From assembly GCF_900142525.1 (NCBI RefSeq), contig NZ_FRBD01000007.1, positions 1 to 64,000 of the forward strand: a stretch of DNA of 64,000 bases, read 5' to 3'. The DNA comes from Xylanibacter ruminicola (lineage in GTDB: Bacteria; Bacteroidota; Bacteroidia; Bacteroidales; Bacteroidaceae). Of this stretch, positions 1 to 64,000 are shown piece after piece. Below the pieces are notes generated by a model. It was not told where the DNA came from and searched no databases. It saw only the letters and a program-made list of their open reading frames with translations. The first letter of the stretch is position 1, and every line of letters starts with the position of its first letter. The translations under genes were made by a program, and so were the position numbers.

Positions 1-75
1 ATGCGTAAGATGCTGCTACTTATATACTCACTTTGGAAAAGCGGGGAGGAATACGATGAGACAAGGGATTTCTAA
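1..75 (+). pseudogene. C-terminal end of a transposase, cut by the window edge
   Basis: The frame is open from the first base of the window to a TAA at 73-75 and encodes 24 residues. The segment RKMLLLIYSLWKSGEEYD resembles the extreme C-terminus of IS110-type transposases, which often end in a hydrophobic stretch followed by LWK and a short acidic tail. The gene must extend left of the window, so the ATG at base 1 is probably internal. Whether the copy is intact cannot be judged from here. The family assignment is an inference from a short segment; presence of an insertion sequence is more secure than its family. Confidence 0.5.
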
Positions 76-80
76 CAAAA

Positions 81-106
81 GTGGCTGAGCCTCGAGACAC
101 AGCCAC
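81..106 (+). repeat. Hairpin downstream of the transposase end
   Basis: A 7-base-pair stem (GTGGCTG at 81-87 with CAGCCAC at 100-106) encloses a 12-base loop containing CTCGAG. It lies six bases after the transposase stop and could be part of the element's right end or a weak terminator; no T-tract follows. Confidence 0.4.
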
Positions 107-158
107 ACGAGATAGTACAAAACTGGTGGATAGCACCAAAGACTTCCCTTAATGGCTG

Positions 159-189
159 CAAAGATACAACAAAATCAGTAGAACTGCAA
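159..189 (-). promoter_or_regulatory. Candidate leftward promoter next to the transposase
   Basis: On the minus strand there is a TATCTTTG box (159-166) with a TTG (187-189) 20 bases upstream, a good fit to the Bacteroidota promoter. It points left, against the transposase. It may be the promoter of a gene interrupted or displaced by the insertion sequence. The rest of 76-258 holds no gene; a perfect CTTGGCC/GGCCAAG inverted repeat sits at 232-247. Confidence 0.4.
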
Positions 190-333
190 AGGAAAAAGAC
201 AAAAACAAACTATATTGATATAATATAGAGTCTTGGCCACGGCCAAGAAGTATCCCTGTTGTCTCAAGGTAATTACGAAACCATATTGTTAAAAGGTCCT
301 ATTTTTCCTATTCAATATTTGGAAGTTTGCGCA

Positions 334-364
334 GAATCTTGCAAAGCAAGAAAGCCGAGCGATA
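334..364 (+). repeat. Degenerate copy of the 32-base double-hairpin element
   Basis: The stretch starts with TCTTG, has a small TTG/CAA stem, and shares the 14 bases AAAGCCGAGCGATA with the copy between groES and groEL (56085-56098). Its position upstream of the ATG at 421 argues that 259-420 is intergenic repeat sequence and not true N-terminal coding sequence. Confidence 0.45.
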
Positions 365-420
365 AATCCCCAGAGCAGGCCAGTCGCATTGCAAATTCGA
401 CAGAGCTACCTGAGCGCGGC

Positions 421-1806
421 ATGACAAAGGGTGAGGATGATATCTATGCAACAATGCCGCTGGATAAGTGGGCTGAGGAGTTGCTGGAAATGTCAGAGTA
501 TTACCCTTGTATGAAGGAACTCTTTATTAATGTACATCCCCATAAGTTGCCTGCGGTACTCTTTTCGAGTGCAGCGCTGTTTGGCACGCTGATGACCCGC
601 GCCTGGTACCACTTCTGGTTTGCACCTAAAATCATCCGCCGATTGAACTACTGCATCTTCATTATCGGCGATCCCGGTGCCGGAAAGCATCTGATAGAGG
701 AGTTCTACAAGATTATTGCCGACCCGATGATACAGGCAGACCAGTGCCTGATAGACGCGGTGAACCGCTATAAGGAGGGGCGCACGGAGCGCACCACCTC
801 TACCAAAGCCCAGAAGGGCGAGGCGCTGAAACGCCCTGTAGTAGGCATCCGCGTGCACCCGGCACGTACGGCTACAGGCGAATTTATCCGCCACATGAAT
901 GCGGCTGTAGAGACGATACAGGGCATGCCCCTGAACCTCCACATGTTCTCGTTTGATGCGGAGCTCGACAACGTGACGAAGCAGAACAAGGGCGGCGACT
1001 GGAAAGACCGCGAAGTGCTCGAACTGAAGGCTTTTCATAACGAGGAGGATGGACAGATGTATGCCAATCAGGAGAGCGTCACCGGCATGTTCAACGTGTA
1101 TTGGAACTTTATCTACACTGGCACGCCGTATGCTCTGAACCGCAAGGTGAACCAGCGTAACTTCGGTACCGGTATGAGCACCCGTCTGGCTGTGATACCT
1201 CTGCCCGATAAGGGCACAGCCCAGCGCCATCAGGAGGTGATAGAGGGAGCCGACGAGGTGATTCGTGAGTGGGCTTACAAGTTGGACAAGGTGGAGGGTG
1301 AACTGCCTATAGAACCGCTGAATGACGAGACCTACGACTGGCAGACCAGCCACATGGAGATAGCTGAGTTTAACGGCGACAAGGCAGACCGCACGCTGCT
1401 GAAGCGTATACCATATTACGGCATCGGCATCTCTTTGCCCTTTATCCTGATGCGCCATTGGGATGAGTGGCAGGAGCACCGCACGCTGACGATGGACGAC
1501 AGAGATAAGCGCCTGTGCCGCCTGGCTATGGACATCCAGTACAAGTGTCAGAAGTTCTACTTTGGCGAGATGGCTTTCAACTATTTTGCCAATCAGAACA
1601 AGGAGTTTGTACAGCGCCGTCGCACCACCCGCTATGATGAGTGCTTCCGCAAGTTGCCCGATGAGTTTAAGACGCAGCAGTTTATAAACTGTTTCGGCAC
1701 TTCGCAGCCAACGGCATGGAAGGCCATCAACCGCTTTGTTAGTGAGGGTATCGTTAAAAAAGTGAAGTACGGTACCTATCGAAAACTGGTGCAGGAACTT
1801 CCTTAA
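421..1806 (+). CDS. VirE/DUF3987-like P-loop protein, lacking the usual N-terminal primase part
   Basis: This 461-residue protein has a Walker A-like loop GDPGAGKH about 75 residues from the ATG and a C-terminal region resembling a winged helix (QPTAWKAINRFVSEGIVKK). The same layout, P-loop ATPase then helix-turn-helix, is seen in the longer protein at 29867-32071, which also carries an N-terminal primase-like part. Proteins of this type are common in Bacteroidota mobile elements and are thought to act as primase/helicase-like factors; the role here is not known. The frame is open back to a TTG at 259, but that stretch contains a repeat, so the ATG at 421 is preferred. The short N-terminus next to a transposase end suggests truncation. 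Confidence 0.6.
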   Translation: MTKGEDDIYATMPLDKWAEELLEMSEYYPCMKELFINVHPHKLPAVLFSSAALFGTLMTRAWYHFWFAPKIIRRLNYCIFIIGDPGAGKHLIEEFYKIIADPMIQADQCLIDAVNRYKEGRTERTTSTKAQKGEALKRPVVGIRVHPARTATGEFIRHMNAAVETIQGMPLNLHMFSFDAELDNVTKQNKGGDWKDREVLELKAFHNEEDGQMYANQESVTGMFNVYWNFIYTGTPYALNRKVNQRNFGTGMSTRLAVIPLPDKGTAQRHQEVIEGADEVIREWAYKLDKVEGELPIEPLNDETYDWQTSHMEIAEFNGDKADRTLLKRIPYYGIGISLPFILMRHWDEWQEHRTLTMDDRDKRLCRLAMDIQYKCQKFYFGEMAFNYFANQNKEFVQRRRTTRYDECFRKLPDEFKTQQFINCFGTSQPTAWKAINRFVSEGIVKKVKYGTYRKLVQELP

Positions 1807-1873
1807 CTTATAAAGTTATAACTCCTGACACCTGACATTTCAACCAGCCCGCTGGATAGCTGTAGGGCGGGCG

Positions 1874-1963
1874 ATGGCCATACAGGAAAACGGCACGGAG
1901 AGTATAGATGACTTCGCCATGCTTGGTGGTTGGAATTGTATGAATAAGGACCTGTCGCGATGA
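1874..1963 (+). CDS. Possible 29-residue peptide or remnant
   Basis: A small open frame starts with MAIQENGTESIDDFAMLGGW and ends with a TGA inside the loop of the following terminator hairpin. The composition looks coding-like and the frame is open upstream to 1829, so it may be the degraded tail of a lost gene. No family is recognised and it could be chance. Confidence 0.2.
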   Translation: MAIQENGTESIDDFAMLGGWNCMNKDLSR

Positions 1964-1978
1964 CAGGTCCTTTTTTTT
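1946..1978 (+). terminator. Rho-independent terminator
   Basis: An 11-base-pair stem (1946-1956 with 1962-1972) with loop GCGAT is followed by eight T residues. It closes rightward transcription from the P-loop gene before the convergent pfl genes. Confidence 0.85.
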
Positions 1979-1987
1979 ATCCTAAAA

Positions 1988-2728
1988 TCATTTTGGGCAG
2001 AGGATTTCTTGGGCGCGGGTGATTTGACTGGCCGTGGGAGCGGGGACGTCTTTCAGGGAATAGGGAACGCCCAGCTGCTGCCATTTAAAGGTGCCCAGGG
2101 TGTGGTAGGGCAGTACCTCTACCTTCTGAATGTTGCGGAGCGTATCGAGCATCTGGCGCAGACGGGTGAGCTGCTCTTCATCGGTGGTGATGCCAGGCAC
2201 CAATACGTGACGAATCCAAACGGGTTTTTCTATGTCGGACAGATAGCGGGCGCAGTCGAGGATAGGCTCGTTGCTGTGGCCCGTGAGCCAACGGTGTTTC
2301 TCGCTGTCGATATGCTTGATGTCGAGCAGTACCAGATCGGTGCTCTGCATCAGACGCTGGAACTTAGAAAAGAATGGTTCCTGATGGGTGAAAGGCTGGG
2401 CGGCGGTGTCGAGACAGGTGTTGATGCCACGACGATGGGCTTCCTCAAAGAGATCGATGAGGAAATCAATCTGCAGTAATGCCTCGCCTCCGCTGACGGT
2501 GATGCCGCCATCGGCGCCCCAGTAGCTGCGGTAGCGCTCGGCCTTGTCGAGAAGTTCCTCGACGGTAGCAGTGGTGCCGCAAGCATCTGAACCAAGCTTC
2601 CAGGTATCGGGGTTGTGGCAGTAGCGACAGCGCATCTGGCAACCCTGAAGGAAAATAAGGAACCGAATCCCTGGCCCATCGACAGAGCCAAAGGATTCGG
2701 TACTATGTATATAGCCTTTTCTAGACAT
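1988..2728 (-). CDS. pflA: Pyruvate formate-lyase activating enzyme (radical SAM)
   Basis: PflA is a cytoplasmic radical S-adenosylmethionine enzyme that abstracts a hydrogen from a glycine of pyruvate formate-lyase to make the active glycyl radical. The 246-residue protein has the expected length. The 4Fe-4S ligand motif CxxxCxxC is visible near residue 30 (GCQMRCRYCHNPDTW), followed by the SAM-binding GGxGGE-like segment read as GGITVSGGEALLQ. It lies 24 bases downstream of pflB on the same strand, so the pair is almost certainly one transcript driven from the promoter before pflB. Oxygen-sensitive chemistry fits an anaerobic fermenter. Confidence 0.95.
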   Translation of the reverse strand: MSRKGYIHSTESFGSVDGPGIRFLIFLQGCQMRCRYCHNPDTWKLGSDACGTTATVEELLDKAERYRSYWGADGGITVSGGEALLQIDFLIDLFEEAHRRGINTCLDTAAQPFTHQEPFFSKFQRLMQSTDLVLLDIKHIDSEKHRWLTGHSNEPILDCARYLSDIEKPVWIRHVLVPGITTDEEQLTRLRQMLDTLRNIQKVEVLPYHTLGTFKWQQLGVPYSLKDVPAPTASQITRAQEILCPK

Positions 2729-2752
2729 ACTAGTATTTCTAGATTATCTAGT

Positions 2753-4999
2753 TTAGAGCGATTCGTGCGACTGACGTGCAATAACATCTTCCTGCTGCTC
2801 GCGAGTGAGGTCGATGAACTTAACGGCATAACCAGATACGCGGATGGTGAAGTTGGCGTACTCGGGCTTCTCAGGATGCTCCATGGCATCGCGCAGCTTG
2901 TCGACACCAAACACGTTCACGTTCAGGTGGTGAGCACCACGGCTGAAGTAGCCATCCATGACGCGAACCAGAGTGGTAGCACGCTCATCGTCGTTCTGTC
3001 CCAGGGTGTTAGGACTGATGGTCTGGGTGTTAGAGATACCATCGAGGGCATACTCGTAAGGCAGCTTAGCTACTGAGTTGAGCGAAGCCAGCAGACCGTT
3101 CTTCTCGGCACCGTAGCTGGGGTTGGCACCAGGAGCCAGAGGAGTGCCGGCACGGCGTCCGTCGGGCAGGTTGCCTGTGTACTTGCCATAAACCACGTTA
3201 GAGGTAATAGTGAGGATAGAGCAGGTAGGAGTAGCGTTACGATAGGTGGCGTGCTTGCGGATCTTCTTGACGAAGGTCTTGAGCAACCATACTGCAATCT
3301 CGTCAGCACGGTCGTCGTCGTTACCGTAGCGTGGGAAGTCGCCCTCGGCTACATAGTCTACGTTGAAGCCCTCTTCGTCGCGAATCATCTTGACCTTAGC
3401 ATATTTAACGGCTGAGATAGAGTCGACTACGTGAGAGAAACCTGCGATACCGGTAGCGAATGTGCGACGTACGTTGGTGTCGATAAGAGCCATCTCGGCA
3501 GCCTCATAGAAGTACTTGTCGTGCATGTAGTGGATGAGGTTCAGGGTGTTGACATAAACACCAGCCAACCAGTCCATAGCCTGATCGAAGCGAGGAGCCA
3601 GCTCCTCCCAAGTGAGGTACTCGTCCTTGATGGGGCGGAAGCCAGGAGCAACCTGCTCGCGGGTCTTGGCATCGACACCACCGTTACATGCATAGAGGAA
3701 ACACTTAGCCAGGTTGGCACGTGCGCCGAAGAACTGCATTTCCTTACCAGTCTGAGTAGCACTTACGCAGCAGCAGATGCTATAGTCATCGCCCCATACA
3801 GGACGCATCACCTCGTCGTTCTCGTACTGAATAGAGCTGGTCTTAACAGAGATCATAGCAGCGTACTTCTTGAAGTTATCGGTGAGGCGTGGTGAGTAGA
3901 GTACGGTGAGGTTTGGCTCGGGCGAAGGACCCATGTTCTCCAGAGTGTGGAGGAAACGGTAGTCGTTCTTGGTTACCATGTGGCGACCGTCCATGCCCAT
4001 ACCACCTACTTCGAGGGTAGCCCATACAGGGTCGCCAGAGAAGAGCTGGTTGTAAGAAGGAATACGGGCGAACTTAACCATACGGAACTTCATAACCAGG
4101 TGGTCGATGAGCTCCTGAGCCTCGGCCTCAGTCAGTGTGCCCTCTTCCATATCACGCTGGATATAGATGTCGAGGAAGGTAGAAACACGACCTACTGACA
4201 TGGCAGCGCCGTTCTGAGTCTTGATGGCAGCCAGGTAGCCGAAGTACAGCCACTGAACAGCCTCGCGGGCGTTGCTGGCGGGCTGAGAAATATCGAAGCC
4301 ATAGATCTGGGCCATAGCCTTCATCTCCTTCAGGGCCTTGATCTGCATAGAGATTTCCTCGCGCTGACGAATGATATCGTCGCTCATCACACCGGCACCG
4401 CAGTTGCGCTTGTCGGCTTCCTTCTCGGCAATGATGAAGTCGATACCATACAGAGCCACACGACGGTAGTCGCCCACGATACGGCCGCGGCCATAGGTGT
4501 CGGGCAGACCGGTGAGGATGTGGTTATGACGCACGTGCATCATCTCCTCGGTGTAAGCATCGAATACACCATCGTTGTGGGTCTTGCAGTACTTGGTGAA
4601 AATCTCGTGCAGCTTCTCTGAGGGCTGGTAACCATAAGTGGTGCAAGCCTGCTCAGCCATCTTGATGCCGCCAAAAGGCATGAAGGCGCGCTTAAGGGGT
4701 TTATCGGTCTGCAGACCAACTACCTTCTCCAGGTCCTTCTTACTCTCGTCGATGTAAGCTGGGCCATAAGCTGTCATGCTCGACACGATCTCGGTCTCCA
4801 TGTCGAGCACACCGCCCTTGGCACGCTCCTCCTTCTGCAGCTCCTGCAATCGGCCCCACAATGTGTTGGTGGCATCGGTAGGTGCAGCCAAGAAAGACTC
4901 GTCGCCTTCGTAAGCTGTGTAGTTGTTCTGAATAAAGTCTCTGAGATTGACCTCCTCGGTCCATTTGGTTCCTTTAAAACCACGCCATTCTTTACGCAT
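2753..4999 (-). CDS. pflB: Formate C-acetyltransferase (pyruvate formate-lyase)
   Basis: This enzyme cleaves pyruvate with coenzyme A to acetyl-CoA and formate during anaerobic growth. The 748-residue length matches PflB. The paired catalytic cysteines are in [13 protein letters not shown] in the middle of the protein, where three consecutive cysteines are present. The glycyl-radical loop is [12 protein letters not shown] near the C-terminus, about 22 residues from the end, as in the family. The start [10 protein letters not shown] is supported by the promoter 60 to 90 bases upstream. It is the first gene of the pflB-pflA pair. Confidence 0.96.
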
Positions 5000-5062
5000 A
5001 AATTAACTTGTGTTTTGTTTCGTTTTGTAAAATAATAATACCTACTGTACTTTTTCCGGCTG

Positions 5063-5091
5063 CAAAGGTACACATTTTTTTTTAAATACAA
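5063..5091 (-). promoter_or_regulatory. Promoter of pflB-pflA
   Basis: Minus-strand TACCTTTG at 5063-5070 with TTG at 5089-5091, spacing 18. Transcription would start near 5056, giving a leader of about 57 bases before pflB. Confidence 0.75.
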
Positions 5092-5110
5092 TTAAATCTG
5101 ATGCTATAGA

Positions 5111-5142
5111 TTGCGATATTTGTGGGATTTTTGCTAATTTTG
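5111..5142 (+). promoter_or_regulatory. Promoter of the esterase/xylanase pair
   Basis: TTG at 5111-5113 and TAATTTTG at 5135-5142 with spacing 21. It favours the ATG at 5178 as the esterase start over the upstream GTG at 5154, which would lie almost at the transcription start. Confidence 0.65.
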
Positions 5143-5177
5143 CATCGATATTTGTGATTATACTAAAAAACGACGTG

Positions 5178-6323
5178 ATGAAAGACAATAATAAATGGGT
5201 GGCTTGTTGGGGAAATGCCACATCGATTACTAACCGTAGAGAGGCTGTGTATGCTAAAGACCTCACATTGCGATATCCCATACGTATGTGCTTCAGCGGC
5301 AGCATGCTGCGTTTCCGATTCTCGAACCTTACGGGAACAGAACCTGTGACGCTAGATAAGGTGTTTGTGGGCCGCACGCCCATCACTTTCGAAGGCAAGG
5401 CAGGGGTTACACTGATGCCTGGTAAGGAAACCGAGAGCGATGCCATCGGCTATGCCGTGAACCGTGGCGATACCATCGAGGTGAGCATGTATATGGCCGG
5501 CTACACGCAGATGAACAGCGGTACGCTCATTACGGGGCCGCTATCGAAAGGGCAGTATGCCTATGGCGACTTTGCCGAGGCCGACGAGCTGCCGCTGGAC
5601 CTGAGCCGCAACACCAACTGGTTCTACTTTCTGAACACCATCGATGTGCTGACATCGCAAGAGAACCACGCCGTGGTGTGCTATGGCGACTCGATCACGG
5701 CCCAGTCGTGGCCCGACTATATGGCGCAGCTGGCTTTCGGCACCAATGCCTCGATCATTCGCCGAGCCGTGAGCGGCACCCGCATTCTGCGACAGTACGA
5801 CTGCATTACCTATCAGGCCTACGGACTGAAGGGCGCCACACGATTCCCCATAGAGATGAACGTGGCGGGGGCAACCGATGTGATTATTCAGCACGGCATC
5901 AACGATATTATACACCCTGTGGGTACCGATGTGAACCCGTTCCGCCCATGGAGCGACCTGCCTACGGTAGAGGAGATGGAACACGGGGTAGAGGATATAT
6001 ACGTAAAGCCGGCCAAGGCCATGGGGCTGAAGGTGTGGAGCGGCACGCTGCTGCCCATATACGGCTGGCGTACCTATAATGAGGATCGCGAACGGATGCG
6101 CCAGCAGTTTAACGAGTGGCTGCGCACATCGCCCATCTTCGACGGATGTATTGACTTTGATGCTGCTGTACGTAGCGTTACTAACCCCAAGGCTTTTGCC
6201 GACGGATTTGACAGCGGCGACCATCTGCATCCCAGTGAGCTGGCCTACGAGGCGATGGCTCAGGCAGCTGCGCACAAACTGGTGCGACGCATGCCGAGAT
6301 ATGATCACGAAGAATTATTCTAA
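5178..6323 (+). CDS. SGNH/GDSL hydrolase, probable carbohydrate acetylesterase
   Basis: The 381-residue protein has a beta-rich N-terminal half and a C-terminal SGNH esterase domain. The nucleophile block is VVCYGDSITAQSW (residues about 165-177), the block III-like segment is GINDI, and the catalytic DxxH is in SGDHLHPSELAYEAM near the end. Relatives remove acetyl groups from xylan or other plant polysaccharides. No signal peptide is visible from the ATG at 5178, so it may act in the cytoplasm on imported acetylated oligosaccharides. It precedes a xylanase by 31 bases, which supports a role in xylan use. The exact esterase family is not assigned. Confidence 0.8.
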   Translation: MKDNNKWVACWGNATSITNRREAVYAKDLTLRYPIRMCFSGSMLRFRFSNLTGTEPVTLDKVFVGRTPITFEGKAGVTLMPGKETESDAIGYAVNRGDTIEVSMYMAGYTQMNSGTLITGPLSKGQYAYGDFAEADELPLDLSRNTNWFYFLNTIDVLTSQENHAVVCYGDSITAQSWPDYMAQLAFGTNASIIRRAVSGTRILRQYDCITYQAYGLKGATRFPIEMNVAGATDVIIQHGINDIIHPVGTDVNPFRPWSDLPTVEEMEHGVEDIYVKPAKAMGLKVWSGTLLPIYGWRTYNEDRERMRQQFNEWLRTSPIFDGCIDFDAAVRSVTNPKAFADGFDSGDHLHPSELAYEAMAQAAAHKLVRRMPRYDHEELF

Positions 6324-6354
6324 TTAAGTGGCAGGGCGTGCGCAAGAATTTCTG

Positions 6355-7737
6355 ATGAATAAATTCTGTTTATTATTGTTTTCTGTGTCACTGTCGGTTT
6401 CGGCGGTGGCACAGGAAAAGTTTGAGATAGGTAAGCCCGGCGACAGCAACTATAGGTATCTGGATAACTATCAGGCGCTGAAAAGCTATATCAACTATTC
6501 AGACTTCCCGAACTTTAAGTTGGGTGCCGGTACTATTGTTTACGACTATCTGGTGAATCCTACGGTAAGAAACCTGGTAAACAAGAACTTTACTGAAACC
6601 GTAGCTGGTAATGCCATGAAGATGCAGAGCTGTGTTGACAACTATGGCTACATGAGCTTTGCTGCAGTAACGAACTTTGTGAATGCTGCCACAGATGCAG
6701 GACTCAGTGTGTATGGACACACCTTGGCGTGGCACGCGCAGCAGCCCGTAAACTGGTTGCAGAAGCTGGTGACGGCTGCACCCACAAAACAAGCTAAATG
6801 TGATACCCTGGTGTATGCCATGGACAAGTGGATAAAGGGTATGATGGAAGCTTGCGGCGGTAAGGTAAAGGCATGGGACCTGGTAAACGAACCTCTATCG
6901 GGAGATGGTAACGACGGTGAAGGTAATTACGAACTGCAGCACTCTAAAGGCTATAAAAGTGGTACCTGGGATGTGGGCGGTTATGCCTTCTACTGGCAGG
7001 ACTACATGGGCGACTATGAATATGTGCGTCAGGCTTGCAGGCTGGCTCGCAAGTATGGTCCAGAGGATATTGTCCTGTTTATCAACGACTACAATCTGGA
7101 GTCGGACTGGGATGACAACAAGAAACTGAAGTCGCTGATTAACTGGATCAAGAAGTGGGAGAGCGATGGCGTTACCAAGATTGACGGCATCGGAACCCAG
7201 ATGCACGTGTCGTATTACGAGAACAGCTATATCCAGAACAGCAAGAAGGAACATATTACCAAGATGTTCCAACTGATGGCGGCATCTGGTAAGCTGGTGC
7301 GCGTAAGCGAGATGGATATGGGCTATGTGGATGCTAACGGCAACGACGTACATACGGCTAGCATGACAGAAACACGCCACAAGAATATGGCCGATTTCTA
7401 CGAGTGGATTATCAAGGAGTATTTCCGTCTGATTCCTCCTGCCCAGCAGTGGGGTATATGCCAATGGTGTACTACCGATTCGCCATCGAATAGCGGATGG
7501 CGTGCCAATACCCCGGTGGGTATATGGGATATCAACTACTATCGCAAACACGTGTATGCAGGTATCGTACGCGGACTGAGCAGCGTGACTAGCGGTATTG
7601 AAGGGGGTGAGGCCGATAGGGCTATTGAGGCTCCAGAAGGCATCTATAACCTTAACGGCGTGAAACTATCGGCAAAATCGCTAGAAGATGTGCCGCATGG
7701 TATCTATATCGTAAACGGTAAGAAGACCGTGAAATAA
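6355..7737 (+). CDS. Secreted endo-1,4-beta-xylanase, GH10
   Basis: This 460-residue protein starts with a signal peptide (MNKFCLLLFSVSLSVSAVAQ) and continues with a GH10 catalytic domain that hydrolyses internal xylan bonds. The acid/base glutamate is E179 in AWDLVNEPLSG and the nucleophile is E319 in RVSEMDMGYVD; the substrate-binding segment HTLAWHAQQPVNW is also present. The ending GIYNLNGVKLSAKS followed by HGIYIVNGKK resembles the C-terminal sorting tails of the type IX secretion system in Prevotellaceae. The frame is open from a GTG at 6328, but only the ATG at 6355 yields a signal peptide. Likely co-transcribed with the upstream esterase. Confidence 0.92.
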   Translation: MNKFCLLLFSVSLSVSAVAQEKFEIGKPGDSNYRYLDNYQALKSYINYSDFPNFKLGAGTIVYDYLVNPTVRNLVNKNFTETVAGNAMKMQSCVDNYGYMSFAAVTNFVNAATDAGLSVYGHTLAWHAQQPVNWLQKLVTAAPTKQAKCDTLVYAMDKWIKGMMEACGGKVKAWDLVNEPLSGDGNDGEGNYELQHSKGYKSGTWDVGGYAFYWQDYMGDYEYVRQACRLARKYGPEDIVLFINDYNLESDWDDNKKLKSLINWIKKWESDGVTKIDGIGTQMHVSYYENSYIQNSKKEHITKMFQLMAASGKLVRVSEMDMGYVDANGNDVHTASMTETRHKNMADFYEWIIKEYFRLIPPAQQWGICQWCTTDSPSNSGWRANTPVGIWDINYYRKHVYAGIVRGLSSVTSGIEGGEADRAIEAPEGIYNLNGVKLSAKSLEDVPHGIYIVNGKKTVK

Positions 7738-7740
7738 GAA

Positions 7741-7776
7741 AACACCCGCCATTTCAGTGTGGCGGGTGTTTTTTTA
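7741..7776 (+). terminator. Rho-independent terminator after the xylanase
   Basis: Perfect 11-base-pair stem (7741-7751 with 7760-7770) and eight-base loop followed by a T-tract. It separates the xylanase from the convergent uraA. Confidence 0.92.
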
Positions 7777-7789
7777 TTGTTTTTATTTT

Positions 7790-9106
7790 TTATTTTTCCT
7801 TACCCTTAAAGGATTTTACTTTCATACCAAGTTTATCGGGCATAATAGCATTGAGGAAAATACCTACAATGGCTGCTATGGCCAGACCTGACAGATGGAT
7901 AGGCCCGAGGGCGATATCGTCGTTGGCACCATATTTCACGCCAATGGCAAGTACCAGGATGAGGGCTGCCACAAACACGTTGCGCGAGCTCTTCAGGTCG
8001 ACTTTCTCTTCTACAAGATTGCGCACACCAACGGCAGAGATCATGCCATACAGAATGAGGCTGACACCACCGATAGTGGCAGCAGGCATGAGCTGAACAA
8101 GGCAAGCAAACTTAGGACAGAAAGCCAGAATGATGGCTAAACAAGCAGCGATGCGAATGACTCTTGGATCGAACACCTTAGTCAGGTTGAGCACACCTGT
8201 GTTCTCGCCGTAGGTGGTATTGGCCGGAGCACCGAATACCGATGCAATAGCAGTAGCAATACCATCGCCAGTAAGTGTGCGGTGCAATCCAGGCTCGGCC
8301 AGGAAATCCTTACCTACTGTAGAGCTGATGGCAAACATATCGCCGATATGCTCCATGATGGTGGCAAAGGCGATAGGCATAACAGCCAGAATGGTAGAGA
8401 GCATCAGGGTGGTGTTGCCATCTTCGAGAACTGCCAGTATGGTGCGGTCCTTATGGATGGGGAATCCTACCCATGCTGCCTCGCCAAGAGGTGAGAAATC
8501 TACCTGGCCCATGCAGGCTGCAATCACATAAGACACGATGACACCCAGAAGCACGGGGATGATCTTGATGATACCCTTGCCCCATATAGATGAAACAATG
8601 ACAGTGATGATGGAGATGATGGCCAGCAGCCAGTTAGTCTGACAGTTGGTGATGGCTGAACCCGAAAGCACCAATCCAATGGCAATCACGATAGGACCGG
8701 TAACTACTGGTGGGAAGTACTGCAGTATCTTCTTGACACCAAACGACCTGATTAATCCCGCCATGACGAAATACATCAGTCCGGCACAGGCTACACCTAG
8801 ACAGGCATAATCAAGGGCCAGCGTCTCAGATAGACCTTGCGATACGCCCATCTCTTTAACAGAGGCATAACCGCCTAGGAATGCAAACGAAGAGCCAAGG
8901 AAAGCTGGTACATTCCACTTCGAGATGAAATGGAATAACAATGTACCGATTCCTGCAAAAAGAAGGGTGATGGATACATCCAACCCAGTAAGTAGAGGTA
9001 CAAGCACCGTAGCTCCGAACATAGCAAATAGATGCTGCACACCAAGAATCATCATGCGTGGTGTGCCAAGCTGTCGGGCATCATAAATGGCATTTTGTGG
9101 TTCCAT
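7790..9106 (-). CDS. uraA: Uracil permease, NCS2 family
   Basis: An integral membrane proton symporter for uracil with about 14 transmembrane segments and 438 residues. The N-terminal block QHLFAMFGATVLVPLLTGLD and the AFLGSSFAFLGGY motif match UraA closely. The two conserved glutamates are in MEHIGD and in TYGENTGVLN. It starts 18 bases after hisC with no TAnnTTTG box between, so it is probably the last gene of the his transcript. This is a position where Bacteroides relatives often carry hisB. Confidence 0.9.
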   Translation of the reverse strand: MEPQNAIYDARQLGTPRMMILGVQHLFAMFGATVLVPLLTGLDVSITLLFAGIGTLLFHFISKWNVPAFLGSSFAFLGGYASVKEMGVSQGLSETLALDYACLGVACAGLMYFVMAGLIRSFGVKKILQYFPPVVTGPIVIAIGLVLSGSAITNCQTNWLLAIISIITVIVSSIWGKGIIKIIPVLLGVIVSYVIAACMGQVDFSPLGEAAWVGFPIHKDRTILAVLEDGNTTLMLSTILAVMPIAFATIMEHIGDMFAISSTVGKDFLAEPGLHRTLTGDGIATAIASVFGAPANTTYGENTGVLNLTKVFDPRVIRIAACLAIILAFCPKFACLVQLMPAATIGGVSLILYGMISAVGVRNLVEEKVDLKSSRNVFVAALILVLAIGVKYGANDDIALGPIHLSGLAIAAIVGIFLNAIMPDKLGMKVKSFKGKEK

Positions 9107-9124
9107 AAAAATTTAGTGTTTTAA

Positions 9125-10162
9125 TTATTCATATTGCCTTAATGCGGCGATGAGTTCACTATTTTCGGTCTTGGTGCCGATGGTGATGCGCAGACAGTTC
9201 TGGCAGAGCTGAACGCGGTTGCGGTTGCGCACAATGATGCCGCGATCAACCAGATAGTTGTAGATCTTGGTGGCATCGGTCATCTTAGCCAGGAAGAAGT
9301 TGGCCTCGGTGGGGTAAACCTTCTGGCAGATGGGCAGCTCGCTGAATGCATCCATCATGCGTCCGCGCTCCTGAAGCAGCACCTTCACCCAGTTATCAAC
9401 CTCATAAGGATCCTTCAGCGCCTCGAGAGCCTGCTGCTGAGTGAGCTGGTTGACGTTATAAGGATACTTCACCTTATTAAATATAGCGATGATATCGGTT
9501 GAGGCAAATGCCATACCCAAACGGATGGCTGCACAGCCCCATGCCTTCGACATGGTGTTGAGCACGATGAGGTTGGGATACTTGGCCAACTCGGTGCGCA
9601 GTGGCTTCTGCGATGAGAAATCGCTATAGGCCTCGTCGACAATGACGATACCCTCGAAACCCTCAATCACCTTGATGATCTCGTCGCGGTTCAGACTGTT
9701 ACCTGTGGGGTTGTTAGGTGTGCACAGCCATATAATCTTGGTATGCTCATCGGTAGCAGCCAACAGCTTATCGGCAGTTACCTGATAATGCTCATCGAGC
9801 AGCACGGTGCGATATTCGGTGTTATTGATATCGGCACATACCTTATACATACCATAGGTAGGCTCGATGGCTACTACGTTGTCGACGCCCGGCTCGCAGA
9901 AACAGCGGTAGGGCAGGTCGATGGCCTCGTCGCTACCATTGCCCAGGAAGATATTCTCGGCGGGCACGCCTTTCACCTTGCTGAGGGCAGCCTTGAGCTC
10001 CAGCTGCAATGGATCGGGGTAGCGGTTGAAGGGCTGATTGTATGGATTCTCGTTGGCATCGAGGAAAACCCTTGCCTCACGGCCAGCGTACTCATTACGA
10101 GCGCTGCTGTAAGGTGCCAGATTCCAAATATTAGGTCTTGTTAATTCTTCTAAAGACTTCAT
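9125..10162 (-). CDS. hisC: Histidinol-phosphate aminotransferase
   Basis: HisC is a PLP-dependent fold-type I transaminase that converts imidazole acetol phosphate and glutamate to histidinol phosphate. The 345-residue protein shows the substrate segment [16 protein letters not shown], the motif [11 protein letters not shown], the PLP-contacting [11 protein letters not shown] and [10 protein letters not shown], and the Schiff-base lysine in [16 protein letters not shown]. It follows hisD after a 115-base gap that contains an inverted repeat family, and precedes uraA by 18 bases. Confidence 0.94.
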
Positions 10163-10164
10163 AA

Positions 10165-10276
10165 TTCTTATAGTTTTACCTACGGATTTTACGGATTATA
10201 TGGATTATTAATTTTTTAGATATTTCGGACCTTTGGAATAATTAAATCCGTAAAATCCGTATAATCCGTAGGCTTT
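10165..10276. repeat. Inverted arrays of ATCCGTA units between hisD and hisC
   Basis: The left arm reads CCTACGGATTTTACGGATTA and the right arm carries the reverse complement with small changes (ATCCGTAAAATCCGTATAAT then CCGTAGG). The two arms can fold into a long imperfect hairpin within the his transcript. A single-arm relative lies between groES and groEL (56129-56157). Confidence 0.75.
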
Positions 10277-10277
10277 A

Positions 10278-11564
10278 TTATTTTTCAATCGAGCGAATAC
10301 GAACGCTCATGGCGTTCTTATGGGCATCTAGTTGCTCAGCCTCGGCCATGAGTTCTACGGCGCGGCCGATGCTGCGGATGCCATCTTCAGAGAGATGCTG
10401 GAAGGTGATTTTGCGACAGTAGCTGTCCAGGTTTACACCGCTGTAGGCAGTAGCGTATCCGTGTGTGGGCAGAGTGTGGTTAGTGCCGCTGGCATAATCG
10501 CCTGCACTCTCGCAAGCATATTCGCCTAGGAACACGCTACCAGCATTCACTACCTGACTGGCCAGCTTATTGTAGTTCTTGACCTGCAGAATCAAGTGCT
10601 CAGGAGCGTAGGCATTCGAGAGGTCGATGGCATCTTGCATGTTCTTGACCAACACCAGTCGGCTGTTGTCGAGCGACTTAGCTGCCATCTCCTTACGGGG
10701 CAGCATGTCGAGCTGACGGTTCACCTCGGCCTGAACGTCGAGAATTACCTGCTCGGATGTGGTGATGAGGAACACCTGTGAGTCGATGCCGTGCTCGGCC
10801 TGCGACAGCAAGTCGGCTGCCACAAACTCGATGTTGGCATGCTGATCGGCAATCACACACACCTCTGATGGGCCAGCGGGCATGTCGATAGCCACATCGT
10901 GCAGACTTACCTGTTGTTTAGCTGCCATGACATACTGGTTGCCAGGGCCGAAGATCTTGTAGACCTTGGGCACACTCTGAGTGCCATAAGCCATAGCACC
11001 GATGGCCTGTACGCCACCAGCCTTGAATATCTTGCTAACACCTGCAATACGGGCAGCTACCAATATGGCTGGGTTCACCTTGCCATCGCGACCTGGAGGT
11101 GTGCAAAGCACAATCTCCTTACAGCCTGCTATCTTGGCAGGTGTGGCCAGCATTAATACGGTAGAGAAGAGTGGAGCTGTGCCGCCAGGAATGTAGAGGC
11201 CCACCTTCTCGATGGCTACACTCTTCTGCCAGCATACTACGCCAGGCTGCGTCTCAACCTTCTTGCCTTTGAACTGCTGAGACTCGTGGAAAGCCTTGAT
11301 GTTGTAGTGGGCCACCTGAATGGCGGCTTTCAACTCGGGACTTACCAGCTGCTCGGCCTCGTTCATCTCCTCCTCGGATACAGCAAGTGTAGGCAGGTCG
11401 ACATGGTCGAACTTCAGTTCGTAGCCCTTTACGGCATCGTCGCCACGCTTCTTGACATCGGCCAGAACCGATGCTACTATATCATTAAGTTGTGAAACGT
11501 CCAAATGAGGACGCTCCACAATCTTAGCCCATTCACTTCTTTCAGGAAAACGAATTATATTCAT
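10278..11564 (-). CDS. hisD: Histidinol dehydrogenase
   Basis: HisD is a zinc enzyme that oxidises L-histidinol to L-histidine in two NAD-dependent steps. The 428-residue length is normal. Recognisable blocks are GLYIPGGTAPLFSTVLML, the PAGPSEVCVIAD segment, DLLSQAEHGIDSQVFL with the zinc-ligand Gln/His pair, and SYCRKITFQHL near the C-terminus with the catalytic region. It is the second gene of a hisG-hisD-hisC order typical of Bacteroidota. Confidence 0.95.
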   Translation of the reverse strand: MNIIRFPERSEWAKIVERPHLDVSQLNDIVASVLADVKKRGDDAVKGYELKFDHVDLPTLAVSEEEMNEAEQLVSPELKAAIQVAHYNIKAFHESQQFKGKKVETQPGVVCWQKSVAIEKVGLYIPGGTAPLFSTVLMLATPAKIAGCKEIVLCTPPGRDGKVNPAILVAARIAGVSKIFKAGGVQAIGAMAYGTQSVPKVYKIFGPGNQYVMAAKQQVSLHDVAIDMPAGPSEVCVIADQHANIEFVAADLLSQAEHGIDSQVFLITTSEQVILDVQAEVNRQLDMLPRKEMAAKSLDNSRLVLVKNMQDAIDLSNAYAPEHLILQVKNYNKLASQVVNAGSVFLGEYACESAGDYASGTNHTLPTHGYATAYSGVNLDSYCRKITFQHLSEDGIRSIGRAVELMAEAEQLDAHKNAMSVRIRSIEK

Positions 11565-11575
11565 GATTCTTTTTT

Positions 11576-11652
11576 GAAGTTAAAGGGGAGTTAAAGGGAA
11601 GTTATCGTGGTCTTCGACCAATCTTTCACTTCCTTATAACTTCCTTTCAATT
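11576..11652. repeat. GGAAGTTAAAG-family inverted repeat between hisG and hisD
   Basis: Left side units GAAGTTAAAGGGGAGTTAAA and GGGAAGTTAT are mirrored by CACTTCCTTATAACTTCCTT on the right, with a small GGTCTTCGACC hairpin in the middle. The whole gap can fold in the mRNA. Same family as at 14339, 19180 and 22796. Confidence 0.75.
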
Positions 11653-12504
11653 CTATATTATCATTTTTTCGATTGGAGTTACCAGGATGCCCTGAGCTCC
11701 CATTTCCTTCAGCTTGCCAATAATGTCCCAGAACTGCTTCTGGTCTAATACGGTGTGAACAGAGCACCACTCCTCGTCAGCCAGAGGGATGATGGTGGGA
11801 CTCTTCAAGCCGGGCAGCACATCAATAATCTCCTGCAGACGAGCCTTAGGAGCATTCATGCGCACGTACTTCTTGTCTTCAGCATCCTTTACGGCCTTGA
11901 AACGGAACAGCATCTGCTCCAGTATCTGGCGCTTCTCCTCGCTCATCTGCTTGTTGCCAATGAGCAGAGCCTCGCTCTTCATAACAACCTCAACCTCGCG
12001 CAGATTGTTGCTGACCAAGGTAGAACCTGACGATACGATATCGAAGATACCATCGGCCAGACCGATGCCTGGGCTGATCTCTACGCTACCGGTGATAACA
12101 TGGATTTCTGCATGGATATGATGCTTCTCAAGGAAATGTCGAAGGATTCCGGGGTAGCTGGTGGCAATCTTCTTGCCGTTAAACCACTCTACTCCCTTGT
12201 AGTCGATCTCTTTGGGGATGGCCAGCGACAGGCGGCACTTAGAGAAGCCGAGACGTGAGATGATATCAGCATCTTCACCACGCTCAACAAACTCGTTTTC
12301 GCCAACCACGCCGATGTCAGCCACTCCACTGGCTACACTCTGGGGGATGTCGTCATCGCGGAGGTACAGAACCTCAAGCGGAAAGTTGGACGACTGCACC
12401 AATAGGGTGCGCTTTGATGCACTCACCTTGATATCAGCCTCTGCGAGCAGATTCATGGTGTCATCAAACAGACGTCCTTTTGATTGTACTGCAATTCTTA
12501 ACAT
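11653..12504 (-). CDS. hisG: ATP phosphoribosyltransferase, long form
   Basis: HisG joins ATP and PRPP in the first step of histidine synthesis. At 283 residues it is the long, self-regulated form, with a C-terminal domain (last 75 residues, including SPTIIPLADEEWCSVHTVL) that binds histidine for feedback inhibition. N-terminal blocks LRIAVQSKGRL and VASGVADIGVVGENE and the PRPP-loop-like segment GIFDIVSSGSTLVSNNLRE are present. It is first in the leftward his transcript, driven from the promoter at 12531-12560. Confidence 0.95.
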   Translation of the reverse strand: MLRIAVQSKGRLFDDTMNLLAEADIKVSASKRTLLVQSSNFPLEVLYLRDDDIPQSVASGVADIGVVGENEFVERGEDADIISRLGFSKCRLSLAIPKEIDYKGVEWFNGKKIATSYPGILRHFLEKHHIHAEIHVITGSVEISPGIGLADGIFDIVSSGSTLVSNNLREVEVVMKSEALLIGNKQMSEEKRQILEQMLFRFKAVKDAEDKKYVRMNAPKARLQEIIDVLPGLKSPTIIPLADEEWCSVHTVLDQKQFWDIIGKLKEMGAQGILVTPIEKMII

Positions 12505-12530
12505 ATCTGTTAAATCTAAAATATCGGCTG

Positions 12531-12560
12531 CAAAATTACAAAAAAATTCTCAATTATCAA
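12531..12560 (-). promoter_or_regulatory. Promoter of the his operon
   Basis: Minus-strand TAATTTTG (12531-12538) and TTG (12558-12560), spacing 19. The -33 element directly abuts that of the rightward promoter for the transglycosylase gene. Confidence 0.75.
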
Positions 12561-12590
12561 TTGTCAATTATCAATTATTTACTACCTTTG
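12561..12590 (+). promoter_or_regulatory. Promoter of the MltF-like gene
   Basis: TTG at 12561-12563 and TACCTTTG at 12583-12590, spacing 19. Its position shows that the long upstream extension of the reading frame across hisG is not translated and that the ATG at 12623 is the start. Confidence 0.8.
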
Positions 12591-12622
12591 CACCGTTTTT
12601 ACTAACAAAATGGTGCAGATTG

Positions 12623-13747
12623 ATGCAAAAATGGTATAAATATGTCGGTTTCGTGGCGGTTTTACTATCGCTTCTATCGTGTTTTGAGAAAAAACACGAG
12701 CCCATTGTTGCGCCCTGGGGCGTGATAGATGATACGGTTTCGGTATCAGATGAGTTCGATCTGCACGACATTCAGACTAGTGGTGAACTGATTATGGCCA
12801 CCGTGAGTGGACCGCAGACATATTATGACTATCATGGGCATCATCTGGGTACTCAGTTCCTCATCTGCCAGCGGTTTGCCGACTCATTGGGCGTACGCCT
12901 GCGTGTAGAGGTGTATCGCGACAGTATGGAGCTGGTGAAGCGTTTTGCCGAGGGCGAGGTTGACCTTGTAGCTTGGCCAACACCAGGGCATATTGATGCC
13001 GATACGGCGAAGAACGACCTGATGAAGGAACTGAAAACGTGGTATCATCCGGGGCTGATAGCTGCTGTACAGAAGGAGGAGAACGACCTGCTAACCGTTC
13101 GTAAGGTGCAGCGACGCATTTTCTCGCCTATGCTTGATAAGAAAGGAGGTATCATCTCTCACTACGATCAGTTCTTTATGGCTTATGCGCGCGATATCCG
13201 ATGGGATTGGCGCCTGCTGGCAGCACAATGCTATCAGGAGTCAACATTCGACCCGCGTGCTGTTTCGTTTGCCGGGGCCAAGGGATTGATGCAGATTATG
13301 CCAGGTACGGCCGACCATCTGGGCGTGCCACGTAGCAAACTCTATGAGCCTGAAGCTAATATCTCGGCTGCGGTTAAGTATATCGGACAGCTGCAGAATA
13401 CATTCTCGGATGTGCGCGATAATTATGAACGTACTAACTTTGTACTGGCTAGTTACAATGGTGGTGCTCACCATATTCGTGATGCCATGAATCTGGCTAA
13501 GCGCGATGGCAAGAATCCGCACCGTTGGAGCGATGTGGCGCCGTATGTGCTGAAGTTGGCTACACCTCAGTACTACAATGATCCTATAGTAAAGTATGGA
13601 TACATGCGAGGTTCTGAGACGGTAGATTATGTGCAGCGCATACGTCAGCGCCATGCTGGTTATCAAGGTGTTAAAACACCGTTTATGGGCTCTCACTCCA
13701 GCAAGCCTCGCAAAGCCGATAAACGAAAAAATAAATACGATATATAA
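12623..13747 (+). CDS. MltF-like membrane-bound lytic transglycosylase (lipoprotein)
   Basis: The 374-residue protein begins with a lipoprotein signal whose lipobox is LLSC, so it should be anchored in the envelope. Residues about 55-170 resemble a shortened solute-binding domain as in MltF (YYDYHGHHLGTQFLICQRF, FAEGEVDLVAWPTP). The C-terminal half is an SLT domain with the catalytic glutamate in AAQCYQESTFDPRAVSF, then GAKGLMQIMPGTA and ASYNGGAHHI. It cleaves peptidoglycan glycan strands. The start is chosen from the promoter and lipobox; the frame itself is open further upstream over hisG. Confidence 0.88.
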   Translation: MQKWYKYVGFVAVLLSLLSCFEKKHEPIVAPWGVIDDTVSVSDEFDLHDIQTSGELIMATVSGPQTYYDYHGHHLGTQFLICQRFADSLGVRLRVEVYRDSMELVKRFAEGEVDLVAWPTPGHIDADTAKNDLMKELKTWYHPGLIAAVQKEENDLLTVRKVQRRIFSPMLDKKGGIISHYDQFFMAYARDIRWDWRLLAAQCYQESTFDPRAVSFAGAKGLMQIMPGTADHLGVPRSKLYEPEANISAAVKYIGQLQNTFSDVRDNYERTNFVLASYNGGAHHIRDAMNLAKRDGKNPHRWSDVAPYVLKLATPQYYNDPIVKYGYMRGSETVDYVQRIRQRHAGYQGVKTPFMGSHSSKPRKADKRKNKYDI

Positions 13748-13752
13748 AAAAT

Positions 13753-13882
13753 CCCCTCCTCATGGGAGGAGGGGTAAGGGGTGGAGGAGAAAAAACGCTG
13801 TCCCATCCAATAATAGGATAGGACAGAGCTATATCAAACCACCCCTCGCCCCTCCTTAGGCTTAAGGAGGGGAATTGGGGGT
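13753..13882. repeat. GGAGGGG palindromes between convergent genes
   Basis: A hairpin CCCCTCCT/AGGAGGGG (13753-13774) is followed by GTAAGGGGTGG and then, after about 50 bases, by CCACCCCTCGCCCCTCC and a second hairpin CCCCTCCTTA/TAAGGAGGGG (13852-13874). The outer parts are also complementary to each other. A related single copy is at 62958-63000. It probably also serves as a two-way terminator. Confidence 0.75.
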
Positions 13883-13885
13883 ATA

Positions 13886-14329
13886 TTACTTCTGAACAGG
13901 AATCTTATCCACGCGCTTTTGGTGGCGGCCACCTTCAAAGGTTGCGGTAAAGAACTCGTCCATAATTTTACGAGCCATATTGTTGTCGATGAAACGACCT
14001 GGCATCACCAGTACGTTGGCATCGTTGTGCTGACGGATGAGATGAGCAATCTCAGGAATCCAGCACAAGCCGGCACGCACCTGCTGGTGCTTGTTCAGCG
14101 TGATAGATATACCCTCGCCGCTACCACAGATGGCAATACCAGGATAAACCTCACCACTCTCGATGCCCTCGGCCAAAGCATGACCAAAGTCAGGATAGTC
14201 AACGCTGGCATCGCTCCATGTACCATAGTCCTTATAGGGGTAACCCTTCTCGGCCAGATACTCGAGCACAAACTTCTTAAGAGCAAAACCTGCGTGATCG
14301 CAAGCAACTCCAACTGTCTTTACTTCCAT
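13886..14329 (-). CDS. rpiB: Ribose-5-phosphate isomerase B
   Basis: RpiB interconverts ribose 5-phosphate and ribulose 5-phosphate in the pentose phosphate pathway. The 147-residue protein has VGVACDHAGFALKKFV at the N-terminus, the catalytic-cysteine and anion-hole segment IAICGSGEGISITLNK, and the RAGLCWIPEIAHLIRQHNDA block ending in NVLVMPGRFI. It lies 160 bases downstream of transketolase on the same strand, and both act in the non-oxidative pentose pathway. Confidence 0.95.
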   Translation of the reverse strand: MEVKTVGVACDHAGFALKKFVLEYLAEKGYPYKDYGTWSDASVDYPDFGHALAEGIESGEVYPGIAICGSGEGISITLNKHQQVRAGLCWIPEIAHLIRQHNDANVLVMPGRFIDNNMARKIMDEFFTATFEGGRHQKRVDKIPVQK

Positions 14330-14338
14330 AGTTTATAA

Positions 14339-14487
14339 TTTTAAGAATGGAAGGGGAGTTAAAAGGAAGTTATCGCAGTTTGCAACCGCTTGGGAGTTAA
14401 AGGGACATTACTTTTACTATTTTGAATAGTTGTTATTTGTCCTTTTCACTTCCCTTTCACTTCCTTTTTTACTCCCCTTTAACTTCA
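14339..14487. repeat. GGAAGTTAAAG-family inverted repeat between tkt and rpiB
   Basis: Units GGGGAGTTAAAAGGAAGTTA and GGGAGTTAAAGGGAC are mirrored by GTCCTTTTCACTTCCCTTTC, CACTTCC and CTCCCCTTTAACTTC. It fills nearly the whole gap inside the tkt-rpiB transcript. Confidence 0.75.
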
Positions 14488-14489
14488 AA

Positions 14490-16502
14490 TTATGCTAACA
14501 GGGCTTTAACCTGCTTGTAAACATTCTCACCGGTGAAGCCGAGCTTCTCGTCGAGTACCTTGTAAGGAGCAGAGAAACCGAAACTCTCCAGACCCCATAC
14601 CGTACCATCGGCACCTACCAGACCCTCGAGGTTTACTGGCAGACCAGCTGTGAGACCGAACTTCTTCACGCCAGCAGGCAGAACGCTCTGCTGATACTCC
14701 TTGCTCTGGCTGCGGAACAGACCCTCAGAAGGAACGCTTACCACGCGAACCTTTACGCCGTCCTCGCGGAGCAGCTTAGCACCAGCCTCGAGAGTAGAAA
14801 CCTCTGAACCTGAAGCCAGCAGGATGACATCGAACTTCTCGTCTGAGCCAGCTACAACGTAAGCACCCTTAGTAGCCTGGTTGTAGTCGTTGCCCTCGGG
14901 CAGCATCTCGATGTTCTGACGAGAGAAGATGAGAGCTGTAGGAGTATCTACATTCTCCATGGCCATGCGCCAGCAAACGGTGGTCTCCTCAGCATCGGCA
15001 GGACGAACTACCAATACAGAGTTCTTACCGTGGTGGTTCTTCAGCTTCTCCATCAGGCGGATCTGTGCCTCCTGCTCAACAGGCTCGTGGGTAGGTCCAT
15101 CCTCACCAACGCGGAATGCATCGTGGGTCCAGATGAACTTAACTGGCAGCTCCATCAGGGCAGCCATACGTACGGCTGGCTTCATGTAGTCAGAGAATAC
15201 GAAGAAGGTACCGCAAGCGGGGATAACACCACCGTGCAGAGCCATACCGATACAGCAGCAAGCCATAGTGAGCTCAGCTACACCAGCCTCGAAGAATGCA
15301 CCGCTGAAGTCGCCACGAACCAAATCGTGAGTCTTCTTCAGGAAGCCGTCGGTCTTATCAGAGTTGCTCAGGTCGGCTGAAGCACAGATCATGTTGGGAA
15401 CCTGCTCAGCGAGAGCTGACAGAACAGTAGCACTAGCACCACGAGTAGCAGCACCAGCCTTCTGCTCAACCTTGCTCCAGTCAATCTTTGGAGCCTTGCC
15501 GCTGAACCACTCCTCCATCAGCTTAGCCTGCTCGGGATGCCCCTTAGCCCACTCAGCCTTCTCAGCGTAGCGCTCAGCAACAATCTTCTTCAGTTCCTCA
15601 GCACGCTTAGCGTACATCTCCTGAACCTCAGGGAAGATCTGGAATGGATTCTCAGGATCAGCACCCAGGTTCTTCATGGTGTTGATGTAAGCATCGCCAC
15701 CAAGAGGAGCACCGTGAGTAGCGCAGTTGCTCTCGTAAGAGCTGTTGTCAGCCTTACGTGCACCCTTACCCATTACACAGTGACCGATAATCAGACTTGG
15801 GCGCTCTTTCTCGGCCTGAGCCTTCTTGATAGCCTCACGAATCTGATCAACATCGTTACCGTTGATCTTCTGTACAAACCAGCCCCATGCCTCGTATTTC
15901 TTAGCTGTGTCCTCGCAGGTCACAACCTCAGTCTTTGTTGAAAGCTGGATATCGTTAGCGTCATAGAACATGATGAGGTTGTCCAGACCCAGGTTACCAG
16001 CAATACGGCCAGCACCCTGTGAAATCTCCTCCTGCACACCACCGTCAGAGATGTAGGCATAGATGGTCTGATTCATCACGTTGCCCAGACGAGCCTTCAG
16101 GAACTTAGCGGCGATAGCGGCACCTACTGCAAAGCAGTGACCCTGACCAAGAGGACCAGAGGTATTCTCGATACCACGCTCAATCTCGCGCTCTGGGTGA
16201 CCTGGAGTTACAGAACCCCACTGGCGGAGGTTCTTCAGATCCTCAAGAGTATATTTTCCAATAAGAGCCAGCTGGCTGTACAGCATTGGAGCCATGTGAC
16301 CAGGGTCCAAGAAGAAACGGTCGCGACCCTCCCATGCGGGATTCTCAGGATCGTATACCAGGAACTCACTGTACAGGGTGTTGATGAAGTCTGCACCACC
16401 CATAGCACCGCCGGGGTGACCCGACTTTGCCTTTTCAACCATCGAAGCAGCAAGGATACGAATATTATCCGCTGCCATGTTCATAACTTTGTTGTCGTTC
16501 AT
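14490..16502 (-). CDS. tkt: Transketolase
   Basis: A thiamine-diphosphate enzyme that moves two-carbon units between sugar phosphates. The 670-residue protein is full length. Visible motifs are KSGHPGGAMGGADF at the N-terminus, GPLGQGHCFAVGAAIAAKFL, the ThDP-binding YISDGGVQEEISQGAGRIAG followed by YDANDIQLS, and in the middle the conserved FWTHDAFRVGEDGPTHEPVE read here with IWTHDAFRVGEDGPTHEP. It heads the leftward tkt-rpiB pair. Its cofactor is made by the pathway encoded just downstream at 17590-24204. Confidence 0.96.
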   Translation of the reverse strand: MNDNKVMNMAADNIRILAASMVEKAKSGHPGGAMGGADFINTLYSEFLVYDPENPAWEGRDRFFLDPGHMAPMLYSQLALIGKYTLEDLKNLRQWGSVTPGHPEREIERGIENTSGPLGQGHCFAVGAAIAAKFLKARLGNVMNQTIYAYISDGGVQEEISQGAGRIAGNLGLDNLIMFYDANDIQLSTKTEVVTCEDTAKKYEAWGWFVQKINGNDVDQIREAIKKAQAEKERPSLIIGHCVMGKGARKADNSSYESNCATHGAPLGGDAYINTMKNLGADPENPFQIFPEVQEMYAKRAEELKKIVAERYAEKAEWAKGHPEQAKLMEEWFSGKAPKIDWSKVEQKAGAATRGASATVLSALAEQVPNMICASADLSNSDKTDGFLKKTHDLVRGDFSGAFFEAGVAELTMACCCIGMALHGGVIPACGTFFVFSDYMKPAVRMAALMELPVKFIWTHDAFRVGEDGPTHEPVEQEAQIRLMEKLKNHHGKNSVLVVRPADAEETTVCWRMAMENVDTPTALIFSRQNIEMLPEGNDYNQATKGAYVVAGSDEKFDVILLASGSEVSTLEAGAKLLREDGVKVRVVSVPSEGLFRSQSKEYQQSVLPAGVKKFGLTAGLPVNLEGLVGADGTVWGLESFGFSAPYKVLDEKLGFTGENVYKQVKALLA

Positions 16503-16536
16503 AATAAATAATTAATTGAAAAACGTTATTTGGCCG

Positions 16537-16563
16537 CAAAGATACAAAAATAATCCGAAACAA
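16537..16563 (-). promoter_or_regulatory. Promoter of tkt-rpiB
   Basis: Minus-strand TATCTTTG at 16537-16544. The nearest TTG is at 16561-16563, a rather short spacing of 16. Confidence 0.6.
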
Positions 16564-16586
16564 TTGTGGGTTTTCTCGATAAATCT

Positions 16587-16616
16587 TTGCCCTGTTATAA
16601 AAATGATGTATCTTTG
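16587..16616 (+). promoter_or_regulatory. Promoter of the omega-amidase gene
   Basis: TTG at 16587-16589 and TATCTTTG at 16609-16616, spacing 19. The -7 box ends only 17 bases before the ATG at 16634. Confidence 0.75.
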
Positions 16617-16633
16617 CAACATATAATAAAGAA

Positions 16634-17398
16634 ATGTATACATATATGAAAGTTGCAGTCGTTCAACATACCATCTGTGAGAACCAAATTGAGTGGAATT
16701 TGCAGCAAATTACTTCCTTGTTTGATCAGCAATCAGGAGCTGATTTGTATGTCTTGGCCGAAACATTTGCTACTGGGTTTATGGCTGAAGATGCAACCGC
16801 TCATGCCGATGTGCAAGGTGCCCGGATATTAAGTTGGATGAAGCAGCAGGCCTGCCGACTTGATGCTGCTGTGGCTGGTAGTGTGGCGATGGTGGATGAG
16901 GATGGGGTGTTGCGAAACCGACTGTACTTTGTGCGTCCCGATGGTACATTCGATTATTATGATAAGCACCATCTTTTCTCGTATGCTGGAGAAACAAAAG
17001 ATTACGTTGCAGGCAATCGCCGTGTAGTGGTGGAATGGCGAGGCGTACGTTTTATGTTACAGGTTTGCTACGATCTGCGTTTCCCGGTGTTTGTGCGTAA
17101 TCATGGTGACTACGATACGATTATCTATGTGGCTAACTGGCCACAGAAACGTCGCGATGTATGGCAGACGTTGCTCAAGGCGCGAGCCATCGAAAATCAA
17201 TGTTTTGTGATAGGCGTAAATATAGTGGGTAGTGATAAGTATTGCGAATACCTAGGCGATTCGGTGATTATCAATGCCTATGGAAAAGCCATTGCTCAGT
17301 GCACTTCGGGAGAGGTTGGAACTGCTGCAGCAGAACTTGATATGGATGAACTTAACCGCTTCCGCCGGAAATTCCCAGTTTTAGAAGATGCAGATTAA
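16634..17398 (+). CDS. Carbon-nitrogen hydrolase, omega-amidase type
   Basis: A 254-residue nitrilase-superfamily enzyme. The catalytic triad is visible: glutamate in LYVLAETFATGFM, lysine in FDYYDKHHLFSYAGE and cysteine in LQVCYDLRFPVFVRN. The YDKHHLF and CYDLRFP blocks are typical of YafV/Nit2 omega-amidases, which hydrolyse alpha-ketoglutaramate or alpha-ketosuccinamate formed by glutamine or methionine-salvage transaminases. An alternative ATG is at 16646 (MKVAVVQHT), which matches the usual family start better. It stands alone between two promoters and ends at a short terminator. Confidence 0.85.
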   Translation: MYTYMKVAVVQHTICENQIEWNLQQITSLFDQQSGADLYVLAETFATGFMAEDATAHADVQGARILSWMKQQACRLDAAVAGSVAMVDEDGVLRNRLYFVRPDGTFDYYDKHHLFSYAGETKDYVAGNRRVVVEWRGVRFMLQVCYDLRFPVFVRNHGDYDTIIYVANWPQKRRDVWQTLLKARAIENQCFVIGVNIVGSDKYCEYLGDSVIINAYGKAIAQCTSGEVGTAAAELDMDELNRFRRKFPVLEDAD

Positions 17399-17408
17399 TA
17401 AAAGGGCT

Positions 17409-17437
17409 CAAAAGCTATGCTTTTGTTAATTTTTTAT
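17409..17437 (+). terminator. Short terminator after the omega-amidase
   Basis: Seven-base-pair stem CAAAAGC/GCTTTTG with a TAT loop, followed by TTAATTTTTTATTT. The stem core is the same AAAGC-ATA-GCTTT palindrome that is repeated at 54306-54391. Confidence 0.65.
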
Positions 17438-17458
17438 TTAAAAAAACGACAAAATTAT

Positions 17459-17489
17459 TTGGCTGTTTGCTAGAATTGCATTACCTTTG
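17459..17489 (+). promoter_or_regulatory. Promoter of the thiamine operon
   Basis: TTG at 17459-17461 and TACCTTTG at 17482-17489, spacing 20. Transcription would begin about 15 bases before the riboswitch. Confidence 0.75.
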
Positions 17490-17508
17490 CCGCCGTAAAA
17501 ATTAATAT

Positions 17509-17583
17509 TCGGGGTGCTGAGGCGTTGTGCCGAAGCTGAGAGAATACCCATAGAACCTGATGCGGGTAATGCCGCCGGAGGAA
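17509..17583 (+). promoter_or_regulatory. TPP riboswitch (THI element)
   Basis: The conserved blocks are all present in order: GGGGTGCT, GCTGAGAGAATACCC, GAACCTGATGCGGGTAATGC and CCGGAGGAAA. These form the two-arm thiamine-pyrophosphate aptamer. It ends about seven bases before the thiS start, and no terminator hairpin with a T-tract lies between, so control is probably at translation initiation by hiding the start of thiS when TPP is bound. Confidence 0.95.
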
Positions 17584-17589
17584 AGAAAT

Positions 17590-17787
17590 ATGAAAGTAAC
17601 AATCAACAACAAACAACACCAGACGCAAGCCGCAAATTTGCACGAGCTTGCCTCCGAACTGCAATTGCCACAGAAAGGTGTGGCAATAGCCATCGATAAT
17701 CAGTTGAAACCACGTAGTTCTTGGGGCGATACCATTCTCCAAGAGGGCGTATGTATCACTATTATCAAAGCAGCTTGCGGGGGGTAG
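17590..17787 (+). CDS. thiS: Sulfur carrier protein ThiS
   Basis: A 65-residue ubiquitin-fold protein that carries sulfur as a C-terminal thiocarboxylate for thiazole synthesis. It ends in ACGG, and the terminal Gly-Gly is the site of adenylation by ThiF and sulfur loading. The ATG at 17590 directly after the riboswitch gives MKVTINNKQ, normal for the family; the in-frame ATG at 17560 lies inside the aptamer and is rejected. First gene of the operon. Confidence 0.93.
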   Translation: MKVTINNKQHQTQAANLHELASELQLPQKGVAIAIDNQLKPRSSWGDTILQEGVCITIIKAACGG

Positions 17788-17792
17788 GGTGT

Positions 17793-18413
17793 ATGTTGCA
17801 GTTCATTTCACATTATTCCGATCGTCATAGCTATCTGGATTCCATCCGCCTGGCACTTGAAGGTGGATGCCGATGGATTCAGCTGCGTGTAAAAGATGCT
17901 ACTGACGATGAAGTGCTCCCGCTAGCTCAGGCAGCTCAGCGGTTGTGTCGTGATGCAGGTGCCAAGTTCATCATTGATGATCGTGTAGAGCTTGTTCGCG
18001 AGCTTTATGCCGATGGTGTGCATCTGGGTAAAAATGATATGCCGATACGTGAGGCGCGCAGTATCTTAGGTCCGGATTTTATTATCGGGGGAACGGCCAA
18101 TACGTTCGAAGATGTTAAGTTGCATTTTGAGTCATCGGCCGATTACATCGGCTGCGGTCCGTTCCGTTTTACTACCACCAAACAGAAACTGGCTCCTGTT
18201 CTGGGACTTGAAGGCTATCGTGGCATTGTTAGTAGGATGCGGGCAGCTAACATCAACATCCCCATTGTGGCTATCGGAGGCATTACCGAGGATGACATCC
18301 CTGATATATTAGCCACCGGCATCACCGGTATTGCCCTGAGCGGTACCGTGTTGCGTGCTGACGACCCTGTACAGAAAATGAAGAATATCTTAAAAATAGT
18401 CAATCATGAGTAA
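17793..18413 (+). CDS. thiE: Thiamine-phosphate synthase
   Basis: ThiE couples HMP pyrophosphate with thiazole phosphate to thiamine phosphate. The 206-residue TIM barrel contains [40 protein letters not shown] and the pyrophosphate/thiazole site [12 protein letters not shown], with [15 protein letters not shown] near the end. It starts five bases after the thiS stop and overlaps thiG by eight bases. An upstream ATG at 17721 overlaps thiS and is not used. It is the full-motif copy of two ThiE-like genes in this operon. Confidence 0.93.
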
Positions 18414-19179
18414 ATTAGTTATTGCGGGACGAGAGTTTAACTCCCGCCTGTTTTTAGGCACGGGTAAGTTCAATAACAACGAACTGATGGCTCGTGCTAT
18501 CGATGTTTCAGGAACAGAAATGGTTACCGTTGCGATGAAGCGTGTTGAACTCGATGATGAGAACGACGACCTGCTTACCCACATCACCCAGAACCCCAAC
18601 ATCCAATTGCTGCCCAACACTTCGGGCGTACGTAATGCCGAGGAGGCTGTGTTTGCTGCCCAGATGGCGCGAGAAGCCTTTGGTACCAACTGGCTGAAGT
18701 TGGAGATTCACCCTGATCCACGTTATCTGTTGCCCGATTCGGTAGAGACGCTGAAAGCCACCGAACAGCTTGTAAAACTAGGTTTTGTAGTGTTACCATA
18801 TTGCCAGGCCGATCCAACATTGTGTAAACATCTTGAGGAGGCTGGTGCAGCTACGGTTATGCCGTTGGCTGCTCCCATCGGTACTAACAAAGGCCTACGC
18901 ATGAAGGACTTCCTGCAGATAATTATCGACCAGGCCACCGTACCAGTAGTAGTTGATGCGGGTATTGGTGCTCCAAGTCATGCTGCTGAAGCTATGGAGA
19001 TGGGGGCAGATTGCTGTCTGGTGAATACGGCTATTGCTGTAGCTGGTGATCCAGTGGCTATGGCTGATGCCTTCCGTCAGGCCGTGATAGCCGGTCGACA
19101 GGCTTTTGAAGCAGGTCTTGGTGCTATTGCCGATAGCGCCGAAGCCTCAAGTCCACTAACCGCATTCTTAAACGTTTAG
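18406..19179 (+). CDS. thiG: Thiazole synthase
   Basis: ThiG forms the thiazole phosphate ring from deoxyxylulose phosphate, the ThiS thiocarboxylate and dehydroglycine supplied by ThiH. The 257-residue barrel starts with [19 protein letters not shown] and has [32 protein letters not shown] and [17 protein letters not shown], all diagnostic. The active-site lysine should be in WLKLEIHPD. It overlaps the end of thiE and is followed by an 82-base repeat-filled gap before thiC. Confidence 0.96.
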
Positions 19180-20848
<1,669 letters not shown>

Positions 20849-20870
20849 GAAAATGTAAAAATAAAAATTG

Positions 20871-21671
20871 ATGGAACTTACGCGCGAACAACGGCAGCGA
20901 TATAATCGGCACCTGGTGCTGGATGGCTTTGGTGTTGAGGCTCAGACGAGGCTGTTGCAGTCAAAGGTACTGCTTGTGGGTGCTGGTGGCTTGGGCTCGC
21001 CTGTAGCCTTGTATCTGGCGGCTGCAGGTGTAGGCACCATTGGTATTGTAGATGGAGACAGCGTGAGCCTAACCAACTTGCAGCGCCAAGTGCTGCACGC
21101 TACATCCGATGTGGGCAGACCAAAGGTAGAAGTGGCTAAGCAACGCATCAGCATGCTGAACCCCGATGTGCAGGTAGAAACCTACGAGTGCTATCTGAGC
21201 GAGGCCAATGCCTTGGAGCTGATTCGTCCGTACGATTTTGTTATCGACGGCACTGATAACTTTGCCACGAAGTATCTGGTTAACGATGCCTGCGTAATGC
21301 TCAATAAGCCTTTCTCTATGGGTGGTATCAACCGCTATAGCGGACAGCTGATGACGCACGTTCCTGGCTCGGCCTGCTACCGCTGCCTGTTTCCTGAGCC
21401 CCCTGCTAAGCAGGATGTAGAAACCTGTGCGATGGTGGGTGTGCTGGGTTCTATTGCCGGTATGCTGGGCACCGTTCAGGCCACTGAGTGTATCAAATGT
21501 ATTGCTGGTGTGGGGCAGCCGTTAACTAATGCTCTGCTCACTTTCGATGCCCTCTCGATGCAGTGGAATCGTTTTGATTTCCCGCATCGTAACGATTGTG
21601 AGCTTTGTGGTAGCAACCCTACCATTCACGAACTAAAGGAATATGCATTTCAACCCTGTAAATCAAAATAG
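20871..21671 (+). CDS. thiF: ThiS adenylyltransferase ThiF
   Basis: An E1-like enzyme that adenylates the ThiS C-terminus. The 266-residue protein has the nucleotide-binding loop LLVGAGGLGSPVALYLAAAG, IGIVDGDSVSLTNLQRQ with the catalytic region, DGTDNFATKYLVNDAC, and two zinc-binding CxxC pairs in CYRCLFPEPP and CELCGSN. The ATG at 20871 is taken as start; a TTG three bases upstream is less likely. It is followed three bases later by thiH. Confidence 0.92.
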   Translation: MELTREQRQRYNRHLVLDGFGVEAQTRLLQSKVLLVGAGGLGSPVALYLAAAGVGTIGIVDGDSVSLTNLQRQVLHATSDVGRPKVEVAKQRISMLNPDVQVETYECYLSEANALELIRPYDFVIDGTDNFATKYLVNDACVMLNKPFSMGGINRYSGQLMTHVPGSACYRCLFPEPPAKQDVETCAMVGVLGSIAGMLGTVQATECIKCIAGVGQPLTNALLTFDALSMQWNRFDFPHRNDCELCGSNPTIHELKEYAFQPCKSK

Positions 21672-21674
21672 AAA

Positions 21675-22820
21675 ATGTTTTCAGACGAACTAAAAAATAT
21701 CAGTTGGGACGAGACAACCGATCGTATTGCCTCGATGACAGATGCTGATGTGCGCCGAGCACTCAGCAAATCGCGTTGCGATGTCAACGACTTTATGGCG
21801 CTGCTGTCGCCTGCTGCTGAGCCTTACTTGGAGCAGATGGCCCGCTTATCACGCCGATATACCGAGGAGCGTTTTGGCCGCACCATGTCGATGTTTATTC
21901 CGCTCTACATCACCAACTCGTGCAGTAACTCGTGCGTGTATTGCGGCTTCCACCGCGAGAACCCGATGGCACGCACCATACTTACTCCCGAGCAGATTGA
22001 GGACGAATACCGTGCTATTAAAAAGCTGGCGCCGTTTGAGAATATCCTGCTGGTAACGGGCGAGAATCCGGCTAAGGCCGGCGTGCCTTATCTGGCCAAG
22101 GCCATCGATATAGCTAAGCGCTACTTCTCGAACATCAAAATAGAGGTGATGCCGCTCAAAATGGAGGAGTATCGCGAGTTGACTCACCACGGCCTGAACG
22201 GCGTGATATGCTTTCAGGAAACCTATAACCGCGAGCACTACCAGCTGTATCATCCCCGAGGCATGAAGAGCCGCTTTGAGTGGCGCTGCGATGGATTCGA
22301 CCGTATGGGGCAGGCGGGTGTTCACTCCATTGGTATGGGTGTGCTGATAGGACTGGAAAAGGAGTGGCGCACCGATGTAACCATGATGGCTCACCACTTG
22401 CGCTATCTGCAGAAGCACTACTGGCGTACCAAGTACTCCATTAACTTTCCCCGTATGCGCCCCGCTCAGAACGAAGGTTTCCAACCTAACTGCTTCATGA
22501 CCGACCGCGAGTTAGCTCAGGCCACGTTTGCCATGCGAATCTTCGACCACGATGTAGACATATCTTATTCTACGCGCGAGCCCGCGTACATACGCGATAA
22601 TATGTGTACGCTGGGTGTTACCACCATGTCGGCCGAGAGCCATGTTAATCCTGGTGGCTACCATACTTATCCGCAGGCGCTCGAGCAGTTTACTGTGAGT
22701 GATGAACGTACGGCCAAGGTTATCAACACCCGATTGAAAGAGCTGGGCCGCGAGCCGGTTTGGAAGGATTGGGATGCGAGTTTTGATTTTGTGAATGGAA
22801 GGGAATGGAAGGGAAGTTAA
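21675..22820 (+). CDS. thiH: 2-iminoacetate synthase ThiH (radical SAM tyrosine lyase)
   Basis: ThiH cleaves tyrosine to p-cresol and dehydroglycine for thiazole assembly. The cluster-binding CxxxCxxC is in TNSCSNSCVYCGFHRENP, and later blocks include LLVTGENPAKAGVPYL, CFQETYNREHYQLYHPRGMKS and NFPRMRPA. The last residues (NGREWKGS) are encoded by the first units of the GGAAGTTAAAG array, which also supplies the stop codon. The body of the protein looks intact; only the extreme tail is repeat-derived. Confidence 0.94.
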   Translation: MFSDELKNISWDETTDRIASMTDADVRRALSKSRCDVNDFMALLSPAAEPYLEQMARLSRRYTEERFGRTMSMFIPLYITNSCSNSCVYCGFHRENPMARTILTPEQIEDEYRAIKKLAPFENILLVTGENPAKAGVPYLAKAIDIAKRYFSNIKIEVMPLKMEEYRELTHHGLNGVICFQETYNREHYQLYHPRGMKSRFEWRCDGFDRMGQAGVHSIGMGVLIGLEKEWRTDVTMMAHHLRYLQKHYWRTKYSINFPRMRPAQNEGFQPNCFMTDRELAQATFAMRIFDHDVDISYSTREPAYIRDNMCTLGVTTMSAESHVNPGGYHTYPQALEQFTVSDERTAKVINTRLKELGREPVWKDWDASFDFVNGREWKGS

Positions 22821-22930
22821 AGGGAAGTTAAAGGGAAGTTAAAAGGAAGTTAAAGGGAAGTTAAAAGGAAGTTAAAGGGAATGGAAAAGGAAGTTAAAGG
22901 GAAGTTAAAGGGAAGTTAAAGGGAATAAAG
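22796..22930. repeat. Tandem array of nine GGAAGTTAAA units
   Basis: Nine direct copies of GGAAGTTAAA with period 11 to 12, flanked and interrupted by GGGAATGGAA variants, run from inside the 3' end of thiH to seven bases before the next gene. Unlike the copies at 11576, 14339 and 19180 there is no inverted arm. Copy number is a likely site of variation between strains. Confidence 0.9.
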
Positions 22931-22936
22931 GGACAA

Positions 22937-23473
22937 ATGATTATAGTAATAACTAAGCCCGAATTCTTTGATGGTGAAGCTAAGCGTATCAGCTGGCTGC
23001 TGACTAGCGGTGCTGCTGATATCATACATATTCGTAAACCTAAAGCCAGTATGCATCAGGTTGAGCAGCTCATACAGCAGCTGCCGCCTGATGTTTACGA
23101 TCGGTTGGTGCTGCACGACCATCATCAGTTGGCGGTTAAGTATCGGTTGCGTGGGGTTCATCTTAACTCTCGAAATCCGCAGCCGCCCGAGGGCTTTAAG
23201 AGTGCTGTCAGCATATCGTGCCACTCGCTTAGTGAACTGGCTGAATGCCGCCAGCAGCCTTACGCTTACATGAGTTTGAGCCCCATTTTCGATAGTATCT
23301 CTAAGCCTGGCTACCAGTCAGCTTTTAGTGCCGGGCAGATAGCTGAGGCTAGGCGGCAGGGACTGATTGATAAGTGCGTGATGGCACTGGGCGGCGTAAC
23401 TTTCGAGAAAGTAAATGATGTTTTAGAAATGGGTTTCGGAGGAGCCATGATACTTGGTGACGCATGGAAGTAG
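22937..23473 (+). CDS. Second ThiE/TenI-like protein
   Basis: The 178-residue protein is a shortened ThiE-type barrel: IHIRKPKASMHQVEQLIQ, DRLVLHDHHQLAVKY, RGVHLNSRNPQPPEGF, and SLSPIFDSISKPGYQSAFS followed by VMALGGVTFEKV. The GPFRFTTTK phosphate segment of true ThiE is replaced by SPIFDSISKPGY. Such paralogues accompany thi operons in Bacteroidota and may be TenI-like thiazole tautomerases or alternative thiamine-phosphate synthases. Which reaction it performs cannot be decided from the sequence. It overlaps thiD by 10 bases. Confidence 0.8.
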   Translation: MIIVITKPEFFDGEAKRISWLLTSGAADIIHIRKPKASMHQVEQLIQQLPPDVYDRLVLHDHHQLAVKYRLRGVHLNSRNPQPPEGFKSAVSISCHSLSELAECRQQPYAYMSLSPIFDSISKPGYQSAFSAGQIAEARRQGLIDKCVMALGGVTFEKVNDVLEMGFGGAMILGDAWK

Positions 23474-24204
23474 TATTAACCATAGCTGGTAGCGATTCGT
23501 CGGCAGGTGCCGGTATCCAGCAAGATCTTAAAACCATTGTGGCACATGGTTGTTATGGTGCCACTGTTATCACGTCTATTACCTCGCAGAATACGCTGGG
23601 TGTTCAGTCGGCCATGACGGTTCCGCCTGCTGTTGTAGCTTCGCAGCTCAGTGCGGTACTCACCGATTTAGAGCCACGCGCCATTAAGATTGGTATGCTG
23701 CCCGATCAATCGGTGGCCGAGGCTGTAGTGCAAATGTTAGACGGTTACCTGCAGTCGCATCAGGCTGCCGTGGTTTACGACCCAGTCATGGTGTCTACCA
23801 GTGGTTTCCTGCTGATGGATCCTGAGGCCATCGAGTATATTGCGCTACACCTGTTTCCGCTCTGCACGCTGATTACGCCTAATCTGCCTGAGGCCGAACG
23901 TCTGGGCGATAGCCTTAGCCCGTATGCCTATCTGCTGAAGGGCGGGCATGCTGAGGGCTACGAGATGACCGATGTGTTGTATCTGCCCGATGGTAGCAAG
24001 GCTGCTTTCTCTACACCGCGTATTACCAGCCGTAATCTGCATGGCACCGGGTGTGCGCTCTCATCGGCTATTGCAGCGCAGTTTGCCCTTGGATGCAGTC
24101 TGAAGGAGGCGGTTAGTCGGGCCAAACAGTTTGTTTCTGCAGCTATTCAGCGTTCCGTAAATGTTAATATTGGTCACGGAAACGGACCTCTTTTATTCGA
24201 TTAA
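23464..24204 (+). CDS. thiD: Hydroxymethylpyrimidine (phosphate) kinase
   Basis: ThiD phosphorylates HMP and HMP phosphate to give the pyrophosphate used by ThiE. The 246-residue ribokinase-fold protein shows LTIAGSDSSAGAGIQQDLKT, GATVITSITSQNTLGVQ, VYDPVMVSTSGFLLM, TPNLPEAERL and the ATP/anion-hole motif NLHGTGCALSSAIAAQFALG. Last gene of the riboswitch-controlled operon. Confidence 0.94.
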   Translation: MEVVLTIAGSDSSAGAGIQQDLKTIVAHGCYGATVITSITSQNTLGVQSAMTVPPAVVASQLSAVLTDLEPRAIKIGMLPDQSVAEAVVQMLDGYLQSHQAAVVYDPVMVSTSGFLLMDPEAIEYIALHLFPLCTLITPNLPEAERLGDSLSPYAYLLKGGHAEGYEMTDVLYLPDGSKAAFSTPRITSRNLHGTGCALSSAIAAQFALGCSLKEAVSRAKQFVSAAIQRSVNVNIGHGNGPLLFD

Positions 24205-24299
24205 TGGCTGAATTGTGCCGAAATAATGATTTTAATCAATAAAATGGTTAACATTTGTAAATATAGGAAAACTTTTCTTTCGATTTCGGTTTTTATTCA

Positions 24300-24307
24300 T
24301 ACCTTTG
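24300..24307 (+). promoter_or_regulatory. -7 box for the outer-membrane protein gene
   Basis: TACCTTTG with no clear TTG at the expected distance. It gives a leader of roughly 65 bases. Confidence 0.6.
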
Positions 24308-24376
24308 CACCGCAATTAGTTAAGGGCAGGCAATCTGAAAGGATTAAATGCTGAAAGTTTAACATTTAAAATAGAA

Positions 24377-24907
24377 ATGAACATGAAAAAGATTTTGATG
24401 ACTATTGTAGCTGCTTTCATTGCAACTGCTATGAACGCTCAGGGTTACATTGGTGGTAGCCTCGGTTTTAAAACCACTTCTTACGATGGTGAGAGCACAA
24501 CAACATGGAGCATCATGCCTGAAGTAGGTTATAACCTCAACGACAGCTGGGCTATCGGTACTACAATCGGTTATGGTCAGAGTGGTAAGGGCGATGCTAA
24601 GTTAAAGAACTTCACAGTTGCTCCTTATGTACGTTACACTGTTGCTAAGCTCGACAAGGTTAATGTATTCCTGGATGGTGGTGTAGGCTACACTCACACT
24701 GACTTAGCTGGTGCTAAGGTCAATTCTTTTAACGTAGGTATTGAGCCAGGTGTTGCTGTAAACCTTAACGACAAGCTGAGCTTTGTTGCTCACTTCGGTT
24801 TCCTGGGCTACGAGACTAGAAAGGTTAAGGGTGCCGACAAGAGCACTAATTCATTTGAGCTCGACTTGGACAACAAACTGAGCTTTGGTTTGTATCTGAA
24901 CTTCTAA
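24377..24907 (+). CDS. Small outer-membrane beta-barrel protein
   Basis: A 176-residue protein with a signal peptide (KKILMTIVAAFIATAMNAQG) and a body made of alternating strands ending in FGLYLNF, the usual C-terminal aromatic of outer-membrane barrels. Eight amphipathic strands can be read, as in the OmpW/OmpX-type barrel family. Start may be the ATG at 24377 or at 24383. It is a single-gene unit with its own promoter and terminator. Function unknown; similar proteins are abundant in Prevotella envelopes. Confidence 0.8.
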   Translation: MNMKKILMTIVAAFIATAMNAQGYIGGSLGFKTTSYDGESTTTWSIMPEVGYNLNDSWAIGTTIGYGQSGKGDAKLKNFTVAPYVRYTVAKLDKVNVFLDGGVGYTHTDLAGAKVNSFNVGIEPGVAVNLNDKLSFVAHFGFLGYETRKVKGADKSTNSFELDLDNKLSFGLYLNF

Positions 24908-24944
24908 GACATACTAAACTATCAGTCCATTAATTTTTGACAGT

Positions 24945-24984
24945 AGAGGCGGGCACTTTTTAAGTTGTCCGTCTCTCTTTTTTT
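24945..24984 (+). terminator. Rho-independent terminator after the barrel protein
   Basis: An imperfect 11-base stem with two G-U pairs (24945-24955 with 24966-24976) followed by seven T residues. Confidence 0.75.
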
Positions 24985-24991
24985 CGTCTGG

Positions 24992-27061
24992 TTATTTGCG
25001 TAGTGGCAGTGTTACCACAAAGCGTGCGCCATCGGTATAGCTGGTGTCCAGCTGTACGTCGCCACCCATATGGCGAGCCAGCGATCGTGCTATCGACAGG
25101 CCTAGTCCGGCACCATCGGTATATTCATCAATCTGTACAAACTCTGTGAATATATTCTCGGCTTGTTCTGCCGGTATGCCTATGCCGGTATCTTCAATGG
25201 TAAACCTCATTTGCTTGTGGCCGATAGCTATCGTCATGGTTACGCGAGCCTTTCCTTCTGGCACAATGCTGCCTTTATATGCCAGCGGGTGGGTAAACTT
25301 CTTGGCGTTATCAAGCAGCAAAGCCAGTGTTTTTACTGCCGCCTTCTGGTTAGTCAGTATCTTTGTGGTCTGAGCCTCTGGCTCATGCTGCAGTTCAAGT
25401 ACCAGATGCGATGCATGGTTAATGCCGCTCTGCTCTATGGCCTTGTATGCCATATCTAGTGGGGTCATCTTGTCGTGGCATTCTATGTCGGCTTCGCTGT
25501 TAACCATGCTCAAATCCAGCATTTTATCAACCAGCTGCGTAATACGCTCGGTGTTTTCTACTATCTTTTTTCTGATGCTCTTCAGTTCTTCTTTATCTAT
25601 CTCGATGTCGGTGTAGGCCAGTACCTGACTGAATCCCGACAGCACGTTGAGCGGTGTGCGCACCTCGTGCGATATCTGCTTGATAAACTTCGACTTGATG
25701 CGGCTCGATTCTTCGGCACGCTCGTTGGCCAGCTTCAGCTGCTTGTTGGTAGCGTCGAGCTTTCGGTAGGCTCGGCGGCGCATCATGCCATAGATGTGGA
25801 AGAAGAGTGTGAGTACTATCAGTCCTATTACCACGGCTACCAGTCGCTGCTTTGATATCTCAGCCTCTTTCTCGGCTATCTGGCGCTCTTTGCCTTCTGT
25901 ATCGTAAACCATGGTCAGCAGGTCGGCATCGTTTTTCTTCTGGTCGGTTAGCGCGCGGTTGTAGTTTTCGGCTACTACATTGGCTACGTGTATGGCCGAA
26001 TCGCGGCGCCCTGCCAGCATGTTAGCGCGATACTTCGGTATCATGTATCGGCCTATGTTTTCCAGATCGCACTTGTATCCGTTTCCCAGCAGGAATTCGT
26101 CGAGGCGCTCAAAGTTGCGTGCAGCCTCGGCATAGCGCCCTGCAAACATCAGGTATTCGTTGTTGTTCACCACGTTGTACAGCAGCTTGGCGGTGTTGGT
26201 CTGCTTGTATAGTTCGTAGGCCTGTTCGGCCTCCTTTTTCTTGCCTTGCTTAATGGCCAGCAGGGCTTTGCTGTAGTTTATCTCGGCGCTCATCTCGTCA
26301 AGATATACCGAGTCGCGCCTTGAGTCTCTGGCAGCCATGTTGTAAAGTGTGTCTTGTATGGTTATCCAGCTCTCCACTTTATCAAACATTTCTTTGTGTA
26401 TGTAAGCCTTTGCTATGGCGTTCATGGTTTTCTGGCACTCACGCAGATCCAGCGGACCGTTGTGGTGCTCCAGGCGCTTGTATATGCCTGCCAGCGACTT
26501 CTGGAAGCTGATGGCAGCCGAATCTTCCTCTCCCATATACAGCTGGCACTCGCCTATAATCTGAGCGATGTCGTGGTGCTCGGTAAAGGTGGTGTAGCCT
26601 ATTGATTTCAGTCGCTTGTCGGCTTTGTTGGCCTCGCGCAGTGCACGGTCAAAGCGGCGCATCTCGCTCAGCATCCTGACGTAGTTGTTGTAGGTGTACA
26701 CATACGATTCTATGTCGGTTTGCGTCTTAATCTGCTTCAGGTCGAGCGTATCCAGCTGGTAGTACAGCTTGAGCGATTGGAGCTGCTGATTAATCAGATT
26801 AAGCGTGATGGTGCGATAGAACAGGTATTTGGTCTTCGAGAGTTCGCCAATATTGTTCAGACTGTCGATAGCAAACAGCATATAGTCGTATTCGCGTGTA
26901 TCGCTGATTTTATCGATGATTGAGTCGGCACGGTTGAATCCGTCGGTCTCGTAATATTCGTAGATACCAGCCGATTCAGAGTGTTCATGCTTCTTGCAGC
27001 CAGCAATAGCTAACATTGCCAGCAAAGCTATCAGTATTTGTGTATTTCTAAGTCCTGTCAT
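24992..27061 (-). CDS. Membrane sensor histidine kinase with periplasmic TPR-like domain
   Basis: About 689 residues. The N-terminus is a signal/lipoprotein-like segment (LIALLAMLAIAGCKKHEH). The next 370 residues are helical and TPR-like. A single transmembrane helix (VAVVIGLIVLTLFFHIYGMM) follows, then a coiled linker, a HisKA domain with the H-box FIKQISHEVRTPLNVLSGF, and a HATPase domain with LLLDNAKKFTHP, IEDTGIGIPAEQ and GAGLGLSIARSLARHMGG. No receiver or DNA-binding domain is attached and no response regulator lies nearby, so the partner is unknown. The ATG at 27061 is preferred because the one at 27085 lies within the -7 box. Confidence 0.88.
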   Translation of the reverse strand: MTGLRNTQILIALLAMLAIAGCKKHEHSESAGIYEYYETDGFNRADSIIDKISDTREYDYMLFAIDSLNNIGELSKTKYLFYRTITLNLINQQLQSLKLYYQLDTLDLKQIKTQTDIESYVYTYNNYVRMLSEMRRFDRALREANKADKRLKSIGYTTFTEHHDIAQIIGECQLYMGEEDSAAISFQKSLAGIYKRLEHHNGPLDLRECQKTMNAIAKAYIHKEMFDKVESWITIQDTLYNMAARDSRRDSVYLDEMSAEINYSKALLAIKQGKKKEAEQAYELYKQTNTAKLLYNVVNNNEYLMFAGRYAEAARNFERLDEFLLGNGYKCDLENIGRYMIPKYRANMLAGRRDSAIHVANVVAENYNRALTDQKKNDADLLTMVYDTEGKERQIAEKEAEISKQRLVAVVIGLIVLTLFFHIYGMMRRRAYRKLDATNKQLKLANERAEESSRIKSKFIKQISHEVRTPLNVLSGFSQVLAYTDIEIDKEELKSIRKKIVENTERITQLVDKMLDLSMVNSEADIECHDKMTPLDMAYKAIEQSGINHASHLVLELQHEPEAQTTKILTNQKAAVKTLALLLDNAKKFTHPLAYKGSIVPEGKARVTMTIAIGHKQMRFTIEDTGIGIPAEQAENIFTEFVQIDEYTDGAGLGLSIARSLARHMGGDVQLDTSYTDGARFVVTLPLRK

Positions 27062-27082
27062 TATCAAGTTTGAATTCGGGTG

Positions 27083-27090
27083 CAAAGATA
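27083..27090 (-). promoter_or_regulatory. -7 box for the sensor kinase gene
   Basis: Minus-strand TATCTTTG. No TTG is seen at the usual distance; the upstream terminator hairpin of the next gene lies at 27107-27140. Confidence 0.5.
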
Positions 27091-27106
27091 CGAAATATTA
27101 ATGAGA

Positions 27107-27140
27107 AAATAGGAGTTTTAAATCAAAAAAACTCCTATTT
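27107..27140 (-). terminator. Terminator of the EptA-like gene
   Basis: A 13-base-pair stem (27107-27119 with 27128-27140) begins at the stop codon of the leftward gene. The T-tract on the minus strand is short (TTTTCTC). Confidence 0.6.
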
Positions 27141-28692
27141 ATTTTTTGAAGATGTCTAATTCCTGATTGTAAGCCGGCGATTGGATTGACAGCAGATTGA
27201 GCACAGAGTGGAAGATGTAATGCTGGTCGATGACCTGTGGCAGATCGGTCTTATACTCTCTGAATCCGTCGGATGTCCATACCAGCAAGGGTATCTCGTA
27301 CTGCACTTTCGGGGCCAGCTTCATGGGCAGTCCGTGCATAAAAATGTTGTTCTCGCCCAGCGATTCGCCGTGGTCTGATACAAATATCATAGCCCTGTTC
27401 CAGTGGGTCATGGGGCGCAGGGTGTTGATGATGTTGTCTAGCAGAAAGTCGGTGTAAACGATAGAGTTGTCGTAGGCATTCACCAGTCGGTCTACGTTTT
27501 TCTCACCTTCTTCTACGTTGTGGGCCACGGGCTTAAACACCTCAAACTTCTTAGGATACTTCAGCGCGTAGGTGGGCCCATGGCTGGTGCTGGTGTGCAG
27601 CACTATCAGCACCTTGTTTTTGGTGCTCTGCTCTATACGCTCGCGCAGTCCGGCCAGCAGCAGCTCGTCGTAGTCTCTGTTAGCTTCGGGATACTGTTTG
27701 GCCAGATCCTTATCGGTTACGTACTCGTCGATGTGTATGGGTGGTTCGCCCCAGTTAAACGAGCGCCATACCACGTCGGCGCCTGTACGGAAGGCGTAGT
27801 TGGGTAGGGGCTCATACAGGTCGCCCGAGTTTTTGGGTTCGAGTATGGCTTTCACGCCGGCAGTGGTAAATGTGCCGCACGATTCGGCCTGCAGCACCTT
27901 CAGCCCCTGTTGTTTGGATAGCAGCGGGTTGGTGGGTCGCTGATAGCCGTACAGCTGGAAGTTGGCTTTGCGTGCCGACTCGCCTATAACCAGCACCACC
28001 ACGGTCTTCTGGTTGTCGGTAATTTTGCCGTCGGGCAGTTTTATTTCTTCGGCCTGCTTGGCCATGTTGATGCTCACCACGCGTATGCTGTTAACCACGT
28101 ACGACCATGGCTGCAGATAGCCGCCCAGCTCGGTATCGTGTTCGCCTATCCATAGCGTCTGGTTGATGTTAGCTAGAGCCACCAGCAGCACGATGCCCAG
28201 CGATGTTCCGCAGTACTTACCCATTTTCTTGGCCTTGCCTCGCACCACTGGCTGCAGCAGGCAGAACAGGGCAGGCAGCACGCCAAAGGCCGCGATGAAG
28301 GCCCACAGCTGCCAGTTGAAGAATGCCGAGGCCTCGGAGTATCGCGTGTTGAACACGTTGCCGATGGTTACCTCATCGATTATCACGCTGTAGGTCAGTA
28401 TGAAGTAGAGCGATGTGGCATTGATAATGGCCATGATGGCCAGCAGAATGCGCCCCGCCATCCTCATGAGATACATGATGAGATAAGTGATCAGGAAGTT
28501 TACCAGCAGCATGATTACTACCAGCGAGGCCATGAGGAACATGCGGCCCATGGGGCCCGCATTGGTATTGTGGGCCACGTAGTTAAAGAAAGGTATGTTG
28601 TAAAGCAACATGGTGGCCAGACTCACAATGGCCGAGAAGGCCAGAAGCGAGATAGGCTTTTTTATCAGATTCTTGATGCCTTGATTCTTCAT
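27139..28692 (-). CDS. Phosphoethanolamine transferase, EptA/Mcr type
   Basis: A 517-residue inner-membrane enzyme with five N-terminal transmembrane helices and a periplasmic sulfatase-fold domain. Metal-site blocks are VVLVIGESARKANFQLYGY, the CGTFTTAGVKAIL segment with the nucleophile threonine region, and MIFVSDHGESLGENNIFMHG. Relatives move phosphoethanolamine from phosphatidylethanolamine to lipid A, lowering negative charge and cationic-peptide sensitivity. The canonical PCM after the nucleophile block is not present, so the exact acceptor is uncertain. It overlaps the upstream PAP2 gene by four bases, so the two are translationally coupled. Confidence 0.85.
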   Translation of the reverse strand: MKNQGIKNLIKKPISLLAFSAIVSLATMLLYNIPFFNYVAHNTNAGPMGRMFLMASLVVIMLLVNFLITYLIMYLMRMAGRILLAIMAIINATSLYFILTYSVIIDEVTIGNVFNTRYSEASAFFNWQLWAFIAAFGVLPALFCLLQPVVRGKAKKMGKYCGTSLGIVLLVALANINQTLWIGEHDTELGGYLQPWSYVVNSIRVVSINMAKQAEEIKLPDGKITDNQKTVVVLVIGESARKANFQLYGYQRPTNPLLSKQQGLKVLQAESCGTFTTAGVKAILEPKNSGDLYEPLPNYAFRTGADVVWRSFNWGEPPIHIDEYVTDKDLAKQYPEANRDYDELLLAGLRERIEQSTKNKVLIVLHTSTSHGPTYALKYPKKFEVFKPVAHNVEEGEKNVDRLVNAYDNSIVYTDFLLDNIINTLRPMTHWNRAMIFVSDHGESLGENNIFMHGLPMKLAPKVQYEIPLLVWTSDGFREYKTDLPQVIDQHYIFHSVLNLLSIQSPAYNQELDIFKK

Positions 28693-29363
28693 TTTCTGAG
28701 TTTCATTATTTTTTCTCTACTATAGTAGAATACCACCCAGGGCATGGTAAAGCCGATGATGCTGCCCACGCAGACATCCGACAGGAAGTGCTGCGACAGA
28801 TAGATGCGCGAGTAGCCTCCCAGTGCGGCCATGGCCAGCAGTACCAGCGAGCCTAAGCTGAATGCTACAAACGTGCGGGCATTACGCTGGCGGGCTGCAT
28901 GCAGATAGTGGTAGGCCAGCAGGATGGCGCAGCAGGTAAAGAATACGAAGAAGGTAGAGGTGTGGCCCGAGGGGAACGAGTTGCTGTGGCGCATCTCTAC
29001 GCCTTGAACCAGCGGCAGCAGCATGTCGGGGTAGCTCTCGAACAGCACGATGGGTCGCGCTGCGTGAAACGCGTGCTTCAGTATCTGCACCGCCGCTCCG
29101 CTAGCCAGTTCGCTCATCGCAAAGTATAGTATCAGCTCGCGCTTCTTCAGCAGCAGTGGTATCAGCAGCATCAGCACATATAGCGGCCACTCGGCCAGCA
29201 CAGAGTAGTACTTAAAGAATACATCCTGAAAACCGGTGTGGTGGGCGTTCAGCATCATGTGCAGCTCGGGTTTGGGATACATGCAGAGCAGTACCAGCAC
29301 CACCGAAAGCAGCACAAAATAGGCCACGCCGTACACCGAAAGTGTCTTTATAACCTGTTTCAT
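28689..29363 (-). CDS. PAP2-family membrane phosphatase
   Basis: A 224-residue membrane protein with about six helices and the three phosphatase motifs: KHAFHAARP (KxxxxxxRP), NSFPSGHTS and SRIYLSQHFLSDV. PAP2 enzymes of this size in Bacteroidota include the lipid A phosphatases LpxE and LpxF and undecaprenyl-pyrophosphate phosphatases. Its coupling to an EptA-like transferase favours lipid A: dephosphorylation followed by or combined with phosphoethanolamine addition. This is an inference from context. Confidence 0.85.
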   Translation of the reverse strand: MKQVIKTLSVYGVAYFVLLSVVLVLLCMYPKPELHMMLNAHHTGFQDVFFKYYSVLAEWPLYVLMLLIPLLLKKRELILYFAMSELASGAAVQILKHAFHAARPIVLFESYPDMLLPLVQGVEMRHSNSFPSGHTSTFFVFFTCCAILLAYHYLHAARQRNARTFVAFSLGSLVLLAMAALGGYSRIYLSQHFLSDVCVGSIIGFTMPWVVFYYSREKIMKLRK

Positions 29364-29367
29364 GCTG

Positions 29368-29398
29368 CAAAGGTACGAATAAGTGCTTAAAATACCAA
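29368..29398 (-). promoter_or_regulatory. Promoter of the PAP2-EptA pair
   Basis: Minus-strand TACCTTTG at 29368-29375 and TTG at 29396-29398, spacing 20. The -7 box ends four bases before the ATG, so the transcript may be leaderless or nearly so. Confidence 0.75.
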
Positions 29399-29414
29399 AT
29401 TTATTATACTATTT

Positions 29415-29864
29415 TCACTTGATGGTGATCCACACGGGCTCGCCTCGGTCTTTGGCTTCTACTATCTTCTGCTTCAGCCGGTGCAGCCAGATGCGGCTGT
29501 CGAGTACTTTACCCACTTCGCGATTCCTGCCCACCAGTATGCATCCCTCGGTGTCTTCGGCCGTGTTGCCCGCATGGATGCGTATGCCCTCAAACTTGGG
29601 CACACCCAGCAGAATGGGCAGCCACTGCTTGATTTTAGGGCTCCACGATATGACCACGGCATATCGGCCTTCGGGTATGGCCGAGTGGCCCTTGATTTTA
29701 TACGCTCCGTGCTCGTAATCGCGCCATGTGGGCTCCAGTGTGTCGCAGAAGTATTCGTCGGCTGTGCCTGGGCGGTATTCATCCATCACCTCGCGGCGGA
29801 TGTAAAGGTGGCCTATGGTGTAGGTCTTGCGCTTTGCTATGCGTTCTAGTATCAATTCCATCAT
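29415..29864 (-). CDS. DUF5675 family protein
   Basis: A 149-residue cytoplasmic-looking protein. The segments FCDTLEPTWRDYEHGAYKI, GHSAIPEGRYAVVISWSP, PILLGVPKFEGIRIHAGNT and DTEGCILVGRN are the hallmarks of DUF5675. The conserved His and Cys (IRIHAGN and EGCILVG) recall an L,D-transpeptidase- or lysozyme-like catalytic layout, but no activity is known. It is the last gene of a leftward three-gene unit and starts three bases after the stop of the primase-like gene. Members often accompany the HU/smalltalk module in Bacteroidota accessory regions. Confidence 0.8.
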   Translation of the reverse strand: MMELILERIAKRKTYTIGHLYIRREVMDEYRPGTADEYFCDTLEPTWRDYEHGAYKIKGHSAIPEGRYAVVISWSPKIKQWLPILLGVPKFEGIRIHAGNTAEDTEGCILVGRNREVGKVLDSRIWLHRLKQKIVEAKDRGEPVWITIK

Positions 29865-29866
29865 GT

Positions 29867-32071
29867 TTAATGTTTAATGTTTAATTTCTTAAAACTGTCA
29901 TCTGTCATCTGTAAGATGTAACCTCGGTGAACCCACTGCGACAGCATGTTTCGGGTGCCGCGAGTGTCCATACCGTTGGCCTGGCGTATCAGTTCGGCAT
30001 CGTGTGTGGTAAACTCGTCGGGCAGCAAACTGAGCAGGTTTCGCGGTCCGCGACGCTGTTTCTCTTCTGCCCCTCGGTTCACGCTGTCGATGGCCTCGCC
30101 AAAGAATGTCATCTTGCAGTGCAGGTCGTACTGCAGGCTCCAGCGCACAAACTCTTCTATCTCCTTGCTCCATCTGTAGTCGTTGCAGATGTAGAGCACG
30201 CAGGCCTTCAGGTAGGCGATTACGTTGGCGCGGAACGACAGATTCTCGTAGACCCTCGATTGCGAGAGGCGGGCAAACTCGGCACACTCATCCTTTAGCT
30301 TCTTGGCCAGTCGGAATGCCTGCGGACAGTCTACCACACCAGCAGCCCGGCACAGGCGGTCGATATAGGGGCGCAACTCCTCGTCGAACTCAGAGTCGTA
30401 CGTGCCATACACGGGCATGTCGGCTCCTATTTCGCGTTCTGGTATGGTGCAGAAGTTGATGCGGCTGATAGGGCCATCGGTCAGCACGTTGCGAAAGTAG
30501 CGCTGCCCCTTCTGGATGGTGGTGGCGGCATTCCAGTTGAATCGGATGCACACCTTCTCGGTTACGCTCTGCGTGCCCACACGTGTCTGTCCGTAGCGGT
30601 TGTCGGGGTCGAAAGCCAGACACATAATCTGAAACTGCTGCGAGCCATGAGCCGAACCGCGCAGGGCGTCAAACTGGTCAATCTCGTTCATCTTGGTGTA
30701 GAGGAAGTGCTCGTCGGCCTCGGCCATACGCATCACGAAGGCGGGGTTGGTCATGTCGGGGTCAACCTCCTGTATCACAAGGCCTTCAGGGCGCTGGCGC
30801 TTGTCCTTGTTCGAGCCCTTCGAGTTTACCTCCTTCTTCCATTCGGCCTCGCGCTTCAGGTTCTCGGCATCGCGCTTACGGATGTCGGCCATGATGTGGT
30901 TGATGGGTTGCGATATGCAGTCCTTACCAGCACCCGTTCCGGCCATCAGCACGTTCATAAACGTGGCCTCGTGCATCACATTGTCGATGTATTTGAACCT
31001 AACCTTCCACAGGTGTGCGCCCAGCGAGGGAAAGATGGCATGAGCCACAGCCGGCTTGTAGATGTCGGGCGTTTTCGAGGTGAGCAACTTGACTATCGGA
31101 GGCAGCCTATGAGGCATCGGGGGCATCCCCTTGTCGTCGGCCGAGGGTGATATGTCTTCGGCTTCACCAGCGCCCTCTTCGGGGGGCAACAGGGGTATCT
31201 CTCTCACTATCTTATCCATCAGCTTCGAACCCTTGGTAGGCTCCTTACAGGCCGAATGGATAATGCTGCGCATCTCCTGCTCCTTCAGTTCAAAGCGGGG
31301 CATCACCTGCAGCAGCCATTCCTCGTTATCATCGCAGATAGCTCGCAGGTTAACGGCCAACTGGTGCAGTCGTGTGTTTCGCTTGCCGATGGGCGGTTCG
31401 CCCCCCGTACGCCGCCAGTACTCAGCGATGATTTCGGAGTAGGGTATACCGCTGAATTCCTGAGGGTACTTGTTTTCCCCTCCTGATGCAAATGCATCCG
31501 AACCACCTTGTTTACCCAAACTGGTTGGCGATGCCTCAAACAGCCGCTCTGATACAAACCTGGTATGGTCCTCTGGCACCATGTAGATACATCGGTCTAT
31601 GCCCTTCACCTGCTTGTCGGGCTCAAATCCGGTCACCTCCTTCATGATTTGCTGAGCCGTGTCGGCATCCATACCCGCGGGCAGCTCCACCAGCACGTGT
31701 GTACCTCGGCGGGCCGATTCCTCTACCAGCAGCACCCACATGCCTCTGATATCGGGCTGAGCGGCATCTTTCAACTTTTCAAAGATCTCGGTGGTGTGTC
31801 CTTTCTCGTCAAAATCTATCATCAGGCGGTTCAAAGGTTTGAGTGCATCGGCTGCAGCGCGATGGTTGTTCTTAAACTCGGCGCAACTGGGCGTCCATAC
31901 CGGCAAGCGGTGCTTTAGCTCGTCATCGCCTTTCTCTATCCTCGAGCACATGTCGGCCAGCCAAGGCTCGCGGCGCATTATCTCCCAATACTCTCGCGAT
32001 GCAGGCAGGCATGGGGCGCCATGGCCCCTGCCTATGCATGTAAAATAATTTCTATGTTCGTTTTCTACCAT
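29867..32071 (-). CDS. Primase/VirE-like P-loop protein (BT4734/BF3469 type)
   Basis: A 734-residue protein. Residues 1-180 resemble a primase-like fold with an acidic LMIDFDEKG motif and THVLVELPAG. After a linker comes a DUF3987/VirE-like ATPase domain with the P-loop NVLMAGTGAGKDCIS (aspartate replaces the usual Ser/Thr), FLYTKMNEIDQFDAL and RISRINFCTIP-like blocks. A C-terminal winged-helix-like region (LIRQANGMDTRGTRNMLSQW) follows. The family is frequent in Bacteroidota mobile elements; a replication role is suspected, not shown. The last residues (MTDDSFKKLNIKH) are encoded by intergenic-type repeats, so the tail may be eroded. It overlaps the upstream gene by seven bases. Confidence 0.72.
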   Translation of the reverse strand: MVENEHRNYFTCIGRGHGAPCLPASREYWEIMRREPWLADMCSRIEKGDDELKHRLPVWTPSCAEFKNNHRAAADALKPLNRLMIDFDEKGHTTEIFEKLKDAAQPDIRGMWVLLVEESARRGTHVLVELPAGMDADTAQQIMKEVTGFEPDKQVKGIDRCIYMVPEDHTRFVSERLFEASPTSLGKQGGSDAFASGGENKYPQEFSGIPYSEIIAEYWRRTGGEPPIGKRNTRLHQLAVNLRAICDDNEEWLLQVMPRFELKEQEMRSIIHSACKEPTKGSKLMDKIVREIPLLPPEEGAGEAEDISPSADDKGMPPMPHRLPPIVKLLTSKTPDIYKPAVAHAIFPSLGAHLWKVRFKYIDNVMHEATFMNVLMAGTGAGKDCISQPINHIMADIRKRDAENLKREAEWKKEVNSKGSNKDKRQRPEGLVIQEVDPDMTNPAFVMRMAEADEHFLYTKMNEIDQFDALRGSAHGSQQFQIMCLAFDPDNRYGQTRVGTQSVTEKVCIRFNWNAATTIQKGQRYFRNVLTDGPISRINFCTIPEREIGADMPVYGTYDSEFDEELRPYIDRLCRAAGVVDCPQAFRLAKKLKDECAEFARLSQSRVYENLSFRANVIAYLKACVLYICNDYRWSKEIEEFVRWSLQYDLHCKMTFFGEAIDSVNRGAEEKQRRGPRNLLSLLPDEFTTHDAELIRQANGMDTRGTRNMLSQWVHRGYILQMTDDSFKKLNIKH

Positions 32072-32538
32072 ATGGTTTCCTCCTTTCTGGTTTTAAGGTA
32101 CGACATGATCTGGTCGGCCTCCTCCTGATAGAGCGACATGATGAGTGCTCGGCCGTACTTCTTGGGGAACTTGAAGGTTACGTACACATATTCCCTGTTA
32201 ATTATGCGCTCGCCAGCCTTATGCCCTCCGCACGCGGTTTTGCGGTAATATGGTCGGGTTGCCTTCACTGCTCCGTGGGCTGTCTCAAAGAGAGTCTCAT
32301 GCTTCGGTCCGTTCAGTCCGTCGCGGTAACGCTTCATGTGGGTTCTGCCATCTTCATCAACTGTTACTCCTGCACGATAGCGAATCCTACTGTTGCCATC
32401 GGCCGTTACGGGCTTGTTATCCTGCTCCCACACGCATGGGTAGATGTTGATGTCGCCGTTGTTCATAAATGTGGTCTGTGTGTCCATCTGGACGTTGTGC
32501 AAAATCTGCTCCTTGTAAGTGTTGTTAACTTTCTTCAT
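32065..32538 (-). CDS. Uncharacterised small protein of the primase module
   Basis: A 157-residue hydrophilic protein, not recognised. It is rich in charged residues and has a central YRAGVTVDEDGRTHMKRYRDG segment and a C-terminal helix (SLYQEEADQIMSYLKTRKEE). No signal peptide or membrane segment is seen. It is first in the leftward unit 32538-29415 and overlaps the primase-like gene by seven bases, suggesting the two products are made together and may interact. Confidence 0.65.
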   Translation of the reverse strand: MKKVNNTYKEQILHNVQMDTQTTFMNNGDINIYPCVWEQDNKPVTADGNSRIRYRAGVTVDEDGRTHMKRYRDGLNGPKHETLFETAHGAVKATRPYYRKTACGGHKAGERIINREYVYVTFKFPKKYGRALIMSLYQEEADQIMSYLKTRKEETIW

Positions 32539-32650
32539 TTTTTTTGAGTTGTGTTTGCGAGAAGAAGGTTGGAATCTTTGCGCATTTACCCGGGAACATC
32601 CTCCTCACTCCAACTCAGGGTTAAACATTATTGTTATCTGATTTCGAGTG

Positions 32651-32699
32651 CAAAGGTACGGCGAGTGGCGTAGAGAAAAAAAGAAAGAAAGCTACGCCA
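32651..32699 (-). promoter_or_regulatory. Promoter with inverted repeat for the primase module
   Basis: Minus-strand TACCTTTG at 32651-32658. Immediately upstream, a perfect inverted repeat TGGCGTAG (32666-32673) / CTACGCCA (32692-32699) with an A-rich centre spans the region where RNA polymerase would bind. It could be an operator. No TTG is at the usual distance. Confidence 0.5.
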
Positions 32700-32755
32700 A
32701 CTTTCTTTCTTCTTTCACTGCTGATAATCAGTGAGTTATGTAAATACAAAAACTA

Positions 32756-34093
32756 TTATCGATTCATTTCTTCTATCAGTCTTTCTATGTCGGTTTTCAG
32801 CGCTTTGTCTTTTAGAGCTGTACCTAGGGCCGATCTAACCGAGTGGTCTTTAGTACCCTCTAGCGCCTCGCAGATGGTTTGGTTGCTGGCCGATGGGGCA
32901 AACACATGCTTATCTATCATGGTGTGCAGAATGTTGGCTATCAGGTTTCGATTGAATGTGGTGTTTTGCTGTTTACCTACTTTCTTGGCCTGCCACTTCA
33001 CTGCAGGGATGCTGAGTATGGCGTCCCATAGGGCGTCGTAGCGTTCGGTAGTCCAGCTGGCAGCCAGCATGCCCTTAACCCTGCCTGTGTATTCTAGTAT
33101 GTCGTTAAAGTCGTCGGTGCTTTCGTCGGATACGCGCGTGTACATCTCTATAATGATGATGGCTGCATAGACCTCATATAGCTCCTTGCGCGATACGTGT
33201 TGGTAGCCTAGGCATTCTGCCAGTTTCTCGTGGTTCTGATAATCACGTAGCATCAGTCGGGGCATGGATTTAAACCAGTCGGTCAGTTTCTTCAACTCCT
33301 CTTTTACCGTGCTCCCGCTGGTGGCTATGTGCTTATCGAATTTTGCTATCAGTCCGTCGTTGCTTTGGGCTAGCGTGCGAAGCTGTTCCAACTGCCGTTC
33401 CATCAGCTTGAATTTTGGGTGGTCGACCGATCGGGTCATATCGCCCTCAATATCCGACAGTTTGTTTCTTATCTCTGTCAGTTTCTGTTTCAGTTCGGGC
33501 TCCAGGTTCAGCTTGCATGCACTCCTGAGGTTTCTCAGTATATGGTCGCGCCAGTAGTAGTCCTCATAACATAATGATAAGCTTGCCAGCGGCATATAAC
33601 TTTGTACCATAGTAAGCAGGGTGGGGATGTTCTCTACGGTGGGCTTCATCTTCGATAATCGTGGAGCCACCACCTGCAGGGCCTTCTCCTGCTCGGTATA
33701 GTCCATGCACAACACCTCGGGCAGCGGATTGGCAGGCAGCACTCGCTTGTGGGTTCGGGTGGTAATAGGAGGGTCTTGCACATCGGGTATGGTTATAAAC
33801 ATGGTGATGTTGCCATCGTTGCCCGATACTAGAGCGTTGCACTGCCCGTCTTCATCGAGCAGAGGTTTTACTTCAAGACACGATGTGCTCTTGATATAGC
33901 CTATGTGCTGGGTGTAGTTAATGTAAACGGCTATTGCATTTTCATCATGCGCATTGTTTGGCTCGGCAACCAATATCAGCGGTGTGCCGGCTTTTAGGCT
34001 CATGATAAATTTGTTGGCGGCGGCCTTTGCCTCTTCTCTGGGCAATCCCCGCCCAATCTGGTAAGTTATCCCTGTAACTTCAAATTCTGTCAT
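32756..34093 (-). CDS. HIRAN-domain protein with coiled-coil and helical C-terminus
   Basis: A 445-residue protein. Residues 1-78 form a HIRAN-like domain: FEVTGITYQ, then TPLILVAEPNNAHDENAIAV and HIGYIKS, which match the R/EPxNxxDxNAI...IGY pattern. HIRAN domains bind DNA ends or single-stranded DNA in SNF2-type repair proteins, but here no helicase is attached. The middle (about 200-280) is a charged helical or coiled-coil stretch, and the last 150 residues are helical with SASNQTICEALEGT, not recognised. It is transcribed away from the HU-like gene across a 490-base gap. A DNA-binding role in the accessory module is an inference. Confidence 0.6.
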   Translation of the reverse strand: MTEFEVTGITYQIGRGLPREEAKAAANKFIMSLKAGTPLILVAEPNNAHDENAIAVYINYTQHIGYIKSTSCLEVKPLLDEDGQCNALVSGNDGNITMFITIPDVQDPPITTRTHKRVLPANPLPEVLCMDYTEQEKALQVVAPRLSKMKPTVENIPTLLTMVQSYMPLASLSLCYEDYYWRDHILRNLRSACKLNLEPELKQKLTEIRNKLSDIEGDMTRSVDHPKFKLMERQLEQLRTLAQSNDGLIAKFDKHIATSGSTVKEELKKLTDWFKSMPRLMLRDYQNHEKLAECLGYQHVSRKELYEVYAAIIIIEMYTRVSDESTDDFNDILEYTGRVKGMLAASWTTERYDALWDAILSIPAVKWQAKKVGKQQNTTFNRNLIANILHTMIDKHVFAPSASNQTICEALEGTKDHSVRSALGTALKDKALKTDIERLIEEMNR

Positions 34094-34131
34094 TGTTGTG
34101 TTAGCACTTTGGTTTGGTTCATTTCGGTTTG

Positions 34132-34160
34132 CAAAATTAGTAAATTCTGCTTAAAAACAA
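34132..34160 (-). promoter_or_regulatory. Promoter of the HIRAN gene
   Basis: Minus-strand TAATTTTG at 34132-34139 and TTG at 34158-34160, spacing 18. Confidence 0.7.
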
Positions 34161-34304
34161 GCATAAAAAAGTGCTTTTTTTCAGACCTCCTAGTGTTAAC
34201 ATATGTCAATCAGGTGATTATCAGAAAGTTATAGATCTCTGCCCGGCGATGACAATGACAGTTCTTACAGATGACAGTTTATGAAAATTGAAAGAAGAAG
34301 AGGT

Positions 34305-34343
34305 ATTAGTATATATATAATATATATATTATATAATACTAAT
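34305..34343. repeat. AT-only palindrome in the gap between HIRAN and HU genes
   Basis: ATTAGTAT (34305-34312) and ATACTAAT (34336-34343) enclose an alternating TA core, nearly palindromic throughout. It is flanked by opposite-facing TGACAG/CTGTCA repeats (34241-34277 and 34370-34395). The rest of 34161-34445 holds no gene. Confidence 0.75.
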
Positions 34344-34445
34344 CTTACTTTTGGGGTTGACTATCAATTATCTGTCATCTGTCATCTGTCATTTCAGAAT
34401 TCGACGAATTTGTGCTGAAAATCGGTCCAAATCGGCGGTCGGAAT

Positions 34446-34476
34446 TTGGAAACACACCAAAAATGTTGTACCTTTG
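34446..34476 (+). promoter_or_regulatory. Promoter of the HU-smalltalk pair
   Basis: TTG at 34446-34448 and TACCTTTG at 34469-34476, spacing 20. It predicts an unusually long leader of about 100 bases before the HU gene. Confidence 0.75.
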
Positions 34477-34583
34477 CATTGTCAAAAACAAAGGAGAAAA
34501 CAGCGCGCTAGTTAAAGAAAAAAATCTCCCTAGTTAGGCAGTAAAAAAACATAAGTTTAACCCTTTAAAAAACACACAAAGTT

Positions 34584-35081
34584 ATGGCACTGAAAGTAAA
34601 AGCAAAAGAACAGTTGATTAAGATTGGCAAGTATGCCGACACGTATCGTTACGTGATGATGCCCGAGCTCTATACGGCGCTCTCGCAGGAGAAAGTGATT
34701 AAGGAGGCAGCCCTCCGCAGCGGTGTGAGCCGAGGCGTGATGCAGGCCTGCTGGGATGCAGCCGGCGAGGTGATCAAGGCGTGGGCCACCGAGGGCCACT
34801 CGGTAGCGCTGCCAGGTCTGGGCACCATGCGATTCGGACTGCGCGCCAAGTCGGTCGAGAAGGTAGATGAGGTGAAGGCCGGTCTGATTTCGAGTCGTCG
34901 TATCATCTTCACCCCCAACACGGAGCTGAAGGATGAGTTGGCCAATACCGCCATCCAGATTGCCTGCTACGACCGCGATGGCAAGGAGGTGAAGCGAGTA
35001 ACCAGCACCGATAGTGGCGACATCGAGGATCCCGAAGATGACGGCCCAACCGGCGGCCTCACTCCAAATCCTGGGGATTAA
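34584..35081 (+). CDS. HU-family DNA-binding protein, long Bacteroidota form
   Basis: A 165-residue protein with an IHF/HU fold: EKVIKEAALRSGVSRGVMQ for the helical part, GHSVALPGLGTMRFGLRAKS for the first beta arm and IIFTPNTELKDELANT near the end of the core. A tail of about 30 acidic and glycine-proline residues (DSGDIEDPEDDGPTGGLTP) follows. This longer type is typical of Bacteroidota accessory modules and is usually followed by a smalltalk peptide, as here 39 bases later. It may organise DNA of the module; the exact role is unknown. Confidence 0.85.
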   Translation: MALKVKAKEQLIKIGKYADTYRYVMMPELYTALSQEKVIKEAALRSGVSRGVMQACWDAAGEVIKAWATEGHSVALPGLGTMRFGLRAKSVEKVDEVKAGLISSRRIIFTPNTELKDELANTAIQIACYDRDGKEVKRVTSTDSGDIEDPEDDGPTGGLTPNPGD

Positions 35082-35120
35082 GTAATCGGAAAGTATTAAC
35101 CATTTAAAAACAAAACAACT

Positions 35121-35222
35121 ATGAGCAAGAAAGAAACCATTAAGTTTATTGTGCAGATGATTGCGGCTATAGCAACTGCTATTGTTACTGCACTCGGAAC
35201 CACCTCATGTTTGGGGTTGTAG
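35121..35222 (+). CDS. Smalltalk peptide
   Basis: A 33-residue peptide beginning [16 protein letters not shown] and continuing with a hydrophobic alanine-threonine helix that ends in TTSCLGL. This matches the short 'smalltalk' family found directly after HU-like genes in Bacteroidota. It has one predicted transmembrane-like helix and a near-terminal cysteine. Function unknown. Confidence 0.8.
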
Positions 35223-35263
35223 AAACAAAAGGGTGAGAGCCCTCTTCGTAGAAAACAAAAAAA

Positions 35264-35290
35264 GGGAACCAAATCGGTTCCCATTTTTTT
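35264..35290 (+). terminator. Terminator of the HU-smalltalk unit
   Basis: Seven-base-pair stem GGGAACC/GGTTCCC (35264-35270 with 35276-35282) followed by A and seven T residues. Confidence 0.88.
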
Positions 35291-35293
35291 TAG

Positions 35294-35378
35294 CGGAGAG
35301 AGAGGGATTCGAACCCCCGGTGCCTCTCAGCACGGTAGTTTTCAAGACTACTGTAATCGACCACTCTACCATCTCTCC
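35294..35378 (-). tRNA. tRNA-Ser(UGA)
   Basis: The minus strand folds as a class II tRNA: acceptor GGAGAGA/TCTCTCC, anticodon loop CTTGAAA with anticodon TGA, a long variable arm and T-arm GGGGGTTCGAATCCC. The 3' CCA is not encoded. Confidence 0.96.
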
Positions 35379-35406
35379 AGTGCTCTGATTGTCTCGAAAG
35401 CGGGTG

Positions 35407-35437
35407 CAAAGGTACGGAGATTTTTTGAAACAAACAA
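35407..35437 (-). promoter_or_regulatory. Promoter of tRNA-Ser
   Basis: Minus-strand TACCTTTG at 35407-35414 and TTG at 35435-35437, spacing 20. Confidence 0.75.
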
Positions 35438-35482
35438 ATTTTTGGCCAACTTTTTATAAAAAAATCGCATTTTTGCCTATTT

Positions 35483-35515
35483 TTGCCCCTTTTTCATATA
35501 AAAATCGTACCTTTG
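35483..35515 (+). promoter_or_regulatory. Promoter of mutS2
   Basis: TTG at 35483-35485 and TACCTTTG at 35508-35515, spacing 22. The -7 box ends four bases before the GTG start codon. Confidence 0.65.
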
Positions 35516-35519
35516 CAGC

Positions 35520-38123
35520 GTGATTTATCCAAATAACTTTGAGCGCAAGCTCGGATTCGATGAGATTAGAAAGCTCTTAAAGGCACGTTGCCAGAGCACT
35601 CTTGGGCAGGAGAAAGTAGATGAAATGGCTTTCTCTACCGATGCCGATGTTGTTAACGAATGGCTGGCGCAGGTACGCGAGTTCCGCCGACTGCAGGAGG
35701 AGCACGATGATTTTCCGCTACAGTACTTCTTTGATGTGCGCGAGAGCATAGCGCGCATACGCCTGGAAAACACCCATCTGGAAGAGGATGAGGTGTGGGA
35801 TCTGCGCCGCTCGCTGGAAACCATTGTGAATATTGTGCGCTATCTGGAGCGTGGTGCTGAAGAGACGGCTCAGGGCGATGTGAAGTATCCTTATCCGGCG
35901 CTGCATCGACTGACCGACGGCGTTGTAACCTTCCCTGCCATGCTGCGACGCATCGACTCGATACTGGATAAATTCGGCAAAATCAAGGATTCGGCCTCGA
36001 TGACGCTGGCTGGAATCCGCCACGACTTGGAAAAAACGCAGGGCTCCATCTCGCGTACATTATATACTATACTGCATGCTGCACAGCGCGACGGACTGGT
36101 GGACAGAGATGCCGCACCCGCTATGCGCGACGGCCGACTGGTGATACCCGTACAGCCGCAGCTGAAGCGCCGCATAAGCGGTATAGTGCACGATGAGAGT
36201 GCTACTGGTAAAACCGTGTTTATAGAGCCTACCGAGGTGGTAGAGGCCAACAACAAGGTGCGCCAGCTGGAGGCCGAAGAGCGCCGCGAGGTTATCCGCA
36301 TACTGACCGTATTTACAGATGAGGTACGCCCGTACGTGCGCGAGATAATCGATTCGTACCAACTGCTGGCACAGATAGACCTGATTCAGGCCAAGGCCGA
36401 GTGGGCCAAGCTTACCAGCGCCTTTGAACCCACCGTGAAGGCCGAGTCCGTAATCGATTGGATTCGTGCCGTCCACCCCCTGCTGCAGCTCTCGCTCGAG
36501 AAGAAGGGTGCAAGCGTTGTTCCTTTGGATATAACGCTTTCGAGGAGTGAGGAGGGAGGAGTGAGGAAAAAAGCCGGTAGGCTTCTTATTATCAGCGGTC
36601 CGAATGCCGGCGGTAAATCGGTGTGCCTGAAGACTGTGGGACTGCTGCAGTACATGCTGCAATGCGGACTGCCCATACCCATAGGCGATCGCTCTACCGT
36701 AGGTCTCTTCGAGAGCATCATGATTGATATCGGCGACGAGCAGAGCATAGAGAACGACCTCTCTACCTATTCGAGCCATCTGATGAACATGAAGCAGATG
36801 ATGCGCTCGGCCAATGAGCGTTCGCTACTGCTGATAGACGAGTTTGGTAGCGGTACCGAGCCCACCATCGGAGGTGCTATAGCCGAGGCCATGCTCAAGC
36901 AGTTCTGGAAGAAGAAAACCTTTGGTGTGATTACCACCCACTATCAGAATCTGAAGCACTTTGCCGAGGACCACGAAGGTGTGGTTAACGGCGCCATGCT
37001 GTACGACCGCCACGAGATGCAGGCCCTGTTCCAGCTCTCCATCGGGCAGCCAGGCTCTAGCTTTGCCATCGAGATAGCCCGCAAGACGGGCATACCCGAG
37101 GAGGTGATACGCGATGCCAGCGACATCGTAGGTCAGGACTATATTCAGAGCGATAAGTATCTGCAGGATATCGTGCGTGATAAGCGATACTGGGAGGGCA
37201 AGCGCCAGACCATTCATCAGCACGAGAAGAAGCTGGAGGCTACCGGCGAACGACTGGAAGCCGAACTGACCGAGATAGAACGCCAGCGCAAAGAGATACT
37301 ACGCAAGGCTAAGGAGGAGGCCGAAGAGATGCTGCGCGAGAGCAACAAGCGAATAGAAAACGCCATACGCGAGATACGTGAGCAGCAGGCCGAGAAAGAG
37401 CGCACCCGCAAGATACGTGAGGAGTTGGATGCCTTTAAGGAAGAGGTGGCCGAGATAGATACACGAGCTAACGACGAGGCTATAGCCCGCAAGATACGCC
37501 AGCTGCAGGAGCGCAAAGAGCGCCGCGAGAAGCGAAAGGCCGAAAAAGCCGAAAAAGCTGCTAGTGCCCCTGGCCGACTCGGCCAGGGAGAAACTAGCCC
37601 GGCTAGTATGACTAGTACTGCTAGTATTCCTTTAAAGCTAGGCGATACCGTGCGCATAAAGGGCTTAACATCGGTGGGCGTGGTTGATAGCATCGACGGT
37701 AAGATGGCCGTAGTTATCTTTGGCGGCATGAAAACCAAAATGCGCGCCGACCGCCTGGAGCATGCTGAAAAGCCCAAGACATCGACTACCAAAGCCGAAG
37801 AGCGCAACCAGAACATAGCAGGATCGTATGGCGTGGTATCGCGCGACACCCGCAATGTGATAGACAACCGCAAGCTGAACTTCAAGCAGGATATCGACGT
37901 GCGCGGCATGCGAGGCGACGAGGCCATCAATGCCATTACCTATTTTATAGACGATGCCATACTGGTGGGTGTATCGCGCGTACGCATACTGCATGGTACC
38001 GGTACGGGCATTCTGCGCCAGCTTATTCGCCAGTATCTGGCCACGATTCCAAACGTTACCCACTATCGCGATGAGCATGTGCAGTTTGGTGGCTCAGGTA
38101 TAACAGTTGTTGATTTAGAATAG
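35520..38123 (+). CDS. mutS2: Endonuclease MutS2
   Basis: MutS2 is an ATP-driven DNA-binding protein that suppresses recombination or acts on collided ribosomes. At 867 residues it has the lever/clamp region, the ATPase domain with Walker A GPNAGGKS (360-367), LLIDEFGSGTEP and TTHYQNLKHFAEDHEG, a long charged coiled-coil, a KOW-like segment and a C-terminal Smr domain (DVRGMRGDEAINAI ... RILHGTGTGILRQ). The GTG start gives MIYPNNFERKLGF, the usual family N-terminus. Two stretches look inserted: SRSEEGGVRKKAG just before Walker A and a palindrome-coded SAPGRLGQGETSPASM linker before the KOW segment. Confidence 0.94.
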   Translation: MIYPNNFERKLGFDEIRKLLKARCQSTLGQEKVDEMAFSTDADVVNEWLAQVREFRRLQEEHDDFPLQYFFDVRESIARIRLENTHLEEDEVWDLRRSLETIVNIVRYLERGAEETAQGDVKYPYPALHRLTDGVVTFPAMLRRIDSILDKFGKIKDSASMTLAGIRHDLEKTQGSISRTLYTILHAAQRDGLVDRDAAPAMRDGRLVIPVQPQLKRRISGIVHDESATGKTVFIEPTEVVEANNKVRQLEAEERREVIRILTVFTDEVRPYVREIIDSYQLLAQIDLIQAKAEWAKLTSAFEPTVKAESVIDWIRAVHPLLQLSLEKKGASVVPLDITLSRSEEGGVRKKAGRLLIISGPNAGGKSVCLKTVGLLQYMLQCGLPIPIGDRSTVGLFESIMIDIGDEQSIENDLSTYSSHLMNMKQMMRSANERSLLLIDEFGSGTEPTIGGAIAEAMLKQFWKKKTFGVITTHYQNLKHFAEDHEGVVNGAMLYDRHEMQALFQLSIGQPGSSFAIEIARKTGIPEEVIRDASDIVGQDYIQSDKYLQDIVRDKRYWEGKRQTIHQHEKKLEATGERLEAELTEIERQRKEILRKAKEEAEEMLRESNKRIENAIREIREQQAEKERTRKIREELDAFKEEVAEIDTRANDEAIARKIRQLQERKERREKRKAEKAEKAASAPGRLGQGETSPASMTSTASIPLKLGDTVRIKGLTSVGVVDSIDGKMAVVIFGGMKTKMRADRLEHAEKPKTSTTKAEERNQNIAGSYGVVSRDTRNVIDNRKLNFKQDIDVRGMRGDEAINAITYFIDDAILVGVSRVRILHGTGTGILRQLIRQYLATIPNVTHYRDEHVQFGGSGITVVDLE
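37561..37627. repeat. Palindrome cluster inside mutS2
   Basis: CCTGGCCGA-C-TCGGCCAGG (37569-37587) and ACTAGCC-C-GGCTAGT (37593-37607) lie side by side, followed by further CTAGT repeats. They keep the reading frame open and encode the serine/glycine-rich linker before the KOW-like segment. Confidence 0.75.
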
Positions 38124-38187
38124 AATTTGTTAAATAATTGATGTAAGTCAGTGTGCGTACACAATAAAAGTTAAAAGAACTTAACAT

Positions 38188-38220
38188 TTGAACCACCTAT
38201 AGGAATAATTCGTAACTTTG
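38188..38220 (+). promoter_or_regulatory. Promoter of the secreted transglycosylase-like gene
   Basis: TTG at 38188-38190 and TAACTTTG at 38213-38220, spacing 22. The leader of about 87 bases can form small hairpins (TCGACgcgaaGTCGA at 38230-38245 and GCGGtatCCGC at 38278-38288). Confidence 0.6.
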
Positions 38221-38312
38221 CACCCAGAAATCGACGCGAAGTCGACTGAATATGAAGATGAGATCTAAAGGATAACGCGGTATCCGCAAGGGGCCGCTTA
38301 AAGTATAGAGAT

Positions 38313-38753
38313 ATGATTCAATTTATTAAAAAGGCAGTCGTCCTGATGGCTCTTTTGCTGGTGAGCATAACGATTTCTGCAGGCGGAGATAGTTTAAAGA
38401 GCGCTACGACATCAGCTTTCGACTGGAATCCAGTAATGGATGCAATTATTCTTGTAGAGAGCGAAGGAAATCCCAATGCCGTGAGTGGAAACTCAGTAGG
38501 CGCGATGCAGATTACTCCGATTCTTGTAAAGGAATGTAACAATATTCTAGAGAAGCAGAAGAGTAATAAGCGCTACACGATGGCCGATCGCTACAGTGTA
38601 GAGAAATCGAAGGAGATGTTCCTGTTAATCCAAAAGTACTTTAACCCAGAGAACAACGTCGAGAAGGCTATACGTTCATGGAATGGAGGAGTTAAGTACA
38701 GTGTCAAGGCCACAAACAGGTACTATCGTAAGGTACTGGCCAAGATGAAGTAG
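38313..38753 (+). CDS. Secreted lytic transglycosylase-like protein
   Basis: A 146-residue protein with a signal peptide (IQFIKKAVVLMALLLVSITI ending near AGG) and a compact SLT-type domain. The catalytic glutamate region is DAIILVESEGNPNAVSGN, followed by SVGAMQITPILVKECN and RSWNGGVKYS. It is shorter than usual and lacks a binding domain. It probably cleaves peptidoglycan in the periplasm or outside the cell. Single-gene unit with its own promoter and terminator. Confidence 0.8.
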   Translation: MIQFIKKAVVLMALLLVSITISAGGDSLKSATTSAFDWNPVMDAIILVESEGNPNAVSGNSVGAMQITPILVKECNNILEKQKSNKRYTMADRYSVEKSKEMFLLIQKYFNPENNVEKAIRSWNGGVKYSVKATNRYYRKVLAKMK

Positions 38754-38766
38754 AAGGATCTTTTAA

Positions 38767-38811
38767 TCCGGTTGTCGAGGGTTCGAACCCCGACGACCGG
38801 AATATTTTTTT
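38767..38811 (+). terminator. Terminator built from a tRNA-like 3' end
   Basis: A long hairpin of about 15 base pairs (from TCCGGTTGTCG to CGACGACCGGA) has GGGTTCGAACCC at its tip, the sequence of a tRNA T-arm, and is followed by seven T residues. It ends the upstream gene; no complete tRNA can be folded here. Confidence 0.8.
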
Positions 38812-38832
38812 GTATTTGATCAAACGCATACG

Positions 38833-38858
38833 AAAAAAGCCCGACTTAATGTCGAGCT
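38833..38858 (-). terminator. Terminator of the initiator tRNA
   Basis: On the minus strand AGCTCGAC (38851-38858) pairs with GTCGGGCT (38838-38845) around ATTAA, with a T-tract over 38833-38837. Confidence 0.85.
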
Positions 38859-38869
38859 TTCTTCATTAG

Positions 38870-38942
38870 TTGCGGAGGCAGGATTCGAACGTGCGACCTC
38901 CAGGTTATGAGCCTGGCGAGCTACCAACTGCTCCACTCCGCG
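38870..38942 (-). tRNA. Initiator tRNA-Met(CAU)
   Basis: The minus strand folds to a 73-base tRNA with anticodon CAT in loop CTCATAA. Initiator features are the unpaired C1-A72 at the acceptor end and A11-U24 in the D-stem. The anticodon stem reads CCAGG/CCTGG, so position 29-41 is A-U where most initiators have G-C. CCA is not encoded. Confidence 0.94.
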
Positions 38943-38989
38943 ATGTTAAATTTTCGCTGCAAATCAGGGCGTTTCCTGTTTTGCGGGTG

Positions 38990-39020
38990 CAAAGGTACGA
39001 ACATTTTTTGAATTGACCAA
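38990..39020 (-). promoter_or_regulatory. Promoter of the initiator tRNA
   Basis: Minus-strand TACCTTTG at 38990-38997 and TTG at 39018-39020, spacing 20. Confidence 0.75.
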
Positions 39021-39078
39021 ATATTTGGGCGATTTTTTTATAAATTTGTTGTTTTTGTAACTTTTTTGCCCGTTTTTC

Positions 39079-39109
39079 TTGTGTATTTAAAAGAAATACC
39101 TTACTTTTG
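39079..39109 (+). promoter_or_regulatory. Promoter of the tetR-fabG unit
   Basis: TTG at 39079-39081 and TACTTTTG at 39102-39109, spacing 20. Confidence 0.7.
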
Positions 39110-39156
39110 CACATCATATTAATGTGTGCAATTTTTAAAAATAGAAGAAAACAGTC

Positions 39157-39750
39157 ATGTCGATTTCGAAAACAAGACAAAAACTGGTTGATGTAGCCCG
39201 ACAGTTATTCGCTAAGAATGGACTGGAGAATACGACGATGAATGATATTGCCCTGCAGTCGGGTAAGGGTCGCCGTACGCTATATACCTATTTTAAATCT
39301 AAAGAGGAAATCTATTATGCCGTTATCGAAAGCGAGCTTGAGCGACTGAGCGATAAGCTAGACGAGGTGGCAGCCCGAAAAATCCGTCCGCAGGATAAGA
39401 TTATCGAGCTTATCTACACCCATCTGAGCATGATTCGCGAAACCGTGGTTCGTAATGGTAATCTGCGCGCCGAGTTCTTCCGTAATATCTGGATGGTAGA
39501 GAAAGTGCGCCGCCACTTTGACGATGCCGAGATAGAGCTGTTTCGCAAGGTGTATGCCGAAGGAAAGGAAGTCGGCGAGTTCGACATAGATAATGTAGAT
39601 CTGGTGGCCGACATTACCCACTACTGTATCAAGGGCCTCGAAGTACCTTATATATATGGACGTATTGCCCACGGTATGAAAGAGGAGGATACCAAGCCGC
39701 AGGTGGCCAAGGTGGTTTACGGTGCGCTGGGAAAACTGCAGCGCAGGTAA
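39157..39750 (+). CDS. TetR/AcrR-family transcriptional regulator
   Basis: A 197-residue regulator with an N-terminal TetR helix-turn-helix (ARQLFAKNGLENTTMNDIAL then GKGRRTLYTYFKSKEEIYYA) and a helical ligand-binding C-terminus. It lies 53 bases before fabG on the same strand. This linkage, common in Bacteroidota, suggests a response to fatty-acid or acyl-CoA status; the ligand is not known. Confidence 0.9.
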   Translation: MSISKTRQKLVDVARQLFAKNGLENTTMNDIALQSGKGRRTLYTYFKSKEEIYYAVIESELERLSDKLDEVAARKIRPQDKIIELIYTHLSMIRETVVRNGNLRAEFFRNIWMVEKVRRHFDDAEIELFRKVYAEGKEVGEFDIDNVDLVADITHYCIKGLEVPYIYGRIAHGMKEEDTKPQVAKVVYGALGKLQRR

Positions 39751-39803
39751 ATATGACAGATGACAAATGACAGTTATTAATTTAAATAAAGAATTTAAGA
39801 ATT

Positions 39804-40541
39804 ATGGGATTATTAAGTGGTAAGACAGCGCTGATTACAGGTGCTGCACGCGGTATCGGAAAGGCTATCGCACTGAAGTATGCCTCAGAGGGCTGTAACA
39901 TCGCATTCACCGACCTCAACATCTGCGAGGAGACTGAGCAGGAGATTGCAGCACTCGGTGTAAAGGCTAAGAGCTACGCCAGCAACGCTGCCGATTTTGC
40001 TCAGACCGAGGAGGTTGTAAAGGCTGTGAAAGAGGAGTTCGGTTCAATCGATATTCTGGTTAACAATGCTGGTATCACTAAGGATGGCCTGATGCTGCGC
40101 ATGACCGAGCAGCAGTGGGATGCCGTAATCGCAGTAAACCTGAAGTCGGCCTTCAACTTTATCCATGCTTGTGTGCCCGTTATGATGCGTCAGCGTGGCG
40201 GTTCTATCATCAACATGGCATCGGTAGTAGGTGTTCACGGTAACGCCGGTCAGGCTAACTATGCTGCCTCAAAGGCTGGACTCATTGCTCTGGCTAAGAG
40301 TATCGCTCAGGAGATGGGACCAAAGGGTATCCGTGCCAACGCTATCGCTCCTGGATTCATCGAGACTGCCATGACTGCAGCTCTGCCCGAGGATATCCGC
40401 AAGGAGTGGTGCAATAAGATTCCTCTGCGCCGTGGCGGTCAGGTTGAGGATATCGCTAACGTGGCTACCTTCCTGGCTTCAGACATGTCTAGCTACGTAA
40501 GCGGACAGGTTATCCAGGTAGATGGTGGTATGAACATGTAG
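39804..40541 (+). CDS. fabG: 3-oxoacyl-[acyl-carrier-protein] reductase
   Basis: FabG reduces beta-ketoacyl-ACP with NADPH in fatty-acid elongation. The 245-residue short-chain dehydrogenase has the cofactor loop ALITGAARGIGKAIALKYA, the NNAG motif in DILVNNAGITKDGLML, catalytic serine in SIINMASVVGVHG and the YxxxK in NYAASKAGLIALAKSI. The ending VSGQVIQVDGGMNM is typical of FabG. Confidence 0.92.
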   Translation: MGLLSGKTALITGAARGIGKAIALKYASEGCNIAFTDLNICEETEQEIAALGVKAKSYASNAADFAQTEEVVKAVKEEFGSIDILVNNAGITKDGLMLRMTEQQWDAVIAVNLKSAFNFIHACVPVMMRQRGGSIINMASVVGVHGNAGQANYAASKAGLIALAKSIAQEMGPKGIRANAIAPGFIETAMTAALPEDIRKEWCNKIPLRRGGQVEDIANVATFLASDMSSYVSGQVIQVDGGMNM

Positions 40542-40543
40542 TT

Positions 40544-40575
40544 CATTGAACATTGATTATTGAACATTGAACATT
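40544..40575. repeat. ATTGAACATTGA repeats before the pseudouridine synthase
   Basis: Three partial copies of ATTGAACATT fill the fabG-rluA gap. Similar TTTAATG/TTCAATG runs occur at 29868-29886 and 63251-63277. Confidence 0.6.
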
Positions 40576-41247
40576 ATGGAAGTCGTTTACGAAGACAACC
40601 ATATTATCATAGTAAACAAACAGAGTGGGGAGATCGTACAGGGTGATAAAACTGGCGATCGCCCCCTTTCTGATATAGTGAAAGACTATATCAAGGAAAA
40701 GTACGCCAAGCCGGGAGCCGTTTTTCTAGGGGTGGTGCACCGTTTAGACCGTCCTGTTTCCGGACTCGTAGTCTTTGCCCGCACATCGAAAGCACTGACC
40801 CGACTCAACAAAATGTTTGCCGAGGGCCAAGTGCACAAAACCTATTGGGCAATAGTTAAAAATAGGCCCAAAGCACCCGAAGGTACGCTTGAGAACTGGC
40901 TGGTGCGCAATGAGAAGCAAAACAAAAGCTACGCATACGATAAAGAGCGGCCCAATGCCAAGAAAGCCATCTTGAAGTATCGCACGATTGGACATACCGA
41001 CAACTACAGCGTGCTCGAAGTAAACCTGATGACCGGACGTCACCATCAGATACGATGCCAGCTGGCCGCTATGGGCTGTCCCATCAAGGGCGACCTGAAG
41101 TATGGCGCGCCCCGCAGCAATCCCGACGGCAGTATCTCGTTGATGTCGCGCAGAGTAGAGTTTGTGCATCCGGTATCGAAAGAAACCATCATTGTCGAAG
41201 CCCCACTGCCTAACGACCCGTTGTGGCAGGCTGCGGCTAACAGATAG
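40576..41247 (+). CDS. RluA-family pseudouridine synthase
   Basis: A 223-residue RNA-modifying enzyme. The catalytic aspartate is in GVVHRLDRPVSGLVVFA, the HRLDxxxSG motif of the RluA family. No S4 domain precedes it. Other motifs are VYEDNHIIIVNKQSGEIVQG and NLMTGRHHQIRCQLAAMG. The ATG at 40576 is chosen because the upstream TTG lies in a TTGAACATTGA repeat. It is followed three bases later by tamB. Confidence 0.88.
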   Translation: MEVVYEDNHIIIVNKQSGEIVQGDKTGDRPLSDIVKDYIKEKYAKPGAVFLGVVHRLDRPVSGLVVFARTSKALTRLNKMFAEGQVHKTYWAIVKNRPKAPEGTLENWLVRNEKQNKSYAYDKERPNAKKAILKYRTIGHTDNYSVLEVNLMTGRHHQIRCQLAAMGCPIKGDLKYGAPRSNPDGSISLMSRRVEFVHPVSKETIIVEAPLPNDPLWQAAANR

Positions 41248-41250
41248 GAA

Positions 41251-44200
41251 ATGAAAAAAACACTGAAGTGGTTGGGTATTGCGGCCATAACGCCCATACT
41301 GCTTATTCTTATACTGGCCGTACTTCTGTATTTACCACCCGTGCAAAACTGGGCGGTAAAGAAGGTAGCATCTATCGCCTCAGAAAAAACAGGCATGCAG
41401 ATTACCATAGAGCATGTGAACCTGGAATTTCCGTTAGACCTTGGCATCGAGGGCTTCCGTGCATTACATCCGCGCTCGGCTTCGCCGCTTGGCTCGTCCA
41501 AGAACGACTCTATCCCCCAACTGCAGGATACCATTGCCGATGTGCGGAAAATGGTGTGCGATGTGCAGCTGCTGCCACTACTTGAAAAACGTGTGGTTAT
41601 CGACGAACTGTCGATGACTCAGGCTAAGATTAACACCAATGGTTTTATCGGCGACCTGCGCGTAAAAGGTGAGCTGCAGGAACTATGGCTTTCGTCGCGC
41701 GGCATCGACCTCGATAAGGAAACCGTAGAGGTGAACGGCGCCCGACTCTCAGAAGCCCGACTGGATATCGCACTCAGCGATACAGCGGCTGTAGACACCA
41801 CGGAATCAACAGCTAAATGGATAGTGAATGCTGATTCGGTGAGTATCCTGAAGAGCAATCTGATGGTTCATCTGCCAGGCGATACGCTGAATGCTCAGGC
41901 CTATATGGGTAGGGCAGTGGCTCGCACGGTGCTGGCCGACCTGGGCCATAATATATATAAGGTGGAAAGTCTGGACTGGACCGACGGCCGACTGAAATAC
42001 GACAACCGCTTCGAACCCGAGACCGACGGACTGGACTACAACCATCTGTCGCTGACCGATATCAACCTGCGCGTAGATTCGATAGAATACATCGACCCTA
42101 ACACATCGCTTATCATCAGGAGCCTGCAGGCCAAGGAGAAGAGCGGACTGCAAATCAGTAATCTGATGGCTAAGATTACGATGGATGATAAGCGCCTGAT
42201 GATACCCACACTGAAGCTGAAAACCCCTGATACTGACATAGAAACCGAACTGGCCATGGACTTCAATACCTTCGACGAACTGAATCCAGGAGCCATGCGT
42301 TTCCGTATGAATGCACAGATAGGTAAGCAAGACCTGATGCGCTTTATGGGCGACATGCCGCAGGCCTTCGTTAAAAACTATCCTAACCACCCCATCAGTA
42401 TCAAAGGCTCTATCAACGGCAACATGCAGCACATGGCCTTTACAGGGCTCGACATACATCTGCCAACGGCATTCCGAATGACTGCCACCGGTACGGCCGA
42501 CAACGTGACCGATATGGCCCGCATGCAGGCAGATATCAAAATGAGTGCCCGTGCAGAGAACATCAACTTTACACTAGGGCTGGCCGACCCCGCACTGATG
42601 CGTAACTACCGCATACCTAACGGATTGCAGGTAGACGGAACGCTGAAGGCCAACGGCACGCGCTACCAAACCAACCTGATAGCTCGCGAGGGTGCTGGAA
42701 CGGTTAAGTTTAAAGGCGGCGCCAGCATTCCGCTCAATGCTAAGGGCGATCTGGTAACCGAGGCTATGACTTACGATGCCGATATCAGCATCAACCGCCT
42801 GAACCTGCATCACTTTATGCCTCGCGACTCTATCTACACCTTTACTGCCGATGTGAAGGCTAAGGGTTATGGTACCGACTTCCTGTCGAACAAGAGCCGA
42901 CTGACTGCCGACGCTAAAGTGCATCAGCTGCAATACGGTAGGCAGAACCTGAAGAACATCACAGCCCAGGCTACTCTGGCTAACGGCCATGCACTGGCAT
43001 CGATAGTGGGCCACAACGAGCTGTTGAACGGTACCATTGGTGTAGATGCCCTGCTGAACACCAAGAAACTCATGGCCACCATCAGTGCCGACCTGGATAA
43101 GGCCGACCTGTACCGTATGCGACTGGTAGAAAAGCCATTGGCTATCGGACTGTGCGGTTCGGTTGATGTGGTGTCGGACATGAAACTCACGCATAAGGTA
43201 ACCGGACTGGTAGATGAGATTTACATCACCGGACAGAAGAGTACACTGCGTCCTGACTTTATCGGATTGCATATCAATACCAATCTCGACACCGTTATCT
43301 TCCGCATGCAGAGCGGCGACTTCATTGTGAAACTGGATGCCAGCGGAAACTACGAGCGCTTGTTGAACAAGCTGACTATTCTGGGCGATTCGGTGATGGC
43401 ACAGATGGACAAGCGTATTATCGACCAGTCTGCCATCAAGCGTCTGCTGCCCGAGATGAAGGTACATATCGAGAGTAAGCGCGATAACCCGATAGCCAAC
43501 CTGATGCAGGTGCTCGACATACAGTTCAAGGAGATGATGCTCGATGTGGCTACATCGCCCCAAACGGGTATCAATGGTAAGAGCTATCTCTACTCGCTGA
43601 TTTACGATAGTACGCGCATAGACACCATCAGGCTGAACCTGACGCAGAAGGGCGACCGACTGACATATCAGGGACAGGTGCGTAATAACAAGCGCAATCC
43701 GCAGTTTGTATTCAATGCCTTGTTCGATGGTACCATCCATCAGCACGGTGCACTGGCAGGCTTGCGATATTATGATGATAAAGACCGACTGGGAGTACGC
43801 TTAGGTGCTACTGCCGAAATGGAAAGCGATGGCATACGCTTCAGGCTGCTGCCCGAGCGCCCCACCATCGGATATAAGGTGTTCAACCTGAACAAGGATA
43901 ACTATCTGTTTATGGGCCGTAACAAGCGCTTACAGGCCAAGGTTGACCTGATAGCCGACGATAAGACCGGTATCAAACTGTATACCGAGAATCAGGATTC
44001 TACCATGCTGCAGGATATCACCATGAGTATCAACAGGCTGGATCTCGGTGAGTTGACATCTGTAATTCCATATCTGCCCCGCATTACCGGAAAGCTGAAC
44101 GGCGACTACCATATACTGCAGGACCGCAACGAGAATATATCAGTAGCAGCGGATATGTCGGTACATCAGATGACCTACGAGGGTTCGCCCATAGGTAACA

Positions 44201-45981
44201 TCAGTACCGAAATGGTTTATCTGATGAAGGAGGACGACAAGCATGCCGTAGAAGCCCGATTGATGCTGGACGATGAGGAGTTCGGTATGCTGAGCGGAAC
44301 CTATCAGAACGAGGGTGAAGGATTTATTGATGCCACTTTCAATATGACCCGTTTGCCGCTATCGCTGGTTAATGGTTTCGTGCCCGATCAGATGGTGGGT
44401 CTTGAGGGTTATGGCGAGGGTAGTGTAACCATCCGCGGCACTACAAGTCATCCGGAGGTTAACGGCGAGATGTTTGTTGATTCGGCTTTCCTGGTGAGCA
44501 TCCCATACGGCATCCGCATGCGATTTGATGATGACCCTGTGCGTATCGTTGACTCAAAGCTTTTGCTCGAGAACTTCGGTTTGCGCTCCAGCAATAACGA
44601 CCTGCTGAACCTGATGGGTAACATCGACTTCTCGGATACCGACCACATGACGATGGATATGCGTATGCGTGCCCGCAACTTCCTGCTGATCGACTCGAAG
44701 CAGCAGGCTAAGAGTGTGGCCTGGGGTAAAGCTTACGTTAACTTCCTGGCTCGACTGCAGGGCCCGATTGAGAGTCTGAACATGCGTGGCCGTCTGGATG
44801 TGCTGGGATCAACAGATATGAAGTACCTGTTGCTCGATTCGCCACTTTCTACCGATAACCGACTGGATGAACTGGTTAAGTTTACCGACTTCAGCGATTC
44901 AACGCTGGTAGTGGTAACTCATCCCGCACCAACAGGACTTAATATCGACCTCAACGTCAATGTATCGCAGGGCGCCCACATTGTGTGCAATCTGAATGCC
45001 GACGAGTCGAACTATGTCGACCTGATGGGTGGTGGCGACCTGAGAATGAAATACAACTCGGAGGGTATAGACCTGAAGGGTAGATACACGCTTTCGAGCG
45101 GCGAGATGAAGTACTCGCTGCCTGTCATCCCCCTGAAGACGTTTACCGTTAAGGAGGGCAGCTACGTAGAGTTTACGGGCGACCCGATGAACCCGAAGCT
45201 GAACATTACGGCTACCGAGCGTGTAAAATCGAATGTTACCGATGAGTCGGGTGCCAGCCGCACCGTTCAGTTCGATTGCGGTGTTATCATCACCAAGACG
45301 CTGAACGATATGGGTCTTGAGTTTACCATCGATGCACCCGAGGATCAGAATATTAGTGGTGAGTTGGCCACCATGTCGAAGGAAGAGCGAGGTAAGATGG
45401 CCGTGGCCATGCTTACCACGGGTATGTATCTGGCCGATGGAAACACTGGCGGATTCTCAATGAACTCGGCGCTCAGCTCGTTCTTGCAGAGCGAAATCAA
45501 CAATATTGCCGGCTCAGCACTCAAAACGCTCGACCTGAGTGTGGGTATCGACAATACCACCGATGCCTCAGGAACCATGCGTACCGACTATTCGTTTAAG
45601 TTTGCCAAGCGATTCTTTAACAACCGTCTGAAGATTGAATTGGGCGGAAAGGTATCGTCGGGAGCTAGCGAGGCTGTGGGCAGCAACCAGTCGTTCTTCG
45701 ACAATGTAACGATGGAGTACCGCCTGAATCAGGACGCTACCAAGAACCTGAAGGTGTTCTACAATCAGAACGTGTACGACTGGCTTGAGGGTTATACCGG
45801 CGAATACGGTATCGGTTTCGTATGGCGTCGCAAACTCAACAGTCTGCTTGATGTGCTCACTTTCTGGAAGAAGGAACCACAGCCTACGATGGCGCCTAGA
45901 ACATCGCCTACTGCAACATCGCGCGATAGCCTGCGCACCGATAGTGTCAGACCAATAAACAGAGATCGAAATGCTAAATAA
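41251..45981 (+). CDS. tamB: TamB-type translocation and assembly module protein
   Basis: A 1576-residue AsmA/TamB protein: one N-terminal membrane anchor (GIAAITPILLILILAVLLYL), a very long beta-rich periplasmic body and a C-terminal DUF490 domain (about 1150-1530; e.g. YTLSSGEMKYSLPVIPLKTF, MSKEERGKMAVAMLTTGMYL). TamB spans the periplasm and works with an Omp85 partner in outer-membrane protein assembly or lipid transfer. The partner TamL follows with an 11-base overlap. Residues near 75-85 (PRSASPLGSSKND) are encoded by a copy of the 32-base double-hairpin repeat inserted in frame. Confidence 0.92.
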   Translation: MKKTLKWLGIAAITPILLILILAVLLYLPPVQNWAVKKVASIASEKTGMQITIEHVNLEFPLDLGIEGFRALHPRSASPLGSSKNDSIPQLQDTIADVRKMVCDVQLLPLLEKRVVIDELSMTQAKINTNGFIGDLRVKGELQELWLSSRGIDLDKETVEVNGARLSEARLDIALSDTAAVDTTESTAKWIVNADSVSILKSNLMVHLPGDTLNAQAYMGRAVARTVLADLGHNIYKVESLDWTDGRLKYDNRFEPETDGLDYNHLSLTDINLRVDSIEYIDPNTSLIIRSLQAKEKSGLQISNLMAKITMDDKRLMIPTLKLKTPDTDIETELAMDFNTFDELNPGAMRFRMNAQIGKQDLMRFMGDMPQAFVKNYPNHPISIKGSINGNMQHMAFTGLDIHLPTAFRMTATGTADNVTDMARMQADIKMSARAENINFTLGLADPALMRNYRIPNGLQVDGTLKANGTRYQTNLIAREGAGTVKFKGGASIPLNAKGDLVTEAMTYDADISINRLNLHHFMPRDSIYTFTADVKAKGYGTDFLSNKSRLTADAKVHQLQYGRQNLKNITAQATLANGHALASIVGHNELLNGTIGVDALLNTKKLMATISADLDKADLYRMRLVEKPLAIGLCGSVDVVSDMKLTHKVTGLVDEIYITGQKSTLRPDFIGLHINTNLDTVIFRMQSGDFIVKLDASGNYERLLNKLTILGDSVMAQMDKRIIDQSAIKRLLPEMKVHIESKRDNPIANLMQVLDIQFKEMMLDVATSPQTGINGKSYLYSLIYDSTRIDTIRLNLTQKGDRLTYQGQVRNNKRNPQFVFNALFDGTIHQHGALAGLRYYDDKDRLGVRLGATAEMESDGIRFRLLPERPTIGYKVFNLNKDNYLFMGRNKRLQAKVDLIADDKTGIKLYTENQDSTMLQDITMSINRLDLGELTSVIPYLPRITGKLNGDYHILQDRNENISVAADMSVHQMTYEGSPIGNISTEMVYLMKEDDKHAVEARLMLDDEEFGMLSGTYQNEGEGFIDATFNMTRLPLSLVNGFVPDQMVGLEGYGEGSVTIRGTTSHPEVNGEMFVDSAFLVSIPYGIRMRFDDDPVRIVDSKLLLENFGLRSSNNDLLNLMGNIDFSDTDHMTMDMRMRARNFLLIDSKQQAKSVAWGKAYVNFLARLQGPIESLNMRGRLDVLGSTDMKYLLLDSPLSTDNRLDELVKFTDFSDSTLVVVTHPAPTGLNIDLNVNVSQGAHIVCNLNADESNYVDLMGGGDLRMKYNSEGIDLKGRYTLSSGEMKYSLPVIPLKTFTVKEGSYVEFTGDPMNPKLNITATERVKSNVTDESGASRTVQFDCGVIITKTLNDMGLEFTIDAPEDQNISGELATMSKEERGKMAVAMLTTGMYLADGNTGGFSMNSALSSFLQSEINNIAGSALKTLDLSVGIDNTTDASGTMRTDYSFKFAKRFFNNRLKIELGGKVSSGASEAVGSNQSFFDNVTMEYRLNQDATKNLKVFYNQNVYDWLEGYTGEYGIGFVWRRKLNSLLDVLTFWKKEPQPTMAPRTSPTATSRDSLRTDSVRPINRDRNAK
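41473..41504 (-). repeat. 32-base double-hairpin element inside tamB
   Basis: On the minus strand it begins TTCTTGGACGAGCCAAG and ends GCCGAGCG. It has two small stems, TTGG/CCAA and CGGC/GCCG. It differs by one base from the copy at 56064-56095. It lies in frame near the N-terminal end of TamB. Confidence 0.9.
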
Positions 45982-48304
45982 AATAAAGTATATAGCCATT
46001 ACGCTTTGTCTCGTATCCTGTTCGATGACAAAAAACATCCCCGAAGATGAACAACTCTTTGTGGGTCTGACCAAGATTGCTTATCCAGACGATAGAGAAT
46101 ACGAAAATGAGGCGTACGAGAAACATCTGGAGAATACCAAACTGGAGCTGGAGGCAGCTCTGGCTACCCAGCCTAACGGTTCGCTGTTCGGTAGTAGCTA
46201 TTACACGGTGCCCTGGTCGTGGCATCTGTGGGTATATAATACGTATAGTGGCAAGAATTCTGGCTTTGCACGCTGGATGACCAAGACTTTTGGTAAGGCT
46301 CCTGTACTGATGAGTCAGGTAAACCCCACGCTACGTAGTTCGGTAGCCCGTTCGGTGCTTCGCAACAACGGCTATTTCCGTGGCGATGTTACTTTCGACC
46401 TTGTGCAGCAGAAGAATCCCAAGAAGTGCAAGATAGGCTATACCATCCATCTCGATTCGCTCTTCAAACTCGATTCTGTGAGCTACGTTAACTTCCCTGC
46501 GCCTATGCAGGCACTCATCGATTCTACTAGCGAAGAGAGTCTTATTAAGAGCCAGTCGCCGTTCAGTATCAATAATCTTGATGCCGAACGCTCGCGCATC
46601 AACACGCTGCTGCGTAACAACGGCTATTACTACTACAACTCGAGCTATTCATCGTATCTGGCCGATACGTTTGCTGTTGATAATAAAACGCAGCTCAGAT
46701 TCCAACTGGCATCTGGACTGCCCGAACAGGCGCTGCAGAAGTGGTATATCGGTAAATTGGATGTTAACTTCCGTAAGTCGTCTCGCGAGGTGTTGAACGA
46801 CTCTATTAAGCGTCGCACGCTGACGTTGCACTTCAATGGTAAGAAGTCGCCCATCATGCCTCGCGTGGTATTGCGCAATATGCGTCTACGTCCGCGTCAG
46901 GAGTTCAGTTACGAGAAGTATCAGGAGTCAGCTAGTAAGATTAATGCTACCGGTGTGTTCTCAAGCACCGACTTCCAGTTTACGCCTCGACCAGGTACTG
47001 ATACCCTCGACCTGAAGTTGAACTGCACTTTCGATAAGCCTTACGATTTCTATATCGAGGGCAATGCCAAAGGTCGTACCAGTGGCCGTTACGGTCCTGA
47101 GCTTAAAATCGGTCTTACGCGTCGTAATGCCTTCCGTGCCGGTGAGAAGCTCGATCTAAACCTGCATGGCGCCTACGAGTGGCAGAAGGGAGCTAACTCT
47201 GATATGAACAGCTACCAGTATGGTGCCGATCTGTCGATAGAGTTTCCGCGTATTATCGCGCCTTTCTATAATAGCGACCGTATACGTCGTGATAAGAACG
47301 GTCGACCTATCCGTCGCCGCTTCTATTCTTCGCCTACTACCTATGCCAAGGTTTCGAGCGATGTGGTTCGCCGCCCAGAGTATTACAAGATGCATATCGT
47401 AAGCGGTGAGTGGACCTATCGTTGGCAATCTTCGGCTACTGTTCGCCATGAGTTCTCGCCACTTACGGTCAAGTATCAGTATATGAACAGCTCTACAGCG
47501 AAGTTCGATTCTGTTATCGTGAACAACCTTTATCTGGCTGCAACAATGGAAGACTGTTTCATCCCGAAGATGCGTTATACCTTTATGTATAGCAGTCCGC
47601 AGTCTAAGCGCCATCCCATCCGTTTCGAGGCAACACTCGAAGAGGCTGGCAATCTGGTATCGCTTTGGGATATAGCCGGAGGCCACTCGTTCAATGAGAA
47701 AGGAAAGACCATGTTCAAAACACCATATTCGCAGTTTGTGCGACTTGAGGGCGACTTCAGTAAGACGTGGAACCTCACACCTACATCACAGCTTGTAGGT
47801 CATGCCAATGGCGGATTCATCTATTGTTATGGTAATAGCGAAAGCGCGCCGTTCAGCGAGTTGTTCTATGTGGGTGGTGCCAATACGGTTCGTGCCTTTG
47901 GTGTGCGCCAGATAGGACCAGGTAATTTTGATGGCCGAGATTATTCACGCCAGATTGATTACTTGGTACAGAATGGTGAAGCCAGACTGGTAGGTAACCT
48001 AGAGTATCGCGCCAAGTTGTTTGGCGATTTGAATGGCGCTGTGTTCCTCGATGCTGGTAATGTGTGGAACTTTAAGAGTGAATTTACAGAGGGCGATTAT
48101 CCTAAATCAGTTGGCGACTTCTTCGACCAGCTGGCATTAGGTACTGGAGTAGGCGTTCGTTACGATATGGGTTTCTTGGTAATACGTCTCGACTGGGGTA
48201 TAGCACTCCACTGCCCGTATCCCACAGGCAAGTCGGGCTATTTTAATGTACCAAGCTTTAAAGGGGCCCATACACTCCATTTTGCCATCGGATATCCATT
48301 TTAA
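45971..48304 (+). CDS. tamL: TamL, lipoprotein Omp85-family assembly protein
   Basis: A 777-residue outer-membrane protein with a lipoprotein signal (AITLCLVSCSMTKN), POTRA-like repeats in the first 400 residues and a C-terminal 16-strand Omp85 barrel with GGANTVRAFGVRQIGPG and GVRYDMGFLVIRLDWGIAL, ending in FAIGYPF. The lipid anchor plus Omp85 layout is characteristic of TamL of Bacteroidota. It is the outer-membrane partner of TamB and overlaps its gene by 11 bases. Confidence 0.9.
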   Translation: MLNKIKYIAITLCLVSCSMTKNIPEDEQLFVGLTKIAYPDDREYENEAYEKHLENTKLELEAALATQPNGSLFGSSYYTVPWSWHLWVYNTYSGKNSGFARWMTKTFGKAPVLMSQVNPTLRSSVARSVLRNNGYFRGDVTFDLVQQKNPKKCKIGYTIHLDSLFKLDSVSYVNFPAPMQALIDSTSEESLIKSQSPFSINNLDAERSRINTLLRNNGYYYYNSSYSSYLADTFAVDNKTQLRFQLASGLPEQALQKWYIGKLDVNFRKSSREVLNDSIKRRTLTLHFNGKKSPIMPRVVLRNMRLRPRQEFSYEKYQESASKINATGVFSSTDFQFTPRPGTDTLDLKLNCTFDKPYDFYIEGNAKGRTSGRYGPELKIGLTRRNAFRAGEKLDLNLHGAYEWQKGANSDMNSYQYGADLSIEFPRIIAPFYNSDRIRRDKNGRPIRRRFYSSPTTYAKVSSDVVRRPEYYKMHIVSGEWTYRWQSSATVRHEFSPLTVKYQYMNSSTAKFDSVIVNNLYLAATMEDCFIPKMRYTFMYSSPQSKRHPIRFEATLEEAGNLVSLWDIAGGHSFNEKGKTMFKTPYSQFVRLEGDFSKTWNLTPTSQLVGHANGGFIYCYGNSESAPFSELFYVGGANTVRAFGVRQIGPGNFDGRDYSRQIDYLVQNGEARLVGNLEYRAKLFGDLNGAVFLDAGNVWNFKSEFTEGDYPKSVGDFFDQLALGTGVGVRYDMGFLVIRLDWGIALHCPYPTGKSGYFNVPSFKGAHTLHFAIGYPF

Positions 48305-48348
48305 TTGTTAAGGCACGTTAATACGTATCTTAATCAAGATATTTTTTG

Positions 48349-48356
48349 TAACTTTG
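48349..48356 (+). promoter_or_regulatory. -7 box for the nucleotidyltransferase operon
   Basis: TAACTTTG; no clear TTG at the usual distance. Confidence 0.55.
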
Positions 48357-48392
48357 CACGCAAATTAATATAACTCAAAAAATTACAGCTTT

Positions 48393-49334
48393 ATGAAACC
48401 AACTCTATTTCTGCTTGCAGCTGGCATGGGAAGTCGTTATGGCGGCCTGAAACAGCTTGACGGTCTGGGCCCTAACGGCGAGACAATTATGGATTACAGT
48501 ATTTACGATGCCATCCAGGCTGGATTCGGCAAGATTGTATGGGTTATCCGTAAGGATTTCGAAGAGCAGTTCCGCACTCAGATTCTCGCTAAGTACGAAG
48601 GTAAGGTTAAGTGTGAGCTCTGTTTCCAGGCACTCGATGCTCTGCCCGAAGGATTCAGTGTTCCTGAAGGGCGTCAGAAGCCTTGGGGTACTAACCACGC
48701 TGTGCTCATGGGTAAGGATGTTATCAAGGAGCCTTTCTGCGTAATTAACTGCGACGATTTCTATAACCGCGATGCCTTTATGGTTATCGGTAAGTATCTG
48801 GCTAATCTGCCTGAGGACGCTAAGAACCAGTATGCTATGGTAGGTTTCCGTGTAGGTAATACCTTGAGCGAGAACGGTACTGTGGCTCGTGGCGTATGCT
48901 CTAAGAACGAGAAGGGTCATCTTACTACAGTAGTAGAGCGCACTGAGATTGTACGTTGCGCTGCCGATGGTTCAAACGCCGGTGCTGCCAGCGAGCCTGT
49001 TCGTTATAAAGATGAAGACGGCAAGTGGGTGGCAGTAGAGGATAACACCCCTGTTTCAATGAATATGTGGGGCTTCACTCCCGATTACTTCCAGTACTCT
49101 GAGGAGTATTTCAAGGAGTTCCTCAGCGATCCTAAGAACATGGAGAACCTGAAGGCCGAGTTCTTTATTCCTCTGATGGTTAACAAGCTTATCAATGAGG
49201 GCACTGCTACTGTCGAGGTGCTCGATACCACCAGCAAGTGGTTCGGTGTTACCTATGCAGCCGATCGCGATGCAACTGTGGCTCGCATTAAGAAGCTCGT
49301 TGATGAGGGCGTATATCCAAACAAACTTTTCTAA
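48393..49334 (+). CDS. Sugar-phosphate nucleotidyltransferase-like protein
   Basis: A 313-residue GT-A-like nucleotidyltransferase. The nucleotide loop is LFLLAAGMGSRYGGLKQLDG and the metal/sugar region is VINCDDFYNRDAFMVIG. The sugar specificity cannot be read from the sequence. The stop codon is followed directly by the start of the phosphoesterase gene, so the two are coupled. Confidence 0.8.
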   Translation: MKPTLFLLAAGMGSRYGGLKQLDGLGPNGETIMDYSIYDAIQAGFGKIVWVIRKDFEEQFRTQILAKYEGKVKCELCFQALDALPEGFSVPEGRQKPWGTNHAVLMGKDVIKEPFCVINCDDFYNRDAFMVIGKYLANLPEDAKNQYAMVGFRVGNTLSENGTVARGVCSKNEKGHLTTVVERTEIVRCAADGSNAGAASEPVRYKDEDGKWVAVEDNTPVSMNMWGFTPDYFQYSEEYFKEFLSDPKNMENLKAEFFIPLMVNKLINEGTATVEVLDTTSKWFGVTYAADRDATVARIKKLVDEGVYPNKLF

Positions 49335-50369
49335 ATGAATATCAACATTTTAGATAATGATCAGCTGGTTCTGATGGACCAGCTGATTTCTGATGCAAAT
49401 ACCGTACTCGTAGTATGTCACAAGAGTCCCGATGGCGATGCTGTTGGCTCCACATTAGGTTGGGCAGAGTTCATGCGTCATCGTGGAAAAGACGTTACCG
49501 TTATCGTGCCCGATCAGTATCCCGACTTCCTGAAGTGGCTGCCTAACACCGAGAAGATTGTGCGCTACGACAAGCACACCGAGAAGTGCGATATGCTGTT
49601 TAAGATTGCCGATCTCATTTTCTGTCTCGACTTCAACACGCCCAGTCGTGTCGATGAGATGCAGCAGGCTTTGGTAAGCAGTCCTGCCAAGAAGGTACAG
49701 ATTGACCATCACCTTAAGCCCGATCTCGATGCTGCACTCGTGGTGTCGCATCCAGAGGCTTCGAGCACTTGCGAACTCGTGTTCCGTATTGTTTGGCAGA
49801 TGGGAGCGTTCGATCAGCTCGACAAGCAGTTTGCCGTTCCTGTTTATTGCGGTATGATGACCGATACTGGTGGTTTTACTTTCAACAGCAACCGTCCTGA
49901 AATCTTTCTCATCATCAGCGAATTGCTCACCAAGCATATCGATAAGGACCGCATCTATCGAAATGTGTTCCACAACTATTCTGAGAACCGTATTCGCCTC
50001 ATGGGCTATGTGATGTATGAGAAGTTGCAGTATATGCCTGAGTATCATGCTGCGTTCTACTCGCTTACCCGCGACGAACTTAAGCGCTTCAACTATATCA
50101 AGGGCGATACCGAGGGACTCGTTAATATCCCGCAGCAGATTAAGGGCCTGAAACTCTCTATCTCGTTGCGCGAAGATACCGAAAAGCCTAACCTGGTTTG
50201 GGTGAGTCTGCGCTCGGTCGATGACTTCCCTTGCAACCTTATGGCCGAGGAGTTCTTTAATGGTGGAGGCCACCTCAATGCATCGGGTGGAAGGGTAGAT
50301 GGAAGCATCGAAGATGCTATCGAAATTACAAAAAAAGCTATTATTGCTTATCAAAACAAGTTAAAGTAG
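49335..50369 (+). CDS. DHH-family phosphoesterase, NrnA type
   Basis: A 344-residue DHH/DHHA1 protein. The metal motifs are CHKSPDGDAVGSTLGW, FCLDFNTPSRV, QIDHHLKPDLDA and the C-terminal glycine-rich GGGHLNASGGRVDG. NrnA-type enzymes degrade very short RNA fragments and dephosphorylate pAp. No other oligoribonuclease is present in the window. Confidence 0.88.
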   Translation: MNINILDNDQLVLMDQLISDANTVLVVCHKSPDGDAVGSTLGWAEFMRHRGKDVTVIVPDQYPDFLKWLPNTEKIVRYDKHTEKCDMLFKIADLIFCLDFNTPSRVDEMQQALVSSPAKKVQIDHHLKPDLDAALVVSHPEASSTCELVFRIVWQMGAFDQLDKQFAVPVYCGMMTDTGGFTFNSNRPEIFLIISELLTKHIDKDRIYRNVFHNYSENRIRLMGYVMYEKLQYMPEYHAAFYSLTRDELKRFNYIKGDTEGLVNIPQQIKGLKLSISLREDTEKPNLVWVSLRSVDDFPCNLMAEEFFNGGGHLNASGGRVDGSIEDAIEITKKAIIAYQNKLK

Positions 50370-50377
50370 CCTAAATG

Positions 50378-50410
50378 TTGGTGCAGTTTGCGAAATAATT
50401 CGTATTTTTG
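50378..50410 (+). promoter_or_regulatory. Promoter of the DUF4827 gene
   Basis: TTG at 50378-50380 and TATTTTTG at 50403-50410, spacing 22. It lies after the phosphoesterase and supports the ATG at 50432. Confidence 0.6.
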
Positions 50411-50431
50411 CACCATCAATTTGATTATATA

Positions 50432-51079
50432 ATGAAGAAAATACTGTTTATCATGATAGCTTTTGCCGCTGTTCTCAGTAGTTGTAATGACTATGAGACC
50501 TACGGCGATAAGAAGGAAAAGGAGCGTAACGCTATTGCTAAGTTCATTTCCGACTCTTCTATTGTTGTTATTACCGAAGATCAGTTCAATCAGCAGGGTT
50601 ATACCACAAATCTGTCACGTAATGAGTTTGTTAAGTTCGACAAGAGCGGTGTTTACATGCAGATTGTTCGTGAGGGATGTGGCACTAAGCTGCAGGATGG
50701 TGAGACCACTCGTTTGGTATGCCGATTCTCTGAGTTCGATATTCTTGATGATACAACTACGGTGTGCAACAATAATCCATCACTGTACTATTATGGCCGT
50801 TCGGTTGTGGCTCTGCCTGATATCATTCAGGTAACACGTACCAGTGGCTCTTTCAGTGCTTCGTTCGAGAGTGGCATCATGTATAAGGTTTATGGCAGTG
50901 CTTCGGTTCCTTCTGGTTGGTTGGTTCCACTGTCGTATATCAAGGTGGGGCGTCCTCAGTCGGCTACAGATGACTGTGCAAAAGTGCGTATTATTGTTCC
51001 TCATTCTCAGGGGCATGCCACTGCGTCGAGCAATGTTATTCCGTGCTATTATGAAATAACATATCAACGAGAATCATAA
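50432..51079 (+). CDS. DUF4827 lipoprotein, FKBP-like
   Basis: A 215-residue lipoprotein with signal KKILFIMIAFAAVLSSCND. The body (YYYGRSVVALPDIIQ and GSASVPSGWLVPLSYIKVGR) has the size and strand pattern of the DUF4827 family, which is distantly related to FKBP-type peptidyl-prolyl isomerases. Catalytic residues of active FKBPs are not evident. It probably faces the periplasm or cell surface. Confidence 0.75.
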   Translation: MKKILFIMIAFAAVLSSCNDYETYGDKKEKERNAIAKFISDSSIVVITEDQFNQQGYTTNLSRNEFVKFDKSGVYMQIVREGCGTKLQDGETTRLVCRFSEFDILDDTTTVCNNNPSLYYYGRSVVALPDIIQVTRTSGSFSASFESGIMYKVYGSASVPSGWLVPLSYIKVGRPQSATDDCAKVRIIVPHSQGHATASSNVIPCYYEITYQRES

Positions 51080-51100
51080 CGATTTATTTAGTTAATTAAT

Positions 51101-52474
51101 ATGACACTTATCAAATCTATTTCCGGTATCCGCGGTACTATTGGCGGACGTACTGGTGACACACTTAATCCATTAGACATTGTAAAGTTTACTACTGCCT
51201 ATGCCCAGTTTATTGGAGGCAAAAAAATCGTAGTTGGCCGCGATGGCCGTATCTCGGGCCTGATGGTTCGCAACGTTGTTGTTGGAACCTTGATGGGTAT
51301 GGGCTACGATGTAATAGATATTGGCTATGCAACTACACCAACTACAGAGTTGGCTGTACGTATGGCTGGTGCCGATGGTGGTATCATTATTACCGCATCT
51401 CACAATCCACGTCAATGGAATGCCTTGAAGCTACTTAACAGCGAGGGTGAGTTCCTGACTGCTGCTGATGGTGCAGAAGTGCTCCGTATGGCTGAAGCCG
51501 AGGACTTTAACTATGCCGAGGTAGATCATTTGGGCACTTGTACTGTTGATGATTCATTTAATCAGCGTCATATCGACTCAGTGCTTGCACTCAAACTTGT
51601 TGACCGCGAGGCTATCAGCAAGCGCAAGTTCCGCGTTTGTGTTGATACCATCAACTCTGTAGGTGGCATCATCCTGCCCGATTTGTTTAAGGCACTTGGT
51701 GTAGACTACGAGATACTTAACGGCGAGTGTACTGGCGACTTCGCTCATAACCCAGAGCCCCTTGAGAAGAATCTCCAGGGTATTATGGATAAGATGAAGC
51801 AGGGTGGTTTCGATCTTGGTATCGTTGTTGATCCCGATGTTGACCGTTTGGCCTTTATCTGTGAAGACGGAAAAATGTTCGGCGAGGAGTACACCCTGGT
51901 TTCAGTAGCCGATTATGTGCTCAGCCACACCGTAGGTAATACCGTTAGCAATCTCAGTTCAACCCGTGCTCTGCGCGATGTTACTGAGAAGCATGGTGGC
52001 AAGTACACAGCTGCTGCAGTAGGCGAGGTGAATGTTACCACCAAGATGAAGGAGGTAGGAGCTGTTATCGGTGGTGAGGGTAATGGTGGAGTGATCTATC
52101 CCGAGAGCCACTATGGTCGTGATGCCCTCGTAGGTATCGCTCTGTTCCTCAGCAGTCTGGCTCAGAAGGGCTGTAAGGTTAGTGAGCTCCGTGCCACTTT
52201 CCCTGAATATCAGATTGCCAAGAACCGTATCGACCTCACTCCAGAAACCGATGTAGATGCTATTCTGGTTAAGGTTAAGGAGATGTTTGCAAAAGATAAC
52301 TCAGCTGTAGTTAACGATATCGACGGTGTTAAAATCGATTTCCCTGATCGTTGGGTACACCTTCGCAAGTCTAACACCGAGCCCATTATCCGTGTTTATA
52401 GCGAGGCTCAGACCATGGAGCAGGCCGACGAGTTAGGCAAGCAGTTGATGCAAGTAGTTTATGACATGCAGTAA
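51101..52474 (+). CDS. glmM: Phosphoglucosamine mutase
   Basis: GlmM converts glucosamine 6-phosphate to glucosamine 1-phosphate for cell-wall and lipopolysaccharide precursors. The 457-residue phosphohexomutase has the active serine in GGIIITASHNPRQWNALKL, the metal loop VVDPDVDRLAFIC, the sugar loop GGEGNGGVIYPESHYGRDA and the phosphate loop RKSNTEPIIRVYSEA. A neighbouring nucleotidyltransferase at 48393 might act downstream, though this is not proven. Confidence 0.88.
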   Translation: MTLIKSISGIRGTIGGRTGDTLNPLDIVKFTTAYAQFIGGKKIVVGRDGRISGLMVRNVVVGTLMGMGYDVIDIGYATTPTTELAVRMAGADGGIIITASHNPRQWNALKLLNSEGEFLTAADGAEVLRMAEAEDFNYAEVDHLGTCTVDDSFNQRHIDSVLALKLVDREAISKRKFRVCVDTINSVGGIILPDLFKALGVDYEILNGECTGDFAHNPEPLEKNLQGIMDKMKQGGFDLGIVVDPDVDRLAFICEDGKMFGEEYTLVSVADYVLSHTVGNTVSNLSSTRALRDVTEKHGGKYTAAAVGEVNVTTKMKEVGAVIGGEGNGGVIYPESHYGRDALVGIALFLSSLAQKGCKVSELRATFPEYQIAKNRIDLTPETDVDAILVKVKEMFAKDNSAVVNDIDGVKIDFPDRWVHLRKSNTEPIIRVYSEAQTMEQADELGKQLMQVVYDMQ

Positions 52475-52475
52475 T

Positions 52476-52973
52476 ATGAAAAAGATTCTCGTAATGATTG
52501 TTGCCGTTATGGCAATTGTATCTTGTGCTACATCCGAGGAGCGTGCAGCCCGTCAGGCTGAGAACCTCAAGATGGTAAAAGCCAGTGTTGGCAGTCAGCA
52601 GTATCGCATCAGCGTCACCTCTATGACTCCCATGCGTGGCACCAGTAAGACCATCATGGGCCGTTGGCTCAAGATCGATGGTAATCAGATTGATTGCAGT
52701 CTGCCCTACGTAGGTCGCGAAGACATCCCCCACATGAAGACACGTGGTGAGGTACGTATGGACTCAAAGATTGAGTATCGTGGTGAGGTGCAGAACTATC
52801 TGCTGCAGTATCAGCCTAAAAAGAAGTGCGGTATCATCACCTTCAAAATCAATTATTCAGGCGATGACTATCAGTTCCGAATCATCGTCGATAACACCGG
52901 TACTGCCAGCATCCACCTTACTCCTGAAGATCGCGACTACATCGATTACCAAGGTTCAGTTAGCAATCTGTAA
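52476..52973 (+). CDS. DUF4251-like lipoprotein
   Basis: A 165-residue lipoprotein with signal KKILVMIVAVMAIVSCA. The body contains SMTPMRGTSKTIMGRWLKID, LPYVGREDIPHMK and a C-terminal beta segment, as in DUF4251 proteins. It starts one base after the glmM stop. Function unknown; probably an envelope protein. Confidence 0.75.
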   Translation: MKKILVMIVAVMAIVSCATSEERAARQAENLKMVKASVGSQQYRISVTSMTPMRGTSKTIMGRWLKIDGNQIDCSLPYVGREDIPHMKTRGEVRMDSKIEYRGEVQNYLLQYQPKKKCGIITFKINYSGDDYQFRIIVDNTGTASIHLTPEDRDYIDYQGSVSNL

Positions 52974-52974
52974 A

Positions 52975-53607
52975 TTAACGATGTTTCTTAACAAACGATA
53001 GCCCGGCCTGTAGGCCGGGTATTTTTTTTGTCAACTTGATGAGCGCCCTGTTCGTTTTGTTATCTTCCATGGCACCCAGCATCTTTAAGGCATTCATCAG
53101 TTTATCGATGTCAATCAGAAACATCAGTTTTTCGCCATCCTGGTGCGTAGTGATGTCGGCTGTCATCACGTTTTTAATGCCTAATATCAGTCTGTCGCCG
53201 TTTACCAGCCATACTCCCTGAGCCTTATGGCCTACGATATCGCGCTCGAACGTGCCATTCTGGTGGAAGGTAAACTTTGTATTCTTGGGGGTGATATGGC
53301 ATTTCTCCAGATAGTTGTTTAGCATTTTTTCCAGTTGCGTTGTCGTGGCATTTTCCACCATTCTAAACAGCACGTTCCCCTTCGTGGCATATACCGCTGG
53401 CTCACAATATATCCAGGTCCCTACCAGCGAGTCGGCTTCGGCTCGTTTCACCTTAAAGGCATCCGAAACAGTGTTGTAGGCATTCTTTACCGAGCCTGCC
53501 TTCAAGCCCGACTTCACGCTGTCAACCACCATGTTAATGTCTTGAGCAGCTGCTGTACATGTCATCAGCAGCATAGCACCCACAAATATTTTTCTTAGAT
53601 TCTCCAT
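52975..53607 (-). CDS. DUF4923 secreted protein
   Basis: About 210 residues with a signal peptide (NLRKIFVGAMLLMTCTAAAQ). The core is a lipocalin-like beta region: VGTWIYCEPAVYATKGNVLF, KFTFHQNGTFERDI and GVWLVNGDRLILGIK, matching DUF4923. The C-terminal residues PGLQAG are encoded over the terminator hairpin of the convergent gene. Function unknown. The ATG at 53610 or 53607 is preferred because upstream codons overlap the promoter. Confidence 0.8.
   Translation of the reverse strand: MENLRKIFVGAMLLMTCTAAAQDINMVVDSVKSGLKAGSVKNAYNTVSDAFKVKRAEADSLVGTWIYCEPAVYATKGNVLFRMVENATTTQLEKMLNNYLEKCHITPKNTKFTFHQNGTFERDIVGHKAQGVWLVNGDRLILGIKNVMTADITTHQDGEKLMFLIDIDKLMNALKMLGAMEDNKTNRALIKLTKKIPGLQAGLSFVKKHR
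53001..53029 (+). terminator. Terminator shared with the end of the DUF4923 gene
   Basis: Seven-base-pair stem CCCGGCC/GGCCGGG (53002-53008 with 53013-53019), loop TGTA, then eight T residues on the plus strand. It ends the glmM-DUF4251 transcript but lies inside the coding region of the convergent gene. Confidence 0.9.
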
Positions 53608-53641
53608 CATGTAATAATTCCTATAGTATGGTTTCAGTCTG

Positions 53642-53672
53642 CAAATATACAATAATTATTTGTAACTAGCAA
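53642..53672 (-). promoter_or_regulatory. Promoter of the DUF4923 gene
   Basis: Minus-strand TATATTTG at 53642-53649 and TTG at 53670-53672, spacing 20. Confidence 0.65.
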
Positions 53673-53773
53673 TAATTCAGATGCTTTTTGCGCGTTTTTT
53701 AACAAGCAAACTACTTGAGATCATAAAAGGAGGATTATGCATATTTTGTATCTCAAAACAGTTTTGGCGTGTG

Positions 53774-53808
53774 TTAGGTGTTAAAAAGGCCACGTTTTTA
53801 ACACCTAA
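53774..53808. repeat. Perfect 14-base-pair inverted repeat
   Basis: TTAGGTGTTAAAAA (53774-53787) and TTTTTAACACCTAA (53795-53808) with centre GGCCACG. A further TAACACC half-site follows at 53821-53827. It is in a gene-free stretch (53673-53935) and could be an operator or a terminator acting in both directions. Confidence 0.8.
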
Positions 53809-53935
53809 TTGTGGATTTTCTAACACCATTTGCGATTTTTGAACATTTTATTTCATTTTTTTTTGTAATCTTTTGCCTGTTTTGGTGTAAAAACTACCCG
53901 CATTAGAATCAAGTAATTAACAAAATAAAGAAAGC

Positions 53936-54037
53936 ATGAAGAAACTTTTACTGAATCTACTCTTAATGCTCACCGCCACGACGGCTACGGCTGAGGTGGC
54001 GCCCTTCTATGCATTTCACTATTCGATCCCGACATGA
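53936..54037 (+). pseudogene. Remnant encoding a signal peptide only
   Basis: Thirty-three residues starting MKKLLLNLLLMLTATTATAE form a good secretion signal followed by only about a dozen residues and a stop. The mature protein is missing, so this looks like the start of a secreted protein whose remainder has been lost. The region after it is filled with repeats up to 54440. Confidence 0.45.
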
Positions 54038-54064
54038 TGGATGCTGCAACTGTACGGCAAAGAT

Positions 54065-54119
54065 GCATCAAAGTTGCATCAAAGTTGCGCCAAAGTTGCA
54101 CCAAAGTTGCGCCAAGGTT
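54065..54119 (+). repeat. Five tandem 11-base units
   Basis: Five copies of GCATCAAAGTT/GCGCCAAAGTT in a row with a period of exactly 11 bases. A purine-rich AT stretch follows (54157-54207). No gene is visible in 54038-54440. Confidence 0.9.
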
Positions 54120-54308
54120 GCTATACTCACGTGCGTACTTATAATTTGCGCGCGTGAAATATAGATATATATAGATATAGAAATAGAAAAAGAAAATAAA
54201 GAAAAAGGCAGGCTTGCGTGTGTCTTAACGACACGCAGCCTGATGCATATGACTCCCCCGTAGGCCCCCTTGGCCAGAATTTTTAGCATGCGCGTAGTGC
54301 TTCTACAA

Positions 54309-54391
54309 AAGCATAGGTTTTGCACCTCGAAAGCATAGCTTTCACCCTCCAAAAGCATAGCTTTCATTATGCGAAAGCTATGCTTTTATTC
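54309..54391 (+). repeat. AAAGCATAGCTTT palindrome series
   Basis: Four copies of an AAAGC-ATA-GCTTT hairpin, spaced about 22 bases apart, the last in the opposite sense (AAAGCTATGCTTTT). The same core forms the terminator at 17409. The final copy is followed by TATTC and could stop transcription. Confidence 0.8.
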
Positions 54392-54427
54392 ATTGCAATT
54401 TGGCTAACTTTTTTGTGGTATTTTATT

Positions 54428-54457
54428 TTGTAATCTTATTAAATATTTGTAACTTTG
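54428..54457 (+). promoter_or_regulatory. Promoter before the fused gene remnants
   Basis: TTG at 54428-54430 and TAACTTTG at 54450-54457, spacing 19. It still looks functional although the genes behind it are broken. Confidence 0.65.
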
Positions 54458-54481
54458 CCGGCGAATTGGCAAATCAACATA

Positions 54482-54688
54482 ATGAGAGAAGCAAGATACT
54501 ATATAGTGGCAGGACATGGGTTCTGCGTGGAGGCTGAGGCGGAATGCTTTCAGTTGATGGAGAACTATGAGGTGTTTAGGGTTGCAAGTGCGCCTGAACA
54601 GCTGTTTAGCCTGACTATTGGTCAGGGCGAACGGCCTGAGTATTCGGAGGAGTTTAGGCAGCGAGCAGTGGGTTACCGACCGTCTTGA
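54482..54688 (+). pseudogene. N-terminal fragment, possibly of an HprK/PEPCK-like protein
   Basis: The first 58 residues (MREARYYIVAGHGFCVEAEA ... ENYEVFRVASAPEQLFSLTI) look like the N-terminus of a conserved cytoplasmic protein. They recall the start of HPr-kinase/PEP-carboxykinase-like proteins that sit beside PqqD and ABC-exporter genes in Bacteroidota peptide loci, but this match is from memory and uncertain. The frame then runs out of phase into the ABC-transporter sequence at about 54655 and stops at 54688. Confidence 0.45.
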
Positions 54689-55652
54689 CTCCATGCAGCA
54701 GCGACTGCGTAGCAATGTGATGCGTCGACTGAAGTTCACCGTAGTGATGCGCCTGATAATGGGATGCGTGTTCGGCCTTGGCTATATGTTGGCCTTTGTG
54801 TGGGGCGGACTGCAGTTGCGCTCGGGCGCCATCACGTTTGGTGTGATGACATCGTTCCTGCAGCTGGTGGGTATGATTCAGCACCCCATACTGCAGCTGC
54901 TTAACATGGTGCCAACGGTGATACATACCACTGCCAGCATCGACAGGCTGGAGGAGCTAACAGCCTCTTCCACCGTTCAGCCGCATTTCTTGGACAAGCC
55001 AAGCGGCAAAGCCGAGCGGCAATGCGGCTGCACTGATAGGCGGATTTGCAATTCGCAAAGCGTTACCTTCACCGACGTCAGCTTCCGCTACGCCTCGGGC
55101 GACCGCGAGATTCTGTCGCACTTCAGTCATGAGTTCAAGTCTGGCACCAAGACTGCCATCATGGGCGAGACAGGCATTGGAAAGACAACGCTGTTCCGAC
55201 TCATCCTGGGCTTTATCACGCCAACAGAAGGACGTGTGCAGGTGGGCAGCGAGCCCTGCTTTGTGCCGCAGGGCAACACGCTGATGAGCGGCACCATACG
55301 CTATAACCTGCAACTGGCTAAGCCCGATGCTACCGACGAGGAGATGCTGAAGGCGCTGCACACGGCATGTGCCGACTTTGTGCTGGAGCTTCCCGATGGT
55401 ATCGACACCGAACTGGGCGAGCGTGGCGGCGGACTGAGTGAGGGGCAGGCACAACGCATAGCCATAGCGCGTGGACTGCTACATCCGGGCGATATCATGC
55501 TGCTGGACGAGATAAGCAGCTCGCTCGATGAGCCTACAGAGCGAGAACTCTACGGTCGTCTTTTTGCTGCTCATCCCAATACCACTATGATTTTTATCAC
55601 GCATCGTCCAACGGTTAGTGAGCTTTGTGATGAGATCATCACTCTTTCGTAA
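54618..55652 (+). pseudogene. Truncated ABC transporter (exporter type)
   Basis: Similarity to ABC exporters begins near 54660 (EQWVTDRLDSMQQRLRSN). Only about the last two transmembrane helices remain, followed by a complete nucleotide-binding domain: Walker A GETGIGKTTLFRL, signature LSEGQAQRIAIARG, Walker B DIMLLDEISSSLDEP and FITHRP. The first four helices are missing. A 32-base repeat is inserted in the linker between the membrane part and the ATPase part. The upstream ATG at 54618 belongs to the preceding fragment's sequence, so a functional transporter is unlikely. Confidence 0.7.
54987..55018 (+). repeat. 32-base double-hairpin element inside the ABC-transporter frame
   Basis: One base different from the groES-groEL copy (ACAAG for ACGAG). 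It encodes LDKPSGKAER in frame and is flanked by CCGCATT and AATGCGG, an outer inverted repeat. Confidence 0.9.
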
Positions 55653-55670
55653 CCAAAAAAGAAAATAATC

Positions 55671-55722
55671 TGCCAATGTGGCATAATATGAAACCGTGTC
55701 AGGGTTTGGCACGGTTTTGGCA
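55671..55722 (+). promoter_or_regulatory. Sigma-54-like promoter and inverted repeat before groES
   Basis: TGGCAC (55707-55712) and TGGCA (55718-55722) give the GG-N10-GC spacing of RpoN promoters, with one mismatch in the -12 element. Upstream is TGCCA-ATG-TGGCA (55671-55683). No TAnnTTTG box is present in the gap. The predicted leader is about 37 bases. Confidence 0.5.
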
Positions 55723-55769
55723 GATGTTGTGGCAGAAATTAAAGTTAAATATAAAAATATAAAGTTATT

Positions 55770-56042
55770 ATGAACATCAAACCATTAGCAGACCGTGTGT
55801 TGGTATTGCCAGCACCTGCAGAAGAGAAGATCGGCGGTATTATTATTCCTGACACCGCTAAGGAAAAGCCACTCCACGGAACTATCAAGGCCGTAGGACA
55901 GGGCACAAAGGACGAGGCTATGATACTGAAAGAGGGCGATGAAGTGCTCTATGGTAAGTACTCTGGTACTGAGCTCGAGTTTGAGGGAACAAAATATCTG
56001 ATGATGCGTCAGAGTGATGTACTCGCAGTGATCGAAAAATAA
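55770..56042 (+). CDS. groES: Co-chaperonin GroES
   Basis: A 90-residue co-chaperonin that caps GroEL. The N-terminus [19 protein letters not shown], mobile loop region [16 protein letters not shown] and C-terminal [20 protein letters not shown] are typical. It is followed by groEL after a 133-base gap that contains two repeat families. Confidence 0.97.
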
Positions 56043-56063
56043 ATGTTTAATAAGGCCTACGGA

Positions 56064-56095
56064 TTCTTGGACGAGCCAAGCGGCAAAGCCGAGCG
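56064..56095 (+). repeat. 32-base double-hairpin element between groES and groEL
   Basis: Reference copy of the element, in the untranslated gap: TTGG/CCAA and CGGC/GCCG stems between TTCTTGG and GCCGAGCG. It is followed at 56129-56157 by ATCCGTA units and preceded by CCTACGGA. Confidence 0.9.
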
Positions 56096-56115
56096 ATACA
56101 GATTATACGAATTAA

Positions 56116-57807
<1,692 letters not shown>

Positions 57808-57832
57808 TTTTGCAAACTTAGCATAACAAATT

Positions 57833-57865
57833 AGGGGATGGATTTTAGAATCTATCCCCTTTTTT
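57833..57865 (+). terminator. Terminator of groES-groEL
   Basis: Twelve-base-pair stem (57833-57844 with 57849-57860) with loop TTAG, then five T residues. Confidence 0.9.
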
Positions 57866-57907
57866 AGTTATTTTAAAATAAATACCTCATTTTTATGCTG
57901 GAAAGTT

Positions 57908-57938
57908 TTGTGGATTAAATGAAAACCCGCTAATTTTG
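57908..57938 (+). promoter_or_regulatory. Promoter of a candidate small RNA
   Basis: TTG at 57908-57910 and TAATTTTG at 57931-57938, spacing 20. No reading frame follows before the terminator at 58006. Confidence 0.65.
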
Positions 57939-57943
57939 CAACC

Positions 57944-58037
57944 GCAAATAAAAAATTTTTTTGATTTGTTTTAGTAGATTAGTTTTTAAGTAGTTTGTTT
58001 TTGGAACTGGCTGTCGTGATGACAGTCAGTTTTTTTT
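57944..58037 (+). ncRNA. Candidate small RNA, about 90 bases
   Basis: A full promoter (57908-57938) and a strong terminator (ten-base-pair stem 58006-58015 with 58021-58030, loop GTGAT, then seven T residues) enclose about 60 bases of U-rich sequence with no start codon and frame. The unit stands between the groEL terminator and the sppA promoter, so it is transcribed on its own. No known RNA family is recognised. Confidence 0.5.
58006..58037 (+). terminator. Terminator of the candidate small RNA
   Basis: Stem ACTGGCTGTC/GACAGTCAGT with one G-T pair, followed by TTTTTTT. Confidence 0.85.
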
Positions 58038-58057
58038 GAGTTTTTCGCCGAAAATGT

Positions 58058-58087
58058 TTGTAGTATTAGAAAAAGTTACTATCTTTG
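58058..58087 (+). promoter_or_regulatory. Promoter of sppA
   Basis: TTG at 58058-58060 and TATCTTTG at 58080-58087, spacing 19. Confidence 0.75.
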
Positions 58088-58119
58088 CAATCTGTTACGT
58101 AACCAATTAATTGACATTT

Positions 58120-59916
58120 ATGAAGCAATTTCTAAAAATGACACTTGCCACTATCTGTGGTATTGTAGTTCTGGGGCTGGTAATGACATTGTTCTTTACC
58201 ATCTCTTTGGTAGGTATGCTGGCTAGCGATTCGGCTTCTACTAAAGTTAAGGAGAACTCAGTTTTTGTAATTAAACTAAATGGATCGATCAACGAGCGCG
58301 CTGAGGCAGGAACACCGTTTGATGACCTGCTGGGACTTGGCGGAGAAGGCTCTATGGGGCTGGACGACCTGGTGACCAGCATCCGTAAGGCTAAGGACGA
58401 AGAGAACATCAAGGGTATCTATATCGAAGGCGGTGAAGCCAGTTTCGACAGTCCTGCTACAACACAGCAACTGCGTGATGCTCTGAAAGATTTTAAGAAG
58501 AGTGGCAAGTGGATTGTGAGCTATGCCGACGATTACTATCAGTCTTCATACTATGTAGCTACCGTGGCAGATAAAATCTATCTGAACGGCGAGGGTTCGA
58601 TTGATCTTCGCGGTCTTGGTGGCAAGGGCGAATATTATAAAGGACTGTATGACAAGCTTGGCATCAAATATATGGTGGCCAAGGTGGGTAAATATAAGAG
58701 TTATGTAGAGAGTAACACCCAGACAGGTATGAGCGAGTACGACCGCGAACAGCGTGAGGTGCTCTACAAAGGCATCTGGAACCATATGCTGAAGGAGATG
58801 GCCGAGGGTCGTAAGATTAAAGCCGCCAACCTGGATCAGTTGGTGAACGACAGTCTGCTGGCATTTGCTGCTACCGAAGACTATGTGAAGGCTAAGCTGG
58901 TAGACAAGATTATGTTCCCAGAAGAAATCAAGGACGAAATTAAGCAGCGCCTGAAGTTGGATAAGGACGACGATATTGAGCAGCTGACACTGGCAGACAT
59001 GCTGAATGTGAAGTCGAAGAAAAAGGAGAAGGGCGACAAGATCGCTATCTACTATGCTTATGGTAGCATTGTTGATAACGAGGCTATGAATATGCTCGAT
59101 GGCGGTGGCCACTGCATTGTTGGTAAGACTACGGCCGAGGACCTGCGTAAGCTGGCCGAAGATGACGACGTGAAGGCCGTTGTGTTCCGTGTAAACTCTG
59201 GTGGCGGTAGCGCTGTGGCATCAGAATATATCCGTCATGCCATCAAGCTGGTGAAGGCTAAGAAGCCTGTTGTGGTATCTATGGGTGGTGCTGCTGCATC
59301 GGGTGGCTACTGGATTAGCTCGCCTGCCAACTATATCATTGCCGAACCAACTACCATCACTGGTAGTATCGGTATCTTCGGATTGATTCCTAACTTCAGC
59401 GGACTGGTTACCGATAAGCTGGGTGTGACCTTCGATGGTGTGAAGACCAATAAGTTTGCTGACTATGATACTGAGTTGGTTGTAGGTAAGAACAACGAAG
59501 AGATCATGGCGAAACTGCAGAATAATATCAATCGCGGTTATCAGAACTTCCTGAATGTAGTGGCCGAAGGTCGTGGCATGAAGCCTGAGCAGGTGAACGA
59601 GATTGCTCAGGGACGCGTATGGCTGGCTACCGATGCCATCAAGATCAAACTGGTGGATAAGCTTGGAAGCCTTGATGACGCCGTAAAGAAGGCTGCTGAG
59701 CTGGCTAAGCTCGACGAGTATCATACGGCAGCTTATCCTGGAGAGGTAAGCTGGCTTGACAACCTGCTGTCGAAAGATAACAAGGGGTCATATCTTGATG
59801 CAGAGCTCCGCGAGCTTCTGGGCGATGCCTATCTGCCACTGATGCAGATTCGTAACGACATCAAGAACAATAGTCGCATTCAGGCTCGTATGCTTGAAGA
59901 TATCCGCATGAAGTGA
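58120..59916 (+). CDS. sppA: Signal peptide peptidase SppA, long form
   Basis: A 598-residue membrane-anchored serine protease that degrades cleaved signal peptides. One N-terminal transmembrane helix (TICGIVVLGLVMTLFFTISL) is followed by two tandem SppA domains. The lysine general base is expected in AKVGKYKSYVE in the first domain and the nucleophile serine in SMGGAAASGGYWISSPAN in the second. The ATG at 58120 is used; a TTG nine bases upstream is unlikely. Confidence 0.92.
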   Translation: MKQFLKMTLATICGIVVLGLVMTLFFTISLVGMLASDSASTKVKENSVFVIKLNGSINERAEAGTPFDDLLGLGGEGSMGLDDLVTSIRKAKDEENIKGIYIEGGEASFDSPATTQQLRDALKDFKKSGKWIVSYADDYYQSSYYVATVADKIYLNGEGSIDLRGLGGKGEYYKGLYDKLGIKYMVAKVGKYKSYVESNTQTGMSEYDREQREVLYKGIWNHMLKEMAEGRKIKAANLDQLVNDSLLAFAATEDYVKAKLVDKIMFPEEIKDEIKQRLKLDKDDDIEQLTLADMLNVKSKKKEKGDKIAIYYAYGSIVDNEAMNMLDGGGHCIVGKTTAEDLRKLAEDDDVKAVVFRVNSGGGSAVASEYIRHAIKLVKAKKPVVVSMGGAAASGGYWISSPANYIIAEPTTITGSIGIFGLIPNFSGLVTDKLGVTFDGVKTNKFADYDTELVVGKNNEEIMAKLQNNINRGYQNFLNVVAEGRGMKPEQVNEIAQGRVWLATDAIKIKLVDKLGSLDDAVKKAAELAKLDEYHTAAYPGEVSWLDNLLSKDNKGSYLDAELRELLGDAYLPLMQIRNDIKNNSRIQARMLEDIRMK

Positions 59917-59962
59917 AGAGTGAATAGTGAATAGTGAATAGTGAAGAGTGAATAGTGAGAGT
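59914..59962 (+). repeat. Heptamer repeat at the lpxK start
   Basis: Seven copies of GTGAATA/GTGAAGA in a row join the sppA stop codon to the lpxK start. The GTG start of lpxK is the first triplet of the last unit. Confidence 0.85.
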
Positions 59963-61145
59963 TGAAGGCGACTTTATAACAATCAATAAGAAACTGCTGG
60001 CGCTGAGCTGGTTATACGGCTTGGGAGTTGGTATCAGAAACATCCTCTTTGAGATGGGGGTGCTGAAGAGCCGTTCGTTTAAGACTCCTGTGATTTCGGT
60101 AGGAAATATCACCGTGGGCGGAACTGGTAAGACGCCGCATGTGGAATATCTGATCCGACTGATGAAGGACAAGATGAATGTGGCAGTGTTAAGTCGTGGA
60201 TACAAACGAAAGAGCAGTGGCTATGTCCTCTCAGATAAGGATACCCCTATGCGAATGATAGGTGATGAACCCTATCAGATCAAGCATAAGTTCCCCGATA
60301 TTACAGTGGCAGTTGATAAGAAACGCACCCGTGGTATCAAAAATCTTACTGAAGAGGGTAACGGACTTGATGTTGACGTTATATTGCTCGACGATGCCTT
60401 CCAACACCGTTACGTGAAACCTGGTATCAACATATTGTTGGTAGACTATCACAGACTAGTGATATACGACAGACTGCTGCCGGCAGGAAGACTGCGTGAA
60501 CCTGTAAGGGCAAAGGACAGGGCTGATATAGTGATTATTACGAAATGTCCGAAGGACTTGAAGCCGATGGAATTCCGTGTCATCACCAAGGCCATGAAAC
60601 TGTATCCATATCAGCAGTTGTTCTTCTCATCGCACGATTACGATGCGCCAAGGGCGGTGTTTAAGGATGTGGCCAAGCAGAATGAGCTTGAGGAACTTAA
60701 TGCCCTCGACGGCAAGAACATCATGCTACTTACAGGCATTGCCTCGCCTGAGCAACTGATGCACGACCTGAAGGAGCTGAAATCGCAAATCACTCCGCTT
60801 ACGTTTGGCGATCATCATAACTTCAGCAAAAAGGATGTGGCAAATATCAACAACACTTTTGCATCGATGGTTGAGCCAAAGATTATTTTAACCACCGAGA
60901 AGGATGCTACCCGACTGGTGGCTGTAGAAGGACTGAGCGATGAGGTGAAGAGCAGCTTGTTTGTTCTGCCCATGCGCATAGTCATTATGCAAGGACAAGA
61001 GGAAGAATTCAACAATAAAATATTAGGCTATGTATACAAAAATTCAAGAAACAGCATCCTGGCTAAAAGAAAGAATGACCACAAGTCCCAAAACAGCGAT
61101 AGTACTGGGAACAGGTCTCGGACAATTAGCTTCAGAAATAACTGA
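59955..61145 (+). CDS. lpxK: Tetraacyldisaccharide 4'-kinase LpxK
   Basis: LpxK phosphorylates the lipid A disaccharide at the 4' position on the inner membrane. The 396-residue protein has SWLYGLGVGIRNILFEMGVL, the P-loop VISVGNITVGGTGKTPHVEY, LLDDAFQHRYVKPGINILLV and LTTEKDATRLV. The last 38 residues (ILAKRKNDHKSQNSD ... RSRTISFRNN) overlap the start of punA in another frame by 116 bases. From memory, this basic tail is also present in other Bacteroidota LpxK proteins, so it is probably real. The start codon is a GTG inside a heptamer repeat. Confidence 0.9.
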   Translation: MRVEGDFITINKKLLALSWLYGLGVGIRNILFEMGVLKSRSFKTPVISVGNITVGGTGKTPHVEYLIRLMKDKMNVAVLSRGYKRKSSGYVLSDKDTPMRMIGDEPYQIKHKFPDITVAVDKKRTRGIKNLTEEGNGLDVDVILLDDAFQHRYVKPGINILLVDYHRLVIYDRLLPAGRLREPVRAKDRADIVIITKCPKDLKPMEFRVITKAMKLYPYQQLFFSSHDYDAPRAVFKDVAKQNELEELNALDGKNIMLLTGIASPEQLMHDLKELKSQITPLTFGDHHNFSKKDVANINNTFASMVEPKIILTTEKDATRLVAVEGLSDEVKSSLFVLPMRIVIMQGQEEEFNNKILGYVYKNSRNSILAKRKNDHKSQNSDSTGNRSRTISFRNN

Positions 61146-61911
61146 TAGATACGAGTTTCCATATCAGGAGATACCAAATTTCCCAGTGTCAACCGTAGAG
61201 GGACACTCAGGCAAGCTTATCTTTGGTAAGCTGGGTGGTGTTGACATCATGGCAATGCAGGGCCGTTTCCACTTCTACGAGGGCTACTCGATGAAGGATG
61301 TAACGTTCCCCGTGCGTGTGATGTACGAGCTGGGCATAGAAACCCTGTTCGTGTCGAATGCTGCCGGCGGTATGAATCCTGATTTCAAAATCGGCGACCT
61401 GATGATTATCACCGATCATATCAACTTCTTCCCCGAGCATCCGCTGCGTGGTAAGAACTTCCCAACAGGTCCAAGATTCCCAGATATGCACGAGACTTAC
61501 GACCACAACCTGATAGCTGAGGCCGAAGAGATAGCTAAGGAAAAGGGAATCAAGCTGCAGCATGGCGTGTACGTAGGTGTGCAGGGCCCAACCTTCGAGA
61601 CCCCAGCCGAATATAAGATGTATCGCATATTGGGTGGCGACGCCGTTGGTATGTCGACCGTACCCGAGGTGATTGTGGCACACCATTGTGGCATCAAGAC
61701 CTTTGGCATATCGGTGATTACCGATCTGGGCGGATTTGATGTACCCGTAGAGGTTAGTCATGAAGAGGTACAGGAGGCTGCTAACATGGCACAGCCACTG
61801 ATGACTGCCATTATGCGCGAGATGATAGCAAGAGCCGAGAGTATTGAGGCTCATAACAAGGAACAATTTAACACTGCTCATCCTACTGAAGAATGGAAAT
61901 CGCAAAAATAG
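61030..61911 (+). CDS. punA: Purine nucleoside phosphorylase
   Basis: A 293-residue trimeric-type phosphorylase that splits inosine and guanosine with phosphate. Key blocks are TAIVLGTGLGQLASEI, the phosphate-site GHSGKLIFGKLGG, QGRFHFYEGYSMKDVTFPVR, FVSNAAGGMNP and GGDAVGMSTVPEVIVAHHCG. The start at 61030 lies within the end of lpxK (116-base overlap); the next ATG at 61075 would remove a helix but keep the phosphate loop. It overlaps thiL by 19 bases. Confidence 0.92.
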   Translation: MYTKIQETASWLKERMTTSPKTAIVLGTGLGQLASEITDRYEFPYQEIPNFPVSTVEGHSGKLIFGKLGGVDIMAMQGRFHFYEGYSMKDVTFPVRVMYELGIETLFVSNAAGGMNPDFKIGDLMIITDHINFFPEHPLRGKNFPTGPRFPDMHETYDHNLIAEAEEIAKEKGIKLQHGVYVGVQGPTFETPAEYKMYRILGGDAVGMSTVPEVIVAHHCGIKTFGISVITDLGGFDVPVEVSHEEVQEAANMAQPLMTAIMREMIARAESIEAHNKEQFNTAHPTEEWKSQK

Positions 61912-62957
61912 GAGAATTCGGTCTGATAGACAGACTAACAAAAAACATTGAGATTAAGAACGACAGTACCAAGAAGGGTGTTGGCGACGATTGTGCCGTG
62001 CTGAGTTATCCCGATAAGGAAGTGCTGGTGACAACCGACATGTTGATGGAGGGCGTGCACTTTGACCTTACTTATATAGACCTGAAGCATTTGGGATATA
62101 AGTCGGCTATGGTCAATATCAGCGACGTGTTCGCCATGAACGGTACTCCAAAGCAGATGACGGTATCACTGGCCATCAGCAAGCGCTTCTCGGTTGAGGA
62201 TATCGAGGAGTTTTATAGCGGACTTAAGCTGGCTTGCGATAAGTGGGGTGTAGACGTGATTGGCGGTGACACCACATCATCGTATACAGGTATGGCTATC
62301 AGCATCACCTGTATCGGCGAGGCGGCTAAAGAGGATATTGTGTATCGCAGTGGCGCCAAGGATACAGATTTGATATGCGTTAGTGGCGATCTGGGTGCAG
62401 CCTATATGGGATTGCAGCTGCTGGAGCGCGAGAAAAGCGTGTACTACCAGCAGGTGGAAGAGGCTAAAAAGAAGAACGATAAACGTGCGCTTGAAGAGTT
62501 GTCGCACTTCCAGCCTGATTTCAGTGGTAAGGAATATCTGCTTCAGCGACAGTTGCAGACAGAGGCTCGTGGCGACATCATTAAGAAGTTGCACGAGGCT
62601 GGCATACGTCCTACAGCTATGATGGACATCAGCGATGGATTGTCGTCAGAGCTGATGCACATCTGTAAGCAGAGTGGGGTAGGTTGTCGTATCTACGAAA
62701 AGAACATCCCTATCGACTATCAGACAGCCGTTATGGCCGAAGAGATGAATATGAACGTGACTACTTGTGCCCTGAATGGTGGCGAGGATTACGAATTGTT
62801 GTTCACTGTTCCCATAGGCGATCACGAGAAAATTGAGCAGATTGACGGCGTTAAGCTGATTGGTCATATTACCGACGAAAAGTTCGGTCAGGTGCTTGTA
62901 TCCCGTGATAATCAGGAGTTTACGTTGAAAGCACAGGGGTGGAATCCATTGACATAG
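61893..62957 (+). CDS. thiL: Thiamine-monophosphate kinase
   Basis: ThiL makes thiamine diphosphate, the last step of the pathway begun by the thi operon at 17590. The 354-residue AIR-synthase-fold protein has IGEFGLIDRLTKN, VGDDCAVLSY, LVTTDMLMEGVHFDLTY, VNISDVFAMNGTPKQMTVSL, DVIGGDTTSS and MDISDGLSSELMHI. It is translationally coupled to punA by a 19-base overlap and carries no riboswitch of its own. Confidence 0.94.
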   Translation: MEIAKIGEFGLIDRLTKNIEIKNDSTKKGVGDDCAVLSYPDKEVLVTTDMLMEGVHFDLTYIDLKHLGYKSAMVNISDVFAMNGTPKQMTVSLAISKRFSVEDIEEFYSGLKLACDKWGVDVIGGDTTSSYTGMAISITCIGEAAKEDIVYRSGAKDTDLICVSGDLGAAYMGLQLLEREKSVYYQQVEEAKKKNDKRALEELSHFQPDFSGKEYLLQRQLQTEARGDIIKKLHEAGIRPTAMMDISDGLSSELMHICKQSGVGCRIYEKNIPIDYQTAVMAEEMNMNVTTCALNGGEDYELLFTVPIGDHEKIEQIDGVKLIGHITDEKFGQVLVSRDNQEFTLKAQGWNPLT

Positions 62958-63000
62958 CCCCTAGGCATTCCCCCTCCTGAGTAGGAGGGGATAGGGGTGG
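62958..63000. repeat. GGAGGGG palindrome after thiL
   Basis: CCCCCTCCTgagtAGGAGGGG (62970-62990) followed by ATAGGGGTGG and preceded by CCCCTAGGCA. It is a relative of the copies at 13753-13882 and may terminate the lpxK-punA-thiL transcript. Confidence 0.7.
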
Positions 63001-63035
63001 TCTGAAAAATAATTTGTAAAAAAGCGTTAAAAAGT

Positions 63036-63066
63036 TTGGTGGGTTCAAAAAATAGTCGTACCTTTG
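63036..63066 (+). promoter_or_regulatory. Promoter of tRNA-Phe
   Basis: TTG at 63036-63038 and TACCTTTG at 63059-63066, spacing 20. Confidence 0.8.
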
Positions 63067-63114
63067 CACCCGCAAAACAACGAAAGGATGTTTGCAAAAC
63101 GAATTTGAAATGTT

Positions 63115-63187
63115 GGTGCCTTAGCTCAGTTGGTAGAGCATCGGACTGAAAATCCGTGTGTCCCCGGTTCGATTCCTGGAGGTACCA
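63115..63187 (+). tRNA. tRNA-Phe(GAA)
   Basis: A standard 73-base cloverleaf: acceptor GGTGCCT/AGGTACC, D-arm GCTC...GAGC, anticodon loop with GAA, T-arm with GGTTCGATTCC. CCA is not encoded. Confidence 0.97.
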
Positions 63188-63202
63188 CTCCTCCTTTCAT
63201 TA

Positions 63203-63236
63203 GCCCGGTCTTGCAGTAATGCAGCCGGGTTTTTTC
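63203..63236 (+). terminator. Terminator of tRNA-Phe
   Basis: Stem CCCGG/CCGGG (63204-63208 with 63225-63229) with an inner TGCA/TGCA pairing, followed by seven T residues. Confidence 0.85.
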
Positions 63237-63280
63237 GTATTTGTACATTTTAATGTTTAATGTTCAATGTATAATGTAAC

Positions 63281-64000
63281 ATGGGAATAGTTATTGGTAT
63301 CGATGTGGGTATTTCGACCACAAAAATCGTAGGAATCAAAAATGGTAAGGTGTCAGCACCTATCAGTATTACTGCTGCCGATCCTATCACATCACTATTT
63401 GGTGCATTTGGTAAGTATCTGCACGATAACGATATCGACCTGAAAGATGTAGAGCAGGTGATGCTTACAGGTGTAGGCGCTGCATATATCGATCAGTCTA
63501 TCTACGGACTGCCAACTGCAAAGAGTCAGGAGTTTATTGCCGACGGACTTGGCGCCCGCTTCGAGTCGAAGCTCGACCATACTATTGTTGTGTCGATGGG
63601 TACTGGTACATCGTTTGTTAAGTGCGACGGCAACGATATGCGCCATATTGGAGGTATCGGCGTTGGGGGCGGTACGTTAGCAGGTTTGGCCCGCATCATG
63701 CTTAACACAAGCGATATTAAGCAGGTGGCCACCATGGCTAAGCATGGTAATATCCGTAATATCGACCTTACTATCGGCGACATCAGTGCTATTCCTGTAC
63801 CTGGACTGACGATGGATACTACCGCATCTAACTTTGCCAATGCTCAGAGCGATGCTTCTAAGGAAGATATTGCTGCAGGACTGATACACATGGTGCTGCA
63901 GTCAATTGGGTCGGCTGCTTGGTTGGCTTCGATAGGTAGCGATATCCGCGACTTTGTGCTGATTGGTAATCTGTCATTGCTGCCACAGTGTAAAGAGGTG
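63281..64000 (+). CDS. coaW: Type II pantothenate kinase, N-terminal part
   Basis: The frame opens at 63281 and runs off the window, giving 240 residues. It starts GIVIGIDVGISTTKIVGI, the phosphate-1 loop of the acetate/sugar kinase fold, and has VVSMGTGTSFVKCDG and GGIGVGGGTLAGLARIM as in type II pantothenate kinases, which start coenzyme A synthesis and escape CoA feedback. The start follows TTTAATG/TTCAATG repeats (63251-63277). Confidence 0.85.
   Translation, partial: MGIVIGIDVGISTTKIVGIKNGKVSAPISITAADPITSLFGAFGKYLHDNDIDLKDVEQVMLTGVGAAYIDQSIYGLPTAKSQEFIADGLGARFESKLDHTIVVSMGTGTSFVKCDGNDMRHIGGIGVGGGTLAGLARIMLNTSDIKQVATMAKHGNIRNIDLTIGDISAIPVPGLTMDTTASNFANAQSDASKEDIAAGLIHMVLQSIGSAAWLASIGSDIRDFVLIGNLSLLPQCKEV

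Follow-up and report, generated by a model that had tools for sequence, protein, structure and literature searches.

Coding palindromes are known from Wolbachia, and to our knowledge protein-coding palindromes have been found mainly there and in Rickettsia, where the way in which they move has remained unexplained. Insertion sequences of the IS200/IS605 type end in hairpins, insert 3' of a short fixed sequence without target-site duplication (TSD), and may be excised precisely. According to the accessible parts of two reports, the Rickettsia palindromic elements (Ogata 2000/2002) measure 105-146 bp (about 150 bp), form long stem-loops with terminal inverted repeats, make in-frame fusions and encode a conserved peptide (PMC2229807, PMC10969869). 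REPs carry GTAG or CGTC, as given in the available portion of the source (PMC3733652). For TnpA_Y1 of subclass 2.4, a partly accessible study places REPs in frame within its own gene, and it also couples IS200/IS605 movement to the lagging strand (PMC6006769). Mitochondrial double-hairpin elements and GC clusters are described, in what the two sources at hand disclose, as short GC-rich mobile hairpins of unknown mechanism, with one case in a coding gene (PMC4478555; PMC2800124).

The window examined here is a stretch of 64,000 nucleotides from Xylanibacter ruminicola. An initial annotation had pointed to a 32-mer shared by tamB and by the gap between two genes which we take to be groES and groEL, and the same match was obtained on recomputation: the minus strand of 41473-41504 reads TTCTTGGACGAGCCAAGCGGCGAAGCCGAGCG and is identical in 31 of 32 bases to the plus strand of 56064-56095, the groES-groEL gap 32-mer having one difference. 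A third match was found at 54987-55018, and none arose in 100 shuffles. The annotation had counted all 32 bases as the element; the repeat is indeed a real insertion, but the mobile unit comprises 30 bp, CTTNG-NNNNN-CNAAG-CGNC-NNN-GNCG-AGCG, and the outer two bases, 41503-41504, belong to the target TT and not to the element (Table 1). The in-frame addition of a peptide to TamB, which it had also proposed, is borne out: ten codons, RSASPLGSSK only, are added as residues 75-84, the flanking P and N being host residues, and the element is read antisense (tamB on the plus strand, element on the minus strand). The ABC-transporter copy lies in a variable linker between the membrane and ATPase domains.

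Table 1. Copies of the repeat in the window, with their target and host genes
Feature	Position	Strand	Remarks
30-bp element inside tamB	41473..41502	-	In-frame RSASPLGSSK, TamB codons 75-84; clean 30-bp gap in 19/20 homologues
Target TT, directly 5' of element	41503..41504	-	Also in empty sites
tamB host gene, 1576 aa	41251..45981	+	ORF; Pfam PF04357, E 3.2e-35
Second 30-bp copy	54989..55018	+	In frame, ABC-transporter ORF; inside larger inverted repeat CAGCCGCATTT / GCAATGCGGCTG
ABC transporter host ORF	54618..55652	+	ABC_tran residues 167-299; element ~123-133
Third 30-bp copy	56066..56095	+	groES-groEL gap; inside inverted repeat CCTACGGATT...AATCCGTAGG

Filled and empty versions of the tamB site delimit the unit. 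A 1.3-kb query matched 348 of 398 same-genus genomes; 29 loci were fetched besides the window's own, and 9 of them were excluded since the site was not covered in one match. Exactly 30 columns are absent in 19 of the 20 homologues kept, the remaining one (L115), from a close relative, having the peptide with the same codons, which brings the filled sites to the window and L115. On the element strand the filled site reads GAATCGTT, then CTTGGACGAGCCAAGCGGCGAAGCCGAGCG, then CTTATG, and the empty site reads GAATCATT directly followed by TTTATG; the unit is therefore 30 bp long, the leading TT is the target and no TSD is formed. At least four further homologous comparisons show the same clean junction without TSD, including M15-peptidase genes versus L051/L094/L170, L071 versus L157, L170 versus L182 (same genome, 92.8% over 207 bp) and L192 versus L187 (a 31-bp variant). 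At several sites, 7/8-bp tandem repeats come back into phase and host hairpins become perfect once the 30 bp are taken away. An AAG target-site duplication was considered and dropped, the 30-bp boundary being set by the tandem-repeat phase and the empty sites, and a conserved TamB motif was ruled out by the 19 of 20 homologues without the peptide. The groES-groEL gap and the ABC linker were too variable in relatives to yield clean empty sites among the 20 close genomes searched. In one genome, similar M15-peptidase genes (L144, L156, L165, L168, L171, L182), some at contig ends, carry the element at the same place; the filled gene itself has therefore been duplicated.

The history of the tamB site is not resolved. 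In a tree of the 4.2 kb flanking it, with the element excluded, L115, L116 and L117 form a group with support 1.0 and the window lies outside. L116 and L117 are empty while the window and L115 are filled, which leaves two empty lineages nested within filled ones. Judging from these flanks, either one gain and one exact loss, or two gains at the same base, or an exchange between lineages may have occurred. The element is identical over 30 bp in the window and L115, and their flanks are 83% identical; the combination seems to lean towards recurrent insertion or exchange, without settling the matter. An identical element in both is odd under simple inheritance and is counted against the explanation preferred below.

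A search of the host genome (3.96 Mb, 63 contigs) with up to three mismatches placed the 32-mer at 40 positions, with none for the reversed-pattern control. The structure-relaxed pattern of the 30-bp form matched exactly at 46 places (reversed control 0) and, with up to three mismatches, at 56, at which tolerance the reversed control gave 2 matches. With hairpin length left free, 69 matches were obtained, longer-hairpin forms included and two places counted twice. Independent insertions are fewer than 46, because some places sit in duplicated host genes, such as C14:445 and C19:144, whose flanks are identical save for the insert. Among 206 distinct-flank matches, 173 are exactly 30 bp and all are 29-40 bp, under a search pattern that allowed 25-45 bp. 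Together with the empty TamB sites, these further copies support the earlier interpretation of a mobile protein-coding repeat.

At a tolerance of one mismatch, 28 of the 60 genomes examined from the same genus, the own one among them, carry the element, as against none of 40 genomes from other families. The exact 30-bp pattern was absent from 148 other genomes drawn from the order, just one of which is from the same family. At least two genera outside carry it. Among the matches listed, the named carriers include Prevotella communis E15-14, Xylanibacter ruminicola Ga6B6 and D31d, X. brevis, Marinilabilia rubra and Anaerophaga thermohalophila, the last two being, as we assume, Marinilabiliaceae, as well as a MAG labelled Candidatus Atribacteria (L008), for which mis-binning is not excluded; the named element-bearing records among them are mostly Prevotella/Xylanibacter or Prevotellaceae. 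A phage origin was rejected, the viral collection yielding only 13 stretches, and the 32-mer had no plasmid match.

Structurally, the element places a CTT..AAG hairpin directly next to a CG..CG hairpin and ends in AGCG; this arrangement is kept although stem and loop bases vary. Among 69 distinct 30-mers, from a set deduplicated by 20-base flanks, positions 4 and 12 of hairpin 1, both of which the pattern left free, can always pair: G-C in 29, C-G in 20, T-A in 18, A-T in 1 and G-T in 1. At the unconstrained pair of hairpin 2, 61 have G-C, 4 have A-T, 1 has G-T and 3 have no pairing. The double-hairpin fold is predicted, under DNA parameters, for the top strand of 63 and the bottom strand of 64 of the 69. 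The bases CTT..AAGCG..CGAGCG were fixed by the search patterns, and allowing three mismatches added just ten more places. The features of a classical MITE are lacking, as CTT at one end and AGCG at the other do not form an inverted repeat and no TSD appears in the filled/empty pairs. Upstream of unrelated genes, elements were also seen in tandem, at a distance of 40 bp that leaves 10 bases between them, as were longer relatives (CTTGCTTGGGCAAGCGTCTCCTTCGTCGCCGAGCG) (L198, L199, L110).

A sequence that forms hairpins and is often intergenic might also be a conserved functional motif, such as a terminator, a regulatory signal or a protein motif, which does not move at all. Against this stand its presence and absence at homologous sites, its occurrence in both orientations, several reading phases and unrelated proteins, and the RNA folds of the two copies tested, which on both strands were no better than shuffles (z -0.86 to +0.72); we consider such a motif highly improbable.

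Insertion is tied to a short target. TT stands 5' of all 44 own-genome copies recovered with a search pattern lacking TT, and the base before it is A in 27, G in 11, T in 5 and C in 1, mostly giving RTT. Overall, TT was found at 180 of 184 loci, most of which were retrieved with TT in the pattern. Among 178 sites with full flanks, a 29-31 bp element and the required TT, period-7 tandem repeats occur at 30 (0.3% of random TT sites) and junction-spanning inverted repeats at 25 (1.9% of random TT sites), several of the latter coming from the same repeat family and thus not being independent. The enrichment is weaker when 53 intergenic sites are compared with non-ORF controls, both for tandem repeats (3/53 vs 21/3000, p = 0.008) and for inverted repeats (7/53 vs 147/3000, p = 0.016). 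These preferences would suit copying by replication or repair without a dedicated enzyme, either through template switching at hairpins or through an RNA-mediated route as proposed for mitochondrial GC clusters, and the failure to find a linked enzyme or a strand bias in the own genome (see below) points the same way. Exact boundaries and a TT in 44 of 44 otherwise differing contexts argue instead for a specific endonuclease, and enzyme-free copying is regarded as rather unlikely.

Several host repeats recur. The element frequently lies in variable tandem repeats whose units of 7 to 8 bp each contain one TT (AAAGTTC, GAGTTAA, ACATTAA; L018, L025, L061, L074, L094, L099). A conserved hairpin with the element between CCTGAGCAACAAAAAGTT and GCTCAGGATTTTGCCATG was observed in several genomes (L016, L020, L052, L062, L079, L085, L097, L184), the copy in the CCTGAGCAACAAAAAGTT/GCTCAGGATTTTGCCATG hairpin of L097 being diverged. 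The element is also often located in the loop of a different palindrome family, CCCCT..AAGTT..AGGGG..TCTGAAC and its relatives (L012, L045, L055, L059, L084, L106, L113, L158, L177, L183). In addition, contig G000:C55 has two direct copies of the element, one at each end of an ORF that we presume to be M13-peptidase-like.

Many unrelated proteins carry the element in frame because 30 bp correspond to ten codons that are usually stop-free in six frames. No stop interrupts any of the six frames in 45 of the 69 distinct 30-mers and in 146 of 179 copies, which is only moderately above the 51% given by a null of observed stems with random loops. ORFs of at least 200 aa contain 68 of 184 copies of 29-31 bp: 67 of the 173 with 30 bp versus 1 of the 11 with 29 or 31 bp (Fisher p = 0.057), the lone exception lying 15 codons from the C-terminus. 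The length filter in long ORFs is thus borderline, and single cases need care, as ORF calling relied on a simple greedy rule that may have let through spurious ORFs of 200 aa or more. Of ten proteins scanned with Pfam, nine have a named host family: TamB, ABC transporter, Peptidase M15, YaaA, AlkZ-like, FecR, DUF3987, TonB plug and pyridine nucleotide-disulphide oxidoreductase.

All six classes of phase and orientation are used, giving different peptides, and their use is non-uniform (chi-square test on 67 copies, p = 1.6e-5; with the orthologous L115 left out, p = 1.2e-5). The phase encoding the hydrophilic peptide XLDEPSGKAER is favoured, with 28 observed against 12.3 expected, whereas that encoding LGRAKRQSRA was observed 3 times against 11.0 expected. 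This bias fits translation with selection on the peptide; an insertion preference is not excluded. In yeast mitochondria, byp elements undergo translational bypassing, and hairpins inside conserved proteins raise the possibility that the ribosome likewise skips the insert without translating it. Bypassing would permit the 29- and 31-bp copies that are rare in long ORFs, and it is further opposed by a length that is a multiple of three, by the usual freedom from stops and by the dependence of phase use on the encoded peptide; there is very little to recommend it.

The search for a mobilising enzyme centred on Y1 transposases. A single PF01797 (Y1) gene is present in the own genome. The 4.5 kb or so around it contain no element, and the inverted repeats at its borders, as at those of its homologues, are unrelated ones that often follow the pattern GGGACAGGT/ACCTGTCCC. 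This transposase was rejected as the mobiliser, the element being absent nearby and the border repeats different, and in a test for an IS200/IS605 derivative the element ends were unmatched by the borders of the own genome's Y1 gene. A 265-aa Y1 family (L164, L201, L202, L203, L204, L207) often has GGGACAGGT/ACCTGTCCC-type borders, apparently as its own repeat family. Recurrent neighbours (M15 peptidase, VirE/DUF3987, HU-like) were also set aside as mobilisers, since they look like hosts or multi-copy cargo. PF04986 (Y2, IS91/Helitron-like) had no match in the own genome, but the control genomes gave none either. The orientation relative to replication revealed no lagging-strand bias in the own genome (20/46). 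In P. communis, the origin of which was not fixed (no DnaA-like motif was found in the first 20 kb), 5 to 8 of 9 copies agree, according to whether replichores are assigned by local skew or from a single terminus, and over all loci 85 of 154 are positive (p = 0.23; Wilcoxon 0.069), a weak trend.

Across genomes, Y1 genes and the element are associated in part. Any Y1 gene was found in 10 of 11 genomes with at least four elements versus 25 of 49 others (p = 0.019). In the same two groups, 8 of 11 versus 9 of 49 genomes had the L164 Y1 family or relics of it (p = 0.0009). When at least one element is taken as the cut-off, no association is seen for any Y1 (19/28 vs 16/32, p = 0.20), and that for the L164 family or relics is 13/28 versus 4/32 (p = 0.005). 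Kinship was uncontrolled, and thresholds and family membership were chosen after the counts had been seen. Among 60 fetched Y1 loci (24 same-genus, some relics), an element-type double hairpin was found in the flanks of L244 and the relic L210 only. At L244 (1310-1431), one and a half elements lie immediately upstream of an intact Y1 gene of 170 aa, and the genome concerned has 13 elements; the relic L210 has a longer-form double hairpin nearby.

These data bear on the proposal that the element serves as the REP sequence of a RAYT/TnpA_REP, one candidate being subclass 2.6 of Bacteroidetes, whose atypical structures lack GTAG. It is small, palindromic, dispersed and present in Bacteroidetes; as far as the accessible text of the source goes, atypical structures flank the subclass 2.6 genes and recur at other places in the genome (PMC6006769). 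The excess of Y1 genes in element-rich genomes and the arrangement at L244 would be expected of such a pair. The general REPtron layout, on the other hand, was not found at the 60 Y1 loci beyond L244 and L210, the L164 family has other border repeats, the GTAG/GTGG foot is absent, and the association vanishes at the lower cut-off for any Y1, besides being post hoc and uncorrected for kinship. A REP identity is accordingly judged unlikely, though that the element is an atypical structure of subclass 2.6 cannot be excluded.

The repeat is a real, mobile, frame-neutral double-hairpin element, a protein-coding palindromic repeat. Leaving the enzyme aside, we hold with considerable confidence, on the strength of the sequence comparisons, that it represents a mobile, structure-defined, TSD-free, non-autonomous miniature element of 30 nt. 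It inserts 3' of TT (mostly RTT) without TSD. By inference, it would move as a folded single strand, with a trans-acting enzyme cutting at TT^C and G^N and then rejoining the ends, and its persistence as selfish DNA, nearly harmless wherever inserted, is most likely. An unlinked HUH-type nuclease (Y1, IS200/REP-like) is rated the likeliest mobiliser because this is the best-known class that combines an exact unit, a fixed site, no duplication and a kept structure; the assignment is inferred and remains tentative, and that no enzyme could be tied to the element counts against it. In its fullest form, the explanation holds that a 30-nt single-strand double hairpin is the smallest known bacterial mobile element, precisely excised and re-inserted after TT by an unidentified trans-acting enzyme, and steadily adding short hydrophilic peptides to proteins across one genus; this is possible, but we would stop short of asserting it.

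No published description of the element was found, and four of its sequence stretches did not occur in the literature searched, preprints and most subscription papers being outside the scope of both searches. The present protein-coding palindrome is an independent and much smaller case, from a rumen genus that is abundant. Its empty sites are clean, its target is fixed, its structure covaries and many species are available for comparison, which opens two questions to testing: by what means such elements move, and how frequently tiny insertions join working proteins. For annotators, stretches of the PSGKAER, SQAAKPS or RSASPLGSS type in Prevotella proteins can be inserts and not conserved motifs.

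Compared with known systems, the element shares with REP / RAYT a size of 20-40 bp, a hairpin and a dispersed distribution, and, so far as the source could be consulted, some REPs also lie inside genes without breaking the frame (subclass 2.4). It differs in having no GTAG/CGTC foot (TT lies 5' of hairpin 1 in 44/44, and the 3' AGCG is set by the search pattern), in its two hairpins per unit, in the general REPtron layout not being found and in being common inside coding sequence. Like IS200/IS605, it inserts after a fixed short sequence without TSD; unlike them, it has no carried or linked transposase, its hairpins abut with no interior, and the lagging-strand bias is absent in the own genome. 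The nearest structural parallel is offered by the mitochondrial GC clusters, which the available sections depict as short GC-rich units of constrained structure; they differ in being organellar, in having AG/ACT direct repeats taken as TSDs and in lacking a fixed ten-codon length (PMC4478555). Finally, the initial annotation had likened the repeat to the Rickettsia palindromic elements. Membership of that group does not hold, as the element here has 30 bp, two separate hairpins, a TSD-free TT^ site, a Bacteroidales host and, in place of one conserved peptide, several phases in both orientations. The likeness in behaviour does hold, both being palindromic, both being intergenic as well as in frame in unrelated proteins, and both being thought selfish.
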